From a virus: a stretch of DNA of 34,051 bases. The position numbers were made by a program, and so were the translations under genes. Under the pieces are notes generated by a model. That model worked only from the letters and a program-made list of their open reading frames with translations, had not been told where the DNA came from and did not search any database. Of this stretch, positions 1 to 34,051 are shown one piece after another. The stretch is taken from the IMG/VR virus record IMGVR_UViG_3300005613_000231, positions 1-34,051 of that record; one strand, written 5' to 3'. The number at the start of each line of letters is the position of its first letter. Positions within the stretch are counted from its first letter, which is position 1.

Positions 1-900
1 CCGCCGCCCCCCCTAAACAACGGGGCCAACTGCGGCACGCTCATCGCCAGCACGGTCAACGGCGGGGCCGGCCCCGACTTTGCGGGCACGTTCTTCGCGA
101 GCCGGCTGCAACAGGAGGTGCTCGGCACCGCGGCGCTGCTCGACGTGGGCACCGGAGCCAACCAGGTGGTGCAGCTCGACGGGTCGAGCCGCCTGCCCGC
201 GGTCGATGGCAGCCAGCTCACCAACCTGCCGGCTGCGTCGGCGACGTGCATTACCAACCTCGTGGCGCCGACCTGGTATTGGGACCCGGCCGAGAACGCG
301 GAGGGCACGAACCGCGAAATCCAAGCGTTCGGCTACCCCGGCTCGCTGATGCACAACGGGTGCGGGTTCAGCGCATGGGCGAGCAACGGCTCAACCAGCT
401 ATTTTCAGATCAGCAGTGCCGATTTCGGCCGCCCGGCGTCGTACACGATGCTCTACGCCTATCGCCCGCAGTCGAACACATCGCACTGGATCGCTGGCTC
501 CGGGTCGTCGGGAAACCCGACGTTCGCGGCGACTACTCGCAATAGCAGCGGCGATCTGGTCGCGTACGTCGGGGACAACACGAATTGGGTATCGTCGACC
601 GTTGCGGGCGCGTTCACGCCCGGCCAGTGGGTTATCGTCGCGCTCAGGTACACGGACGGCGAGTCAACGACCGACATCTGGCTCGACGGCGTTGCGCAGT
701 CGCCGACCGATGCGGGCGGTGGCACGCTGCCGACCTCGACCGGAGCGACCGCCTATGCGTTCTCCATCGGGCGTCAAGGCACGTTCTCCGGGTCGAGCAC
801 GATCGGCAGCATCGGCCCGGTCTACTTTTGGGAAAGCGCGCTGACCGACCCGCAGGTCGAGGCCGAGTCGGCGTTGCTCGAAGCGAAGTTTGGGCTGTAG
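1..900 (+). CDS. Tail fibre / receptor-binding protein with LamG-like domain, 5' partial
   Basis: The frame is open from the first base, so the N-terminus lies outside the window; 299 residues are visible. Residues about 50-75 contain LDGSSRLPAVDGSQLTNL, a linker typical of phage tail fibres. The C-terminal part (about residues 85-299) is rich in beta-prone sequence with a pattern of aromatic and Gly residues (SYTMLYAYRP, GQWVIVALRYT, TDIWLDGV, AYAFSIGRQG, GSIGPVYFWESALTDPQVEAESALLEAKFG) that matches concanavalin A-like LamG/pentraxin folds, which bind carbohydrate. It probably recognises a host surface glycan. It lies directly upstream of the lysis genes. The family call is by pattern; receptor specificity is unknown. 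Confidence 0.8.
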   Translation, partial: PPPPLNNGANCGTLIASTVNGGAGPDFAGTFFASRLQQEVLGTAALLDVGTGANQVVQLDGSSRLPAVDGSQLTNLPAASATCITNLVAPTWYWDPAENAEGTNREIQAFGYPGSLMHNGCGFSAWASNGSTSYFQISSADFGRPASYTMLYAYRPQSNTSHWIAGSGSSGNPTFAATTRNSSGDLVAYVGDNTNWVSSTVAGAFTPGQWVIVALRYTDGESTTDIWLDGVAQSPTDAGGGTLPTSTGATAYAFSIGRQGTFSGSSTIGSIGPVYFWESALTDPQVEAESALLEAKFGL

Positions 901-907
901 GACAACC

Positions 908-1138
908 ATGACCGGCATGCGCAAGTTCTGGGCCCTGGGCCTGTGCCTCCTCGCGCTCGTCATCCTCGGCGCCCTCGCGGCGTGGCTGTCACTGCCCGGC
1001 GACTCGCTCGGCGATCTGGTGTCCGGTGTCGTGCTTCTCGGTGCGTCCTACATGGGCGGCAACGTCGGCGAGCACGCGATGCGGGCGTGGGCACTGCGCG
1101 GCGCGCCGCCGCAGGCGAGCGTCGAGCCCGAGCCATGA
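908..1138 (+). CDS. Small two-helix membrane protein, holin candidate
   Basis: This is a 76-residue protein with two hydrophobic stretches: residues about 5-26 (FWALGLCLLALVILGALAAW) and about 32-50 (LVSGVVLLGASYMGGNVG). It has a short basic N-terminus and an acidic, Pro-rich tail. Small size, two membrane helices and placement directly before the endolysin, with an ATGA overlap, suggest a holin that permeabilises the inner membrane. A second in-frame ATG at 917, three codons downstream, could give two start forms like the dual-start holins of lambda-type phages; this is inference. The function could equally be an antiholin. Confidence 0.7.
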   Translation: MTGMRKFWALGLCLLALVILGALAAWLSLPGDSLGDLVSGVVLLGASYMGGNVGEHAMRAWALRGAPPQASVEPEP

Positions 1139-1785
1139 CGGCGCCGCCGCGGTACGTCGACCCGCGACACCTGCACCCGCGGTTCCTGCCGATCTACCTC
1201 GCCGTCGCCGACGACGTCGAGCACGCGGGGCTCCCGTTCGAGCCGTTCGAGCTGTGGCGCTCGCCCGAGCGGCAGCGGTGGGCGCTCTCTCAGAAGACTA
1301 CGATGCTCGACCAGTGGCAGAGCAGGCACCAGCACGGGCTCGCGTGTGACTTCGTCGGTCGCGACGAGGGCGGTCGCTGGTCTTGGTCGGACGACCTGCC
1401 GTGGGGCGAGCTCGGCCGCATCTACGCCCGCAACGGCCTGACCGGCGGATTCGACTGGGGCTGGGACTTCCCACACGGCGAGCTCAACCTGACCAACTGG
1501 CGCCGATTGATGGTGGGCAAGTGGCACACGCGCGACGTCGAGTGGCTGGGATTCATCCTCGAGCGCGCGCGCAACGCTCGCCCGCATATCGGTTGGCTGC
1601 AGCGTCAGCTCCGCGCGCGAGCCCGCGAAGTCGGCGACATCGACGGAGCGTTCGGCCCGCAGACGGAGAGGGCGGCGTCCGAGGAGTGCGCGCACCTCGG
1701 CATCGCGTGGCAGGGCGGAATGACGCGCGACATCGTGTGGGATCTGACCGTGTCGATCCTGCACAGCGGGAGTCTCGCGACATGA
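1135..1785 (+). CDS. M15-family peptidase endolysin with peptidoglycan-binding domain
   Basis: A 216-residue protein. Residues about 38-117 carry the M15 (VanY / L-Ala-D-Glu peptidase) signature: an S-x-H-x-x-G-x-A-x-D motif with S63, H65, G68 and D72, and a downstream His at FDWGWDFPHGEL (H114); H65, D72 and H114 are the expected zinc ligands. Residues about 140-205 (IGWLQRQL, DIDGAFGPQTERA) match a peptidoglycan-binding type 1 domain. It should cleave peptide stems of murein to release virions. There is no signal peptide, so it relies on a holin. The start is the ATG that overlaps the stop of the preceding gene (ATGA). Confidence 0.87.
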   Translation: MTAPPRYVDPRHLHPRFLPIYLAVADDVEHAGLPFEPFELWRSPERQRWALSQKTTMLDQWQSRHQHGLACDFVGRDEGGRWSWSDDLPWGELGRIYARNGLTGGFDWGWDFPHGELNLTNWRRLMVGKWHTRDVEWLGFILERARNARPHIGWLQRQLRARAREVGDIDGAFGPQTERAASEECAHLGIAWQGGMTRDIVWDLTVSILHSGSLAT

Positions 1786-2060
1786 TCGACCGTCTGCGAA
1801 ACGTACCCGCGTGGGTGTGGTGGGTGGTCGCGTCGATCGTCGGCGGCGCGGTGCTGGCGTGGGCGACTGGCTCCTTGGGCGCAGCCGGCACCGTCGTTGC
1901 CGTTGGCGGCGCCGCGGCGGCCAGCGAAGGGGCGCGCGAGCGGGCGCGGCGGGCGACCGCGGAGGCCGAGTCCGTCAAGCTGCGTCCGCTCCCGCCCCGG
2001 GCCGAGCGGCCGACCGTCGACCCCGGGCGATGGGACTCCGGCCCGGCGGGGCGCGACTGA
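1782..2060 (+). CDS. Small membrane protein of lysis cassette
   Basis: A 92-residue protein with one long or two short hydrophobic helices at residues about 9-50 (VWWVVASIVGGAVLAWATGS and GAAGTVVAVGGAAAASEG), followed by a basic, Pro/Arg-rich soluble tail. It overlaps the endolysin stop by four bases (ATGA) and abuts the next gene, so it is co-translated with the lysis genes. It is a candidate for the true holin, an antiholin or a spanin component; sequence alone does not decide. No family recognised. Confidence 0.65.
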   Translation: MIDRLRNVPAWVWWVVASIVGGAVLAWATGSLGAAGTVVAVGGAAAASEGARERARRATAEAESVKLRPLPPRAERPTVDPGRWDSGPAGRD

Positions 2061-2578
2061 TGCGCATCGCTGCCCTGTTGCTAACTGCGCTGGCATTCGT
2101 TGCCGCGCGAGACGCCCGCGCCCAGGGTACGGGCGAGTGGGTCCGGGCGGACGGGTCCGCGGTCTACATGCCCTGCCCGAACGCGCGGGAGTACGGCGCG
2201 CGCACGCGCATCCCCGCCAGTTGTCGCGTCGCCCACCCCGGCATCCTCTACACGGTCAAGCGCGACGCCCGCGCCGAGGCGGACGCGGCGGAGCTCGCCG
2301 CCGCCATCGTAGAGACTCGCGAGCTGCGGCTGACGGTCGAGAACGACCGGGCGGTCGTCGAGATGCTGCAGCGGGACGTCGCGGGCCTGGCCGCAGAGCA
2401 CGAGACCATCGCCGCCCAACTCGAGGCATGCGAGCGCCGGGCTGCGCAGCTCGACGCCGACAGGCGCGCGGCCGAGGCGCGGGAGCGGTCGTTCTCCTGG
2501 GGAGACGCCGCCATCGGTGCGGGCGCTGGCGCGATCGTCGCCGGGCTCGTCGTCGTGTTCCTCGTCGGTGCGCTGTGA
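2060..2578 (+). CDS. Secreted coiled-coil protein with C-terminal membrane helix, spanin-like
   Basis: A 172-residue protein. Residues 1-22 (MRIAALLLTALAFVAARDARAQ) form a Sec signal peptide ending in an A-x-A-like site. The middle (about 75-140) is a long Glu/Ala/Arg-rich coiled coil, and residues about 150-171 (IGAGAGAIVAGLVVVFLVGA) form a C-terminal membrane helix. A periplasmic coiled coil attached to a membrane is the architecture expected for a spanin that disrupts the outer membrane of a Gram-negative host, though the helix is C-terminal rather than N-terminal as in lambda Rz. Four Cys are visible. It starts one base inside the preceding stop (TGATG). Confidence 0.7.
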   Translation: MRIAALLLTALAFVAARDARAQGTGEWVRADGSAVYMPCPNAREYGARTRIPASCRVAHPGILYTVKRDARAEADAAELAAAIVETRELRLTVENDRAVVEMLQRDVAGLAAEHETIAAQLEACERRAAQLDADRRAAEARERSFSWGDAAIGAGAGAIVAGLVVVFLVGAL

Positions 2579-2895
2579 TGCGCGCGGCGTGGGTTGCGCT
2601 GGGATTCGCCATCGGCCTCGTTCCGAGTGCGGCTGCTGCGACCGGCGCGGCTGCCGACGAGTGGATCGCCGTGGTCATGTCGGCCGGCGCCATGCTGGCC
2701 GGCGGCGGCTCGCTGTGGAAGGTCGGCAGCGTCGCGCGTGAGTTCGGCGCGCTCGAGCAACGGGTCAAGACGATGGACGCCGAGGTCACCCGGCTGCGCG
2801 ACCGCGCGGTAATTGGAGACGTCTACGGGGCGGACATGGGCCGCGTGGAAACTCGGCTTCGCGCGCTCGAGCGCAAGACCGGGATTGAGTCGTGA
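2578..2895 (+). CDS. Small membrane/coiled-coil protein of lysis cassette
   Basis: A 105-residue protein with two hydrophobic segments at residues about 3-24 and about 29-48 (DEWIAVVMSAGAMLAGGGSL), followed by a charged helical region (LEQRVKTMDAEVTRLRDRA and METRLRALERKTG-like heptads). The first segment may be a signal peptide, leaving one membrane anchor. The layout resembles small phage proteins that anchor a coiled coil at the membrane. TGATG coupling to the upstream gene places it in the same transcript as the endolysin. Exact role unknown. Confidence 0.65.
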   Translation: MRAAWVALGFAIGLVPSAAAATGAAADEWIAVVMSAGAMLAGGGSLWKVGSVAREFGALEQRVKTMDAEVTRLRDRAVIGDVYGADMGRVETRLRALERKTGIES

Positions 2896-2906
2896 GGAGG
2901 TGTGCG

Positions 2907-3263
2907 GTGCGCTGTCTCATCGTTGACGACTACCCGCCAAAGCTGCATCTGTTGCGGCACATCATCCGGCAGTTGAGGCCCGACGCGGAATTGGTGACAG
3001 CCGAGTCGTTCACACAGGGTCGCGGGCTGATTATCAACGGCGGACCGTGGGACGTTGCGTTTTTCGACAACCGGCTGCACGACGGGTCGGGGATGGCGCT
3101 GCTGCGGCTCGCCCGAGAGCGACAGATCCCCGCTCTCGTGGTGTCCGCACACGACCCCGCGACCGTCGAGGAGATCCGCGAGGTGGTGCCGGTAAACGGC
3201 GTTGACCTCCTGCGCCAGCGCATCACGGGCGCGTTCTACGCGGCGGAGTTGTGTGATGGCTGA
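2907..3263 (+). CDS. Stand-alone CheY-like receiver domain protein
   Basis: A 118-residue protein, the size of one response-regulator receiver domain. It shows beta1 with the acidic pair (CLIVDDY, D7-D8), beta3 with the phosphoacceptor position (WDVAFFDNRLHDGSG, D54) and beta4 with the switch Ser (LVVSAHD, S80). The conserved Lys of beta5 is not in its usual context (NGVDLLRQR), so the switch may be altered. There is no output domain. The GTG at 2907 is preferred over the GTG at 2892 because AGGAGG at 2895-2900 lies six bases before it and the resulting protein starts at beta1. It sits among small lysis-region genes, which is unusual for a phage. Confidence 0.78.
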   Translation: MRCLIVDDYPPKLHLLRHIIRQLRPDAELVTAESFTQGRGLIINGGPWDVAFFDNRLHDGSGMALLRLARERQIPALVVSAHDPATVEEIREVVPVNGVDLLRQRITGAFYAAELCDG

Positions 3264-3582
3264 GACGTCGACCGCGTCGAAGGCGGCGCAGTGGGGCGCC
3301 ATCGCAGCAGCGATCGGGACCGGCATCGCGTCGCTGTGGCAGTCGATGGACGCCATGCCCGAGCGGCGAACGCGCCCGGCCATCGTGGAGACGCGCCGCG
3401 CCGTCGCAGACCACGCGGCGCGGATTGCCGTGCTCGAGGTGCGCATCGAGTATCTGGAGAGGGCGCGGTTCGGCGGCCAGGCAAAGCCGTCGCGGTCGGC
3501 GCTGGTCGACGTCAGGCGGCGAGCTCGGGCGGGGGCGCTGGCGGACATCCCGAGCGTGGACCAGTCCGGGCCGCCGGACTAG
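3256..3582 (+). CDS. Small protein with weak membrane segment and coiled coil
   Basis: A 108-residue protein. Residues about 11-30 (AAQWGAIAAAIGTGIASLWQ) form an amphipathic to weakly hydrophobic helix; residues about 44-75 form a heptad-like helix (VETRRAVADHAARIAVLEVR). The C-terminus is Arg-rich. The arrangement recalls XhlA-type membrane-associated phage proteins but no homology is claimed. It overlaps the receiver gene by eight bases and ends the rightward lysis operon; its TAG stop shares bases with the stop of the convergent gene in the palindrome CTAG. Confidence 0.6.
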   Translation: MAETSTASKAAQWGAIAAAIGTGIASLWQSMDAMPERRTRPAIVETRRAVADHAARIAVLEVRIEYLERARFGGQAKPSRSALVDVRRRARAGALADIPSVDQSGPPD

Positions 3583-3941
3583 GTCGGCGCCGCTTCGAGC
3601 GCAGCGACTAGCGCCTCGGCCTCGGTGGCGTGCCGGCGCTCGCTCATCCACTGAAACGTGGAGCCGTGATGATGGCCGCCGAGGACGCGGAACTCATAGC
3701 CCGAGGCGTGGGTATAGGCGGCAGTGACGCACGCCAGGCCATCGTCCCCCCACGCCTCCCGCACCAGCGCCAGGAGGCACCCTAAGGTTGCGGGGTCGGT
3801 GAGGTCGGGGAGGATGCTGCCGTCGGGCTCGACGATGGTTGCCCGGTCGCCGTACTCGTCGACCATCCCCGGCAACCACCGCCAACCCGCGCACGCGACC
3901 GCGCGCCGTGCCAGCCCGTCGAAGCGGGGGCTAGACGTCAC
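3579..3941 (-). CDS. Phage protein of the HATEAEA-tail family, function unknown
   Basis: A 120-residue protein starting at GTG. Visible features are a DLTDPATLGCLLALVREAWG segment and a C-terminal RRHATEAEALVAALEAAP helix, a combination recurring in small proteins of environmental phages whose role is unknown to me. It is apparently paralogous to the gene at 8065-8397, which has the same order of motifs. It is the last gene of the leftward early operon and overlaps its upstream neighbour by 11 bases. Confidence 0.72.
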   Translation of the reverse strand: MTSSPRFDGLARRAVACAGWRWLPGMVDEYGDRATIVEPDGSILPDLTDPATLGCLLALVREAWGDDGLACVTAAYTHASGYEFRVLGGHHHGSTFQWMSERRHATEAEALVAALEAAPT

Positions 3942-4206
3942 CGAAACTCTCCGGCTCGGCGGCCCGCTTCGGCTCGGCGTAGTGCTCCACCCGCCCGCCG
4001 TCGCTCAAGGCGGCCCGCCGACGCTCGCGCGCGTGGTCCTGAATCGCCGACCGAACGACAGCGATGGACGTCTCGACCGGCAGCCGCTGTCCGGTGGAGA
4101 AATGCACCACCACCGAGGACGGGCCGACCGCCTCGACGGCGACAACGCGGTCGGCGCGCACCATGGCGCCGGGGAGGTCGACCCACTCTATCTGTTGCTT
4201 ACTCAT
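3931..4206 (-). CDS. Hypothetical protein, 91 residues
   Basis: The first half looks like a small beta-sheet (IEWVDLPGAMVRADRVVAVE, SSVVVHFSTGQRLPVE), the second a charged helix. No recognised family. ATG start with no strong ribosome site; it follows a region of uncertain coding content (4217-4385). Its strand and its overlap with the downstream gene place it in the RecT/exonuclease operon. Confidence 0.65.
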   Translation of the reverse strand: MSKQQIEWVDLPGAMVRADRVVAVEAVGPSSVVVHFSTGQRLPVETSIAVVRSAIQDHARERRRAALSDGGRVEHYAEPKRAAEPESFGDV

Positions 4207-4216
4207 TCTTGCCCCA

Positions 4217-4408
4217 TTACGTCGATGTGTCCGGCGTGGTCAGTGCGCTCAGATCGCCCCGCTGAAATGCGAACGCCCGCTCAACATCCCTCGTAGCTTG
4301 GCGGCCGGGAGGATGAAGGCGGGCGCTGGAGCGCGGCAAAGTGCACTCACCGACATCTTCCACGCCGACCGGCGTGCAGTCCACCTCATTCAGTCGCCCA
4401 CCCCGCAA
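4217..4408 (-). CDS. Possible small ORF filling the gap between early genes
   Basis: A 63-residue frame containing VDCTPVGVEDVGECTLP and ending ALTTPDTST. The ATG at 4408 overlaps the upstream gene by 23 bases; a GTG at 4384 is another start. A competing 46-codon frame starts at the ATG of an ATGA overlap (4389) and ends near 4250. I cannot tell which, if either, is translated; the rest of the operon has no gap this long, so one of them is probably real. Confidence 0.25.
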   Translation of the reverse strand: MRGGRLNEVDCTPVGVEDVGECTLPRSSARLHPPGRQATRDVERAFAFQRGDLSALTTPDTST

Positions 4409-4985
4409 GGTCCTGGCCCGGGGCGAACCTCAGCTTGGTCGGCCGCACCTCCAGCGAGACGGGGCCAAAGTGCAGGCCGCCCGACTCCAGCGGGAGCGGG
4501 GCGTGCCACTTGGTCCACTCCGATGGCTCGCCGAGCGCGTCGACCACCGTGATGGTCCCGTCCTCGGCCACTTCTCGACGGTGCTCGACCTCGCGCCAGC
4601 GGTGGCGGACCTCGGTGTCCACGGTGAGCGTCATCACGTTGTTCTCGGGCCACCACCTCGGCCGATGCCTGTCCCGGTCGTAGCCCCACTCGACGGCCCA
4701 TCCGGTGACTCGCATCTCCGTGCAGCAGGCCGTCTTGGTATCGTCGGCCCACGCCCTCTTAGCGGCATCGGGCTGCTTCCTCTCGTTCCACCGCTCGGCC
4801 CTGGCGGTCATCATGTCGGCCAACCGCTCGGCTACGGCCTCGGCCGCCGCACGCGCCGCGCCCTCCGTCGTGTAGAGCCACGACAACTCGGGGTGCTCGC
4901 CGGCTCGGATGAGCGGGTGACTGCGCGGCTCGCGCACTTCCCACAGGGTTCGTTCGATTCCGTCCATGAGCGGTCGGTCACTCAC
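4386..4985 (-). CDS. Hypothetical protein of recombination operon, 199 residues
   Basis: The GTG start overlaps the RecT-like stop (GTGA); an ATG six codons further in (4967) is the alternative. The N-terminal half is helical and Ala/Arg-rich (GAARAAAEAVAERLADMMTA); the C-terminal half is beta-rich with many Trp and charged residues (WWPENNVMTLTVDTEVRHRW, HAPLPLESGGLHFGPVSLEV). No known domain recognised. Its position next to recT and the exonuclease suggests an early role in DNA metabolism or host takeover, by context only. Confidence 0.68.
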   Translation of the reverse strand: MSDRPLMDGIERTLWEVREPRSHPLIRAGEHPELSWLYTTEGAARAAAEAVAERLADMMTARAERWNERKQPDAAKRAWADDTKTACCTEMRVTGWAVEWGYDRDRHRPRWWPENNVMTLTVDTEVRHRWREVEHRREVAEDGTITVVDALGEPSEWTKWHAPLPLESGGLHFGPVSLEVRPTKLRFAPGQDLAGWATE

Positions 4986-5671
4986 CGCCCCAGCCTCCGC
5001 ATGATGTTGGCGTTGCCGCCGGACCGCTCGGGCGTGCGGCGGGTGCTGGTCGACTCGGTCGGCGTCAACTCGTCCACCGTGTAGACCCCGGCGAGGACGT
5101 CGGGATACACCGCGCGCGCCAACGACGTCGAGCACCGCGCGCGCAGCATCGCGGCCGGGTGCGACTTCCAGTTGCCCTTGCCGACCAGGCCGGCGGTCCG
5201 CGCCTGCTCGATCGTGTAGCTCATGCGCGTCGGCTCCGGGTCCTCGACGCGCTGCGTCTCGTAGACCGCGACCGTGTCGGTGCTCTCGACGAGCCGAAAG
5301 TAGCGGCAGGCCGGCGACGACTTCGCCGCCGCGGTCATCATCTCCGCTGACAGCGTCGGTCGTCCCTCGATGACGTGGATGGACCGCAGCGACTGCATCG
5401 GGGCGATGCCCATCTCCGCGCCGGTCAGGATCGCCATCAGAATGTTGGGCGGGTTGCCGGCGAAGGCCCGCGGCACCAACTGGCTGTTGCTGAGGATGTC
5501 CGCGAAGCGCATCGCCTCGTCGAGGGACATTGTGGTCCCCCGCATCACCGGCTCGACTCGGGCCGGCATCACCTCGTGGTCCTGCGGCGGCATCGCCTCG
5601 ACGACCTCGCCGAGTTCCGCCTGCACCATCTCGCCGCTCTGCGGCGCGTCCTCGTGGTTCTCGTCGCTCAT
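4982..5671 (-). CDS. RecT-like single-strand annealing protein
   Basis: A 229-residue protein. Residues about 45-115 (SLDEAMRFADILSNSQLVP, ILMAILTGAEMGIAPMQSL, VIEGRPTLSAEMMTAAA) follow the RecT-family pattern, in which an annealing core is preceded by a conserved helix describing substrate-binding positions. The later KSHPAAMLRARCSTSLARAV and YPDVLAGVYTVDEL segments also recur in phage RecT relatives. It would coat 3' single strands made by the neighbouring exonuclease and promote annealing during replication or repair. ATG start shares one base with the exonuclease stop (TGATG). The acidic N-terminus (residues 1-40) is probably disordered. Confidence 0.8.
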   Translation of the reverse strand: MSDENHEDAPQSGEMVQAELGEVVEAMPPQDHEVMPARVEPVMRGTTMSLDEAMRFADILSNSQLVPRAFAGNPPNILMAILTGAEMGIAPMQSLRSIHVIEGRPTLSAEMMTAAAKSSPACRYFRLVESTDTVAVYETQRVEDPEPTRMSYTIEQARTAGLVGKGNWKSHPAAMLRARCSTSLARAVYPDVLAGVYTVDELTPTESTSTRRTPERSGGNANIMRRLGR

Positions 5672-6651
5672 CACTTCTCCCGCTTGACCGTGACGCGCAG
5701 CGTGCGCGCCGCCTGGCCGATGTACCGGCACGCCTCGTAGGCTTCCGGGTATTCCTGCTCCAGTTGCTCGAGGTCGACCCGCTCGGGCGGCGACCCGTCC
5801 TTCCAGGTGACCTTGATGCCGCTCCCCGAGGACTCCTCGGAGTCGCCCATCAGCGCGCGCAGCTCGTTGGCCGCCTGCTTCACCCGCGCGTCGATGCGCT
5901 TCGACTCGTCGCGGAGCTCGTCGTATCGCCGCGCCGCCGCGGCGAGTTCGTCGTCCATCGGACGATCGCCCACCGGGGCACCTGCGGCGACGGTGAGCGC
6001 CTGCGTGCACGCCTGCGACGACTCGACGGGCGGCGGCTCTCCACCCACGACGTGCTTCTGCCACCACTCGCCCGCCACCTCGAGCAGGCGGTCGGAGAGC
6101 TCCGGGTCCCGCTCCATCGTGTACTCGCGGATGGAAGTTCCGCGGTAGAGCACCACCAGCACGCCGCGCGGCAGGCCGGTGACCGCGAGCCCCCAGGCCA
6201 ACTGGACCTGGTACGCCTCGGGCACGTTGCCCTCGCCGCACGTCGAGCCGGTCGGCCCCCAGTCCTCGCCGTAGCCGGCGGTCACCTTGCCCTCGTAGAG
6301 CATGCGCGGGTCGATGGCGCCGAGCTGCCCGCTGCCGTCGTGCTCAAAGCCGTCCGGCGAGACGAACGCCCAGGGGTGATCGTCGTGCCGCGCAATGACG
6401 TTGTCCATCCGGCGCAGAAACGTCTTGTTTCGGCGCTCCCACTCCATTGCGACCCACGCTTCGAGTCCGCTTCCGAGGTCCATCGCCTCGTTGCGATTCT
6501 CGGGCAGCGCCAGCCCGCGCTTGGACGCCCACACGGACCAGGGCGTCGCCCACTTGGACGCACCGAGAATCCCCGCGATGTCGGTCCCGCCGAGCCCGCG
6601 CTTGCGCGCCTCGAGCCAGTCCAGTCGGGTGTCGTATCGTTCGAGGATCAC
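5671..6651 (-). CDS. YqaJ-family PD-(D/E)XK recombination exonuclease
   Basis: A 326-residue protein. The N-terminus has the YqaJ signature RKRGLGGTDIAGILG (16-30) followed by TPWSVWASKRG. The catalytic positions look intact: D100 in FVSPDG and E120-x-K122 in IDPRMLYEGKV, with a downstream Q-motif helix (EAYQVQLAWGLAV). C-terminal residues about 230-285 form a coiled coil common in phage YqaJ proteins. The enzyme resects double-stranded ends to give 3' tails for the RecT-like partner encoded next. The gene overlaps both neighbours, so expression is coupled. Confidence 0.87.
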   Translation of the reverse strand: MILERYDTRLDWLEARKRGLGGTDIAGILGASKWATPWSVWASKRGLALPENRNEAMDLGSGLEAWVAMEWERRNKTFLRRMDNVIARHDDHPWAFVSPDGFEHDGSGQLGAIDPRMLYEGKVTAGYGEDWGPTGSTCGEGNVPEAYQVQLAWGLAVTGLPRGVLVVLYRGTSIREYTMERDPELSDRLLEVAGEWWQKHVVGGEPPPVESSQACTQALTVAAGAPVGDRPMDDELAAAARRYDELRDESKRIDARVKQAANELRALMGDSEESSGSGIKVTWKDGSPPERVDLEQLEQEYPEAYEACRYIGQAARTLRVTVKREK

Positions 6652-6851
6652 ACGGTCCCCCGATCGTCCTCGATGCGCTGCGCCTGGGCGTCAATCAGCC
6701 CGGCCCAAAATCCCGTCTCGTAATCGCCGCTGCCCATGTCTGCGTCGTCCGGGTCGCGGCCGTAGTAGGCGAAGCCCGCCTGCCAGCCGGCGTCGAACGC
6801 CTGCCGGTCGGTGAAGTGGCACACCTCTCCGCTCTGCATCCTGTAGTGCAC
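6648..6851 (-). CDS. Hypothetical small protein, 67 residues
   Basis: GTG start at 6851, supported by a GGAGAGGA-like ribosome site a few bases upstream. The sequence is aromatic-rich (AFDAGWQAGFAYYGRD, GDYETGFWAGLIDAQAQR), with two similar G-W/F-x-A-G motifs. No family recognised. It overlaps the exonuclease start by four bases (ATGA) and follows the XRE regulator gene. Confidence 0.65.
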   Translation of the reverse strand: MHYRMQSGEVCHFTDRQAFDAGWQAGFAYYGRDPDDADMGSGDYETGFWAGLIDAQAQRIEDDRGTV

Positions 6852-6876
6852 TGGTCCTCTCCCGTCTGTCTCTCGT

Positions 6877-7068
6877 CTACTGGTCCGGCACCAGGTCCCG
6901 CAACCTGACTCCGTAGACCTCGGCCATCCGGCCGAGCATGCGAATGTCGTGCATACCGTCGCGCTCCCAGCGCGCTATGGTCTGCTGCCACGTCTCCAGG
7001 GCCTTCGCTGCCTGCGCTTGCGTCAGGTCAGCGTCGCGGCGAGCCCGCCTCAAGATTGCTCCGTTCAT
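6877..7068 (-). CDS. XRE-family helix-turn-helix regulator, Cro-like
   Basis: A 63-residue protein that is nearly all one helix-turn-helix domain: RRARRDADLTQAQAAKALET (helices 1-2), then WQQTIARWERDG (recognition helix) and MAEVYGVRLRDLVPD. There is no oligomerisation or peptidase domain, so it is closer in size to Cro or small repressors than to CI. It probably binds the divergent control region immediately upstream (operator candidate 7110-7128) and sets the balance between the leftward recombination operon and the rightward replication operon. It is the first gene of the leftward transcript. Confidence 0.85.
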   Translation of the reverse strand: MNGAILRRARRDADLTQAQAAKALETWQQTIARWERDGMHDIRMLGRMAEVYGVRLRDLVPDQ

Positions 7069-7109
7069 GTGCTCACCGTAGCACAGCCCCGATGGGATGC
7101 AACGTAAAA

Positions 7110-7128
7110 AACAACATTGACGGTTGTT
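7110..7128. promoter_or_regulatory. Palindromic operator candidate
   Basis: AACAACATTGACGGTTGTT is an inverted repeat with 6-bp arms (AACAAC / GTTGTT) and a 7-bp centre. It lies in the only AT-rich patch of the divergent intergenic region and overlaps the candidate -35 element of the rightward promoter. The 19-bp span fits a dimeric XRE/Cro repressor site. Binding by the adjacent XRE protein is inferred from position. Confidence 0.55.
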
Positions 7129-7146
7129 AGACTGTGGCGTTACGGT
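7117..7146 (+). promoter_or_regulatory. Candidate rightward early promoter
   Basis: TTGACG (7117-7122), 18-bp spacer, TACGGT (7141-7146). The -35 matches the sigma70 consensus at five of six positions and the -10 at the key T, A and final T. It would start transcription about 25 bases before the gene at 7176. It overlaps the operator palindrome, as expected for a repressible early promoter. Confidence 0.45.
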
Positions 7147-7175
7147 GAGCGGGCACTTCGGGAGACGAGCTCACG

Positions 7176-7322
7176 ATGACCACGAGACGACGACGCGCCG
7201 AGCTGCTGCGGCAGCTGGCCGGCAAGAGCGGCGAAGACGTCCGCCGGATGCTGCTCGAGCAGGCGAAGCGGGACGCGGAGCGACGGGCCGATCGGGACCG
7301 AGACGCCGAGGCGCCCGAGTGA
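7176..7322 (+). CDS. Small basic/helical protein, first gene of replication operon
   Basis: A 48-residue protein (begins MTTRRRRAELLRQLAGKS, ends DRDAEAPE) with strongly charged helical sequence. A GGAGA ribosome site lies 11 bases before the ATG. Its stop overlaps the GTG start of the initiator gene (GTGA), so it may serve as a leader cistron coupling translation of the initiator. No family recognised. Confidence 0.6.
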   Translation: MTTRRRRAELLRQLAGKSGEDVRRMLLEQAKRDAERRADRDRDAEAPE

Positions 7323-8065
7323 CCGACAAGACCAGCGGGCCAGCCTGGTCGTGGTGGGTGCGCGACGAGTGCACCGGGCTCTCGCCGTCTGCGCGGCTGC
7401 TGCTCTACGCCCTCGCGTCGCGAGTGGGCGCAGACGGGCGGGCGTTCCCATCCCTGTCGACGATGGCGGCGGATACCGGCCTGCACCGGTCCACGATCGT
7501 GCGAGCGGTCGCCGAACTGGAGGGCGCCGGGGCGGTCCGCGTCGAGCGCGTCACGGGAAGTCGATCTCGGTACACGCTGACCCTCGAACCCGTCGCACCA
7601 CGCGACCGGTCGCACAGTGGAACCGGTCGCACCACGCGACGGGGGGGGTCGCACAGTGCGACGGGGGGGGTCGCACGGTGCGACCCAAAGAGAACAATGA
7701 AGAGAACAAGGAAGAACCCAGTCCCGCGCGCGCACACGCGAGAAGGCGCCGAGGTCGTTCCGATCCAACCGTGTGTCGCTCAGGACCCGCCGGACGGCAT
7801 GCGACTGCTCGGCGAGCTCTCGAAGGTGCTCACGAAGCGACGGCCGTGGACCTACAACGAGGAGACCAACGCCGCGCAGCTGCTGCAGCAGTACGGGCTC
7901 GACGCCTGCCTCGAGGTGGTCAAGACGATGGATGCGGCCGACTCGCCTGTCGCGATGTTGCGGCGTAGGCTGGAGAAGCGAGGCAACGGGCGTCCGGGCG
8001 GGAAGTCGCCGAGCGACATGACGGACGCCGAGTTCCAGCAATGGATGCGGGAGACACGACAGTGA
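7319..8065 (+). CDS. Lambda O-like winged-helix replication initiator
   Basis: A 248-residue protein. Residues about 14-92 form a HTH_36-type winged helix (SARLLLYALASRVGADGRAF, LSTMAADTGLHRSTIVRAVA, GAVRVERVTGSRSRYTL). The linker (about 92-125) is encoded by repeated GTCGCAC...GCGAC iterons and an A-rich stretch, followed by a C-terminal helical domain (LLGELSKVLTKRRPW, TNAAQLLQQYGLDACLEVV). DNA-binding domain, internal iterons and the helicase gene downstream match the organisation of lambda O/P, so the protein probably binds its own gene as origin and recruits helicase. GTG start by GTGA overlap. Two runs of eight G lie in the linker, a potential slippage or sequencing hazard. Confidence 0.8.
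   Translation: MTDKTSGPAWSWWVRDECTGLSPSARLLLYALASRVGADGRAFPSLSTMAADTGLHRSTIVRAVAELEGAGAVRVERVTGSRSRYTLTLEPVAPRDRSHSGTGRTTRRGGSHSATGGVARCDPKRTMKRTRKNPVPRAHTREGAEVVPIQPCVAQDPPDGMRLLGELSKVLTKRRPWTYNEETNAAQLLQQYGLDACLEVVKTMDAADSPVAMLRRRLEKRGNGRPGGKSPSDMTDAEFQQWMRETRQ
7592..7684. repeat. Five iterons of a replication origin inside the initiator gene
   Basis: Five copies of a 15-bp near-palindrome GTCGCAC(A/C)(G/A)(T/C)GCGAC begin at 7592, 7609, 7626, 7648 and 7670. Copies 1 and 3 are identical (GTCGCACCACGCGAC); copy 2 has a degenerate right arm (GTGGAAC); copies 4 and 5 are perfect or nearly perfect dyads (GTCGCACAGTGCGAC, GTCGCACGGTGCGAC). Spacing is 17, 17, 22 and 22 bp, roughly two helical turns. 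Runs of G8 separate the last three copies. Confidence 0.8.
7687..7717. other. A-rich tandem 12-mer, candidate DNA-unwinding element
   Basis: Immediately after the last iteron, AGAGAACAATGA (7689-7700) is repeated as AGAGAACAAGGA (7701-7712). The stretch is about two-thirds A+T with all A on one strand, in DNA that is otherwise very GC-rich. Position and composition match the AT-rich unwinding segment next to the iterons of lambda-type origins. Confidence 0.6.
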
Positions 8066-8397
8066 TGGATGATGCAAAGCGGCGAGAACTGGGCGAGCGG
8101 CTGTCGGGGGCATGCGGGTGGGACGACAGAAAACGCATCGCAATCGGCGTCGTATGGACAAGCGCCGACGGTCGCATTGTCCCCAATGTGCGCGACGGCG
8201 GCACGATGCGCGCCGCGCTGGAATGGGCTCGGGAGGTGACGGGGCGCCAGTGGCTGTCGGTGTGCGCGGGAGTGCTCGGCGCCGGCTGGGTCGTCGTTGA
8301 CGATTGCGGGGTCGTCGAGGGATGCGACCAGTTGCACGCGACCGAAGCCGAAGCGCACGTCGCCCTCGCCGAGTGGGCCGCGGAGTTTCGCAAGTGA
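8065..8397 (+). CDS. Phage protein of the HATEAEA-tail family, paralogue
   Basis: A 110-residue protein. It carries GRIVPNVRDGGTMRAALEWA, WLSVCAGVLGAGWVVVDD and a terminal HATEAEAHVALAEWAAEF helix, the same order of motifs as the leftward gene at 3579-3941. Function unknown. The ATG at 8065 shares a base with the initiator stop (TGATG); a GTG at 8062 is an alternative. Placement between initiator and helicase suggests expression at the onset of replication. Confidence 0.7.
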   Translation: MDDAKRRELGERLSGACGWDDRKRIAIGVVWTSADGRIVPNVRDGGTMRAALEWAREVTGRQWLSVCAGVLGAGWVVVDDCGVVEGCDQLHATEAEAHVALAEWAAEFRK

Positions 8398-9692
8398 GCG
8401 CAGAACGATTCCTGATTGCGTCTATCCTGGCCGCCCCGGCGACGATCCACAGCGTCCGAGGGCGCGTGCCGGTGGTCGCCATCTCCACGCCGGACCTGCG
8501 GCGCGTCTACGCCGCGGCGGTCGAGCTCGCCGAAGACGGTCAGGTCCCGAGCGTCGCCGCGCTGGTCAGCGTGAAGGGCTTCGACAACGGGCGCCTCGTC
8601 GAGATCGCGATGGCGGCGGACGACGGGCGCGACGCGACTCAACTTGCGGAGCTCGTAGCGGGCGCGCACCTCGGCCGACGACTCCAGGCCATCGCGGCGA
8701 ACGCAGCGATCGACCTGTCGACGGTCGAGCCGCAGCGCGCGAAGGGCTTAGCCAGCGACCTCATCGCGGCGATCGTCGGCGAGCTCACCGCAGGCGGGGA
8801 CGCTGGGCACATGGTCACGATGCGCGAGGCGGTCGCGACGGCCATCGGGGAGATTCGGGACGCCTTCCGCCGCCGAGACGCGGGCGAGCCGCCACGCGGG
8901 TACACCACCGGGCTCCGCAACCTCGACGACATGCTCGGAGAGGGCGGCCCGCTGCCCGGCCAGTTGATGTTCATCGGCGCCGGACCGGGAACCGGCAAGA
9001 CTGCGATGGCGCTCGGCATGATACGTGCCGCGGCTGCGCAGCGACCGACCCAGGCGCATGTGTACCTGACGGGAGAGACATGGGCCGCGCAGCTCGCGCG
9101 GCGGCACATCGCTGCGGGGTCTGGCGTCAGGATGCAGCAGCTGCGGGCGGACCGGACCGCGACCGCCGACGAGGTTGGGGCGCGCATGCACTCGTGGATG
9201 CAGCGGGACCGCGCGGTCCCCGACAACATCTTGGTGGTGGACAAGCCGAAGCCAGGAGTCGGCGACGTGCTCGCGGCCATCTACGCCGCTCGCGCTCGGT
9301 TCGACCTTGTCGGCATGGTGGTGGTGGATCATCTGCACCTGATGCGGCACCGGAACGGCGAGCACGACGAGCCCGCCATCCGGCACACCATCGAGAGCTT
9401 GCACGCCATCGCGCACCAGGAGCGGCCGGCGCTGGTCATCCCTGCGCAGTTGAACCGCTCGAGGAAGGACCACGCGGGCGTGCCGCCGATGACCACGATT
9501 CGAGGCGCGGGCGCCGTCGAGGAGTTCGCGCACCAGGTGCTGATGATGGCGACGGACGATCCGCACAGCGACGAGCGCACCATCATGGCGAACATCGATA
9601 AGAACCGGGACGGAAGGATGGGGCCGCTGCGGTTCCGGTTTACGGGCTCAACACAGCGGTTCCGCGAAGCGGGAGATGACTACGATGGATAA
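8394..9692 (+). CDS. DnaB-type replicative helicase
   Basis: A 432-residue protein. An N-terminal helical domain (about 1-135) is followed by a RecA-like ATPase: Walker A GAGPGTGKT at 195-203, Walker B LVGMVVVDHLHLM (D-H-L-H-L-M in place of the usual D-Y-L-Q-L-M), and VIPAQLNRSRKDH, the counterpart of the DnaB Q-L-N-R motif. PPMTTIRGAGAVEEFAHQVL matches the conserved G-(S/A)-x-x-I/V-E motif. It unwinds the phage fork and is presumably loaded by the adjacent initiator. GTG start through GTGA overlap. Slightly shorter than cellular DnaB (about 470). Confidence 0.9.
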   Translation: MSAERFLIASILAAPATIHSVRGRVPVVAISTPDLRRVYAAAVELAEDGQVPSVAALVSVKGFDNGRLVEIAMAADDGRDATQLAELVAGAHLGRRLQAIAANAAIDLSTVEPQRAKGLASDLIAAIVGELTAGGDAGHMVTMREAVATAIGEIRDAFRRRDAGEPPRGYTTGLRNLDDMLGEGGPLPGQLMFIGAGPGTGKTAMALGMIRAAAAQRPTQAHVYLTGETWAAQLARRHIAAGSGVRMQQLRADRTATADEVGARMHSWMQRDRAVPDNILVVDKPKPGVGDVLAAIYAARARFDLVGMVVVDHLHLMRHRNGEHDEPAIRHTIESLHAIAHQERPALVIPAQLNRSRKDHAGVPPMTTIRGAGAVEEFAHQVLMMATDDPHSDERTIMANIDKNRDGRMGPLRFRFTGSTQRFREAGDDYDG

Positions 9693-10122
9693 GGCGACGG
9701 ACACGGCGGCCAACGCAACGGCGCGGGCCGAGGCGCGAGAGGACGACGCGGACACCGGCCTGGTGCTGACCACGCGGGCGGTCGCGGACCTGTGGTGCCT
9801 GCGGGCGGCGGCGCTCTCGCCGGGCGATGCTGGCGCGGTCGCGCGGGCGAAGCTGCTGAACCTGTGCGAGATGGTCGGGAACGTCTGCGCGCCCCACCGG
9901 GTCATGGGCAGCGGCGAGGCGTACGGCTGGGACTCCGCAGTGCGAGAGGCGCGGCGAGCGGAAGAGGCGGAGCGGCGGGCGAACGAGGCGGAGCGGCGGG
10001 CCGAGAGCGCCCGCGGGTTCGTCGACCTGATGCTGACGGTGGACCCGGAGCGCATCGACCGCGAGTTCATCGTGGCGTCGTTGCAGCACATGCGCGCGAC
10101 GTTCAAGCCGGGAGCAGAGTGA
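9685..10122 (+). CDS. Coiled-coil protein of replication operon, unknown
   Basis: A 145-residue protein with an Arg/Glu heptad region (EAERRANEAERRAESARGF) at about 95-115 flanked by helical domains (TRAVADLWCLRAAALSPGD, IVASLQHMRATFKPGAE). The ATG at 9685 is chosen because GGGAG ends nine bases before it; the ATG at 9676 is too close. It overlaps the helicase stop by eight bases. It might be a helicase accessory or loader, from context only. Confidence 0.65.
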   Translation: MDKATDTAANATARAEAREDDADTGLVLTTRAVADLWCLRAAALSPGDAGAVARAKLLNLCEMVGNVCAPHRVMGSGEAYGWDSAVREARRAEEAERRANEAERRAESARGFVDLMLTVDPERIDREFIVASLQHMRATFKPGAE

Positions 10123-10601
10123 TGGGGCGGCGATGGAGTCGGATCCCGGTCGCGCTGCTCGGCACGATGCCCGACGCGGAGATTGCGCGGCGTCACGGGT
10201 GCTCGCCAACAGCTGTGGGCACTCGGCGGCGGCGGCTTGGAATTCCGGCCGCCCCGACGAGACTGGACTCGATACCAGAGCGGGCGGGCGGGGTGCTCGG
10301 CGAGTACACCGACGCGACGGCCGCGGTCATCCTCGGGGTCAGCGAGCACACCGCGCGGCGATGGCGCATCCGGCTGGGGCGCGAGGCCGCCGGGTCGGAC
10401 CTGTGGGCCAGCATCCCCCGCGGGGCAGATGCTGCGGTCTTCGTCCGAGACCTGGCGCAGTCGCTCGACCGCGAGGTCCGCGACATCGAAGACACCTTGC
10501 TGAGGTGGCACCGCCGCGGCCGGGTGAGGCGGGAGAAGCGCCCCACGCCGACCGGCCGGCAGGGTCCACAGTCGACCTACGCCTACTGGCGGGACGAATG
10601 A
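10122..10601 (+). CDS. Double helix-turn-helix DNA-binding protein
   Basis: A 159-residue protein with two HTH-like units: LGTMPDAEIARRHGCSPTAV followed by GTRRRRLGI (about 14-43), and DATAAVILGVSEHTARRWRI (about 66-86). The C-terminal region (about 110-150) has a wing-like, basic sequence (EDTLLRWHRRGRVRREKRP). The first motif is common in small phage proteins that bind DNA. It may regulate late genes or assist replication; no target can be assigned. TGATG coupling upstream and ATGA overlap with rusA downstream. Confidence 0.7.
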   Translation: MGRRWSRIPVALLGTMPDAEIARRHGCSPTAVGTRRRRLGIPAAPTRLDSIPERAGGVLGEYTDATAAVILGVSEHTARRWRIRLGREAAGSDLWASIPRGADAAVFVRDLAQSLDREVRDIEDTLLRWHRRGRVRREKRPTPTGRQGPQSTYAYWRDE

Positions 10602-11026
10602 GCGGCTACGGCTTCACGGTCCCCGGCGACGCTGTCCCGAAGGGGCGCCCACGTACCGCGCGCATCGGCGGCCGGACCATCACGCGGACGCCGAGCAGGA
10701 CGAAGAACTACGAGGCGGTCATCAAGGCGTGCGCCGCCGGACAGGCGCCACCGTCGCCGCTCGAGGGACCGCTGCGGGTGACCATTCTCGAGGTAAGACG
10801 ACGACCGAAGCGCCTGAACCGCAAGCGCGACCCGGACGATCGCATGCCCTGCGACACGCGGCCGGACGTCGACAACATTGCGAAGGTGGTGCTCGACGCG
10901 CTCGACGGATGGTGGTGGAACGACGACGGCCAGGTCTGCGAACTCCACGCGACGAAGATGTACGCGGAGAGGGGCGGTCGGCCGAGCCTGGTGGTGCACG
11001 TTGAGCGCGTGGACCACGGCGGGTAA
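10598..11026 (+). CDS. RusA-family Holliday junction resolvase
   Basis: A 142-residue protein, typical RusA length. The N-terminal VPGDAVPKGRPRTARIGGR matches the family start (x-P-x-x-K-x-R-P-R), and the catalytic Asp cluster is visible in TRPDVDNIAKVVLDALDG followed by NDDGQV. RusA enzymes are dimeric Mg-dependent nucleases that cut four-way junctions. Here it would resolve recombination and replication intermediates before packaging, complementing the RecT/YqaJ pair. ATG start by ATGA overlap. Confidence 0.88.
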   Translation: MSGYGFTVPGDAVPKGRPRTARIGGRTITRTPSRTKNYEAVIKACAAGQAPPSPLEGPLRVTILEVRRRPKRLNRKRDPDDRMPCDTRPDVDNIAKVVLDALDGWWWNDDGQVCELHATKMYAERGGRPSLVVHVERVDHGG

Positions 11027-11029
11027 TGT
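11001..11029 (+). promoter_or_regulatory. Candidate promoter at end of rusA
   Basis: TTGAGC (11001-11006), 17-bp spacer, TAATGT (11024-11029). The -10 overlaps the rusA stop codon in one of the few AT-containing spots of the region. It could drive the zinc-finger gene and terminase genes downstream. By-eye hexamer match only. Confidence 0.35.
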
Positions 11030-11049
11030 AACCAAGCGGGAGGTGAACC

Positions 11050-11280
11050 ATGAAAGCGACAATCGAGTGCGACGGCTGCGGGCGCGAGTTCGACGCGCGC
11101 ATCGGCCTGAACGCCACGGCCGCGGGTGGCTTGTGCGGTCCGTGCTGCCGGGAGCACGAGGCGCGCGGGACGCGAGCTCTGCCGATGCGTCAGGTGGCGA
11201 GTGCGGGCGCCTTCCAGTTCTCGGCCGAGGCGCGGCGGGCGCGGATTGAGCTAGACGACGACTTCGGGCGGCCAGCGTGA
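11050..11280 (+). CDS. Small Cys4 zinc-finger-like protein
   Basis: A 76-residue protein with two C-x-x-C pairs: CDGCGREF (about residues 7-14) and CGPCCREH (about 29-36), an arrangement able to bind one zinc. The rest is charged and probably disordered. GGGAGGTGA directly before the ATG (GGAGG at 11038-11042) is a strong ribosome site, so this gene may begin a new transcriptional unit. Its stop overlaps the small terminase GTG (GTGA). Function unknown. Confidence 0.7.
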   Translation: MKATIECDGCGREFDARIGLNATAAGGLCGPCCREHEARGTRALPMRQVASAGAFQFSAEARRARIELDDDFGRPA

Positions 11281-11693
11281 AGCGCGCCGCGGCCAAGCAA
11301 TCGGCGAAGCCAGCGCGCGCGCGCGGTAGAGTCCCCGACGAGAAGGTGGACGCAGCGTGCTCGCTACTCCGCGAGGGCGTCCCGATTCGGCTGGTGTGCC
11401 AGAAGGTCGGCATCGCGAGCGACACCCTGCACCGCTGGCTCAGGCCCGAGACGGACACGGAGACGGGGCGCAAAATCCGAGAGGCGCGGGCGGACGGAAT
11501 CATCGAGCTCCACCGCCAGGCGCGCGACCCGCGCGAGGGGGGCGCCCGGTGGCTGCTGACCCGCTCGGGCGTCGGCGGCCCGGACGGATACGGGGACCGG
11601 GCCGAGGTGGTGACGGTCGATGCAGGCCAGGACCACTCCGCGTTCTGGCGCGAGTGGGCGAAGGCGGCCGACGAGGACGCGGCCGACGAGTGA
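11277..11693 (+). CDS. terS: Terminase small subunit-like HTH protein
   Basis: A 138-residue protein with an N-terminal basic tail, a helix-turn-helix (LLREGVPIRLVCQKVGIASD followed by TLHRWL, about 30-55) and a C-terminal acidic region that could contact the large subunit. Size, the N-terminal HTH and position directly before the large terminase fit a small terminase subunit that recognises packaging sites. Identification is mainly by context and architecture. GTG start overlaps the preceding stop, and the following GTG overlaps its own stop. Confidence 0.72.
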   Translation: MKRAAAKQSAKPARARGRVPDEKVDAACSLLREGVPIRLVCQKVGIASDTLHRWLRPETDTETGRKIREARADGIIELHRQARDPREGGARWLLTRSGVGGPDGYGDRAEVVTVDAGQDHSAFWREWAKAADEDAADE

Positions 11694-13063
11694 GGCCGAA
11701 CCCGCTGCAGCGCGACATCGTGCGCGCCATCAAGCGCGGCGCTCACCTCATCGCCATCCAGGCCGGGTGGGGTTCGGGTAAGACCTCGGGCATCGCCACA
11801 GCGCTCGGCCTGGTCAACGAGATGCGCGGCGGATGTCGGCTCGCGTGGATCATGGACCGCTACCAGCGCGCCATCGACGTCAGCATTCCCGAGTGTGAGA
11901 AGTGGCTCGAACCGCGCGGGTGGGCACGCGCCGAGTCCGGGCTGCGCTGGAACGCACCGAACGGAGGGTCCGTCGTCCTGCGTAACTTCTACGCCGCGGC
12001 TGGCGAGGATGGCCGCCGGCTCGAGGGGCTGAACCTCGGCGCGGCGGCCATCGACGAGTGCCAGGATCTGCCGCCCTCAGCGCTTAAGCGCATGGTGGGC
12101 CGCGTCGGTCGCGACGGCTCCGGTCCGCCGCTGCTCATCCTCGCCGGGCTTCCGGTCCCGAAGGCGTGGTGGGTGCGAGCTGCCGAGAAGCACCCGCACG
12201 GCGTGGTCATCAAGGCGACGTCGCACGCCAACGCCGGGAACCTGCCACCGGAGTTCTTCGCGAACGCCCGCGCCGCCCTGACGGCTCGCGAGTACGAAGC
12301 GATGGTCGAGAACCGGCCCATGCCGCCGAAGGGGCAGGTGTACGCGATGTTCCGCGAGGAGGAGTGGCCGGCGGGCAACCTGCTGTCGGAGTTCGTGCCG
12401 ACCGGCCGCGACTGCGTCGTCGCCGCCGACTTCGGGGTGGACCGGCCGGCAGCGGCACTCATCGCGTGGGACCCCGTGCGCGAGGTGGACGTCATCGTGG
12501 ACGACGTGCAGCCGGACGGGGTGAGCGTCTACGAGTTCGCGGACCTGGTGGCGGCGCGGATTCGCCACCACCGGATGCGGCTGTCGCGAGTCGTCGGGGA
12601 CCCCGCCGGCAACGCGAGGTCGGCTGCGCACCCGGAGAAGGCCACGCAAGCGGGCATCTTCGTGGCGCGGCTCCGCGAGCAGTTCGAGCAGGCCGTTCCG
12701 CCGATGCTGTTCACGACCGAGCGGGACCGCCGGTCCATCCCGGCCGGCGTGCTGTGCCTCGGCGCTCGGTTCGCGTCTGCGGACGGCGCGCGGCGGCTGG
12801 TGGTCTGGGCGCCGAGCTACGAGCGCGAGGCCGCGTCGGCAGAGGCGCGCACCCTGGCCGGCTGCATCGGCGGCTACGCCTACCCTGCCAGCGGAGGCGA
12901 CATGCCGAAGAAGGACGGCCGACACGATCACCTGATGGATGCTTTACGTTATTGGGCGTGTGTACTACGCTGGGTGAGTCCCAAGCGGGCGCCATCGGCG
13001 CGGGACCTGATGCCAGCCATTGACGACCTCGACGACGACGCAGAGTGGCTCGACGCGAGGTGA
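11690..13063 (+). CDS. terL: Terminase large subunit
   Basis: A 457-residue protein. Walker A GWGSGKT at 26-32, Walker B AAIDECQDLP with D122-E123, and a C-terminal RNase H-like nuclease with acidic positions in VVAADFGVDRP, SRVVGDPAGN and RHDHLMDALRYW. The protein couples ATP hydrolysis to DNA translocation into the prohead and cuts concatemers. GTG start by GTGA overlap. Near the 3' end the codons GAT GCT TTA CGT TAT (around 12938-12955) are unusually AT-rich for this genome and coincide with a promoter-like sequence. Confidence 0.92.
   Translation: MRPNPLQRDIVRAIKRGAHLIAIQAGWGSGKTSGIATALGLVNEMRGGCRLAWIMDRYQRAIDVSIPECEKWLEPRGWARAESGLRWNAPNGGSVVLRNFYAAAGEDGRRLEGLNLGAAAIDECQDLPPSALKRMVGRVGRDGSGPPLLILAGLPVPKAWWVRAAEKHPHGVVIKATSHANAGNLPPEFFANARAALTAREYEAMVENRPMPPKGQVYAMFREEEWPAGNLLSEFVPTGRDCVVAADFGVDRPAAALIAWDPVREVDVIVDDVQPDGVSVYEFADLVAARIRHHRMRLSRVVGDPAGNARSAAHPEKATQAGIFVARLREQFEQAVPPMLFTTERDRRSIPAGVLCLGARFASADGARRLVVWAPSYEREAASAEARTLAGCIGGYAYPASGGDMPKKDGRHDHLMDALRYWACVLRWVSPKRAPSARDLMPAIDDLDDDAEWLDAR
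12943..12971 (+). promoter_or_regulatory. Candidate promoter embedded in terL
   Basis: TTTACG (12943-12948), 17-bp spacer, TACGCT (12966-12971), in a cluster of codons that are AT-rich against the local background. It would transcribe the small genes from 13076 onward separately from terL. Tentative. Confidence 0.35.
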
Positions 13064-13075
13064 GCGGGAGAGACG

Positions 13076-13399
13076 ATGAACCGATCCACCCTTGTGTGGT
13101 TGGCCGCCGCGGCGGCGTTCGTGGCGGGCGTCGCCCTCGGCGTCGGGTGGAGCTACCACAACGTCGAGGCGATGCGGGTGGAACTGCTGGTGGCAGAGGC
13201 CGAGGCCCGGCACCACGAGACACGGGTGGAGCAGGCGCTCGCAGCGTGCGCGGAGGTGGACGGTGTCCACGCCCGGCTCGATGCGCTGGAGGGCGAGGCG
13301 GGCGCGGCGACCAGGGCGCTGGTGGCGATGCGCGAGGACTGCGTCGTCCCCGGCATGTGGCACGAGCTCGGCGTGGTCCAGTTGCCGAGGCTGCGATGA
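13076..13399 (+). CDS. Membrane-anchored coiled-coil protein, Rz-like
   Basis: A 107-residue protein: an N-terminal membrane helix or signal anchor (LVWLAAAAAFVAGVALGVGW, residues 6-25), then an extended Glu/Ala/Arg coiled coil (about 33-80), ending CVVPGMWHELGVVQLPRLR. An N-in, C-out anchored coiled coil of about 100 residues is the shape of inner-membrane spanins such as lambda Rz. It is, however, located beside the terminase and not in the lysis cassette. GGGAGAG lies upstream of the ATG. Its stop overlaps the next gene, and in lambda the o-spanin gene is nested in Rz; here the overlapping gene is only a Cys-rich peptide without a lipobox. Confidence 0.62.
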   Translation: MNRSTLVWLAAAAAFVAGVALGVGWSYHNVEAMRVELLVAEAEARHHETRVEQALAACAEVDGVHARLDALEGEAGAATRALVAMREDCVVPGMWHELGVVQLPRLR

Positions 13400-13518
13400 G
13401 GCTGGCGTGCCTCGACGGGCGCGACGTGTGCGGCGTCCGCGAGTGCATCGACGACACGGACTGCGCGAGCGGCGTGTGTATCACCGAGGGGTCCAAGCGC
13501 GGGAGTTGCGGGCTGTGA
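13396..13518 (+). CDS. 40-residue cysteine-rich microprotein
   Basis: A 40-residue protein with six Cys (positions 5, 12, 17, 23, 28, 38): RLACLDGRDVCGVREC, IDDTDCASGVCITEG and GSCGL. The D-x-D-C-x-x-G-x-C core resembles repeats abundant in myxobacterial secreted and lipoproteins. There is no signal peptide and no usable lipobox. ATGA and GTGA overlaps on both sides indicate co-translation with its neighbours. It could be a metal-binding or disulfide-bonded peptide; function unknown. Confidence 0.62.
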   Translation: MRLACLDGRDVCGVRECIDDTDCASGVCITEGSKRGSCGL

Positions 13519-13772
13519 AGTGGCGCACCAGCGAGGGCGGCGAGTTCGCGACCGCCGGTCAGTTCATGCTGTTCGTTATGGACCAGTTGTGGTCCATCGA
13601 AGTCGACGGGCCGACATCGGGCGGCGATGTGCTGCGCGTCAGCATCGTGTCCGGGTACGACGGCGACCCGAAGGGCGCTGCGGTCGATGCGCTGCGGTCG
13701 ATGCTCGACGAGGCAGCCGAGGCCATGAGGGCGGCCGACGACGAGGCGCGCCAGGTGGAGTTGCCGCTGTGA
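13515..13772 (+). CDS. Hypothetical protein, 85 residues
   Basis: GTG start by GTGA overlap. The sequence has an alpha/beta pattern (EFATAGQFMLFVMDQLWSIE, VLRVSIVSGYDGDPKGAAVD, ALRSMLDEAAEAMRAADDEA). No family recognised. The same reading frame continues past its TGA (13770-13772) into the next ORF without another stop. Confidence 0.62.
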   Translation: MKWRTSEGGEFATAGQFMLFVMDQLWSIEVDGPTSGGDVLRVSIVSGYDGDPKGAAVDALRSMLDEAAEAMRAADDEARQVELPL

Positions 13773-13844
13773 GCGAACCGCAACTACGCGAACCGCGCGC
13801 TGCGCGACTGCATCGACCGCGGCGAGGCGCCCATCGCGTCGCAC

Positions 13845-14072
13845 GTGCTGCTGGCGTTCTCGGGCGCGCTGGACGACGCGAACCCAGAGCGGCGCGCCGC
13901 AGGCATGGCCGCCGGGTTCGCGTGGACCGAGCGCGCGGACCTGGTCGCGGTCTACGTTGACTGGGGCGTGTCGTCGGGGATGCAGGCGGGCATCGACGTG
14001 GCGCTCGCGCTCGGCCTGTCGGTGGAGCACCGCCGACTTGGGCGGGCGGTGTCAAGCGCCGTCGTTGATTGA
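13845..14072 (+). CDS. 5'-truncated DUF7768-like protein
   Basis: The visible frame from the GTG at 13845 gives 75 residues, but family-like sequence (ANRNYANRALRDCIDRG, EAPIASHVL) begins already at 13773, directly after an in-frame TGA. The remainder (ALDDANPERRAAGMAAGFAW, ADLVAVYVDWGVSSGMQAGI, LGLSVEHRRLG) follows a Rossmann-like family of small phage proteins that normally begins with a Y-x-A-S-P strand. That N-terminal strand is missing here. It is either a decayed gene, a sequencing error or a readthrough extension of the upstream ORF. Family name is from memory of the pattern. Confidence 0.55.
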   Translation: MLLAFSGALDDANPERRAAGMAAGFAWTERADLVAVYVDWGVSSGMQAGIDVALALGLSVEHRRLGRAVSSAVVD

Positions 14073-14097
14073 CCCGCCGTCCCGCGCGCCGTAGCCT
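14069..14097 (+). promoter_or_regulatory. Candidate late promoter for structural operon
   Basis: TTGACC (14069-14074), 17-bp spacer, TAGCCT (14092-14097), in the 57-bp gap between 14072 and the portal gene, one of the larger gaps in the plus-strand structural half. Five of six -35 positions and the T-A...T of the -10 match sigma70. It would serve the head and tail genes. Confidence 0.42.
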
Positions 14098-14129
14098 GCG
14101 AGCGTGATCACCTGCCCCGCGAGCACCCG

Positions 14130-15491
14130 ATGACCCTTGGGGTTGTCAGCGACCCGACCGCCGAGGAGATGCGCGCGCAGCCGCAGAGCGCGCCGGAAGA
14201 CCTGCTCGGGTTGCCCGGCAACGGGCCTCAGCACGGAAAGATCGACACCCAGGAGCACGTCGCGAAGCTGCGCGGCGCGCAGTGGCATCGCTTGGTCATC
14301 GAGATGCTGCGGAGTAGCCCGAGCATCGCGACGGTGTCCCGCGAGCTGATGTCATACCTGATGTCGGCGACCTGGTCCGTCGAGGGCGGCCGGGACGACA
14401 TCGCGGACTTCTGGCGCGAGGCGCTGGGGCTCGAGGGTCGCGCGGGTCGCATGACCACCACGTTCGAGCGGGCGCTGCGCGGGCTCGCCTACGCGCTCAA
14501 CGGTGGCTTCGCCTACTCTGAGGAGATGTACTATCACGCGGACGGCCGGGTGTGGCTGGACCGCCTGGAGTGGCGCGACCCGCGCTCGCACTACCGATGG
14601 ATCACCGACCAGCGCGGGCAGGTTGCCGGCGTCGAGCAGTGGGTGACCGACGCGAGCGGGCGCCAGTGGCAGACGGTCATTCCTGTGGACCGGCTCGCGC
14701 TCGCCGTGTGGGACGGCGACGGGTACGACTACGAAGGCCTCGGGCTGCTTCGTCCGCTGTGGTCGCACTGGCGGGATCAGTCGCACGCGCTGCAGTCGAT
14801 GGCGGTCGCGGTCGAGCGGCTGGCGGTCCCGGCGGTCCACGCGCAGCTCGACTATGAGGCGCTGCGGTCCGCGGTCGACGCGCAGGGCGATCGGGTGTTC
14901 TCCGAGGACAACATCAAGTCACTGGCGTCGGGCATTCAGCAGCAGATGCGCGCGCTGCGCAGCGTGAACAAGTCGGTGCTGGTCACGCCGTCGGCCAAGT
15001 TCATCGAGATCGCTCCGCTGCTCGGCGCGAAGATCGACGCCGCCATGTTCGAGAGGGTCATCGCCATCCACGAGCACCGGATGACCCGCGCGTATCTCGC
15101 GCAGATCCTAGACCTCGGCGTGACGAACAGCGGCTCGCGGTCGGTCGGCGAGGTGCAGGAGCGGTCGGCGGAGCGGTTCGCGACGAACGCGCTCGAGTGG
15201 CTGCGCGACACCCTGCGGCCGACGATGGGCCGGCTGACCTGGTACAACTTCGGCGACGTCGCGCCCGCGGACATGCCCACGCTGGTCTTCTCGGGCATCC
15301 AGACCCCGGAGTTCGTGCGGCACCTCCAGTCGCTGCCGGCGCTGGCCGCACAGGATCTCATCGCGCGGACGCCCGAGGTGGTCCAGGCGATGCACCGGAA
15401 GCTGGGGCTGCCGGTGCCCGAGGTCGAGGACGCGCGCCCCGTGTCGTTGCTGCGCCGGCCCATCACCGCCGCGTCCGTGCTGGGCGAGTAG
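14130..15491 (+). CDS. Portal protein, DUF935 / Mu gp29-like
   Basis: A 453-residue protein. It has the segment order of DUF935 portals: an N-terminal region with LVIEMLRSSPSIATVSRELM, a beta-rich middle (GGFAYSEEMYYHADGRVWLD, RLEWRDPRSHYRWITDQRGQ), and a C-terminal helical region (MTRAYLAQILDLGVTNSGSR followed by SVGEVQERSAERF). Portal dodecamers occupy one capsid vertex, bind the terminase for packaging and later join the tail. It opens the head gene block, followed by protease, decoration and capsid genes. ATG start; the gap upstream holds a candidate promoter. Confidence 0.85.
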   Translation: MTLGVVSDPTAEEMRAQPQSAPEDLLGLPGNGPQHGKIDTQEHVAKLRGAQWHRLVIEMLRSSPSIATVSRELMSYLMSATWSVEGGRDDIADFWREALGLEGRAGRMTTTFERALRGLAYALNGGFAYSEEMYYHADGRVWLDRLEWRDPRSHYRWITDQRGQVAGVEQWVTDASGRQWQTVIPVDRLALAVWDGDGYDYEGLGLLRPLWSHWRDQSHALQSMAVAVERLAVPAVHAQLDYEALRSAVDAQGDRVFSEDNIKSLASGIQQQMRALRSVNKSVLVTPSAKFIEIAPLLGAKIDAAMFERVIAIHEHRMTRAYLAQILDLGVTNSGSRSVGEVQERSAERFATNALEWLRDTLRPTMGRLTWYNFGDVAPADMPTLVFSGIQTPEFVRHLQSLPALAAQDLIARTPEVVQAMHRKLGLPVPEVEDARPVSLLRRPITAASVLGE

Positions 15492-15493
15492 CC

Positions 15494-17050
15494 ATGCCGA
15501 TCTACGAGCTGACCGAGAGCATCCGCGACAACCTGCGCCGCGGGCTGCGTCTGCACGAGGACGGGAAGTCCGGCGACGGGCTGACGCCGAAGACGGTGCG
15601 CGAGGCGCGCGAGGGCATCCGCGACGGGTGGGACCTGGACAAGCTGAACCGCGCGGTCGCGTGGTTCGCGAGGCACGAGTCGAGCAAGACGCCAGGGTGG
15701 GACGAAGTGGGCGACGAGTCCCCGGCGTTCGTCGCGTGGCTGCTGTGGGGCGGCGACCCGGACGCCGTCGAGCGCATCCGCGACCGCGCGCGCCGCGCAG
15801 AAGGCGTTGACGAGGTGCGGTCCGGTCCGTCAACCTCTGAGGCGATGGGACCTGAAGCACCAGCCGAGCTCGCCGCGGACGCCGCGACGCTTCGTCTCTA
15901 CGGGGCGATCGGTGACTACGACAGCAGCATGGCGGCGGTCGTCGGCATGCTCGACGAGGTCGATGGGCAGGACCTGCTCGTCCGCATTGCATCGATGGGC
16001 GGCGACGCCTTCGAGGGCATCGCCATCGCCAACGCCATCATGCAGCGCAAGGGTCGGACGGTCGCGCGCATCGAGTCGGTGGCTGCGTCCGCTGCGTCGC
16101 TTATTGCGATGGCGGCGGACCGCATCGAGATGGTCGAGGGGTCGCTGATGATGATCCACTCGGCCAGCGGCATGGTGCACGGCGAAGCCAACGATATGCG
16201 GACCGCGGCCGACGCGATCGAGCGGTTGAACGCGAGCGCCGCCGCAATCTACGCGCGCCGGTCGGGCATGACCCCGGACGAAGCGCTGGCCGCGATGGGG
16301 CGGACGACCTGGTACACCGCCGACGAGGCGGTCGCCGCCGGACTCGCGGACGCCGTGGTGCGGATCCCGATGGAGTCGGACGCTGCGGGCGCCGTGCTTT
16401 CGGGGTCGGCGGCGTCGAGCATCCCGCCGGCCGGACTGATCAAGATCGCAGCCTGCGCCGCAGGCATGACCGGCCCCGCGGGGCAGAATCGGAAGGAGAC
16501 GACGGTGGACAAGACCACGATCACCGCCGAGGCCCACGCCAAGCTCCAGGCGCGTTTTGACGCGCAGGCGGCGCAGCTCGAGGACTCGGAGAAGCAGGTG
16601 ACCACGCTGCGGGCGAAGCTCGAGGCGCTGGAGACGGAGCGGCCCCAGCTGGCCGGCAAGGTCGAGGCGCTGCAGGCGCAGCTCGACGCGATGCAGGAGA
16701 GGGACCGGATCCGCACCCGCGACGAGCTGATCGGCGCGGCGATGAAGGCCGGCCGCATCAACGAGGGCCAGCGCGCCAAGTTCGAGGCGCTGTACGACGC
16801 CGCGCCCGAGCAGTGCGCCGACCTGCTCGCCAGCATGAAGGCGGGCGACGGTTGGCCGTCGCAGCCGCTGCCGCGCGACGCGGAGATCAGGCCGGCGCAG
16901 TTCGCGACCCAGCGCGAGTACCTGGCCGAGATGGCGCGCCTGCAGCTGTCCGGCGAGGCGCGCGACGAGAAGCACGCGGCCGACATCATCGAGCAGAAGT
17001 ACCCGGGCACCCGCGACGCGGTGCTGTCCACGACCCGGAAGGTGGGGTGA
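15494..17050 (+). CDS. ClpP-like prohead protease with C-terminal scaffold domain
   Basis: A 518-residue protein in three parts. Residues 1-100 form an extra helical domain (GLTPKTVREAREGIRDGWDL, SPAFVAWLLWGGDPD) found in some phage proteases. Residues about 125-300 are ClpP-like: GGDAFEGIAIANAIM, the nucleophile S199 in VAASAASLIAMA, H222 in LMMIHSASG and the W-Y-T-A-D-E-A motif near the third catalytic residue. After about residue 340 comes a long coiled coil resembling a scaffold. The protease would process scaffold and capsid during prohead maturation. A ribosome site inside the gene suggests a second, shorter product (see 16505-17050). Confidence 0.87.
   Translation: MPIYELTESIRDNLRRGLRLHEDGKSGDGLTPKTVREAREGIRDGWDLDKLNRAVAWFARHESSKTPGWDEVGDESPAFVAWLLWGGDPDAVERIRDRARRAEGVDEVRSGPSTSEAMGPEAPAELAADAATLRLYGAIGDYDSSMAAVVGMLDEVDGQDLLVRIASMGGDAFEGIAIANAIMQRKGRTVARIESVAASAASLIAMAADRIEMVEGSLMMIHSASGMVHGEANDMRTAADAIERLNASAAAIYARRSGMTPDEALAAMGRTTWYTADEAVAAGLADAVVRIPMESDAAGAVLSGSAASSIPPAGLIKIAACAAGMTGPAGQNRKETTVDKTTITAEAHAKLQARFDAQAAQLEDSEKQVTTLRAKLEALETERPQLAGKVEALQAQLDAMQERDRIRTRDELIGAAMKAGRINEGQRAKFEALYDAAPEQCADLLASMKAGDGWPSQPLPRDAEIRPAQFATQREYLAEMARLQLSGEARDEKHAADIIEQKYPGTRDAVLSTTRKVG
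16505..17050 (+). CDS. Nested scaffold protein from internal start
   Basis: In the same frame as the protease, GTG at 16505 is preceded by GGAAGGAG (16491-16498) with a six-base gap, stronger than most ribosome sites in this phage. Translation would give a 181-residue protein starting MDKTTITAEAHAKLQARF with a coiled coil (QLEDSEKQVTTLRAKLEALE) and a conserved-looking C-terminal segment (ATQREYLAEMARLQLSGEAR). This is the arrangement of lambda C/Nu3, where the protease gene contains a separately translated scaffold. The internal start is inferred from sequence only. Confidence 0.6.
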   Translation: MDKTTITAEAHAKLQARFDAQAAQLEDSEKQVTTLRAKLEALETERPQLAGKVEALQAQLDAMQERDRIRTRDELIGAAMKAGRINEGQRAKFEALYDAAPEQCADLLASMKAGDGWPSQPLPRDAEIRPAQFATQREYLAEMARLQLSGEARDEKHAADIIEQKYPGTRDAVLSTTRKVG

Positions 17051-17051
17051 C

Positions 17052-17438
17052 ATGGGCGATCCGCAGAAGATGAGCTACATCGCGGGTGAGGCGATGACCG
17101 CGCCCCGGGGCCTCCCGGTGAAGGTCAGCGCGGCCCGCACCGTCGTGCTGTGCGACAGCGGCGCGAGCGGCGAGGAGTCCATCGGCGTCATCGATCAGGA
17201 CACCGACGTCGCCAACGGCGGGGAGTTGACCGTCGCGGTACTCGGCACGCCCCGGCAGTACAAGGCCGGCGCCGCCATCACCGCGGGGACGCACCACTTC
17301 CTGATGACCGAGACCGCGACCGGCCGGGTCATCCCGGCGACCAGCGGCAACGAGGCCTGCGCCTACTTCTGCGGCCTGCAGGACGCGGCGGACGGCGACC
17401 TCGTCTACGCGATCCCGTTCCGCTACTCGGTCCCCTGA
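17052..17438 (+). CDS. Capsid decoration protein, DUF2190-like
   Basis: A 128-residue, beta-rich protein (SYIAGEAMTAPRGLPVKVSA, VVLCDSGASGEESIGVIDQD, ITAGTHHFLMTETATGRVIP). The pattern of an N-terminal strand followed by repeated G-x-x-V elements, and position between scaffold and major capsid genes, match DUF2190 cement proteins that stabilise the expanded capsid. ATG starts one base after the protease stop. Confidence 0.75.
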   Translation: MGDPQKMSYIAGEAMTAPRGLPVKVSAARTVVLCDSGASGEESIGVIDQDTDVANGGELTVAVLGTPRQYKAGAAITAGTHHFLMTETATGRVIPATSGNEACAYFCGLQDAADGDLVYAIPFRYSVP

Positions 17439-17470
17439 CGGACTGACCTGACCACCGAAAGGAGCGCCCG

Positions 17471-18544
17471 ATGGGCACTTTCAATCCGATTTCCCAGCTG
17501 CTCCGGGCGCAGATCGGCCAGGTCAACAGCCTGGACCGCGTGCAGGAGCGCGTCATCGGCGCGCGGCTCATGGCGCCCGTGCAGGTGAACGTGCCGCGCG
17601 GTCGTCGTGGCGGCTCGCTCATCATCGAGCAGGACGCCGACTACCACGGGCAGGTCGAGAACCTGGCCCGCTCCAAGGGCGCTCCGCACCGCGAGCTGCC
17701 CGAGTCGACGCCGATCACCACGACCTACACGGTCAACAACGTGCTCGGCGCCAAGCGCTCGGTGGCGGTCGAGGACCAGTTCGACGACCAGCTGTCGGCG
17801 GACGCGGGCCTGATGACCCTCGAGCAGCGCGCGCAACTCAAGCTCGCCATCGCGTGGGAGCTGTGGCAGGAGAAGACGGTGGCGGACGCGATGTTCACCG
17901 CCGCCAACTTCACCACGACGTACACCGCGGTCAACATCCCGAACGGGAAGGGCACGCAGTACAACTCCGCCGGCTCCGACTTCATCTTCGACCTGGTGAA
18001 GCTCATCGAGAACCGCGAGGACGCCACCAACGGCATCTTCGCCCCGGAGGACTCCTGCGTGGTGCTCGGCCAGGGCCTCGCGCGGGCGCTGCAGACCAAC
18101 GACGCCATGCGCAACCTGGTGGGCGACCTCGCGGACGGACCCATCCGGCAGGACAGCAGCGTGATCCCGTTCTCGGCCATCGCCGAGAAGATCCGTCGCG
18201 AGACCGGCGTGCGCGAGGTCTACGTGGGCGCCGCCCGGCTGCGGAGCTCCAACCTCGGCCAGTCGCTGACCACCTCGCGGCTGTGGAACACCGAGTCCTT
18301 TGGGCTCTACAGCCTGCCGTCGCCGATGGCCGGGCTCGGGAACGACGGCATGCGGGTCGAGCCGACCTGCGCGCTGCACCTCGCGGTGCCGGACCTCGAT
18401 GACCCGCTGTCCTCGCGCTACAACGAGGACAACAAGTGCACCGAGTTCTTCACGGACCTGTACCGGTCGGTGAAGATCATCCCCGACTCGGAGTCCGTCG
18501 CGACCTCGAGCCTGGGCATCGTCATTACGGACTGCCTGGCGTAA
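17471..18544 (+). CDS. Major capsid protein
   Basis: A 357-residue protein with a strong ribosome site (GAAAGGAG at about 17457-17464). It starts GTFNPISQLLRAQIGQVNSL and includes a spine-helix-like region (LEQRAQLKLAIAWELWQEKT) and P-domain-like beta segments (VREVYVGAARLRSS, SESVATSSLGIVITD). No long N-terminal delta domain is visible, consistent with a separate scaffold. Size, codon quality and place in the head block support the major capsid protein, probably of HK97 fold; the fold is inferred from context and pattern. Confidence 0.82.
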   Translation: MGTFNPISQLLRAQIGQVNSLDRVQERVIGARLMAPVQVNVPRGRRGGSLIIEQDADYHGQVENLARSKGAPHRELPESTPITTTYTVNNVLGAKRSVAVEDQFDDQLSADAGLMTLEQRAQLKLAIAWELWQEKTVADAMFTAANFTTTYTAVNIPNGKGTQYNSAGSDFIFDLVKLIENREDATNGIFAPEDSCVVLGQGLARALQTNDAMRNLVGDLADGPIRQDSSVIPFSAIAEKIRRETGVREVYVGAARLRSSNLGQSLTTSRLWNTESFGLYSLPSPMAGLGNDGMRVEPTCALHLAVPDLDDPLSSRYNEDNKCTEFFTDLYRSVKIIPDSESVATSSLGIVITDCLA

Positions 18545-18563
18545 GCCGGGCGAGGGGGCGGGC

Positions 18564-18785
18564 ATGAAGCGGTACAAGTGGGAGCCCGAGGCGCGCAACG
18601 CCGGAATCGGGCACGGACCGAACCGGTCGCTGGACGGCAAGCCCGCCGACATCGTCGAGCTCGACCCGGCGCACGCCGAGAAGGTGAACGCCATCGTGCC
18701 CGGTGTGGGCGGCAAGCCGGCGCTGGTCGAGGTGAAGCCGCGCCGCAAGGCGAAGCCGTCGGCCGACGACGCCCCCGAGTCGTAA
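18564..18785 (+). CDS. Small basic protein after capsid, unknown
   Basis: A 73-residue protein (begins MKRYKWEPEARNAGIGHG; ends with KPRRKAKPSADDAPES) with no recognised domain. Its middle (LDPAHAEKVNAIVPGVGGKP) might form a short helix. It follows the capsid gene by 19 bases and precedes a strong hairpin. It could be a minor head component; function unknown. Confidence 0.6.
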   Translation: MKRYKWEPEARNAGIGHGPNRSLDGKPADIVELDPAHAEKVNAIVPGVGGKPALVEVKPRRKAKPSADDAPES

Positions 18786-18792
18786 CGAGCAA

Positions 18793-18856
18793 GGTCGCTC
18801 TCCCGCGACCGCCGGCCGGGGCGTCTGCCCGCGATGACCCGGCCGGCACCTTTCTC
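18793..18856 (+). terminator. Tandem hairpins, candidate terminator/attenuator after capsid genes
   Basis: The first hairpin is GGTCGC (18793-18798) with GCGACC (18805-18810). The second has perfect 10-bp arms GCCGGCCGGG (18811-18820) and CCCGGCCGGC (18838-18847), a 17-base loop, then ACCTTTCTC. It lies in the 86-bp gap before the MuF gene. Its position fits reduced expression of minor genes after the abundant capsid. Confidence 0.5.
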
Positions 18857-18871
18857 ACCCACGGAGGACCG

Positions 18872-19786
18872 ATGCACGTCGGCGAGTGCAGACACGAGTT
18901 CCGGCTCGACGCGCTCGACGATGTCGGCGTGTCCCCGGAGCTGGTGCGCATCGTCCGCGAGCGGATCCGCATTGCGGACGATGCCGCCGACCTCCTCAAG
19001 ACCAACCTGACGGCGGTGGTGCAGAACCTCGCGGTGCGGCTGCGCGCTGCGATGGGCGGCACCTCCCAGACGGACCGCATGCGGGCGGCCATTCTGTCGA
19101 CGCGGCTGGAGAACGTCATCGACCTGCTCGACCAGGCTGGGTTGAGCGAGGCGGAGGCGGAGTTCTTCAAGCCCTACAAGCGCCTCGCGGACCTCGCGGA
19201 CGACGGGCTGGAGGCAGCCGGCGTCCCGAACGCATCGCGGATCCTCGACGAGCCGGCGGCGCGCGTGGCCATCGACGCGACGATCGAAGACCACCTCCAG
19301 GGCTGGGAGAACATCATCGAGCGGCCGATGGCGTCCCGCATCCTGTCGGGCATGCGGTCGGCGGCTGTCGGCGAGACGCTGGACGAGGTGGTGTCGCGCA
19401 TCGTGCAGGAGGAGGACCGCCGGGTGAGCGGTGCGGTCACCGAGGCCAAGACTCGCATGGCGGAGTTCGATCGGGTGGCGCAGGAGGAGGCGGTGTTGCA
19501 GGCGGAGCGCGCCGGGGCTGACCTGGTGCGCGTCTACCTCGGCCCGCTCGACGGCGTGACGCGCCCGTTCTGCCGTCCGCTGGTCGGCAAGGCGGTGACG
19601 CGGCGCCAGATCCAGGGGTTGAGCAACGGACAGACCGCCGTGTCTCCGCTGTTCGCGGGCGGCGGATACAACTGCCGCCACTCGTGGGTCGCGATGACCC
19701 CGGACGAGGTGCGACGCGCGGGGATCCCGCTGGCGACACCCTCCGACATCTCGGCGGCGAACCAGGGCGGAAGGGCGGACCGATGA
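18872..19786 (+). CDS. MuF-like minor head protein
   Basis: A 304-residue protein starting at ATG 18872 with GGAGG five bases upstream. The N-terminal two-thirds are helical. The C-terminal part (about 225-280) has the Mu F signature: YLGPLDGVTRPFCRPLVGKA, then SNGQTAVSPLFAGGGYNCRH, with Cys and His at the usual metal- or core-forming positions. MuF-like proteins are packaged head proteins encoded near the portal, as with the DUF935 portal here. Function in assembly or ejection is not established. Confidence 0.8.
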   Translation: MHVGECRHEFRLDALDDVGVSPELVRIVRERIRIADDAADLLKTNLTAVVQNLAVRLRAAMGGTSQTDRMRAAILSTRLENVIDLLDQAGLSEAEAEFFKPYKRLADLADDGLEAAGVPNASRILDEPAARVAIDATIEDHLQGWENIIERPMASRILSGMRSAAVGETLDEVVSRIVQEEDRRVSGAVTEAKTRMAEFDRVAQEEAVLQAERAGADLVRVYLGPLDGVTRPFCRPLVGKAVTRRQIQGLSNGQTAVSPLFAGGGYNCRHSWVAMTPDEVRRAGIPLATPSDISAANQGGRADR

Positions 19787-20778
19787 GCGCGGCGAACACC
19801 CAGCGGAAGGCGATCATCGGCGAGGACCACACGTTCATCTGGACGGCGCCCGGCCCGCTGACGACGACCCCGACGCTGACGCTGACCAAGCCGGACGGCA
19901 CGGACATCGTGGACTTGGGCCTGCCCGTGGCGGGGCCGGCGTCGCTCTCGGCCATCGCGGCGGACCGCCGCACGCTGACCATCGGGTCGCTGTCGCCGAC
20001 CAACGCCTGCACCGGTCCGGTCTTCGGCGCGGTTGCCGTCGTCGGCCAGGATGGCGGCTACTCGATCGCGCAGGTCGAGGCGTTCAACAGCGACACTGAG
20101 ATCGTGCTGGCGCAGCCGCTGCCGCACCCGATCGACGTGGAGCTCGGCGCGACGGTTCAGTGGATGACCTACGTGGCGACCGTCGCGACGGCCGACCTCG
20201 GCGCGACCCCGCTGCGAAACATCGCCTGGCGCATGAGGTTCGACCGCCGCTTCAACGGGCTCGGCGTGGAATTGGAGACGGCGTCCCGCGGCGTGCTGCA
20301 GCTCGTCCGCGTGCCGTTCGACACCGGGCTGACGGACGCGGACGTCGCGGCGCTCGTGCCCAACGTGCTGGTGCCGGGGCGGCAAGACTCGATGGCGCCG
20401 CAGCGGGCGATGGCGCTCTCGATGGTGGAGCAGGCGGTGTCCGTGCGGCTGGACGCGGGGACCTACCCGGACCAGCTGTCCGGTCGGCAGTTCCTGACGG
20501 CGCACGCCTACATGACCGCGCACCTGCTCGAGCAGGCGCGGCGGCAGGCGCCCGGCGTCGAGCCGAGAACGGACCTGCTCGAGATGGCGATGCGGCTCAT
20601 CACGGACGCGCTGCAGCGCCCGGAGTGGGTGGACGTCAACGACAACGGCATCGTGGACGAGGGAGAGGTCGACGCCTCGCAGCCGACGACGACGATGGTG
20701 GCCGGCACGTTCACCTCGTCGTTCGAGGCGGACGCGGACGCGCGCGGGCTTTACCTCGACATCGACGAGAGCCGATGA
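19783..20778 (+). CDS. Head-tail connector-region protein with EF-hand-like loop
   Basis: A 331-residue protein. An N-terminal beta domain (GEDHTFIWTAPGPLTTTPTL, LTKPDGTDIVDL) is followed by a middle domain and a helical region (RAMALSMVEQAVSVRLDAGT, FLTAHAYMTAHLLEQARRQA). Residues 284-295 read DVNDNGIVDEGE, matching the EF-hand calcium loop pattern (D1, N3, N5, G6, I7/V8, D9, E12). Located between MuF and tail-completion genes, it is probably a connector or head-closure protein. ATGA overlaps on both sides. Confidence 0.65.
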   Translation: MSAANTQRKAIIGEDHTFIWTAPGPLTTTPTLTLTKPDGTDIVDLGLPVAGPASLSAIAADRRTLTIGSLSPTNACTGPVFGAVAVVGQDGGYSIAQVEAFNSDTEIVLAQPLPHPIDVELGATVQWMTYVATVATADLGATPLRNIAWRMRFDRRFNGLGVELETASRGVLQLVRVPFDTGLTDADVAALVPNVLVPGRQDSMAPQRAMALSMVEQAVSVRLDAGTYPDQLSGRQFLTAHAYMTAHLLEQARRQAPGVEPRTDLLEMAMRLITDALQRPEWVDVNDNGIVDEGEVDASQPTTTMVAGTFTSSFEADADARGLYLDIDESR

Positions 20779-21308
20779 GGCTCAAAGTCACCAGGCGAAC
20801 GGTCGGTCCCGGTCTCCCGCTGCGCCTGTGGGGCGCGGGTGAGATGCGAGAGCTCGCGGTGGTCACTCAGGGGGCGATGGTCCGCCGCGCGTTCCAGCAG
20901 GGGCGCGACGTGCGGGACCGCCCGTTCCGGCGGTACAGCACCCGGCCGATCTACATCGGCGGCTCGACGGCGCGGCGCCTGGCCCCGAAGGGCGGCCGGC
21001 GGACCGACGGCGGGTCGACGTACTACGCGGGCGGCTACGCCGAATACAAGCGGCTGTCCCGCCAGTTCAGCGGAGAAGACGCGCCTGTGGATCTGACGCT
21101 CTCCGGCCAACTGCGCCGCTCGGTGCGCGTCGTCCAAGTGCTGCGCTACCTCGCCGAGATCGGGCCGACCGGATCTGCCGCCATCTACGGCGCCGGGGTC
21201 GGCAAGGCGCGTCCCTTCGTCGGCGTGTCGCCGAACGACCGCAAGGCGCTACGGCGAGCTGTCACGCGGCTGGTGCGCAAGGCGATGAGCCGGAGTCGCA
21301 CCCGATGA
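20775..21308 (+). CDS. Virion morphogenesis / tail-completion protein
   Basis: A 177-residue, very basic protein. The segment VDLTLSGQLRRSVRVVQVLR, a short strand (IGPTGSAAIYGAGVGK) and ARPFVGVSPNDRKALRRAVT follow the pattern of Mu G / P2 S-type virion morphogenesis and HK97 gp10-like tail completion proteins. Such proteins act at the head-tail joint. ATGA overlap with the connector gene and with the following gene. The family call is from motif order. Confidence 0.75.
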   Translation: MRLKVTRRTVGPGLPLRLWGAGEMRELAVVTQGAMVRRAFQQGRDVRDRPFRRYSTRPIYIGGSTARRLAPKGGRRTDGGSTYYAGGYAEYKRLSRQFSGEDAPVDLTLSGQLRRSVRVVQVLRYLAEIGPTGSAAIYGAGVGKARPFVGVSPNDRKALRRAVTRLVRKAMSRSRTR

Positions 21309-21754
21309 GCAAGGTCAGCGCCATCCGCGACCACATCATCGGCCAGATCCGCGAGGTGGTGCCGTCGTTCGATCCGGCTGCGCGCCACACCTGCATCGAC
21401 GACGGGACCGGTCACACACCGACGCTCGACGACCTCGTGAGCCAGGGGCGTGACCGCTTCTTCATGCTGGAGTCCAACGGGGCCGTCGAGGACGGGATGA
21501 CCGGCGTGGGCATCATGCGGGTGCGGGAGAACCTGGTGGTGCGCTCAATCTACGCGCAGCCCGGCGAGCGCACGCGGCGCATGGCGGCCACCGATACGCT
21601 CGACCTGATGCTGCGCCTGCGCAACCCCGCCAACTGGGGTGCGGTCGGCATCGACGCCATCGTGATCACCGACGCGGACGTGGACGAATCGGAAACGGAG
21701 GCCGGCGGACTCGTCGTGTCACGTCCTCTCGCGGTACTCTACATCGAGGATTGA
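21305..21754 (+). CDS. Tail terminator-like protein
   Basis: A 149-residue protein: an N-terminal helix (SAIRDHIIGQIREVVPSF), central strands (VGIMRVRENLVVRSIYAQPG) and a C-terminal strand (GGLVVSRPLAVLYIED). The length, alpha/beta pattern and place just before the tube gene are as expected of tail-terminator (gpU-like) proteins that cap the tail and fix its length. Assigned by synteny more than by sequence. Confidence 0.6.
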   Translation: MSKVSAIRDHIIGQIREVVPSFDPAARHTCIDDGTGHTPTLDDLVSQGRDRFFMLESNGAVEDGMTGVGIMRVRENLVVRSIYAQPGERTRRMAATDTLDLMLRLRNPANWGAVGIDAIVITDADVDESETEAGGLVVSRPLAVLYIED

Positions 21755-21766
21755 AAGGAGGCCGAC

Positions 21767-23053
21767 GTGCCGGCACTTGAGACAGTTGCAGTCGCGGTCG
21801 AGTCGTCCTACGGGTCGCCCGCCGCCACCTCGCCCGTGCCGGACGTGTCCGGGCTGACGTTCGTGTCCGGCGAGTTCATTCGCGCCGAGGCGGTCTACGA
21901 CGGGCAGGAGACGCCCAACGTGGACCTGGAGCTGACGCGGTCGAGCGTCGGTCGCCTGCCGCCCGAGCCGGTGACCGTCAACGTGGCCGGATCCCCGCAG
22001 CCGGGTCGGAAGATCGACGCCATCACGCTCGAGGCGCCCATCCGGGGCATCGGCGCGGCGTCCGCCTTCGCGACCTACGACCTGATCCCGATCATGCGCT
22101 GCCTCAACACCGCGCTCGGGTTCAGCGACGCGGGCGCGGACACCGACATCGTGGTCGGCGGGACCGACGCGAACAACTTTGAGCCGACGACCGCCGCCAA
22201 CATGGCCGCGGGGCGCCTGTTTCAGTGGACCGAGAACGGGCGCGTCGAGTACAGCGCCGTCACCGAGATCAGCAGCGGCAGCGGTAACGACCTGACCTGC
22301 TCGCCCGCGCTGTCGGGGACCCCCGGCGCCGGGGACGTGATGCGGCTCTGCGCGATGTTCGGGCCGACGCTCGGGACGAACCTGTCGCTAGGGGCGTCGG
22401 TCGCGATCCGGTTCGACATGCTGTCGCACCGGTTCATCGCGGTCGGCTGCCGCTGCCGGCGCGCTGCGTTCGAGCTGCGCGACGGGCTCGTGTACGTGAC
22501 CGTCGAGATGGTCCCCGGGCTCATCATCGACGACGACGGGTCCGCCTCGATGGTGGACCCGACCGTGGCGGACGGCACCGTCGCGACGTTCCTCGGCAGC
22601 TACTTCGTGTACTCGGACGCGATCGGAACCGCGACGGCGCCCTACGCGCTCGGCCGCAACGTGCTCAACGTCGGGTCGTGGTCGCTGGAGATTGCCTTCG
22701 AGTGGCAGCGGCAGGGCGGGTCTCGGAACCAGATCGGGCTGTCGGCGCTGGAGCTGGCCGACGTCGAGGCAACGCTGTCCATCGAGCGCGCAGAGCTCGA
22801 CAGCACCCTGCGCACCGACTTCATCAACTCGCGCAAGCGCAACATCATGGTCGGCTGCGGCCGGCAAGGCGTCGGCAACGGCTTCTGCGTTTCGCTCGGC
22901 GCGGCGCACCTGGTGAATGACTCGCTCCCGCAGGAGGGCGAGAACGGCATCAACCAGCAGCGCGCGACGTGGCGGGCGGGCCAGTACAGCGGCGACACCC
23001 CCGGGACGTCGCAGACCGCCAACCTGGACCTGGCGATCGGGTTCGTCCGGTAG
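21767..23053 (+). CDS. Major tail (tube) protein
   Basis: A 428-residue beta-rich protein. GTG start with AAAGGAGG a few bases upstream (21754-21761). Recurrent strand-turn patterns include VAVESSYGSPAATSPVPDVS, NVLNVGSWSLEIAFEW and QTANLDLAIGFVR. Its position before the frameshifted chaperone pair and tape measure is the universal siphophage place for the tube protein. It is larger than many tube proteins and may carry an extra decoration domain. By context. Confidence 0.75.
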   Translation: MPALETVAVAVESSYGSPAATSPVPDVSGLTFVSGEFIRAEAVYDGQETPNVDLELTRSSVGRLPPEPVTVNVAGSPQPGRKIDAITLEAPIRGIGAASAFATYDLIPIMRCLNTALGFSDAGADTDIVVGGTDANNFEPTTAANMAAGRLFQWTENGRVEYSAVTEISSGSGNDLTCSPALSGTPGAGDVMRLCAMFGPTLGTNLSLGASVAIRFDMLSHRFIAVGCRCRRAAFELRDGLVYVTVEMVPGLIIDDDGSASMVDPTVADGTVATFLGSYFVYSDAIGTATAPYALGRNVLNVGSWSLEIAFEWQRQGGSRNQIGLSALELADVEATLSIERAELDSTLRTDFINSRKRNIMVGCGRQGVGNGFCVSLGAAHLVNDSLPQEGENGINQQRATWRAGQYSGDTPGTSQTANLDLAIGFVR

Positions 23054-23064
23054 GGGCGAGCGGG

Positions 23065-23076
23065 CACACACACACA
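23065..23076. repeat. (CA)6 microsatellite between tail tube and chaperone genes
   Basis: Six CA units in the 36-bp gap, followed by the GGGAGAG ribosome site of the chaperone gene. Not part of a coding frame I would call. Slippage here would alter spacing upstream of the ribosome site only. Confidence 0.7.
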
Positions 23077-23089
23077 GCGGGAGAGCGAC

Positions 23090-23662
23090 ATGGGGCTGAC
23101 GAGGAGCATTGCGAGACTGTCCACCGACGAGCGCATCACGATCGTGCTGTCGGTGGACCCGGACATCGCGGAGAACAACAGCGAGGAGCAGATCGCTGCC
23201 TACTTCGACACGCTGCGGCTGTCGGACCTGACGGTGCCCGACACGGCGACGCGGGTGGTCATCCGGCCGCTGTCCATCGCCGAGCGGGACGCCGCGGAGG
23301 ACCGGGCCGAGGACCACAGCCGGGCGCGCCGGTCGCGTCGCGGCGAGCAGTTGGCGGCGGAGATGTTCGAGGCGGCGCGCAAGGCGCAGACCGACGCGGA
23401 GGACGACGAGAAGGCGGCGGCCGGCGTGAAGGCGATCGCCGAGTGGGAGCGGGCGCTGGACGACGACGACGCGCGGGCGCTCGAGGGGCATCTGCGCTGG
23501 TCGAACGCGCGAGTCGAGGAGCTGGCGCTGGCCGGCTTGGTCGACCCCGCCGACGAGGTCGTGGACATCGTGAAGGGCGCGCCGGACGTCGCCCGAGAGA
23601 TTGCGAGCGCCGTAGAGCGGGTGTCGACGCTCCCAAAAGCGCGCTTCTCGCTCTCCGGTTAG
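23090..23662 (+). CDS. Tail assembly chaperone G
   Basis: A 190-residue protein, mostly helical and acidic (DTLRLSDLTVPDTATRVVIR, LAAEMFEAARKAQTDAEDDE). It lies between the tube and tape-measure genes, the place of lambda G. The frame contains CCCAAAA at 23632-23638 close to its stop; normal translation ends at TAG 23660-23662 and a minority should shift -1 into the T frame. The chaperone would keep the tape measure soluble and recruit tube subunits. Confidence 0.85.
   Translation: MGLTRSIARLSTDERITIVLSVDPDIAENNSEEQIAAYFDTLRLSDLTVPDTATRVVIRPLSIAERDAAEDRAEDHSRARRSRRGEQLAAEMFEAARKAQTDAEDDEKAAAGVKAIAEWERALDDDDARALEGHLRWSNARVEELALAGLVDPADEVVDIVKGAPDVAREIASAVERVSTLPKARFSLSG
23632..23638 (+). other. 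Programmed -1 frameshift site CCCAAAA
   Basis: The zero-frame reading is C-CCA-AAA (CCA at 23633-23635, AAA at 23636-23638), an X-XXY-YYZ heptamer. A one-base backward slip gives CCC-AAA-AGC and continues through the G stop to 24084. Position near the end of the chaperone gene matches lambda G/GT. Confidence 0.8.
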
Positions 23663-24084
23663 CGGTCCGGTACGCGGACGACGAGGGCGGCACACGGTGG
23701 CGCTGTAGTCAGTGCGCGGAGCGCCGAGAGACCTGGGACCGTCGCGGACGCTGCGGCGGTCCGATGAAGGAGACGCGAGGGATGGAGATCTGGGCGCACC
23801 CGATGATGGACCACGCGACGTTCACGTCGTGCCCGGTCGCGGTCTTCGGCGGGAGCTCCATCACGACTCCGATGCGCGACGAGCTGCGCGGCGGACCGTC
23901 CCCGGCGCCCTGGCTGTCGCGGGCGTTCAGGGCGCTTCGTGTGGCCGCGAACGGCGGCGCCCTTGCCGATGTACTCGGCCCGCTGTCCGCTGCCGGCACG
24001 GAGGCAGTCTGCGCCATCACCGCCGAGCGTGACGCGATGCAGGCGGAGCAACTGGAGCGCGCACAGAAGAAGGGCGGCGGCTGA
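23638..24084 (+). CDS. Tail assembly chaperone T extension (expressed as GT fusion)
   Basis: This frame has no convincing start of its own near its beginning; after the -1 shift it adds 148 residues to 183 from G, for a 331-residue GT protein. It begins SALLALRLAVRYADDEGG and contains a possible zinc knuckle (RWRCSQCAERRETWDRRGRC). In lambda the T domain links the chaperone to the tube subunits while G coats the tape measure. An internal ATG at 23764 could in principle give a short protein. The stop overlaps the tape-measure ATG (TGATG). Confidence 0.8.
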   Translation, partial: SALLALRLAVRYADDEGGTRWRCSQCAERRETWDRRGRCGGPMKETRGMEIWAHPMMDHATFTSCPVAVFGGSSITTPMRDELRGGPSPAPWLSRAFRALRVAANGGALADVLGPLSAAGTEAVCAITAERDAMQAEQLERAQKKGGG

Positions 24085-26063
24085 TGGCGGTCACGCGCGA
24101 GATCGTCCGGCTCGAGGTCGAGGGCGCCGAGAAGGCCGAGCGCGACATTCGGGGCGTCAGCAAGGCGCTCGGGGCGGCGAAGACCGCGCTTGCGCTCATT
24201 GCCCCCGCCGCGGCAACCGCGACCGCCAGCATGGCGGCGTTCAACGCGGCGCTGGAGGTCGGCACCGCAGGCGCCAAGATCCGCGATCTCGAGCAGGCGG
24301 TGACGCGGCTCGGGACGACGGCGCAGGACGTCGACCGCCTCCGCGCTGCGGTCGCGGGCACCGTCACCGACGCCGACCTGCTCCGGTTCAACAACATGGC
24401 CCGCACGCTGGGCCTGAATCAGCAGCAGTTCCAGAAGGCCACAGAGGTCGCGAAGGCGGCGGCGGGGACGCTCGGGATCGACGTCCGCTTCGCGGTCGAG
24501 TCGGTCGCGACCGGCCTGGCGCGCCAGTCGAAGCTGTGGCTCGACAACCTCGGGATCGTCATCGACACCGAGAAGGCGTACAAGGACTACGCCGCCAGCA
24601 TCGGGACGACGGCGTCCGCGCTGGACGACGCGCAGAAGAAGCAGGCGTTCTTCAACGCCTTCGTGGAGGCGGGGAACAAGCTCATCTCCCAAGCGCCGGC
24701 CGACCGCTACGCGGACCAGTTCGAGCGCGTGGCGGCCGAGCTCGGCAACGTCTCGGACGCGGCGGCGAAGCTGGCGTCGGTGGCGCTCGGGCGAGCGATC
24801 GACGCGCTGGACGACTTCTCGGGAGCGAGCGAGCGTGCTCGGCTTCGGGGCGACGAGGTCGCGAGATCGCTCGACAGGACGGGCGAGGCGGCACGCGAGG
24901 CGTTCAAGGAGTGGCAGCGCACCGCGCGGTTCGTGCAGGGCGGCGGCCACGTCGCGAGCAACCAGGCCGCGACCCTCATCGAGCGCGACCGCGATCGGTT
25001 CGTCGAGGCGGCGCGGCAGTTCGCGTCCGCGGCCCAGGACAGCGCGAAGCGGACGGCACAGCCGTTCATCAACGCCGCGAACGCCATCTCCGGGGCGTTC
25101 GACCGCACGTTCAGCCGCATCACTCGCGGGGCGCGCAGCGCGCTGACCCCCGACAACCTGCCGGCGTTCATCCAGCAGTTCGGCCGCGGGACGGCGGACG
25201 GGACGACGCGCCGGCCGACTCGGATCCGCCGCCCGGAGCGCGAGCAATTCGACATCGGTCGCGCGCTGCAGGACCGCGCGCGCGAGCAGGCAGCGCAGCA
25301 GATCCGAGACGCGGAGCGGGCGGACGCGGCGCGCATCGAGCGCGGGCGCGCGCTGCAGGACTTCGCCCGAGAGCAGGCACAGCGCGAGTTCGAGCAGCGG
25401 CAGAAGGAAGCGGCGGCAGCGGCCGAGGCAGCGCAGAACACGCGCGACGCGCAGCTCGCGTCGATCGCGATGCTGGACGCCAACGCGGCGGCGTGGGCGC
25501 GGATGGCGAGTGCTGCGGAGTCGTCGGCGGCCATCGTGTCCGGGGTCGCGGTTCCAGCGGTCGGGCAGGTCACTTCCGCGCTCGGCCAGGCGGCTGTGTC
25601 CGCGCTGTTCGCGGGCGAGTCGTTCACCGCAGCGCTGGGCACCGGGATCGTGCAGGCCGGGCAGCAGCTCATGGCGCAGGCAATCTCCGGGCTCGCGCTC
25701 GCGGGCATCTTCTCGTTCATCCCGTGGCTGGCGCCCTTCGCCGGTCCGCTGGCGAGTGCGTCGGCGATCGGCCTGGCAGTCGGCACCGGCCTGGTCGGCG
25801 TGGGCGCAGGTCTTGGCGGCGAGGTCCGTGCGTCCCTGCCGAGCGCGCCCGGCGCGGGCGGAGGTGGCGGTGGCCGGGTGACCGGCGGAGACATCGAGTT
25901 CGAGCGCGCCGTGCGGCGCGGGTCGGGTGCGCCCCTGTCCGGCTCGCGTCGCCCGGCGCCGATCAACGTGTTCCTCCACGGCGAGGCGGTCGACCGAGGC
26001 ATCAATCGATCGGCGCGGCGTGGCTCGAGGTACGACGCGACACGCCGCGCGCTTCCCGCGTAG
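24084..26063 (+). CDS. Tape measure protein
   Basis: A 659-residue protein: a long Ala-rich helical N-terminus (REIVRLEVEGAEKAERDIRG, VSKALGAAKTALALIAPAAA), a coiled coil around 390-450 (Ala/Glu/Arg/Gln-rich), and a strongly hydrophobic Gly/Ala stretch around 495-590 that may insert in the membrane during DNA ejection. Size suggests a tail of about 100 nm if the 0.15 nm per residue rule holds. Place after the frameshifted chaperones confirms the role. Confidence 0.88.
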   Translation: MAVTREIVRLEVEGAEKAERDIRGVSKALGAAKTALALIAPAAATATASMAAFNAALEVGTAGAKIRDLEQAVTRLGTTAQDVDRLRAAVAGTVTDADLLRFNNMARTLGLNQQQFQKATEVAKAAAGTLGIDVRFAVESVATGLARQSKLWLDNLGIVIDTEKAYKDYAASIGTTASALDDAQKKQAFFNAFVEAGNKLISQAPADRYADQFERVAAELGNVSDAAAKLASVALGRAIDALDDFSGASERARLRGDEVARSLDRTGEAAREAFKEWQRTARFVQGGGHVASNQAATLIERDRDRFVEAARQFASAAQDSAKRTAQPFINAANAISGAFDRTFSRITRGARSALTPDNLPAFIQQFGRGTADGTTRRPTRIRRPEREQFDIGRALQDRAREQAAQQIRDAERADAARIERGRALQDFAREQAQREFEQRQKEAAAAAEAAQNTRDAQLASIAMLDANAAAWARMASAAESSAAIVSGVAVPAVGQVTSALGQAAVSALFAGESFTAALGTGIVQAGQQLMAQAISGLALAGIFSFIPWLAPFAGPLASASAIGLAVGTGLVGVGAGLGGEVRASLPSAPGAGGGGGGRVTGGDIEFERAVRRGSGAPLSGSRRPAPINVFLHGEAVDRGINRSARRGSRYDATRRALPA

Positions 26064-26072
26064 GGTAGGGAC

Positions 26073-27314
26073 ATGCCGAGCTACCACTACAACCCGCGGA
26101 TTGCGCTGTCGGCCCGCTTCGATGCGCGACCCTGGGCCGGCGTCCAGGTCATCGACCGCGGCGGCGGCTACGGGACTCTGCCGACCGACATCGGCATCTA
26201 CGACGACGTGTTGACGTTCCTGAACGGCTACGGGTCGGGAGTGACCCGCACGGGCGTGGCGGGCGTCTACACGCGCGCCTACGACTTCGCCGGGGACCTG
26301 CAGGCGCTCGCGGACGCATCGCCCGGCGCCCCGCTCGGGACGTTCGACGCCTACATCGACGAGAACGACCGAATCGTGGTGACGAACGACACCTATGCGT
26401 TTGAGATCACCAGCGCGAGCGCGTCCAACTGGTTCGGGTTCCAGACTGGCGATGCGTCGGTCAACGTGTCGGGCACCGAGACGCTGACCGCGTCCGGCGA
26501 GTGGGTGCGCGGCACCATCACGACTCAGGCGGGTTACGTGCTGACGGTCGACAAGGGCGGCACGCCCTACGCGCTCATCGGCGGTCCGGCGCTGTGCCAC
26601 TCCATCCCGACCTACGTGCGGACGCGCAACGAGGGCGACGTGGACTCCGCGCTCGTGTCGGGCGTCTACACGCTCGAGGACTTCGACGCCGACGAGGGCA
26701 GCGAGCCGCGGGTGCGGTGGTACATCGACGGAGACGGTCACGTCGTGTGCTCGTACCCGACGACCCTGACGGACCTCGGGTTCCCGAGCGCGTCCTTCGC
26801 CGCGCGCCTGGGATTCACCGGAAGCGAGGTGCCGGTCAGCGTCGGGTCGTTCGACGTGATGACCGCGACCTACCCGTGCCCCGGGCTCATCGTTCCCACT
26901 CGGCCGGCGATGTTCGTGCGGACCGCGCGGGACCAGCGCGCCGGATCCGCGCGCCTGGCGAATGGCGACGCGACCGCCGTGGAGCTGCTGAACGCCCCGG
27001 CGCGCGAGGTGCGGGTGTACGTTGGCGGCGAGGCGTCGGCGACCGACGAGGAGTTCCACTACCTCGACAAGGTGCTGCCCTACGCGCTGCCGGGCTGGCG
27101 GTTCCACGTCTATCAGGACTGGAGCGACCCGCGCCGAGCTGCGGCGCCTCGTGATCAGTCCTACGGCAACCTCTACAACGTCGAGCGGGGCGGCCGGCTC
27201 GGGCGTCTGCGTGCCAAGCGGGACCCCGACGACGACGTGGACAACGTGGCCTCATACGACGAGGGCGCGGTCGCGCTGCGTTTCGAGGCGAACCACCGGG
27301 TCGTTCTGCTGTGA
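26073..27314 (+). CDS. Tail-tip protein, unknown (distal-tail region)
   Basis: A 413-residue beta-rich protein (begins PSYHYNPRIALSARFDARP). Sections such as DAYIDENDRIVVTNDTYAFE and RVRWYIDGDGHVVCSYPTTL look like repeated beta-sandwich modules. The C-terminus has AREVRVYVGGEASATDEEFH. It follows the tape measure, where distal tail proteins are encoded, but no specific Dit signature is visible. It overlaps the next gene by a GTGA junction. Confidence 0.62.
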   Translation: MPSYHYNPRIALSARFDARPWAGVQVIDRGGGYGTLPTDIGIYDDVLTFLNGYGSGVTRTGVAGVYTRAYDFAGDLQALADASPGAPLGTFDAYIDENDRIVVTNDTYAFEITSASASNWFGFQTGDASVNVSGTETLTASGEWVRGTITTQAGYVLTVDKGGTPYALIGGPALCHSIPTYVRTRNEGDVDSALVSGVYTLEDFDADEGSEPRVRWYIDGDGHVVCSYPTTLTDLGFPSASFAARLGFTGSEVPVSVGSFDVMTATYPCPGLIVPTRPAMFVRTARDQRAGSARLANGDATAVELLNAPAREVRVYVGGEASATDEEFHYLDKVLPYALPGWRFHVYQDWSDPRRAAAPRDQSYGNLYNVERGGRLGRLRAKRDPDDDVDNVASYDEGAVALRFEANHRVVLL

Positions 27315-28522
27315 CCATCTCCGTCAGCACGACGAAGGTGCGGCACGAGGCTTTCGCTCCGGTCGCCCCGATCTACGGCGCCGGGGGCTCCACGCCGACC
27401 GCCGAGTGGGTCGAGGTCGCGCGGCTCCAGAACCGCGCGGCTCGAGACATCGGGACGCTGCACCCGGCCGTCAGCCAGTGGTGGACGGACGGCGAGTGCT
27501 ACGTCCTCGCGGCCGGCGGCGGCGCGTCCTACTCGACGGTCTGCAAGTGGCGGATCCCGATCCTCACTGACGGGCACGATCTGCTGCGCATCTCCGTGCG
27601 GTGCCCGCTCATCGCCAACAAGGGCTTGTGGGGCGCGACCTACCCCGCCGGACAGTCGATCCGGTTCACGTCCATCAAGTCGAGGGCATCGGCCGGCGCG
27701 GGCGAGGTCGTCATCAGCCCGAGCGGGACCGCGTGGCAGTGGTTCGACAGCCCAGGCGCGGCACTCGGCGCCAACGATCTGGACCTCGACGCGACCGGGA
27801 CCTACGAGGAGATCCACATGGATCTCCGCGGAACTTCGGCGACCGGCACCGAGGGGCCGATCGTCTTCGCGGTCAAATTCGAGTACGTGCGGCCGACCAT
27901 CTCGGGCGTGCTGACCGAGCCGAACAGTGGCGAGACGTTCGATCCGCTGCATGACGAGGAGTTCGTCGGCGGCATGCCGGTCGCCGCTGACCTCGCGCGG
28001 ATCCTCGGGCAGAACGCCGAGCATCTGCGCAACCGAGTGTCGACGGTGCTCAACTGGTCGGCGGTCGACGGCAGCGAGGCGGACGCGCTGCGGCGGCAGG
28101 GCATGGGTGGATTCATCCCGCTGCACCCGGAGGGGCGGTCGGTGACCGTCCACGTCCGCGGCATCCGCAACGGCAGCGGGACCGCGTCCGTCTACATCGG
28201 CCACTCCTCGCGCCTGCCGGTGCGGCCGGCGTTCAACGGCACAGGGCGCGACTGGATCGCGGACCCGTTCGTCTACGACCAGGAGCCCGGCGACGGCGTC
28301 GTCCGGCTCGACTTCTCGAGCGGGACCGAGTCGTGGCAGACCGCCACGTTCGACCTGCTCGCCTTGAACGGCACGCTGCGGGTCGGCGCTGACCGCGAGC
28401 AGTCGTGGTCGCACCCGTCCGCGCCCTATGGCGGATCGGGCCTGTTCATCATTCACGCTGACCGGCTGACGGGCACCACGCCGTCCGTCGACATTCGCAG
28501 CGTCTCGGCGTGGGGGGCGTAG
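27311..28522 (+). CDS. Tail-tip beta-sandwich protein, unknown
   Basis: A 403-residue protein starting at GTG. It contains several jelly-roll-like stretches (KWRIPILTDGHDLLRISVRC, EGPIVFAVKFEYVRPTISG, TASVYIGHSSRLPVRP, SVDIRSVSAWGA). It might be a tail-tip or side-fibre component binding a surface polymer. Ends with WGA two bases before the next ATG. No family recognised. Confidence 0.6.
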   Translation: MTISVSTTKVRHEAFAPVAPIYGAGGSTPTAEWVEVARLQNRAARDIGTLHPAVSQWWTDGECYVLAAGGGASYSTVCKWRIPILTDGHDLLRISVRCPLIANKGLWGATYPAGQSIRFTSIKSRASAGAGEVVISPSGTAWQWFDSPGAALGANDLDLDATGTYEEIHMDLRGTSATGTEGPIVFAVKFEYVRPTISGVLTEPNSGETFDPLHDEEFVGGMPVAADLARILGQNAEHLRNRVSTVLNWSAVDGSEADALRRQGMGGFIPLHPEGRSVTVHVRGIRNGSGTASVYIGHSSRLPVRPAFNGTGRDWIADPFVYDQEPGDGVVRLDFSSGTESWQTATFDLLALNGTLRVGADREQSWSHPSAPYGGSGLFIIHADRLTGTTPSVDIRSVSAWGA

Positions 28523-28523
28523 A

Positions 28524-29216
28524 ATGGCCGCCACCGTCGTGCGCCGCTTCCCAGACGAGCCGCCGGGCTTCGTCGCCCGCAACGCCGCCCCGGTCGACGG
28601 CATCGGGTGGGCGTCGCCGGTCGTCCTCGCTGCCTGCACCGCCTACGGCTACCGCGCGCGCCCTGCGTTCGAGTCGTGGTCGCCGTTGCCGCTCTACTCG
28701 GGCAGCGGGCGCACCACGCTGGCGAAGCAGCAGAACGGCGGCACCGCGCCGGACTTCGTCACCGCACTGTCCGGCAACACGTTCACTTACGAGGATGCGC
28801 GCTTTCGGTTCCGCACATCGACGTGGGGTCGCTACCTGTGGGTAGCGGTCCTGGCCGACGCAGACCTCGGCGGCGCGTCTGACCTGGTCGTGTCGGTCGA
28901 ACTCCCGAACATCAACGGCGTGGCCGGCGGCATCGTGGACAACGGCTGCACGCTCATCTCGCCCGTCATGCCCAACCTGCTCGGCGTGCCGTGGTGGGAC
29001 GCCGGGCGTCCGCAGTTCGCGACGACAGGGCGCACCGCCGAGGACACCAGCGCGCTCTCAACCGGTCCGCGTCTGCTGAACCTGAACGCGACCGGCGCGC
29101 CGAACAGCGGCGTGGACACGGACGTCGAGGTGGTCATCGCCTACGACGGCGGACCGAAGGACATACGGGTCCGAGGCGTCTCCATCTGGGAACTGTGGGA
29201 GGCGAGCGTCGCATGA
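28524..29216 (+). CDS. Tail-tip protein, unknown
   Basis: A 230-residue beta-rich protein (RYLWVAVLADADLGGASDLV, VDTDVEVVIAYDGGPKDIRV, RGVSIWELWEASVA). The C-terminal pattern (I-x-V-R-x-V-S-I-W) resembles the end of the preceding protein (VDIRSVSAWGA), so the two may share a fold. Its stop overlaps the next ATG (ATGA). Likely a component of the tail tip. Confidence 0.6.
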   Translation: MAATVVRRFPDEPPGFVARNAAPVDGIGWASPVVLAACTAYGYRARPAFESWSPLPLYSGSGRTTLAKQQNGGTAPDFVTALSGNTFTYEDARFRFRTSTWGRYLWVAVLADADLGGASDLVVSVELPNINGVAGGIVDNGCTLISPVMPNLLGVPWWDAGRPQFATTGRTAEDTSALSTGPRLLNLNATGAPNSGVDTDVEVVIAYDGGPKDIRVRGVSIWELWEASVA

Positions 29217-32200
29217 CACTGGCGGAGGACTGGACGCGCGCCGGCCTGCGGTTCTCGCTGGTGCTGGAGATCGACGGGCTCGCCACGCGCTTCTACTCGA
29301 GCCACGCGCCGGCCGTGTCGTCGCCCTACGAGGCGCGGCCGGGGATCCTGGTCGGAGAGGGCGGCACCACGCTGGAGTCGTCGCGGCTGGAACTCACCGA
29401 GATGCTGCCGTCCGGCGGGGGCGCCACGGTGCGCATCGCGGACACCGGGCCGACGTCGCTCGGTGGCAACGGTGCGGCCGAGACGCTGCTCAAGATGGGA
29501 CAGCGCGGCGCGTCGGCGGTCGCCCGCCTCGCCGCGGACGTCGCGAGCCAGGCGCCCGGCGCGGCGCTGGCGTCGCTCACGGTCGACAGCAACGCAGGCT
29601 TCGCCGGGGCCGGCTACCTGTGGGTCGGCCAAGAGTGCATGAGTTACACGGGCGTCTCGGGCGCGACGCTGTTCACCGGGATCACCCGCGGGCAGCTCGG
29701 GTCGCAGGCCGAGGCGCACTTCATCGTGGACAGCGGCGGCTTCGCCCCGCTCGTGACGCCCGAGTGTGTGGCGTTCCGTGGCCGACGCGCGAGGCTGGTC
29801 GGGTACATCGTCCGCGACGATGGCTCGACGTCGAACCCGCTCGTGCTGGTCGCTGGGTTCATCGACGGCGCCCCGCGCATGGCCGCCAACGGCGTGACGG
29901 TCGAGTTGACGCTGGCGCCGGATCCGGCGCGGCTCGCGAACAAGCTGCCCGGCTACGGCGTCGCCCAGGAGGCGAAGGCGGCGCGCGGCGTGCACGTCTT
30001 CACGGACGGTATCGCCGGGACGGTCAGCGGTGCGATCGTGCTTCCCCGTCGCGCCGGGCTCGACATCTCGGAGGTGTGGGTGTCGGCCGGCGCAGGCGGC
30101 GCGGGGTCCATCGAGGTCGCGCCCGAAGACGTGGACCGGGCGCGCGCGATCTTCGACACCAGCTTCGCGGCCGGGGACGTGCGGCGCGGATCGCTCGACG
30201 TCAGCAACACGTCCGGCGTCTCCGAAATCAACTCCATCACGAAGACGACCGACCCGGCGCCGCGCAACAGCATCTACACCGCCGGCACCTGGGCTGCGGC
30301 GCAGTACCGCAGAGCGGAGAACCCGGAGCTGACCGACTTCATCACCTCGACGTTCCACGACGGGACGACCTCGCCCGAGGTGCTGGCGTGGCCGACCGCT
30401 ATGCTCGACCAGGTCAAAAGCGACTGGTCGCCGGGGACGCACAACAGCCCGAACGGCCGATGGGCCGACATCCGACTCGAGGCCGGCGGCACGGCGCTTG
30501 TCGTGGTCCCGAACATCCCGGCCCGGTCCCTCGAGGTCCGCATCAACGGCGGTCTGGGGTACGAGGACGGCGCGGCGGACGCAGACCTCCTCGCGGGGAT
30601 TCAGCCGCAAGCGCCCGGGGAACCTGCCGCGATCGGCCCATCGTCGTTGAGGTTCGAGCCTGCGCGCGGGCGCAATCTCGAGCCTGGCGCGGACGGCTCC
30701 AACGTGGCTCGGTTCTCCATCACCGGCCCGCCCCTCGCGTTCTACCAGCACGGCGAGAAGCGCATCACGCTGGACGACGACGTCTTCGGTGGAGTGCTGC
30801 CCGCGCAGCTGGAGCTGCAGGGGACGCACCCGAGCGGCGACCAGATCCGGCAGACGGTGCAGGTGTCCGCCATCACGTCGCACGCGGCCCCGGACGGATC
30901 GACCGTCTACAGCTACACGCTCGTCGAGAACACCGCCCAGGCGAAGTTCAACGACGAGGCGTGGGCGCCGCATCGCTGGCCGCTGTCGATGGTCGACTTC
31001 GGCGACAACCCGATCGTGGCGCGGCCGATGGTGGCGCTGGCGGCCACGACGATGCCCGTGGCGGTCGGCCAGATCCTCGCGTCGAAGCACGGCGACGGCG
31101 TGCGCGGGACCTACGACGTGCTCCACGATGGGCTCGGCCTGGACACGTCGCAGTTCGACCAGTCGAGCGTCGTCGCCGCCGGCAACGGTCCGCCGCAACT
31201 GCAGACCATCCTGACGCGCTTTGACCGGGACGACCCGAAGGAGGCCGCGGAGGTCATCGGCCCGTTGGTGCGAACGTTCGGCAACGGCGTGACCCAGGGC
31301 GTCGACCGTCTTACCGGGTCGCGCCTCGTGCGCCTGGTCCAGATCGTTCGCCCGAGTGCGGCGCGCGCGGTCGACGCGCTCGTGGATGCCGACATGACGG
31401 CGGACGCAGCCGTGGAGTCGATGCTCGACGACCAGCTGGTGAACGCGCTGACGTTCGTGTGGTCCGATGACCATCCCGGCGTGGAGCTCCGCGACGGCGA
31501 CAGCATCCCGCGGCACGGCGGCGAGGCGCAGACCCAGGAGGAGGAGTTGACCGGCCTGGCGGTCGACGCTGAGGTGGTGAACCTCCGCGCGGTGTTCGTC
31601 CCGCTCGCTACGCGGCGGTTCGGACTGCTCGCCGAGGAGCGTCGCGTCTACCGCGGCACCATCGGGCTCGGTCGGTCGATGATGCTCGGGCTCGGCGACG
31701 TGGTCACGCTCACGAGTTCGCAGGCGCTGACCTACGCAGGCGCGCGCGGCGTGACCGAGGTGGCGTGTCTGGTGACGGCCATCGACCCGCAGATCGACAA
31801 CGGCACGGCGGACATCGAACTGACGTACTGGGGCGCGCGCGTCGGCGGCTTCGCCCCAGCGATGCGCGTCACAGCGACCCCGGCGGCCGACCAGGTGACG
31901 GTCGGCGCGAACGTCTACACGCTCGAGCGCGAGCCGCTGACCGGTCAGACGGTGGAAGACCTGGATTTCTTCGACGTCGGCGACACGGTGCTGCTACGCC
32001 CCGCGACGCTGCCCGGCGGCTGGCCGACCGGCTACACGCGGACGATCACCGACATCAACCGCACCACGAGGGTGGTCACGCTGTCCGCGGCGCACGGTCT
32101 CGCCATCGGCGACCGCATCCGCTCGCCGTCGTACTCGTCGAGCTCGACCAGGTCGCAGAAGCTGTCGCACTTCGGCGACACGTCGACCGGCGTTGTGGTG

Positions 32201-32230
32201 GCGGGAGTCGCGCTCTACGAGCACGAGTGA
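29213..32230 (+). CDS. Large tail-tip / central hub protein
   Basis: A 1005-residue protein, largest in the window. The N-terminal part (SLVLEIDGLATRFYSSHAPA, GGATVRIADTGP) begins like baseplate-hub or tail-tip proteins; a long middle contains repeated beta segments, a helical stretch (NALTFVWSDDHPGVELRDGD) and a C-terminal domain (GLGDVVTLTSSQALTYAGAR, FDVGDTVLLRPATLPGGW). It probably forms the tip that contacts the cell surface. The C-terminus ends with a Ser-rich loop and GVALYEHE. No enzymatic motif is visible. It is the last gene of the rightward tail block. Confidence 0.72.
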   Translation: MTLAEDWTRAGLRFSLVLEIDGLATRFYSSHAPAVSSPYEARPGILVGEGGTTLESSRLELTEMLPSGGGATVRIADTGPTSLGGNGAAETLLKMGQRGASAVARLAADVASQAPGAALASLTVDSNAGFAGAGYLWVGQECMSYTGVSGATLFTGITRGQLGSQAEAHFIVDSGGFAPLVTPECVAFRGRRARLVGYIVRDDGSTSNPLVLVAGFIDGAPRMAANGVTVELTLAPDPARLANKLPGYGVAQEAKAARGVHVFTDGIAGTVSGAIVLPRRAGLDISEVWVSAGAGGAGSIEVAPEDVDRARAIFDTSFAAGDVRRGSLDVSNTSGVSEINSITKTTDPAPRNSIYTAGTWAAAQYRRAENPELTDFITSTFHDGTTSPEVLAWPTAMLDQVKSDWSPGTHNSPNGRWADIRLEAGGTALVVVPNIPARSLEVRINGGLGYEDGAADADLLAGIQPQAPGEPAAIGPSSLRFEPARGRNLEPGADGSNVARFSITGPPLAFYQHGEKRITLDDDVFGGVLPAQLELQGTHPSGDQIRQTVQVSAITSHAAPDGSTVYSYTLVENTAQAKFNDEAWAPHRWPLSMVDFGDNPIVARPMVALAATTMPVAVGQILASKHGDGVRGTYDVLHDGLGLDTSQFDQSSVVAAGNGPPQLQTILTRFDRDDPKEAAEVIGPLVRTFGNGVTQGVDRLTGSRLVRLVQIVRPSAARAVDALVDADMTADAAVESMLDDQLVNALTFVWSDDHPGVELRDGDSIPRHGGEAQTQEEELTGLAVDAEVVNLRAVFVPLATRRFGLLAEERRVYRGTIGLGRSMMLGLGDVVTLTSSQALTYAGARGVTEVACLVTAIDPQIDNGTADIELTYWGARVGGFAPAMRVTATPAADQVTVGANVYTLEREPLTGQTVEDLDFFDVGDTVLLRPATLPGGWPTGYTRTITDINRTTRVVTLSAAHGLAIGDRIRSPSYSSSSTRSQKLSHFGDTSTGVVVAGVALYEHE

Positions 32231-32248
32231 GGGGCGGCTAGCCCGATC

Positions 32249-32695
32249 CTACGCGGCGCGGTTGAGAATCCTCCGCACGGTGTTCGCGTGCCACGCACCG
32301 CCCCGCTTGGTCGGGATGCCAAGCTCATTCATCGCGTCGGCCACGCCGCGCCACGTTGCACCATCGCCCCTGATGGCTCGGATTAGGTCGCAGATCATCA
32401 GTTCTTGAACGTTGGGCACGTAGGCGGTGTCGGGACCGAAGTGGTGAACCTGCCACCCGAACGGCGGCTGTCCTGTGCGCTCGCCCCTGGCCTTCTTCGC
32501 GGCGAGAGCGTCCCGGGTCAGCGCCGAAGTCCGCAGATCCTTTCCGTGCACGGCCCCGTGGCAATCCTCGCAAAGCGGAACCGTGCGAGTGCCGCCGCGC
32601 GACCGCGGGATGACGTGGTGCTGATGCAGCGGGCCGGGCGAGTCGCACTCGAAGCACGTCACCCCATCATCTCCCGCCCACTCCACGTCATCCAT
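32249..32695 (-). CDS. HNH endonuclease with recombinase-like C-terminal domain
   Basis: A 148-residue protein. Residues about 14-50 are an HNH finger: CFECDSPGPLHQHHVIPRSR followed by PLCEDCHGAVHG, with two C-x-x-C pairs and the paired His. Residues about 60-148 resemble the recombinase domain (PF07508) that follows the catalytic part of large serine recombinases: KKARGERTGQPPFGWQ, ELMICDLIRAIRGDGATWRG and GIPTKRGGAWHANTVRRIL. There is no serine catalytic domain. It may be a homing-type nuclease that borrows a DNA-binding module; function is inferred. Confidence 0.82.
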   Translation of the reverse strand: MDDVEWAGDDGVTCFECDSPGPLHQHHVIPRSRGGTRTVPLCEDCHGAVHGKDLRTSALTRDALAAKKARGERTGQPPFGWQVHHFGPDTAYVPNVQELMICDLIRAIRGDGATWRGVADAMNELGIPTKRGGAWHANTVRRILNRAA

Positions 32696-33206
32696 CGTTC
32701 AAAATCTCCGCCGCCCGCGCCGCAATACGCCGGGTCATCTCGACCGGGTTGCCCGGCGTGTAGTGCGGCGAGCGCCAGCCGCCGAGGGTGTGCGACAGCG
32801 CGGCGAGTTTGTCGACCATCGCGCTGGCGCCGAGCTGCTTGCGCATCGTCACCACCCACCACGCCTCCGCCTCGATCTCGCACGCCCGCCTGAACCACGG
32901 GTCCGCGAGATACCGCAGGCTCCACGCCCAGCGTCGCCACCACGGACCGGCCTGCTGGGCAACGTGCGCGACCTCGTGCGCCAGCAGCGCGACGCCATCG
33001 ACGGAGTGCAGGTCCGCCGTCGAGCGCAGCCACACCGTCCGGGTCAGCGGGTTGCACCAGGAGCGCGACGCGAACCGCCCGCCGGACTCGCGGATGCGGA
33101 CGCGGTAGTCGCGGGTGCGCGCGATCACCTTGAACCACCCGCGAAGGTCGGCGGTCTCTCGATAGAGTTCGTCGTTCGTCCAGCGGATGTCGACCTGGGG
33201 GTTCAT
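32688..33206 (-). CDS. HExxH zincin-like metallopeptidase
   Basis: A 172-residue protein. It contains LLAHEVAHVAQQAG, an H-E-x-x-H active-site helix, followed about 40 residues later by CEIEAEAWWV, a likely third-ligand Glu helix. The pattern resembles DUF4157-type gluzincins. No signal peptide or membrane segment. It may process a virion protein or cleave a host target. It overlaps both neighbours by a few bases. Confidence 0.75.
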   Translation of the reverse strand: MNPQVDIRWTNDELYRETADLRGWFKVIARTRDYRVRIRESGGRFASRSWCNPLTRTVWLRSTADLHSVDGVALLAHEVAHVAQQAGPWWRRWAWSLRYLADPWFRRACEIEAEAWWVVTMRKQLGASAMVDKLAALSHTLGGWRSPHYTPGNPVEMTRRIAARAAEILNDG

Positions 33207-33541
33207 GCGTCCGCCTCCGCTCGAAGGTCCGCGGATTCGTCATCGTCTCCCTGGTCTACGATCAGGAACTCCATATCTCGCAGAGCGCGCAGCCGCTCCT
33301 GCAAGTTCCGCATCTGCCGCGCCCGGGCCTTGCCCACAGCATCAAGGGCGTCCACCTCCGAGCGGAAGGCATCCTTCCCGAGGTACATCAGGCGCCAGGG
33401 TGTCCGGGCTGACTCCGAGAGGACGACCGCCGCCCCCCTGTAGACGACCCGATCCACCTCAGCCCGGAGGATCCGACCCTCGTCGGTGAGCGTGAAGGCC
33501 GTCACGTAGACGCGATCGCCTGCCTTGATCGTGCCTGTCAT
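33203..33541 (-). CDS. Small protein with SH3-like N-terminus, unknown
   Basis: A 112-residue protein: the N-terminus looks like a small beta-barrel (IKAGDRVYVTAFTLTDEGRI, EVDRVVYRGAAVVLSESART), then a helical coiled-coil region (ALDAVGKARARQMRNLQERL). ATG start by ATGA overlap. No named family. Confidence 0.65.
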   Translation of the reverse strand: MTGTIKAGDRVYVTAFTLTDEGRILRAEVDRVVYRGAAVVLSESARTPWRLMYLGKDAFRSEVDALDAVGKARARQMRNLQERLRALRDMEFLIVDQGDDDESADLRAEADA

Positions 33542-33951
33542 GCGTCCACCCGCCCAGGCCCGAACCAGATCGCGCGGCCCGTCTCGGCGAGGTCTTCGAC
33601 GCGAGCGGCGTCCGTCGCCATCCAGCACTGCCGGCGGCCGAACCAGTCCGCCGCGCACTCCCGCGGCGTGTCCGCCTGTCGCATCATCGACGCGGGCACC
33701 TCGAGCTCGTCGTCCGCGAAGGCGTCGAAGAGGTCCGCGGGGTCGTCCTGGCCGGGCGTTCGGCCCCAGTAGTCGGTGCCGTCGGCCAGCCACACGTCCG
33801 CGAAGAACTGCCGAGCGGCCAGCCATGCCATGTGCTCCCACTCGGCGCACCGCTCGCAGCCATGGTAGGCGTCGAGATCGGTCAGCCGCGCGCCGCAGTC
33901 GCTGCAGTCGCCCGCGTAGGCGCCGCCAGTCTTCCAGGTGTCGTAGTCCAT
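33538..33951 (-). CDS. Zinc-ribbon-containing hypothetical protein
   Basis: A 137-residue protein with GDCSDCGARL (C-x-x-C) and GCERCAEW (C-x-x-C) near the N-terminus, a probable four-Cys zinc site. The rest is acidic and Trp-rich (FFADVWLADGTDYWGRTPGQ). The ATG at 33951 shares one base with the upstream stop (TGATG). Function unknown. Confidence 0.68.
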   Translation of the reverse strand: MDYDTWKTGGAYAGDCSDCGARLTDLDAYHGCERCAEWEHMAWLAARQFFADVWLADGTDYWGRTPGQDDPADLFDAFADDELEVPASMMRQADTPRECAADWFGRRQCWMATDAARVEDLAETGRAIWFGPGRVDA

Positions 33952-34051
33952 CACTCGGCCTCCACGAGGCGCGGCCAGCCGTTCTCAACCTCGATGCGAT
34001 ACGCGACATCCGGCCTGATGCCGTCCTCGCCGACGTAGGCGACCGCGCAAC
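33951..34051 (-). CDS. Hypothetical protein, 5' partial
   Basis: The C-terminal 32 residues of a gene that begins beyond the right edge: the visible sequence reads CAVAYVGEDGIRPDVAYRIE and ends PRLVEAE before TGA. It is the first visible gene of the leftward accessory operon. Too short to classify. Confidence 0.62.
   Translation of the reverse strand, partial: CAVAYVGEDGIRPDVAYRIEVENGWPRLVEAE

Follow-up and report, generated by a model that had tools for sequence, protein, structure and literature searches.

Stand-alone receiver domains, each encoded directly behind a small membrane-anchored coiled-coil protein, recur beside lysis genes in phages, and the receiver gene at positions 2907–3263 of the DNA analyzed here fits this arrangement. 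The recurrence of the receiver pair beside lysis genes is the new observation; the genes themselves have already been published, as CheY-like or as PhoB. In bacterial signalling, the receiver domain serves as the standard input module, and to our knowledge, the control of lysis timing is understood for only a few systems, namely holin/antiholin allele timing and lysis inhibition. The recurrence in unrelated phages suggests an undescribed way of tying lysis timing to a signal. The DNA analyzed, which we call the window, is the whole of an IMG/VR virus record (34,051 bases, GC content 0.706).

A stand-alone receiver gene without the conserved Lys

The receiver gene runs on the + strand from a GTG start codon at 2907 to a TGA stop codon at 3263 and encodes 118 amino acids (aa). 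An AGGAGG ribosome-binding site was read from the sequence at 2894–2899 (+ strand), 7 bases 5′ of the GTG. Codon usage in the receiver frame scored +0.27 bits/codon, indicating that it is coding, and the five other frames scored negative; the adjoining genes scored 0.37–0.42. The protein matched PF00072 (Response_reg) over residues 4–85 with an E-value of 1.7e−6 and 28.6 bits, just below the curated cut-off of 30.2, and its receiver homology over residues 1–87 was well beyond chance level. Homologues with E < 1e−5 were found in 23 bacterial genomes, and in all 23 the similarity ended by residue 79–89. The preliminary description of a single, stand-alone CheY-like domain at this site was thus borne out by the family match, the homologues, and the predicted fold described below. 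Because the top matches were ordinary bacterial receivers and not phage receivers, the window receiver was probably captured independently of the other phage receivers, and a shared function is not implied. Searches with back-translated patterns found no close homologues in viral contigs or genomes, and none were found in the plasmids searched. The lone genome-contig match to the receiver pattern (L008) proved to be a piece of an unrelated methyltransferase-like protein.

The two acidic residues after β1 and the phospho-acceptor Asp after β3 are kept (D7, D8, and D54), and the Ser/Thr position at the end of β4 is filled by S80; each of these residues lies exactly where it had been reported from the first reading of the sequence. 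The same reading had noted the lack of the conserved Lys context, and the alignment agrees: the β5 Lys column is occupied by Q104 or R105, depending on a single gap, whereas all 23 aligned actinobacterial homologues have Lys. The cis Pro that follows this Lys is also absent, with no Pro after Q104/R105. A frameshift restoring the β5–α5 region was considered and rejected, as the overlapping open frame at 3202–3582 reads nothing receiver-like. The Lys couples phosphorylation of a receiver to its conformational change, and a copy lacking it is expected to be slow to phosphorylate or to have no proper output. Since both the Lys and the β5–α5 unit are missing, a weakened or absent phosphorylation switch is favoured for the window copy.

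The fold of the window receiver was predicted with AlphaFold2 from a two-sequence input, consisting of the window protein and one natural homologue from a metagenomic contig (L013). This model (mean pLDDT 73.8, pTM 0.70) contained four β–α units in receiver order; the fifth was absent, and the pLDDT was <50 from residue 106 onward. A single-sequence run was poor (pLDDT 51) and was set aside. With the two-sequence model as the query, Foldseek retrieved PDB receivers with E-values of 5e−5 to 1e−3, as well as viral receivers, and VIA-align matched many PDB receivers with Z scores of 11–12 over residues 1–107. Structure prediction had been proposed earlier as a check on the receiver assignment, and the α/β receiver fold was present in the model. 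On the model's evidence, the fold is that of a receiver whose last β–α unit has been lost or has diverged too far to be modelled.

The receiver gene lies in a putative lysis operon

Among the phage genes of the window are those for a Mu-type portal, a ClpP-type protease with scaffold, RecT, YqaJ, DnaB, and a tape-measure protein. A tail gene with a Laminin_G_3 lectin domain (1–900) is severed where the record starts on the left, and the record is therefore a genome fragment. Among 50,697 phage records, there was no near match to the first 20 kb of the window and no protein match to its terminase, and a capsid-profile search of 396 genomes from a single phylum found no prophage relatives.

The receiver gene belongs to a packed operon on the + strand. 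Behind the lectin-domain tail gene follow a 76-aa holin candidate with one predicted membrane helix (908–1138), an endolysin-like protein of 216 aa (1135–1785), a 92-aa protein with one predicted membrane helix (1782–2060), and a 172-aa protein with a signal-like N-terminus, a coiled coil, and a C-terminal membrane helix, which is spanin-like in layout only (2060–2578). The endolysin-like protein has weak M15 peptidase and peptidoglycan-binding matches (E 0.0024–0.035, below the curated cut-offs). The next gene (2578–2895) encodes a small membrane protein of 105 aa, the proposed partner of the receiver, which has a signal-like N-terminus, a second hydrophobic stretch at about residues 30–46, and a coiled-coil-like charged tail with heptads at L59, V63, M66, V70, L73, and A77. 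The receiver gene follows after an 11-base gap and overlaps by 8 bases the ATG end of the next gene (3256–3582), which encodes a 108-aa protein with a weak N-terminal hydrophobic stretch and a coiled coil. The placement of the receiver in a lysis region, as originally suggested, is supported by the weak matches of the endolysin-like protein and by the gene order, and is strengthened by the recurrence elsewhere. The accompanying description of the gene as embedded between small membrane protein genes holds on the upstream side, where the 2578–2895 product has two hydrophobic stretches; the downstream product is only weakly hydrophobic.

The scanned genes of the window phage yielded neither a histidine kinase nor a phosphotransfer domain, and no second receiver turned up when the complete record was searched for the family. 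A phosphorelay based on histidine within the window pair was ruled out, as the 2578–2895 product contains no His. Elsewhere in the window, a further small protein with an N-terminal membrane helix and a coiled coil (13076–13399) adjoins the terminase gene but has no neighbouring receiver, and a 160-aa protein (10119–10601), perhaps a late regulator, gave weak matches of the helix-turn-helix and sigma-70 region 4 types that fell below the cut-offs.

The receiver gene is absent from a close relative

One relative of the window phage, IMGVR_UViG_3300001419_000051, shares 93%–95% DNA identity with the window over most of the relative's length. In this relative, the stretch corresponding to 2532–3282 of the window, which holds the 2578–2895 gene and the receiver gene, is replaced: 751 bases in the window correspond to approximately 415 bases there, which encode another small coiled-coil gene instead. 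The flanking genes are kept, the upstream one (2060–2578) at 93% and the downstream one (3256–3582) at 89% DNA identity, and no receiver was found anywhere in this record, a fragment of 24,723 bases. Absence of the gene from close relatives with intact neighbours had been named beforehand as an outcome that would count against the receiver's proposed role, and this outcome did occur. Because a 93%–95% identical relative lacks the gene and keeps its neighbours intact, the receiver gene is accessory: the lineage can do without it, and a core lysis function is excluded. This comparison of presence and absence involves a single relative, as a second one does not extend across the receiver region.

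The replacement gene (L004:700-972) encodes a coiled coil followed by a C-terminal hydrophobic stretch, an XhlA-like layout that resembles that of the partner protein in Alteromonas phage PB15; an XhlA identity was rejected, as the layout is similar but has no Pfam support. In the relative IMGVR_UViG_3300028840_001438, a gene near the contig end (L006:18-1133) contains an SGGKDS motif like that of PAPS reductases and is possibly a sulphur-related auxiliary gene.

Receivers paired with membrane coiled-coil proteins recur in other phages

Stand-alone receivers were found in one metagenomic contig (L013; IMG/VR contig 3300044768_000029) and in eight Alteromonas phages with sequenced genomes, belonging to at least four kinds: PT11-V22 (a myovirus), PT15-A5 (Schitoviridae), PB15, PT11-V19, R9Y1 and R9Y2 (siphoviruses by name; R9Y3 matches alike), and R8W and H4/4 (Autographiviridae). 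Almost all of the isolates infect a single host genus. One of the receiver surveys was queried with a generic receiver consensus composed from background knowledge of the domain. Receiver-bearing "phage" records that lacked annotation (Listeria, Staphylococcus, Enterococcus, Acinetobacter, and faecal sets) were left out because they looked mostly like host DNA, and Stenotrophomonas phage Bhz63 and Escherichia phage 569R9 were rejected as they have full-length regulators outside the lysis genes and not stand-alone receivers.

The L013 receiver is 30% identical to that of the window, likewise falls below the Pfam cut-off, and stands behind genes for a 95-aa one-helix coiled-coil protein and a three-helix holin-like protein; outside the receiver, no relation of this contig to the window phage was detected, and the terminases differ. 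The gene directly 5′ of each such receiver encodes 93–125 aa that include a single hydrophobic helix, the rest being charged and patterned in heptads; the PB15 partner differs in carrying its helix C-terminally. The partner and receiver genes overlap by a few bases, or sit a few bases apart, in nearly all annotated cases. The lysis neighbours are lysozyme in R9Y1 and R9Y2, a class II holin in R8W and H4/4, an M15-type carboxypeptidase in PB15, and a papain-like amidase (PT11-V22) or endolysin (PT15-A5) together with spanin-like and two-helix proteins. PT11-V19 is the exception; its pair lies among tail genes, with no lysis gene recognised alongside. The window fits this group, with the receiver directly behind the hydrophobic, heptad-bearing 2578–2895 product and in the same operon as the weakly matched endolysin-like gene at 1135–1785.

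Some of the pairs are shared between phages. PT11-V22 and PT15-A5 have both proteins in common. The R9Y1 partner matched only proteins of the R9Y phages and of R8W and H4/4, in every one of which a receiver adjoins; the part matching R8W and H4/4 is the cytoplasmic tail (residues 65–120), and the receivers of these two groups are 47% identical. This degree of receiver identity, together with the co-occurring partner tail, indicates that the pair was kept together across unrelated phages. The window partner had no detectable homology to the Alteromonas partners. A strict one-helix coiled-coil filter, which was defined after the data were seen and is a guide and not a test, picked the partner in six of nine cases and passed 2 of 66 PT11-V22 genes and 0 of 47 window genes; the three partners that failed it were those of the window, L013, and PB15.

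Most of the Alteromonas phage receivers are complete, Lys included. In the PT11-V19 receiver (L050:2998-3450), both the phospho-acceptor Asp (LLFIPAS) and the Lys have been lost and the one-helix partner has been kept, making it a natural pseudo-receiver. Because degeneration is therefore not unique to the window, some phage receivers may act without phosphorylation.

A possible role in lysis control and its alternatives

The best reading of the window pair, which we advance tentatively as having a little less than an even chance of being correct, is that a cytosolic receiver adaptor and the membrane-anchored coiled-coil partner (2578–2895) form an optional lysis-control module. The single-domain receiver would work in the cytosol with the membrane-anchored protein encoded directly 5′ of it, the two forming a module inserted into the late lysis operon. 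Receivers are known to dock on helical bundles; here, the receiver would dock on the cytoplasmic coiled coil of the partner, and docking would alter the timing or readiness of triggering by a holin-type protein. Where relatives retain a complete active site, phosphorylation by a host kinase or acetyl phosphate could govern the docking. The window copy, because it has lost the Lys and the β5–α5 unit, would probably be a slow or phosphorylation-independent adaptor. For the window pair, we infer the protein contact, the effect on lysis, and any phosphorylation. Receiver homology and fold, the tight operon with its good ribosome site, and the recurrence beside lysis genes all speak for the pair reading; against it stand the close relative that manages without the gene, a window partner that has no detectable homology to the Alteromonas partners and did not pass the strict filter, the bacterial and not phage-borne top matches of the window receiver, the PT11-V19 pair with no lysis gene recognised alongside, and isolates that nearly all infect a single host genus. 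Since neither the receiver nor the partner of the window is a close relative of the Alteromonas proteins, a function common to both would rest on analogy from the shared arrangement.

A broader proposal, which we consider possible but distinctly doubtful, is that stand-alone receivers were acquired again and again by unrelated tailed phages and combined there with a membrane-anchored coiled-coil protein, so that a cytosolic sensor feeds into the timing of lysis. This would be a new class of lysis regulator, of which the window would hold a Lys-less version. If true, some phages would gate lysis by reading a cell signal, or by using a frozen receiver as a docking part, and the PhoB and CheY auxiliary metabolic gene labels in culturable Alteromonas phages would need renaming. 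The recurrence of receivers within lysis cassettes, together with a small membrane protein dedicated to them, makes this a testable proposal, and the culturable Alteromonas phages permit a direct test.

The main rival, which we regard as unlikely yet serious, is that the receiver is a decoy for host signalling that alters host physiology late in infection, either by competition for the host's histidine kinases or as a sink for phosphoryl groups, its position in the lysis operon merely giving late expression. This corresponds to the published "class II auxiliary metabolic gene" reading. In its favour, D7, D8, D54, and S80 are kept in the window receiver, most of the Alteromonas copies are complete with Lys, and the published annotations, CheY-like and class II auxiliary metabolic gene (PMC7289586, PMC10579305) or PhoB (PMC8228385), agree with this view. 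However, a decoy leaves unexplained the small membrane coiled-coil gene constantly found directly 5′, as well as the retention of the gene in PT11-V19 despite the loss of the phospho-acceptor Asp and Lys; moreover, the α5 region lost from the window copy is part of the usual kinase-docking surface.

It is less probable still that the gene is a decaying passenger, that is, a bacterial receiver gene that recombination brought into the lysis operon at its variable end, with no selected function, and now losing its fifth β–α unit and Lys. Its accessory nature and the losses already incurred are consistent with decay; the good ribosome site, the coding signal, and the four active-site residues kept speak against it, and the independent receivers in the same setting of other phages argue for use. 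We disfavour, as very improbable, the view that the protein is a cyclic-phosphate-processing phosphoesterase (cRec), the best-described phage-borne divergent receiver (PMC7824862, PMC9503650): although a cRec protein was present among the weaker BFVD matches, the best family is the classical Response_reg, and ligase, Nudix, Macro, and sirtuin genes were not found adjoining the receiver. Finally, high-GC DNA yields many long open frames, but a chance frame or bacterial contamination of the assembly is refuted by the agreement of coding signal, ribosome site, and receiver homology and by the co-occurrence of the genes on both flanks in an independent phage contig, that of the close relative.

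Comparison with known receivers

The bacterial single-domain response regulators CheY, Spo0F, and DivK share with the window protein the receiver fold, the D-D-D-S/T residues, and the lack of an output domain; in contrast, the window copy is phage-borne and without the Lys or a clear β5–α5, and no cognate kinase was found in the scanned genes. The cRec proteins (PF20274) of jumbo phages, which are linked to RNA repair and ADP-ribose processing (PMC7824862, PMC9503650), likewise have a phage-borne divergent receiver fold, but the window has no NAD or RNA-repair context, and neither the window nor the L013 receiver matched the PF20274 (cREC_REC) profile at E-values up to 10. The L013 receiver, divergent and just under the Pfam cut-off like that of the window, differs from it in keeping the Lys (VSKS) and in belonging to a different phage with a different terminase.

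A literature search found no paper tying the Alteromonas phage receivers to lysis, and the "receiver domain" in a paper on phage N4 lysis is a coincidence of naming, denoting a pinholin region. V22 gp30 and A5 gp11 were published as CheY-like and classed as a class II auxiliary metabolic gene within a host-recognition module, their neighbours being left unassigned (PMC7289586, PMC10579305). Like the window gene, they encode stand-alone receivers and come immediately after a gene for a small membrane coiled-coil protein; they lie in the stretch from the tail fibre genes to the lysis genes. Unlike the window protein, their products, of 149 and 147 aa, have Lys-Pro as well as every active-site residue. 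R8W gp48 and H4/4 gp44, published as PhoB (PMC8228385), are receivers without an effector domain, as in the window, encoded immediately after the genes for a one-helix protein and for a class II holin, but with 153 aa and a complete active site. The R8W gene (L048:3001-3462) leaves no room for a DNA-binding domain in its 153-aa receiver, and the name "PhoB" looks misleading.

Follow-up and report, generated by a model that had tools for sequence, protein, structure and literature searches.

A probable phage replication origin within the linker-coding part of a winged-helix initiator gene, and a candidate second sequence signal in origins of this type

Why should a viral gene for a winged-helix protein carry within its own coding sequence five similar 15-bp repeats that run directly into an A-rich tandem repeat? 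The gene in question lies in a 34,051-nucleotide stretch of viral DNA (IMG/VR record IMGVR_UViG_3300005613_000231), the whole of which we refer to as the window, and a preliminary description made from the letters alone had proposed that the repeats form a lambda-type replication origin. Judging from the sequence features assembled here, positions 7592-7718 are very probably a phage replication origin located in the linker-coding part of the initiator gene and working as lambda ori does within gene O.

The gene (7319-8065, plus strand) has a GTG start and encodes 248 residues, and its assignment as an initiator draws on Pfam, PHROG profiles and an AlphaFold model. The Pfam HTH_36 profile (PF13730) matches with an E-value of 2.6e-14 and 53.2 bits, relative to a curated cut-off of 25, and three PHROG replication-initiation profiles match as well: 270 (2e-12), 6643 (4.7e-12) and 391, labelled 'O-like' (6.3e-10). 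The AlphaFold model, built from 28 sequences, displays a confident winged helix up to about residue 90, with pLDDT >90 across most of the domain, and the structural matches of this domain are winged helices with Z of ~9-11. The DNA-binding domain thus delimited by pLDDT and structural matches spans residues ~8-90 (7340-7588, plus strand) and includes the recognition helix LHRSTIVRAVAELE; it is followed in the model by a disordered linker at residues ~100-158 and then by a C-terminal helical region of moderate confidence. It is iterons 2-5 and the A-rich tandem that encode the disordered stretch, in agreement with the proposal that the repeats occupy the linker-coding part of a winged-helix initiator gene. 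A tblastn comparison of the protein with annotated phages returned no match at 1e-5.

The five iterons all lie on the plus strand. Copies 1 (7592-7606) and 3 (7626-7640) read GTCGCACCACGCGAC, copy 2 (7609-7623) reads GTCGCACAGTGGAAC with a degenerate right half, and copies 4 (GTCGCACAGTGCGAC, 7648-7662) and 5 (GTCGCACGGTGCGAC, 7670-7684) are the only full palindromes. Four of the five match the consensus GTCGCACNNNGCGAC exactly, copy 2 having two mismatches, and this consensus differs from the iterons of lambda, as had been proposed. The coordinates and the start-to-start spacing of 17, 17, 22 and 22 bp were also confirmed, and the five copies form the sole cluster in the window, where lone sites with 2-3 mismatches are common. 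The description of the repeats as near-palindromic applies to copies 4 and 5, which are symmetric at 14 of 15 positions, but not to copies 1-3, which are symmetric at 10 of 15 and have a good left half only. A lone site with one mismatch, GTCGCACAGCACGAC, lies remote from the cluster on the minus strand (17142-17156) and may be a chance occurrence. The shift in spacing from 17 to 22 bp had been ascribed to runs of eight G, and two such runs are indeed present, at 7641-7648 and 7663-7670. In the 58 initiators described below, the iteron regions contain an excess of runs of at least five G or C (97, as against 59 after shuffling and 9 in upstream coding DNA), which may reflect spacing, slippage or four-stranded DNA.

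All three reading frames are used by the five iterons, and a repeated peptide therefore cannot explain their common sequence. The in-family conservation test consists of one pair, the window and L002, the one close relative found: only 1 of 126 sites differs over 7592-7717, compared with 49 of 618 in the rest of the gene (Fisher p=0.0014), so that the iterons are kept in this relative, as an alignment was expected to reveal for a genuine origin. The sole difference within the iterons and tract is the free central base of iteron 5. This comparison supports the view that iterons and tract are under selection at the DNA level.

Directly 3' of the iterons, the A-rich tandem 12-mer was found as described, at 7688-7717 (AAGAGAACAATG / AAGAGAACAAGG / AAGAAC). 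Its GC content is 37.5%, compared with 75% for the iterons, and it occurs once in the window, where shuffling predicts 0 occurrences. By nearest-neighbour energy, the least stable 30-mer of the 34 kb begins at 7687. Given this low stability, the uniqueness of the tandem and the GAACC arrays in relatives, we consider 7685-7718 (plus strand, AAGAGAACAATG/AAGAGAACAAGG/AAGAACCC) to be a probable unwinding element. Boxes of the form GAAC[A/C] start at 7692, 7704 and 7714, giving the series GAACA-12 bp-GAACA-10 bp-GAACC. The tandem looks like a degenerate form of the strand-specific GAACC array considered below, and its placement in that class is a judgement because two of its three boxes read GAACA and only the last reads GAACC.

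A helicase gene was expected downstream, and a DnaB-like replicative helicase gene was found at 8394-9692 on the plus strand (Pfam DnaB_C, 1e-31; NCBIfam phage_DnaB at 4.8e-37, under the cut-off of that model). It is followed by a RusA-like gene and then by packaging and head genes. RecE-like exonuclease and RecT-like annealing genes occupy 4982-6651 on the minus strand, divergent from the rightward replication operon; the intergenic DNA between the two, near 7.1 kb, is unstable. The suggested check by GC skew gave a mixed outcome: the skew does shift around 7 kb, but this is also where the genes change direction, so that the skew is not independent evidence for an origin and was dropped as such. 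As to a DnaA-dependent or plasmid iteron origin, no exact TTRTCCACA box occurs in the window, and the one-mismatch sites closest to the iterons, at 8153 and 8177, are >430 bp away.

If the repeats are binding sites for the initiator, their sequence should vary with the part of the protein that reads them. We gathered 85 winged-helix initiators by protein profile from phages and the genomes of two phyla, of which 58 were left once those more than 70% alike had been removed; it is possible that not all of the 58 are phage initiators. Among the 54 with repeated 6-mers, iteron similarity tracks recognition-helix identity (partial r=0.27, Mantel permutation p=0.0005, computed without tree correction) and is not correlated with the rest of the winged-helix domain (p=0.54). 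Repeats are individually significant by shuffling in only 31 of the 58. Iterons of the GTCGCA type are found mainly with helices resembling [LMY][HND][RK]x[ST][VI]xR, a group that could be strengthened by initiators that came into the set via their iteron DNA. A scan of viral and genome contigs with the iteron DNA only also led to many HTH_36-like initiators with iterons right after the winged helix, examples among distant winged-helix genes being L004, L006, L008, L009, L013, L027, L031 and L034, the last retrieved with a GTTGCAC variant of the pattern. Together, these data provide indirect evidence that each initiator may read its own iterons via its winged helix. Hits to the iteron pattern in L018, L019, L022-L024, L029 and L030 had no initiator-like protein and seem to be unrelated repeats or chance matches, and a scan with the SfV protein yielded near-identical copies only and was left out.

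Several loci recovered in this survey depart from the usual arrangement. L020, L021 and L025, from rumen Verrucomicrobia/Kiritimatiellae bins, have 3-4 copies of GTCGCAC-type iterons and no clear GAACC array; in L020 the iterons come after a short, truncated winged-helix reading frame. The origin possibly lies outside an intact gene in these three. The initiator frame breaks in or just after the iterons in L049 (Aeromonas phage 2_D05, 1201-1943, where the initiator is annotated as two genes), in L026 (Xanthomonas bromi, about 2854-3252) and in L143. Repeat-driven frame change and split initiators are both possible readings of these broken frames.

The word GAACC recurs downstream of the winged helix across the 58 initiators, with 102 occurrences compared with 37 after shuffling and 14 in equal-length upstream coding DNA, while no such excess is seen for its reverse complement (17 compared with 13). 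Of the spacings below 60 bp, 38 of 52 are 10-13 bp. Frames 0, 1 and 2 hold 52, 21 and 29 boxes, and more than one frame is used in 24 of the 29 genes with multiple boxes. Strict arrays, which have a composition of 42% A and 12% T, are present in 23 of the 58 initiators, where shuffling predicts 1.0; the remaining 35 of this diverse set lack a strict array, and some of them have variants.

The strongest test of this element is the reverse search, in which three-box GAACCNTCA arrays were sought in viral contigs by DNA alone. Sufficient upstream sequence was available for 106 hits, and 79 of these lie 3' of a winged-helix domain, at a median of 156 bp; of 511 positions drawn at random from the same loci, 1 does so. 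Array hits lacking a winged helix are mostly GGAACC/GTAACC low-complexity repeats or repeats coding for Pro-Glu. Seven three-box loci, including L294 and L373, are unexplained, no winged-helix gene being detected upstream on the same strand. The arrays adjoin varied modules, namely a P-like loader in MD8, a primase/helicase in SF6, and a DnaB-type or annotated helicase in the window and ZF40. The word appears to be common to many HTH_36 initiators regardless of their iterons or helicase genes. This pattern suggests that two signals may operate in such origins: repeats that correspond to each protein's recognition helix, and beside them a GAACC tandem repeat that probably marks the strand-opening site. 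No published GAACC origin element was found in the literature searched, a search that covered few subscription journals.

How far, then, does the likeness to lambda extend? Iterons within the initiator gene, the unstable tract and the downstream helicase gene were all found, but the protein is a member of HTH_36 and not of the lambda O family. PF04492 (Phage_rep_O) matches lambda, P22 and HK544 at ~1e-33 or better but does not match the window protein up to E 0.1, and a comparison of the HTH_36 and Phage_rep_O profiles aligns 38 columns only, with a probability of 68%. The lambda-type reading is thus well supported in the sense of 'works like', not in the sense of Phage_rep_O membership. In a comparison of ten phages of the lambda-O family, whose iterons are of several kinds, the word ACAAAAGA occurs at the corresponding place in eight, twice in seven of them, and GAACC occurs there in none of the ten; ACAAAAGA, which serves as a lambda-O criterion by observation in this analysis rather than by publication, is absent from the window. 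GTGAC-type iterons are present in Escherichia phage PhiR12_4 (lambda-O) as well as in Vibrio phage D62 (HTH_36), each of which has the tract word of its own family. The tract word thus seems to go with the family of the initiator, not with the iteron or the helicase gene. We accordingly put forward, as a tentative proposal that we would doubt slightly more readily than we would back, a two-word code for HTH_36 initiators. In it, helix-matched iterons would be combined with a strand-specific GAACC(R)TCA array, shared family-wide and repeating every 10-13 bp, and some conserved feature of the initiator scaffold would read this array in single-stranded form. Lambda-O initiators would use ACAAAAGA, a second family-wide word, in the same place, independently of iterons and helicase genes.

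The main competitor of this proposal accepts the iterons and the origin and holds that the GAACC-type array is merely an A-rich, T-poor melting tract with no sequence-specific reader. The A and T content of the arrays fits this idea, opening alone would favour low stability, and the copy in the window is degenerate. GAACC is, however, not the word of minimum stability; its two C, its strand and its 10-13 bp period are retained in GC-rich as well as AT-rich phages, and a different word is kept in lambda-O phages. We therefore consider a plain melting tract unlikely, though it deserves to be taken seriously.

Two further readings would remove the origin itself from this site. The iterons could be operators, with the winged-helix protein acting as repressor or modulator of its own operon and replication starting elsewhere. 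Such a role would suit a fold that resembles MarR/SlyA/CodY-type regulators, and palindromic repeats are what dimeric repressors would be expected to bind, but the sites lie inside the gene right after the domain and next to an unstable tract, PHROG profiles name the protein a replication initiator, a DnaB gene follows, and annotated phage relatives are called O-like or replication proteins. Operators are accordingly an improbable explanation. Still harder to credit is the notion that the repeats have no function as DNA and were produced by selection on the protein or by simple expansion of repeats in the linker. The linker is predicted to be disordered and GC-rich runs do lie between the iterons; against this, the DNA of the window is read in all three frames and the boxes of relatives in several, the array is strand-specific, and the iterons track the recognition helix.

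A replication origin in the linker-coding part of the gene is thus the reading we prefer, and a plausible sequence of events can be outlined for it. The initiator, probably as a dimer, would bind each palindromic iteron via its winged helix, as the correlation across initiators indirectly suggests. The assembled complex, together with negative supercoiling, might then open the low-stability tract at 7685-7718. One of the opened strands, with GAAC[C/A] boxes every 10-12 bp, would be held sequence-specifically by the initiator, by analogy with RK2 TrfA and lambda O, and the C-terminal part of the initiator would recruit the phage DnaB-type helicase, as gene order hints. Stx-phage O proteins bind iterons and also single-stranded AT-rich DNA (PMC7466680), plasmid Rep proteins bind one strand of the DNA unwinding element (DUE) in a sequence-specific manner (PMC4081077), and lambda is a further precedent (PMC5043065). 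What the present analysis shows is the sequence conservation, the low stability and the helix-iteron correlation; the biochemical steps are all inferred.

Origins inside initiator genes are known already, and so are iterons that differ from phage to phage within such genes (PMC8022706). Repeats of the opening region have been described as varying between replicons (review, PMC10797057). If the two-signal proposal is true, a word that persists in widely differing initiators and hosts would be a simple origin marker for unannotated phage genomes, and would provide a handle on how initiators lacking an ATPase domain open DNA and hold one strand. The correlation between iteron and recognition helix would likewise help to predict which iterons an initiator binds.

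Among known systems, lambda (ori in gene O) and P22 (gene 18) share with the window a winged-helix initiator gene whose middle part carries palindromic iterons with an unstable tract directly 3' of them, a helicase or loader gene coming next; they differ in protein family (PF04492), iterons and tract word (ACAAAAGA in eight of the ten lambda-O family phages). In the available part of a study of Salmonella phage L (PMC8022706), the authors infer an origin in the O-like gene 18, with 11-bp repeats of its own, and report different iterons for lambda, P22 and L; the repeat is other than that of the window, and that part describes no second common element. For mycobacterial prophages, an origin upstream of or within repA has been suggested (PMC7157519). 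The initiators of SfV, MD8, ZF40 and Salmonella phage SF6 share the HTH_36 winged-helix family of the window, with repeats right after the domain in most of those examined and GAACC boxes 3' in several, whereas their iterons and recognition helices differ and the window has GAACA/GAACA/GAACC in place of clean GAACC. Finally, RK2 is a plasmid whose origin is not in an initiator linker and involves host DnaA, but its oriV, like the window, combines iterons and tandem 13-mers in the DUE with a winged-helix initiator, TrfA, which binds one strand of that element sequence-specifically (PMC4081077).
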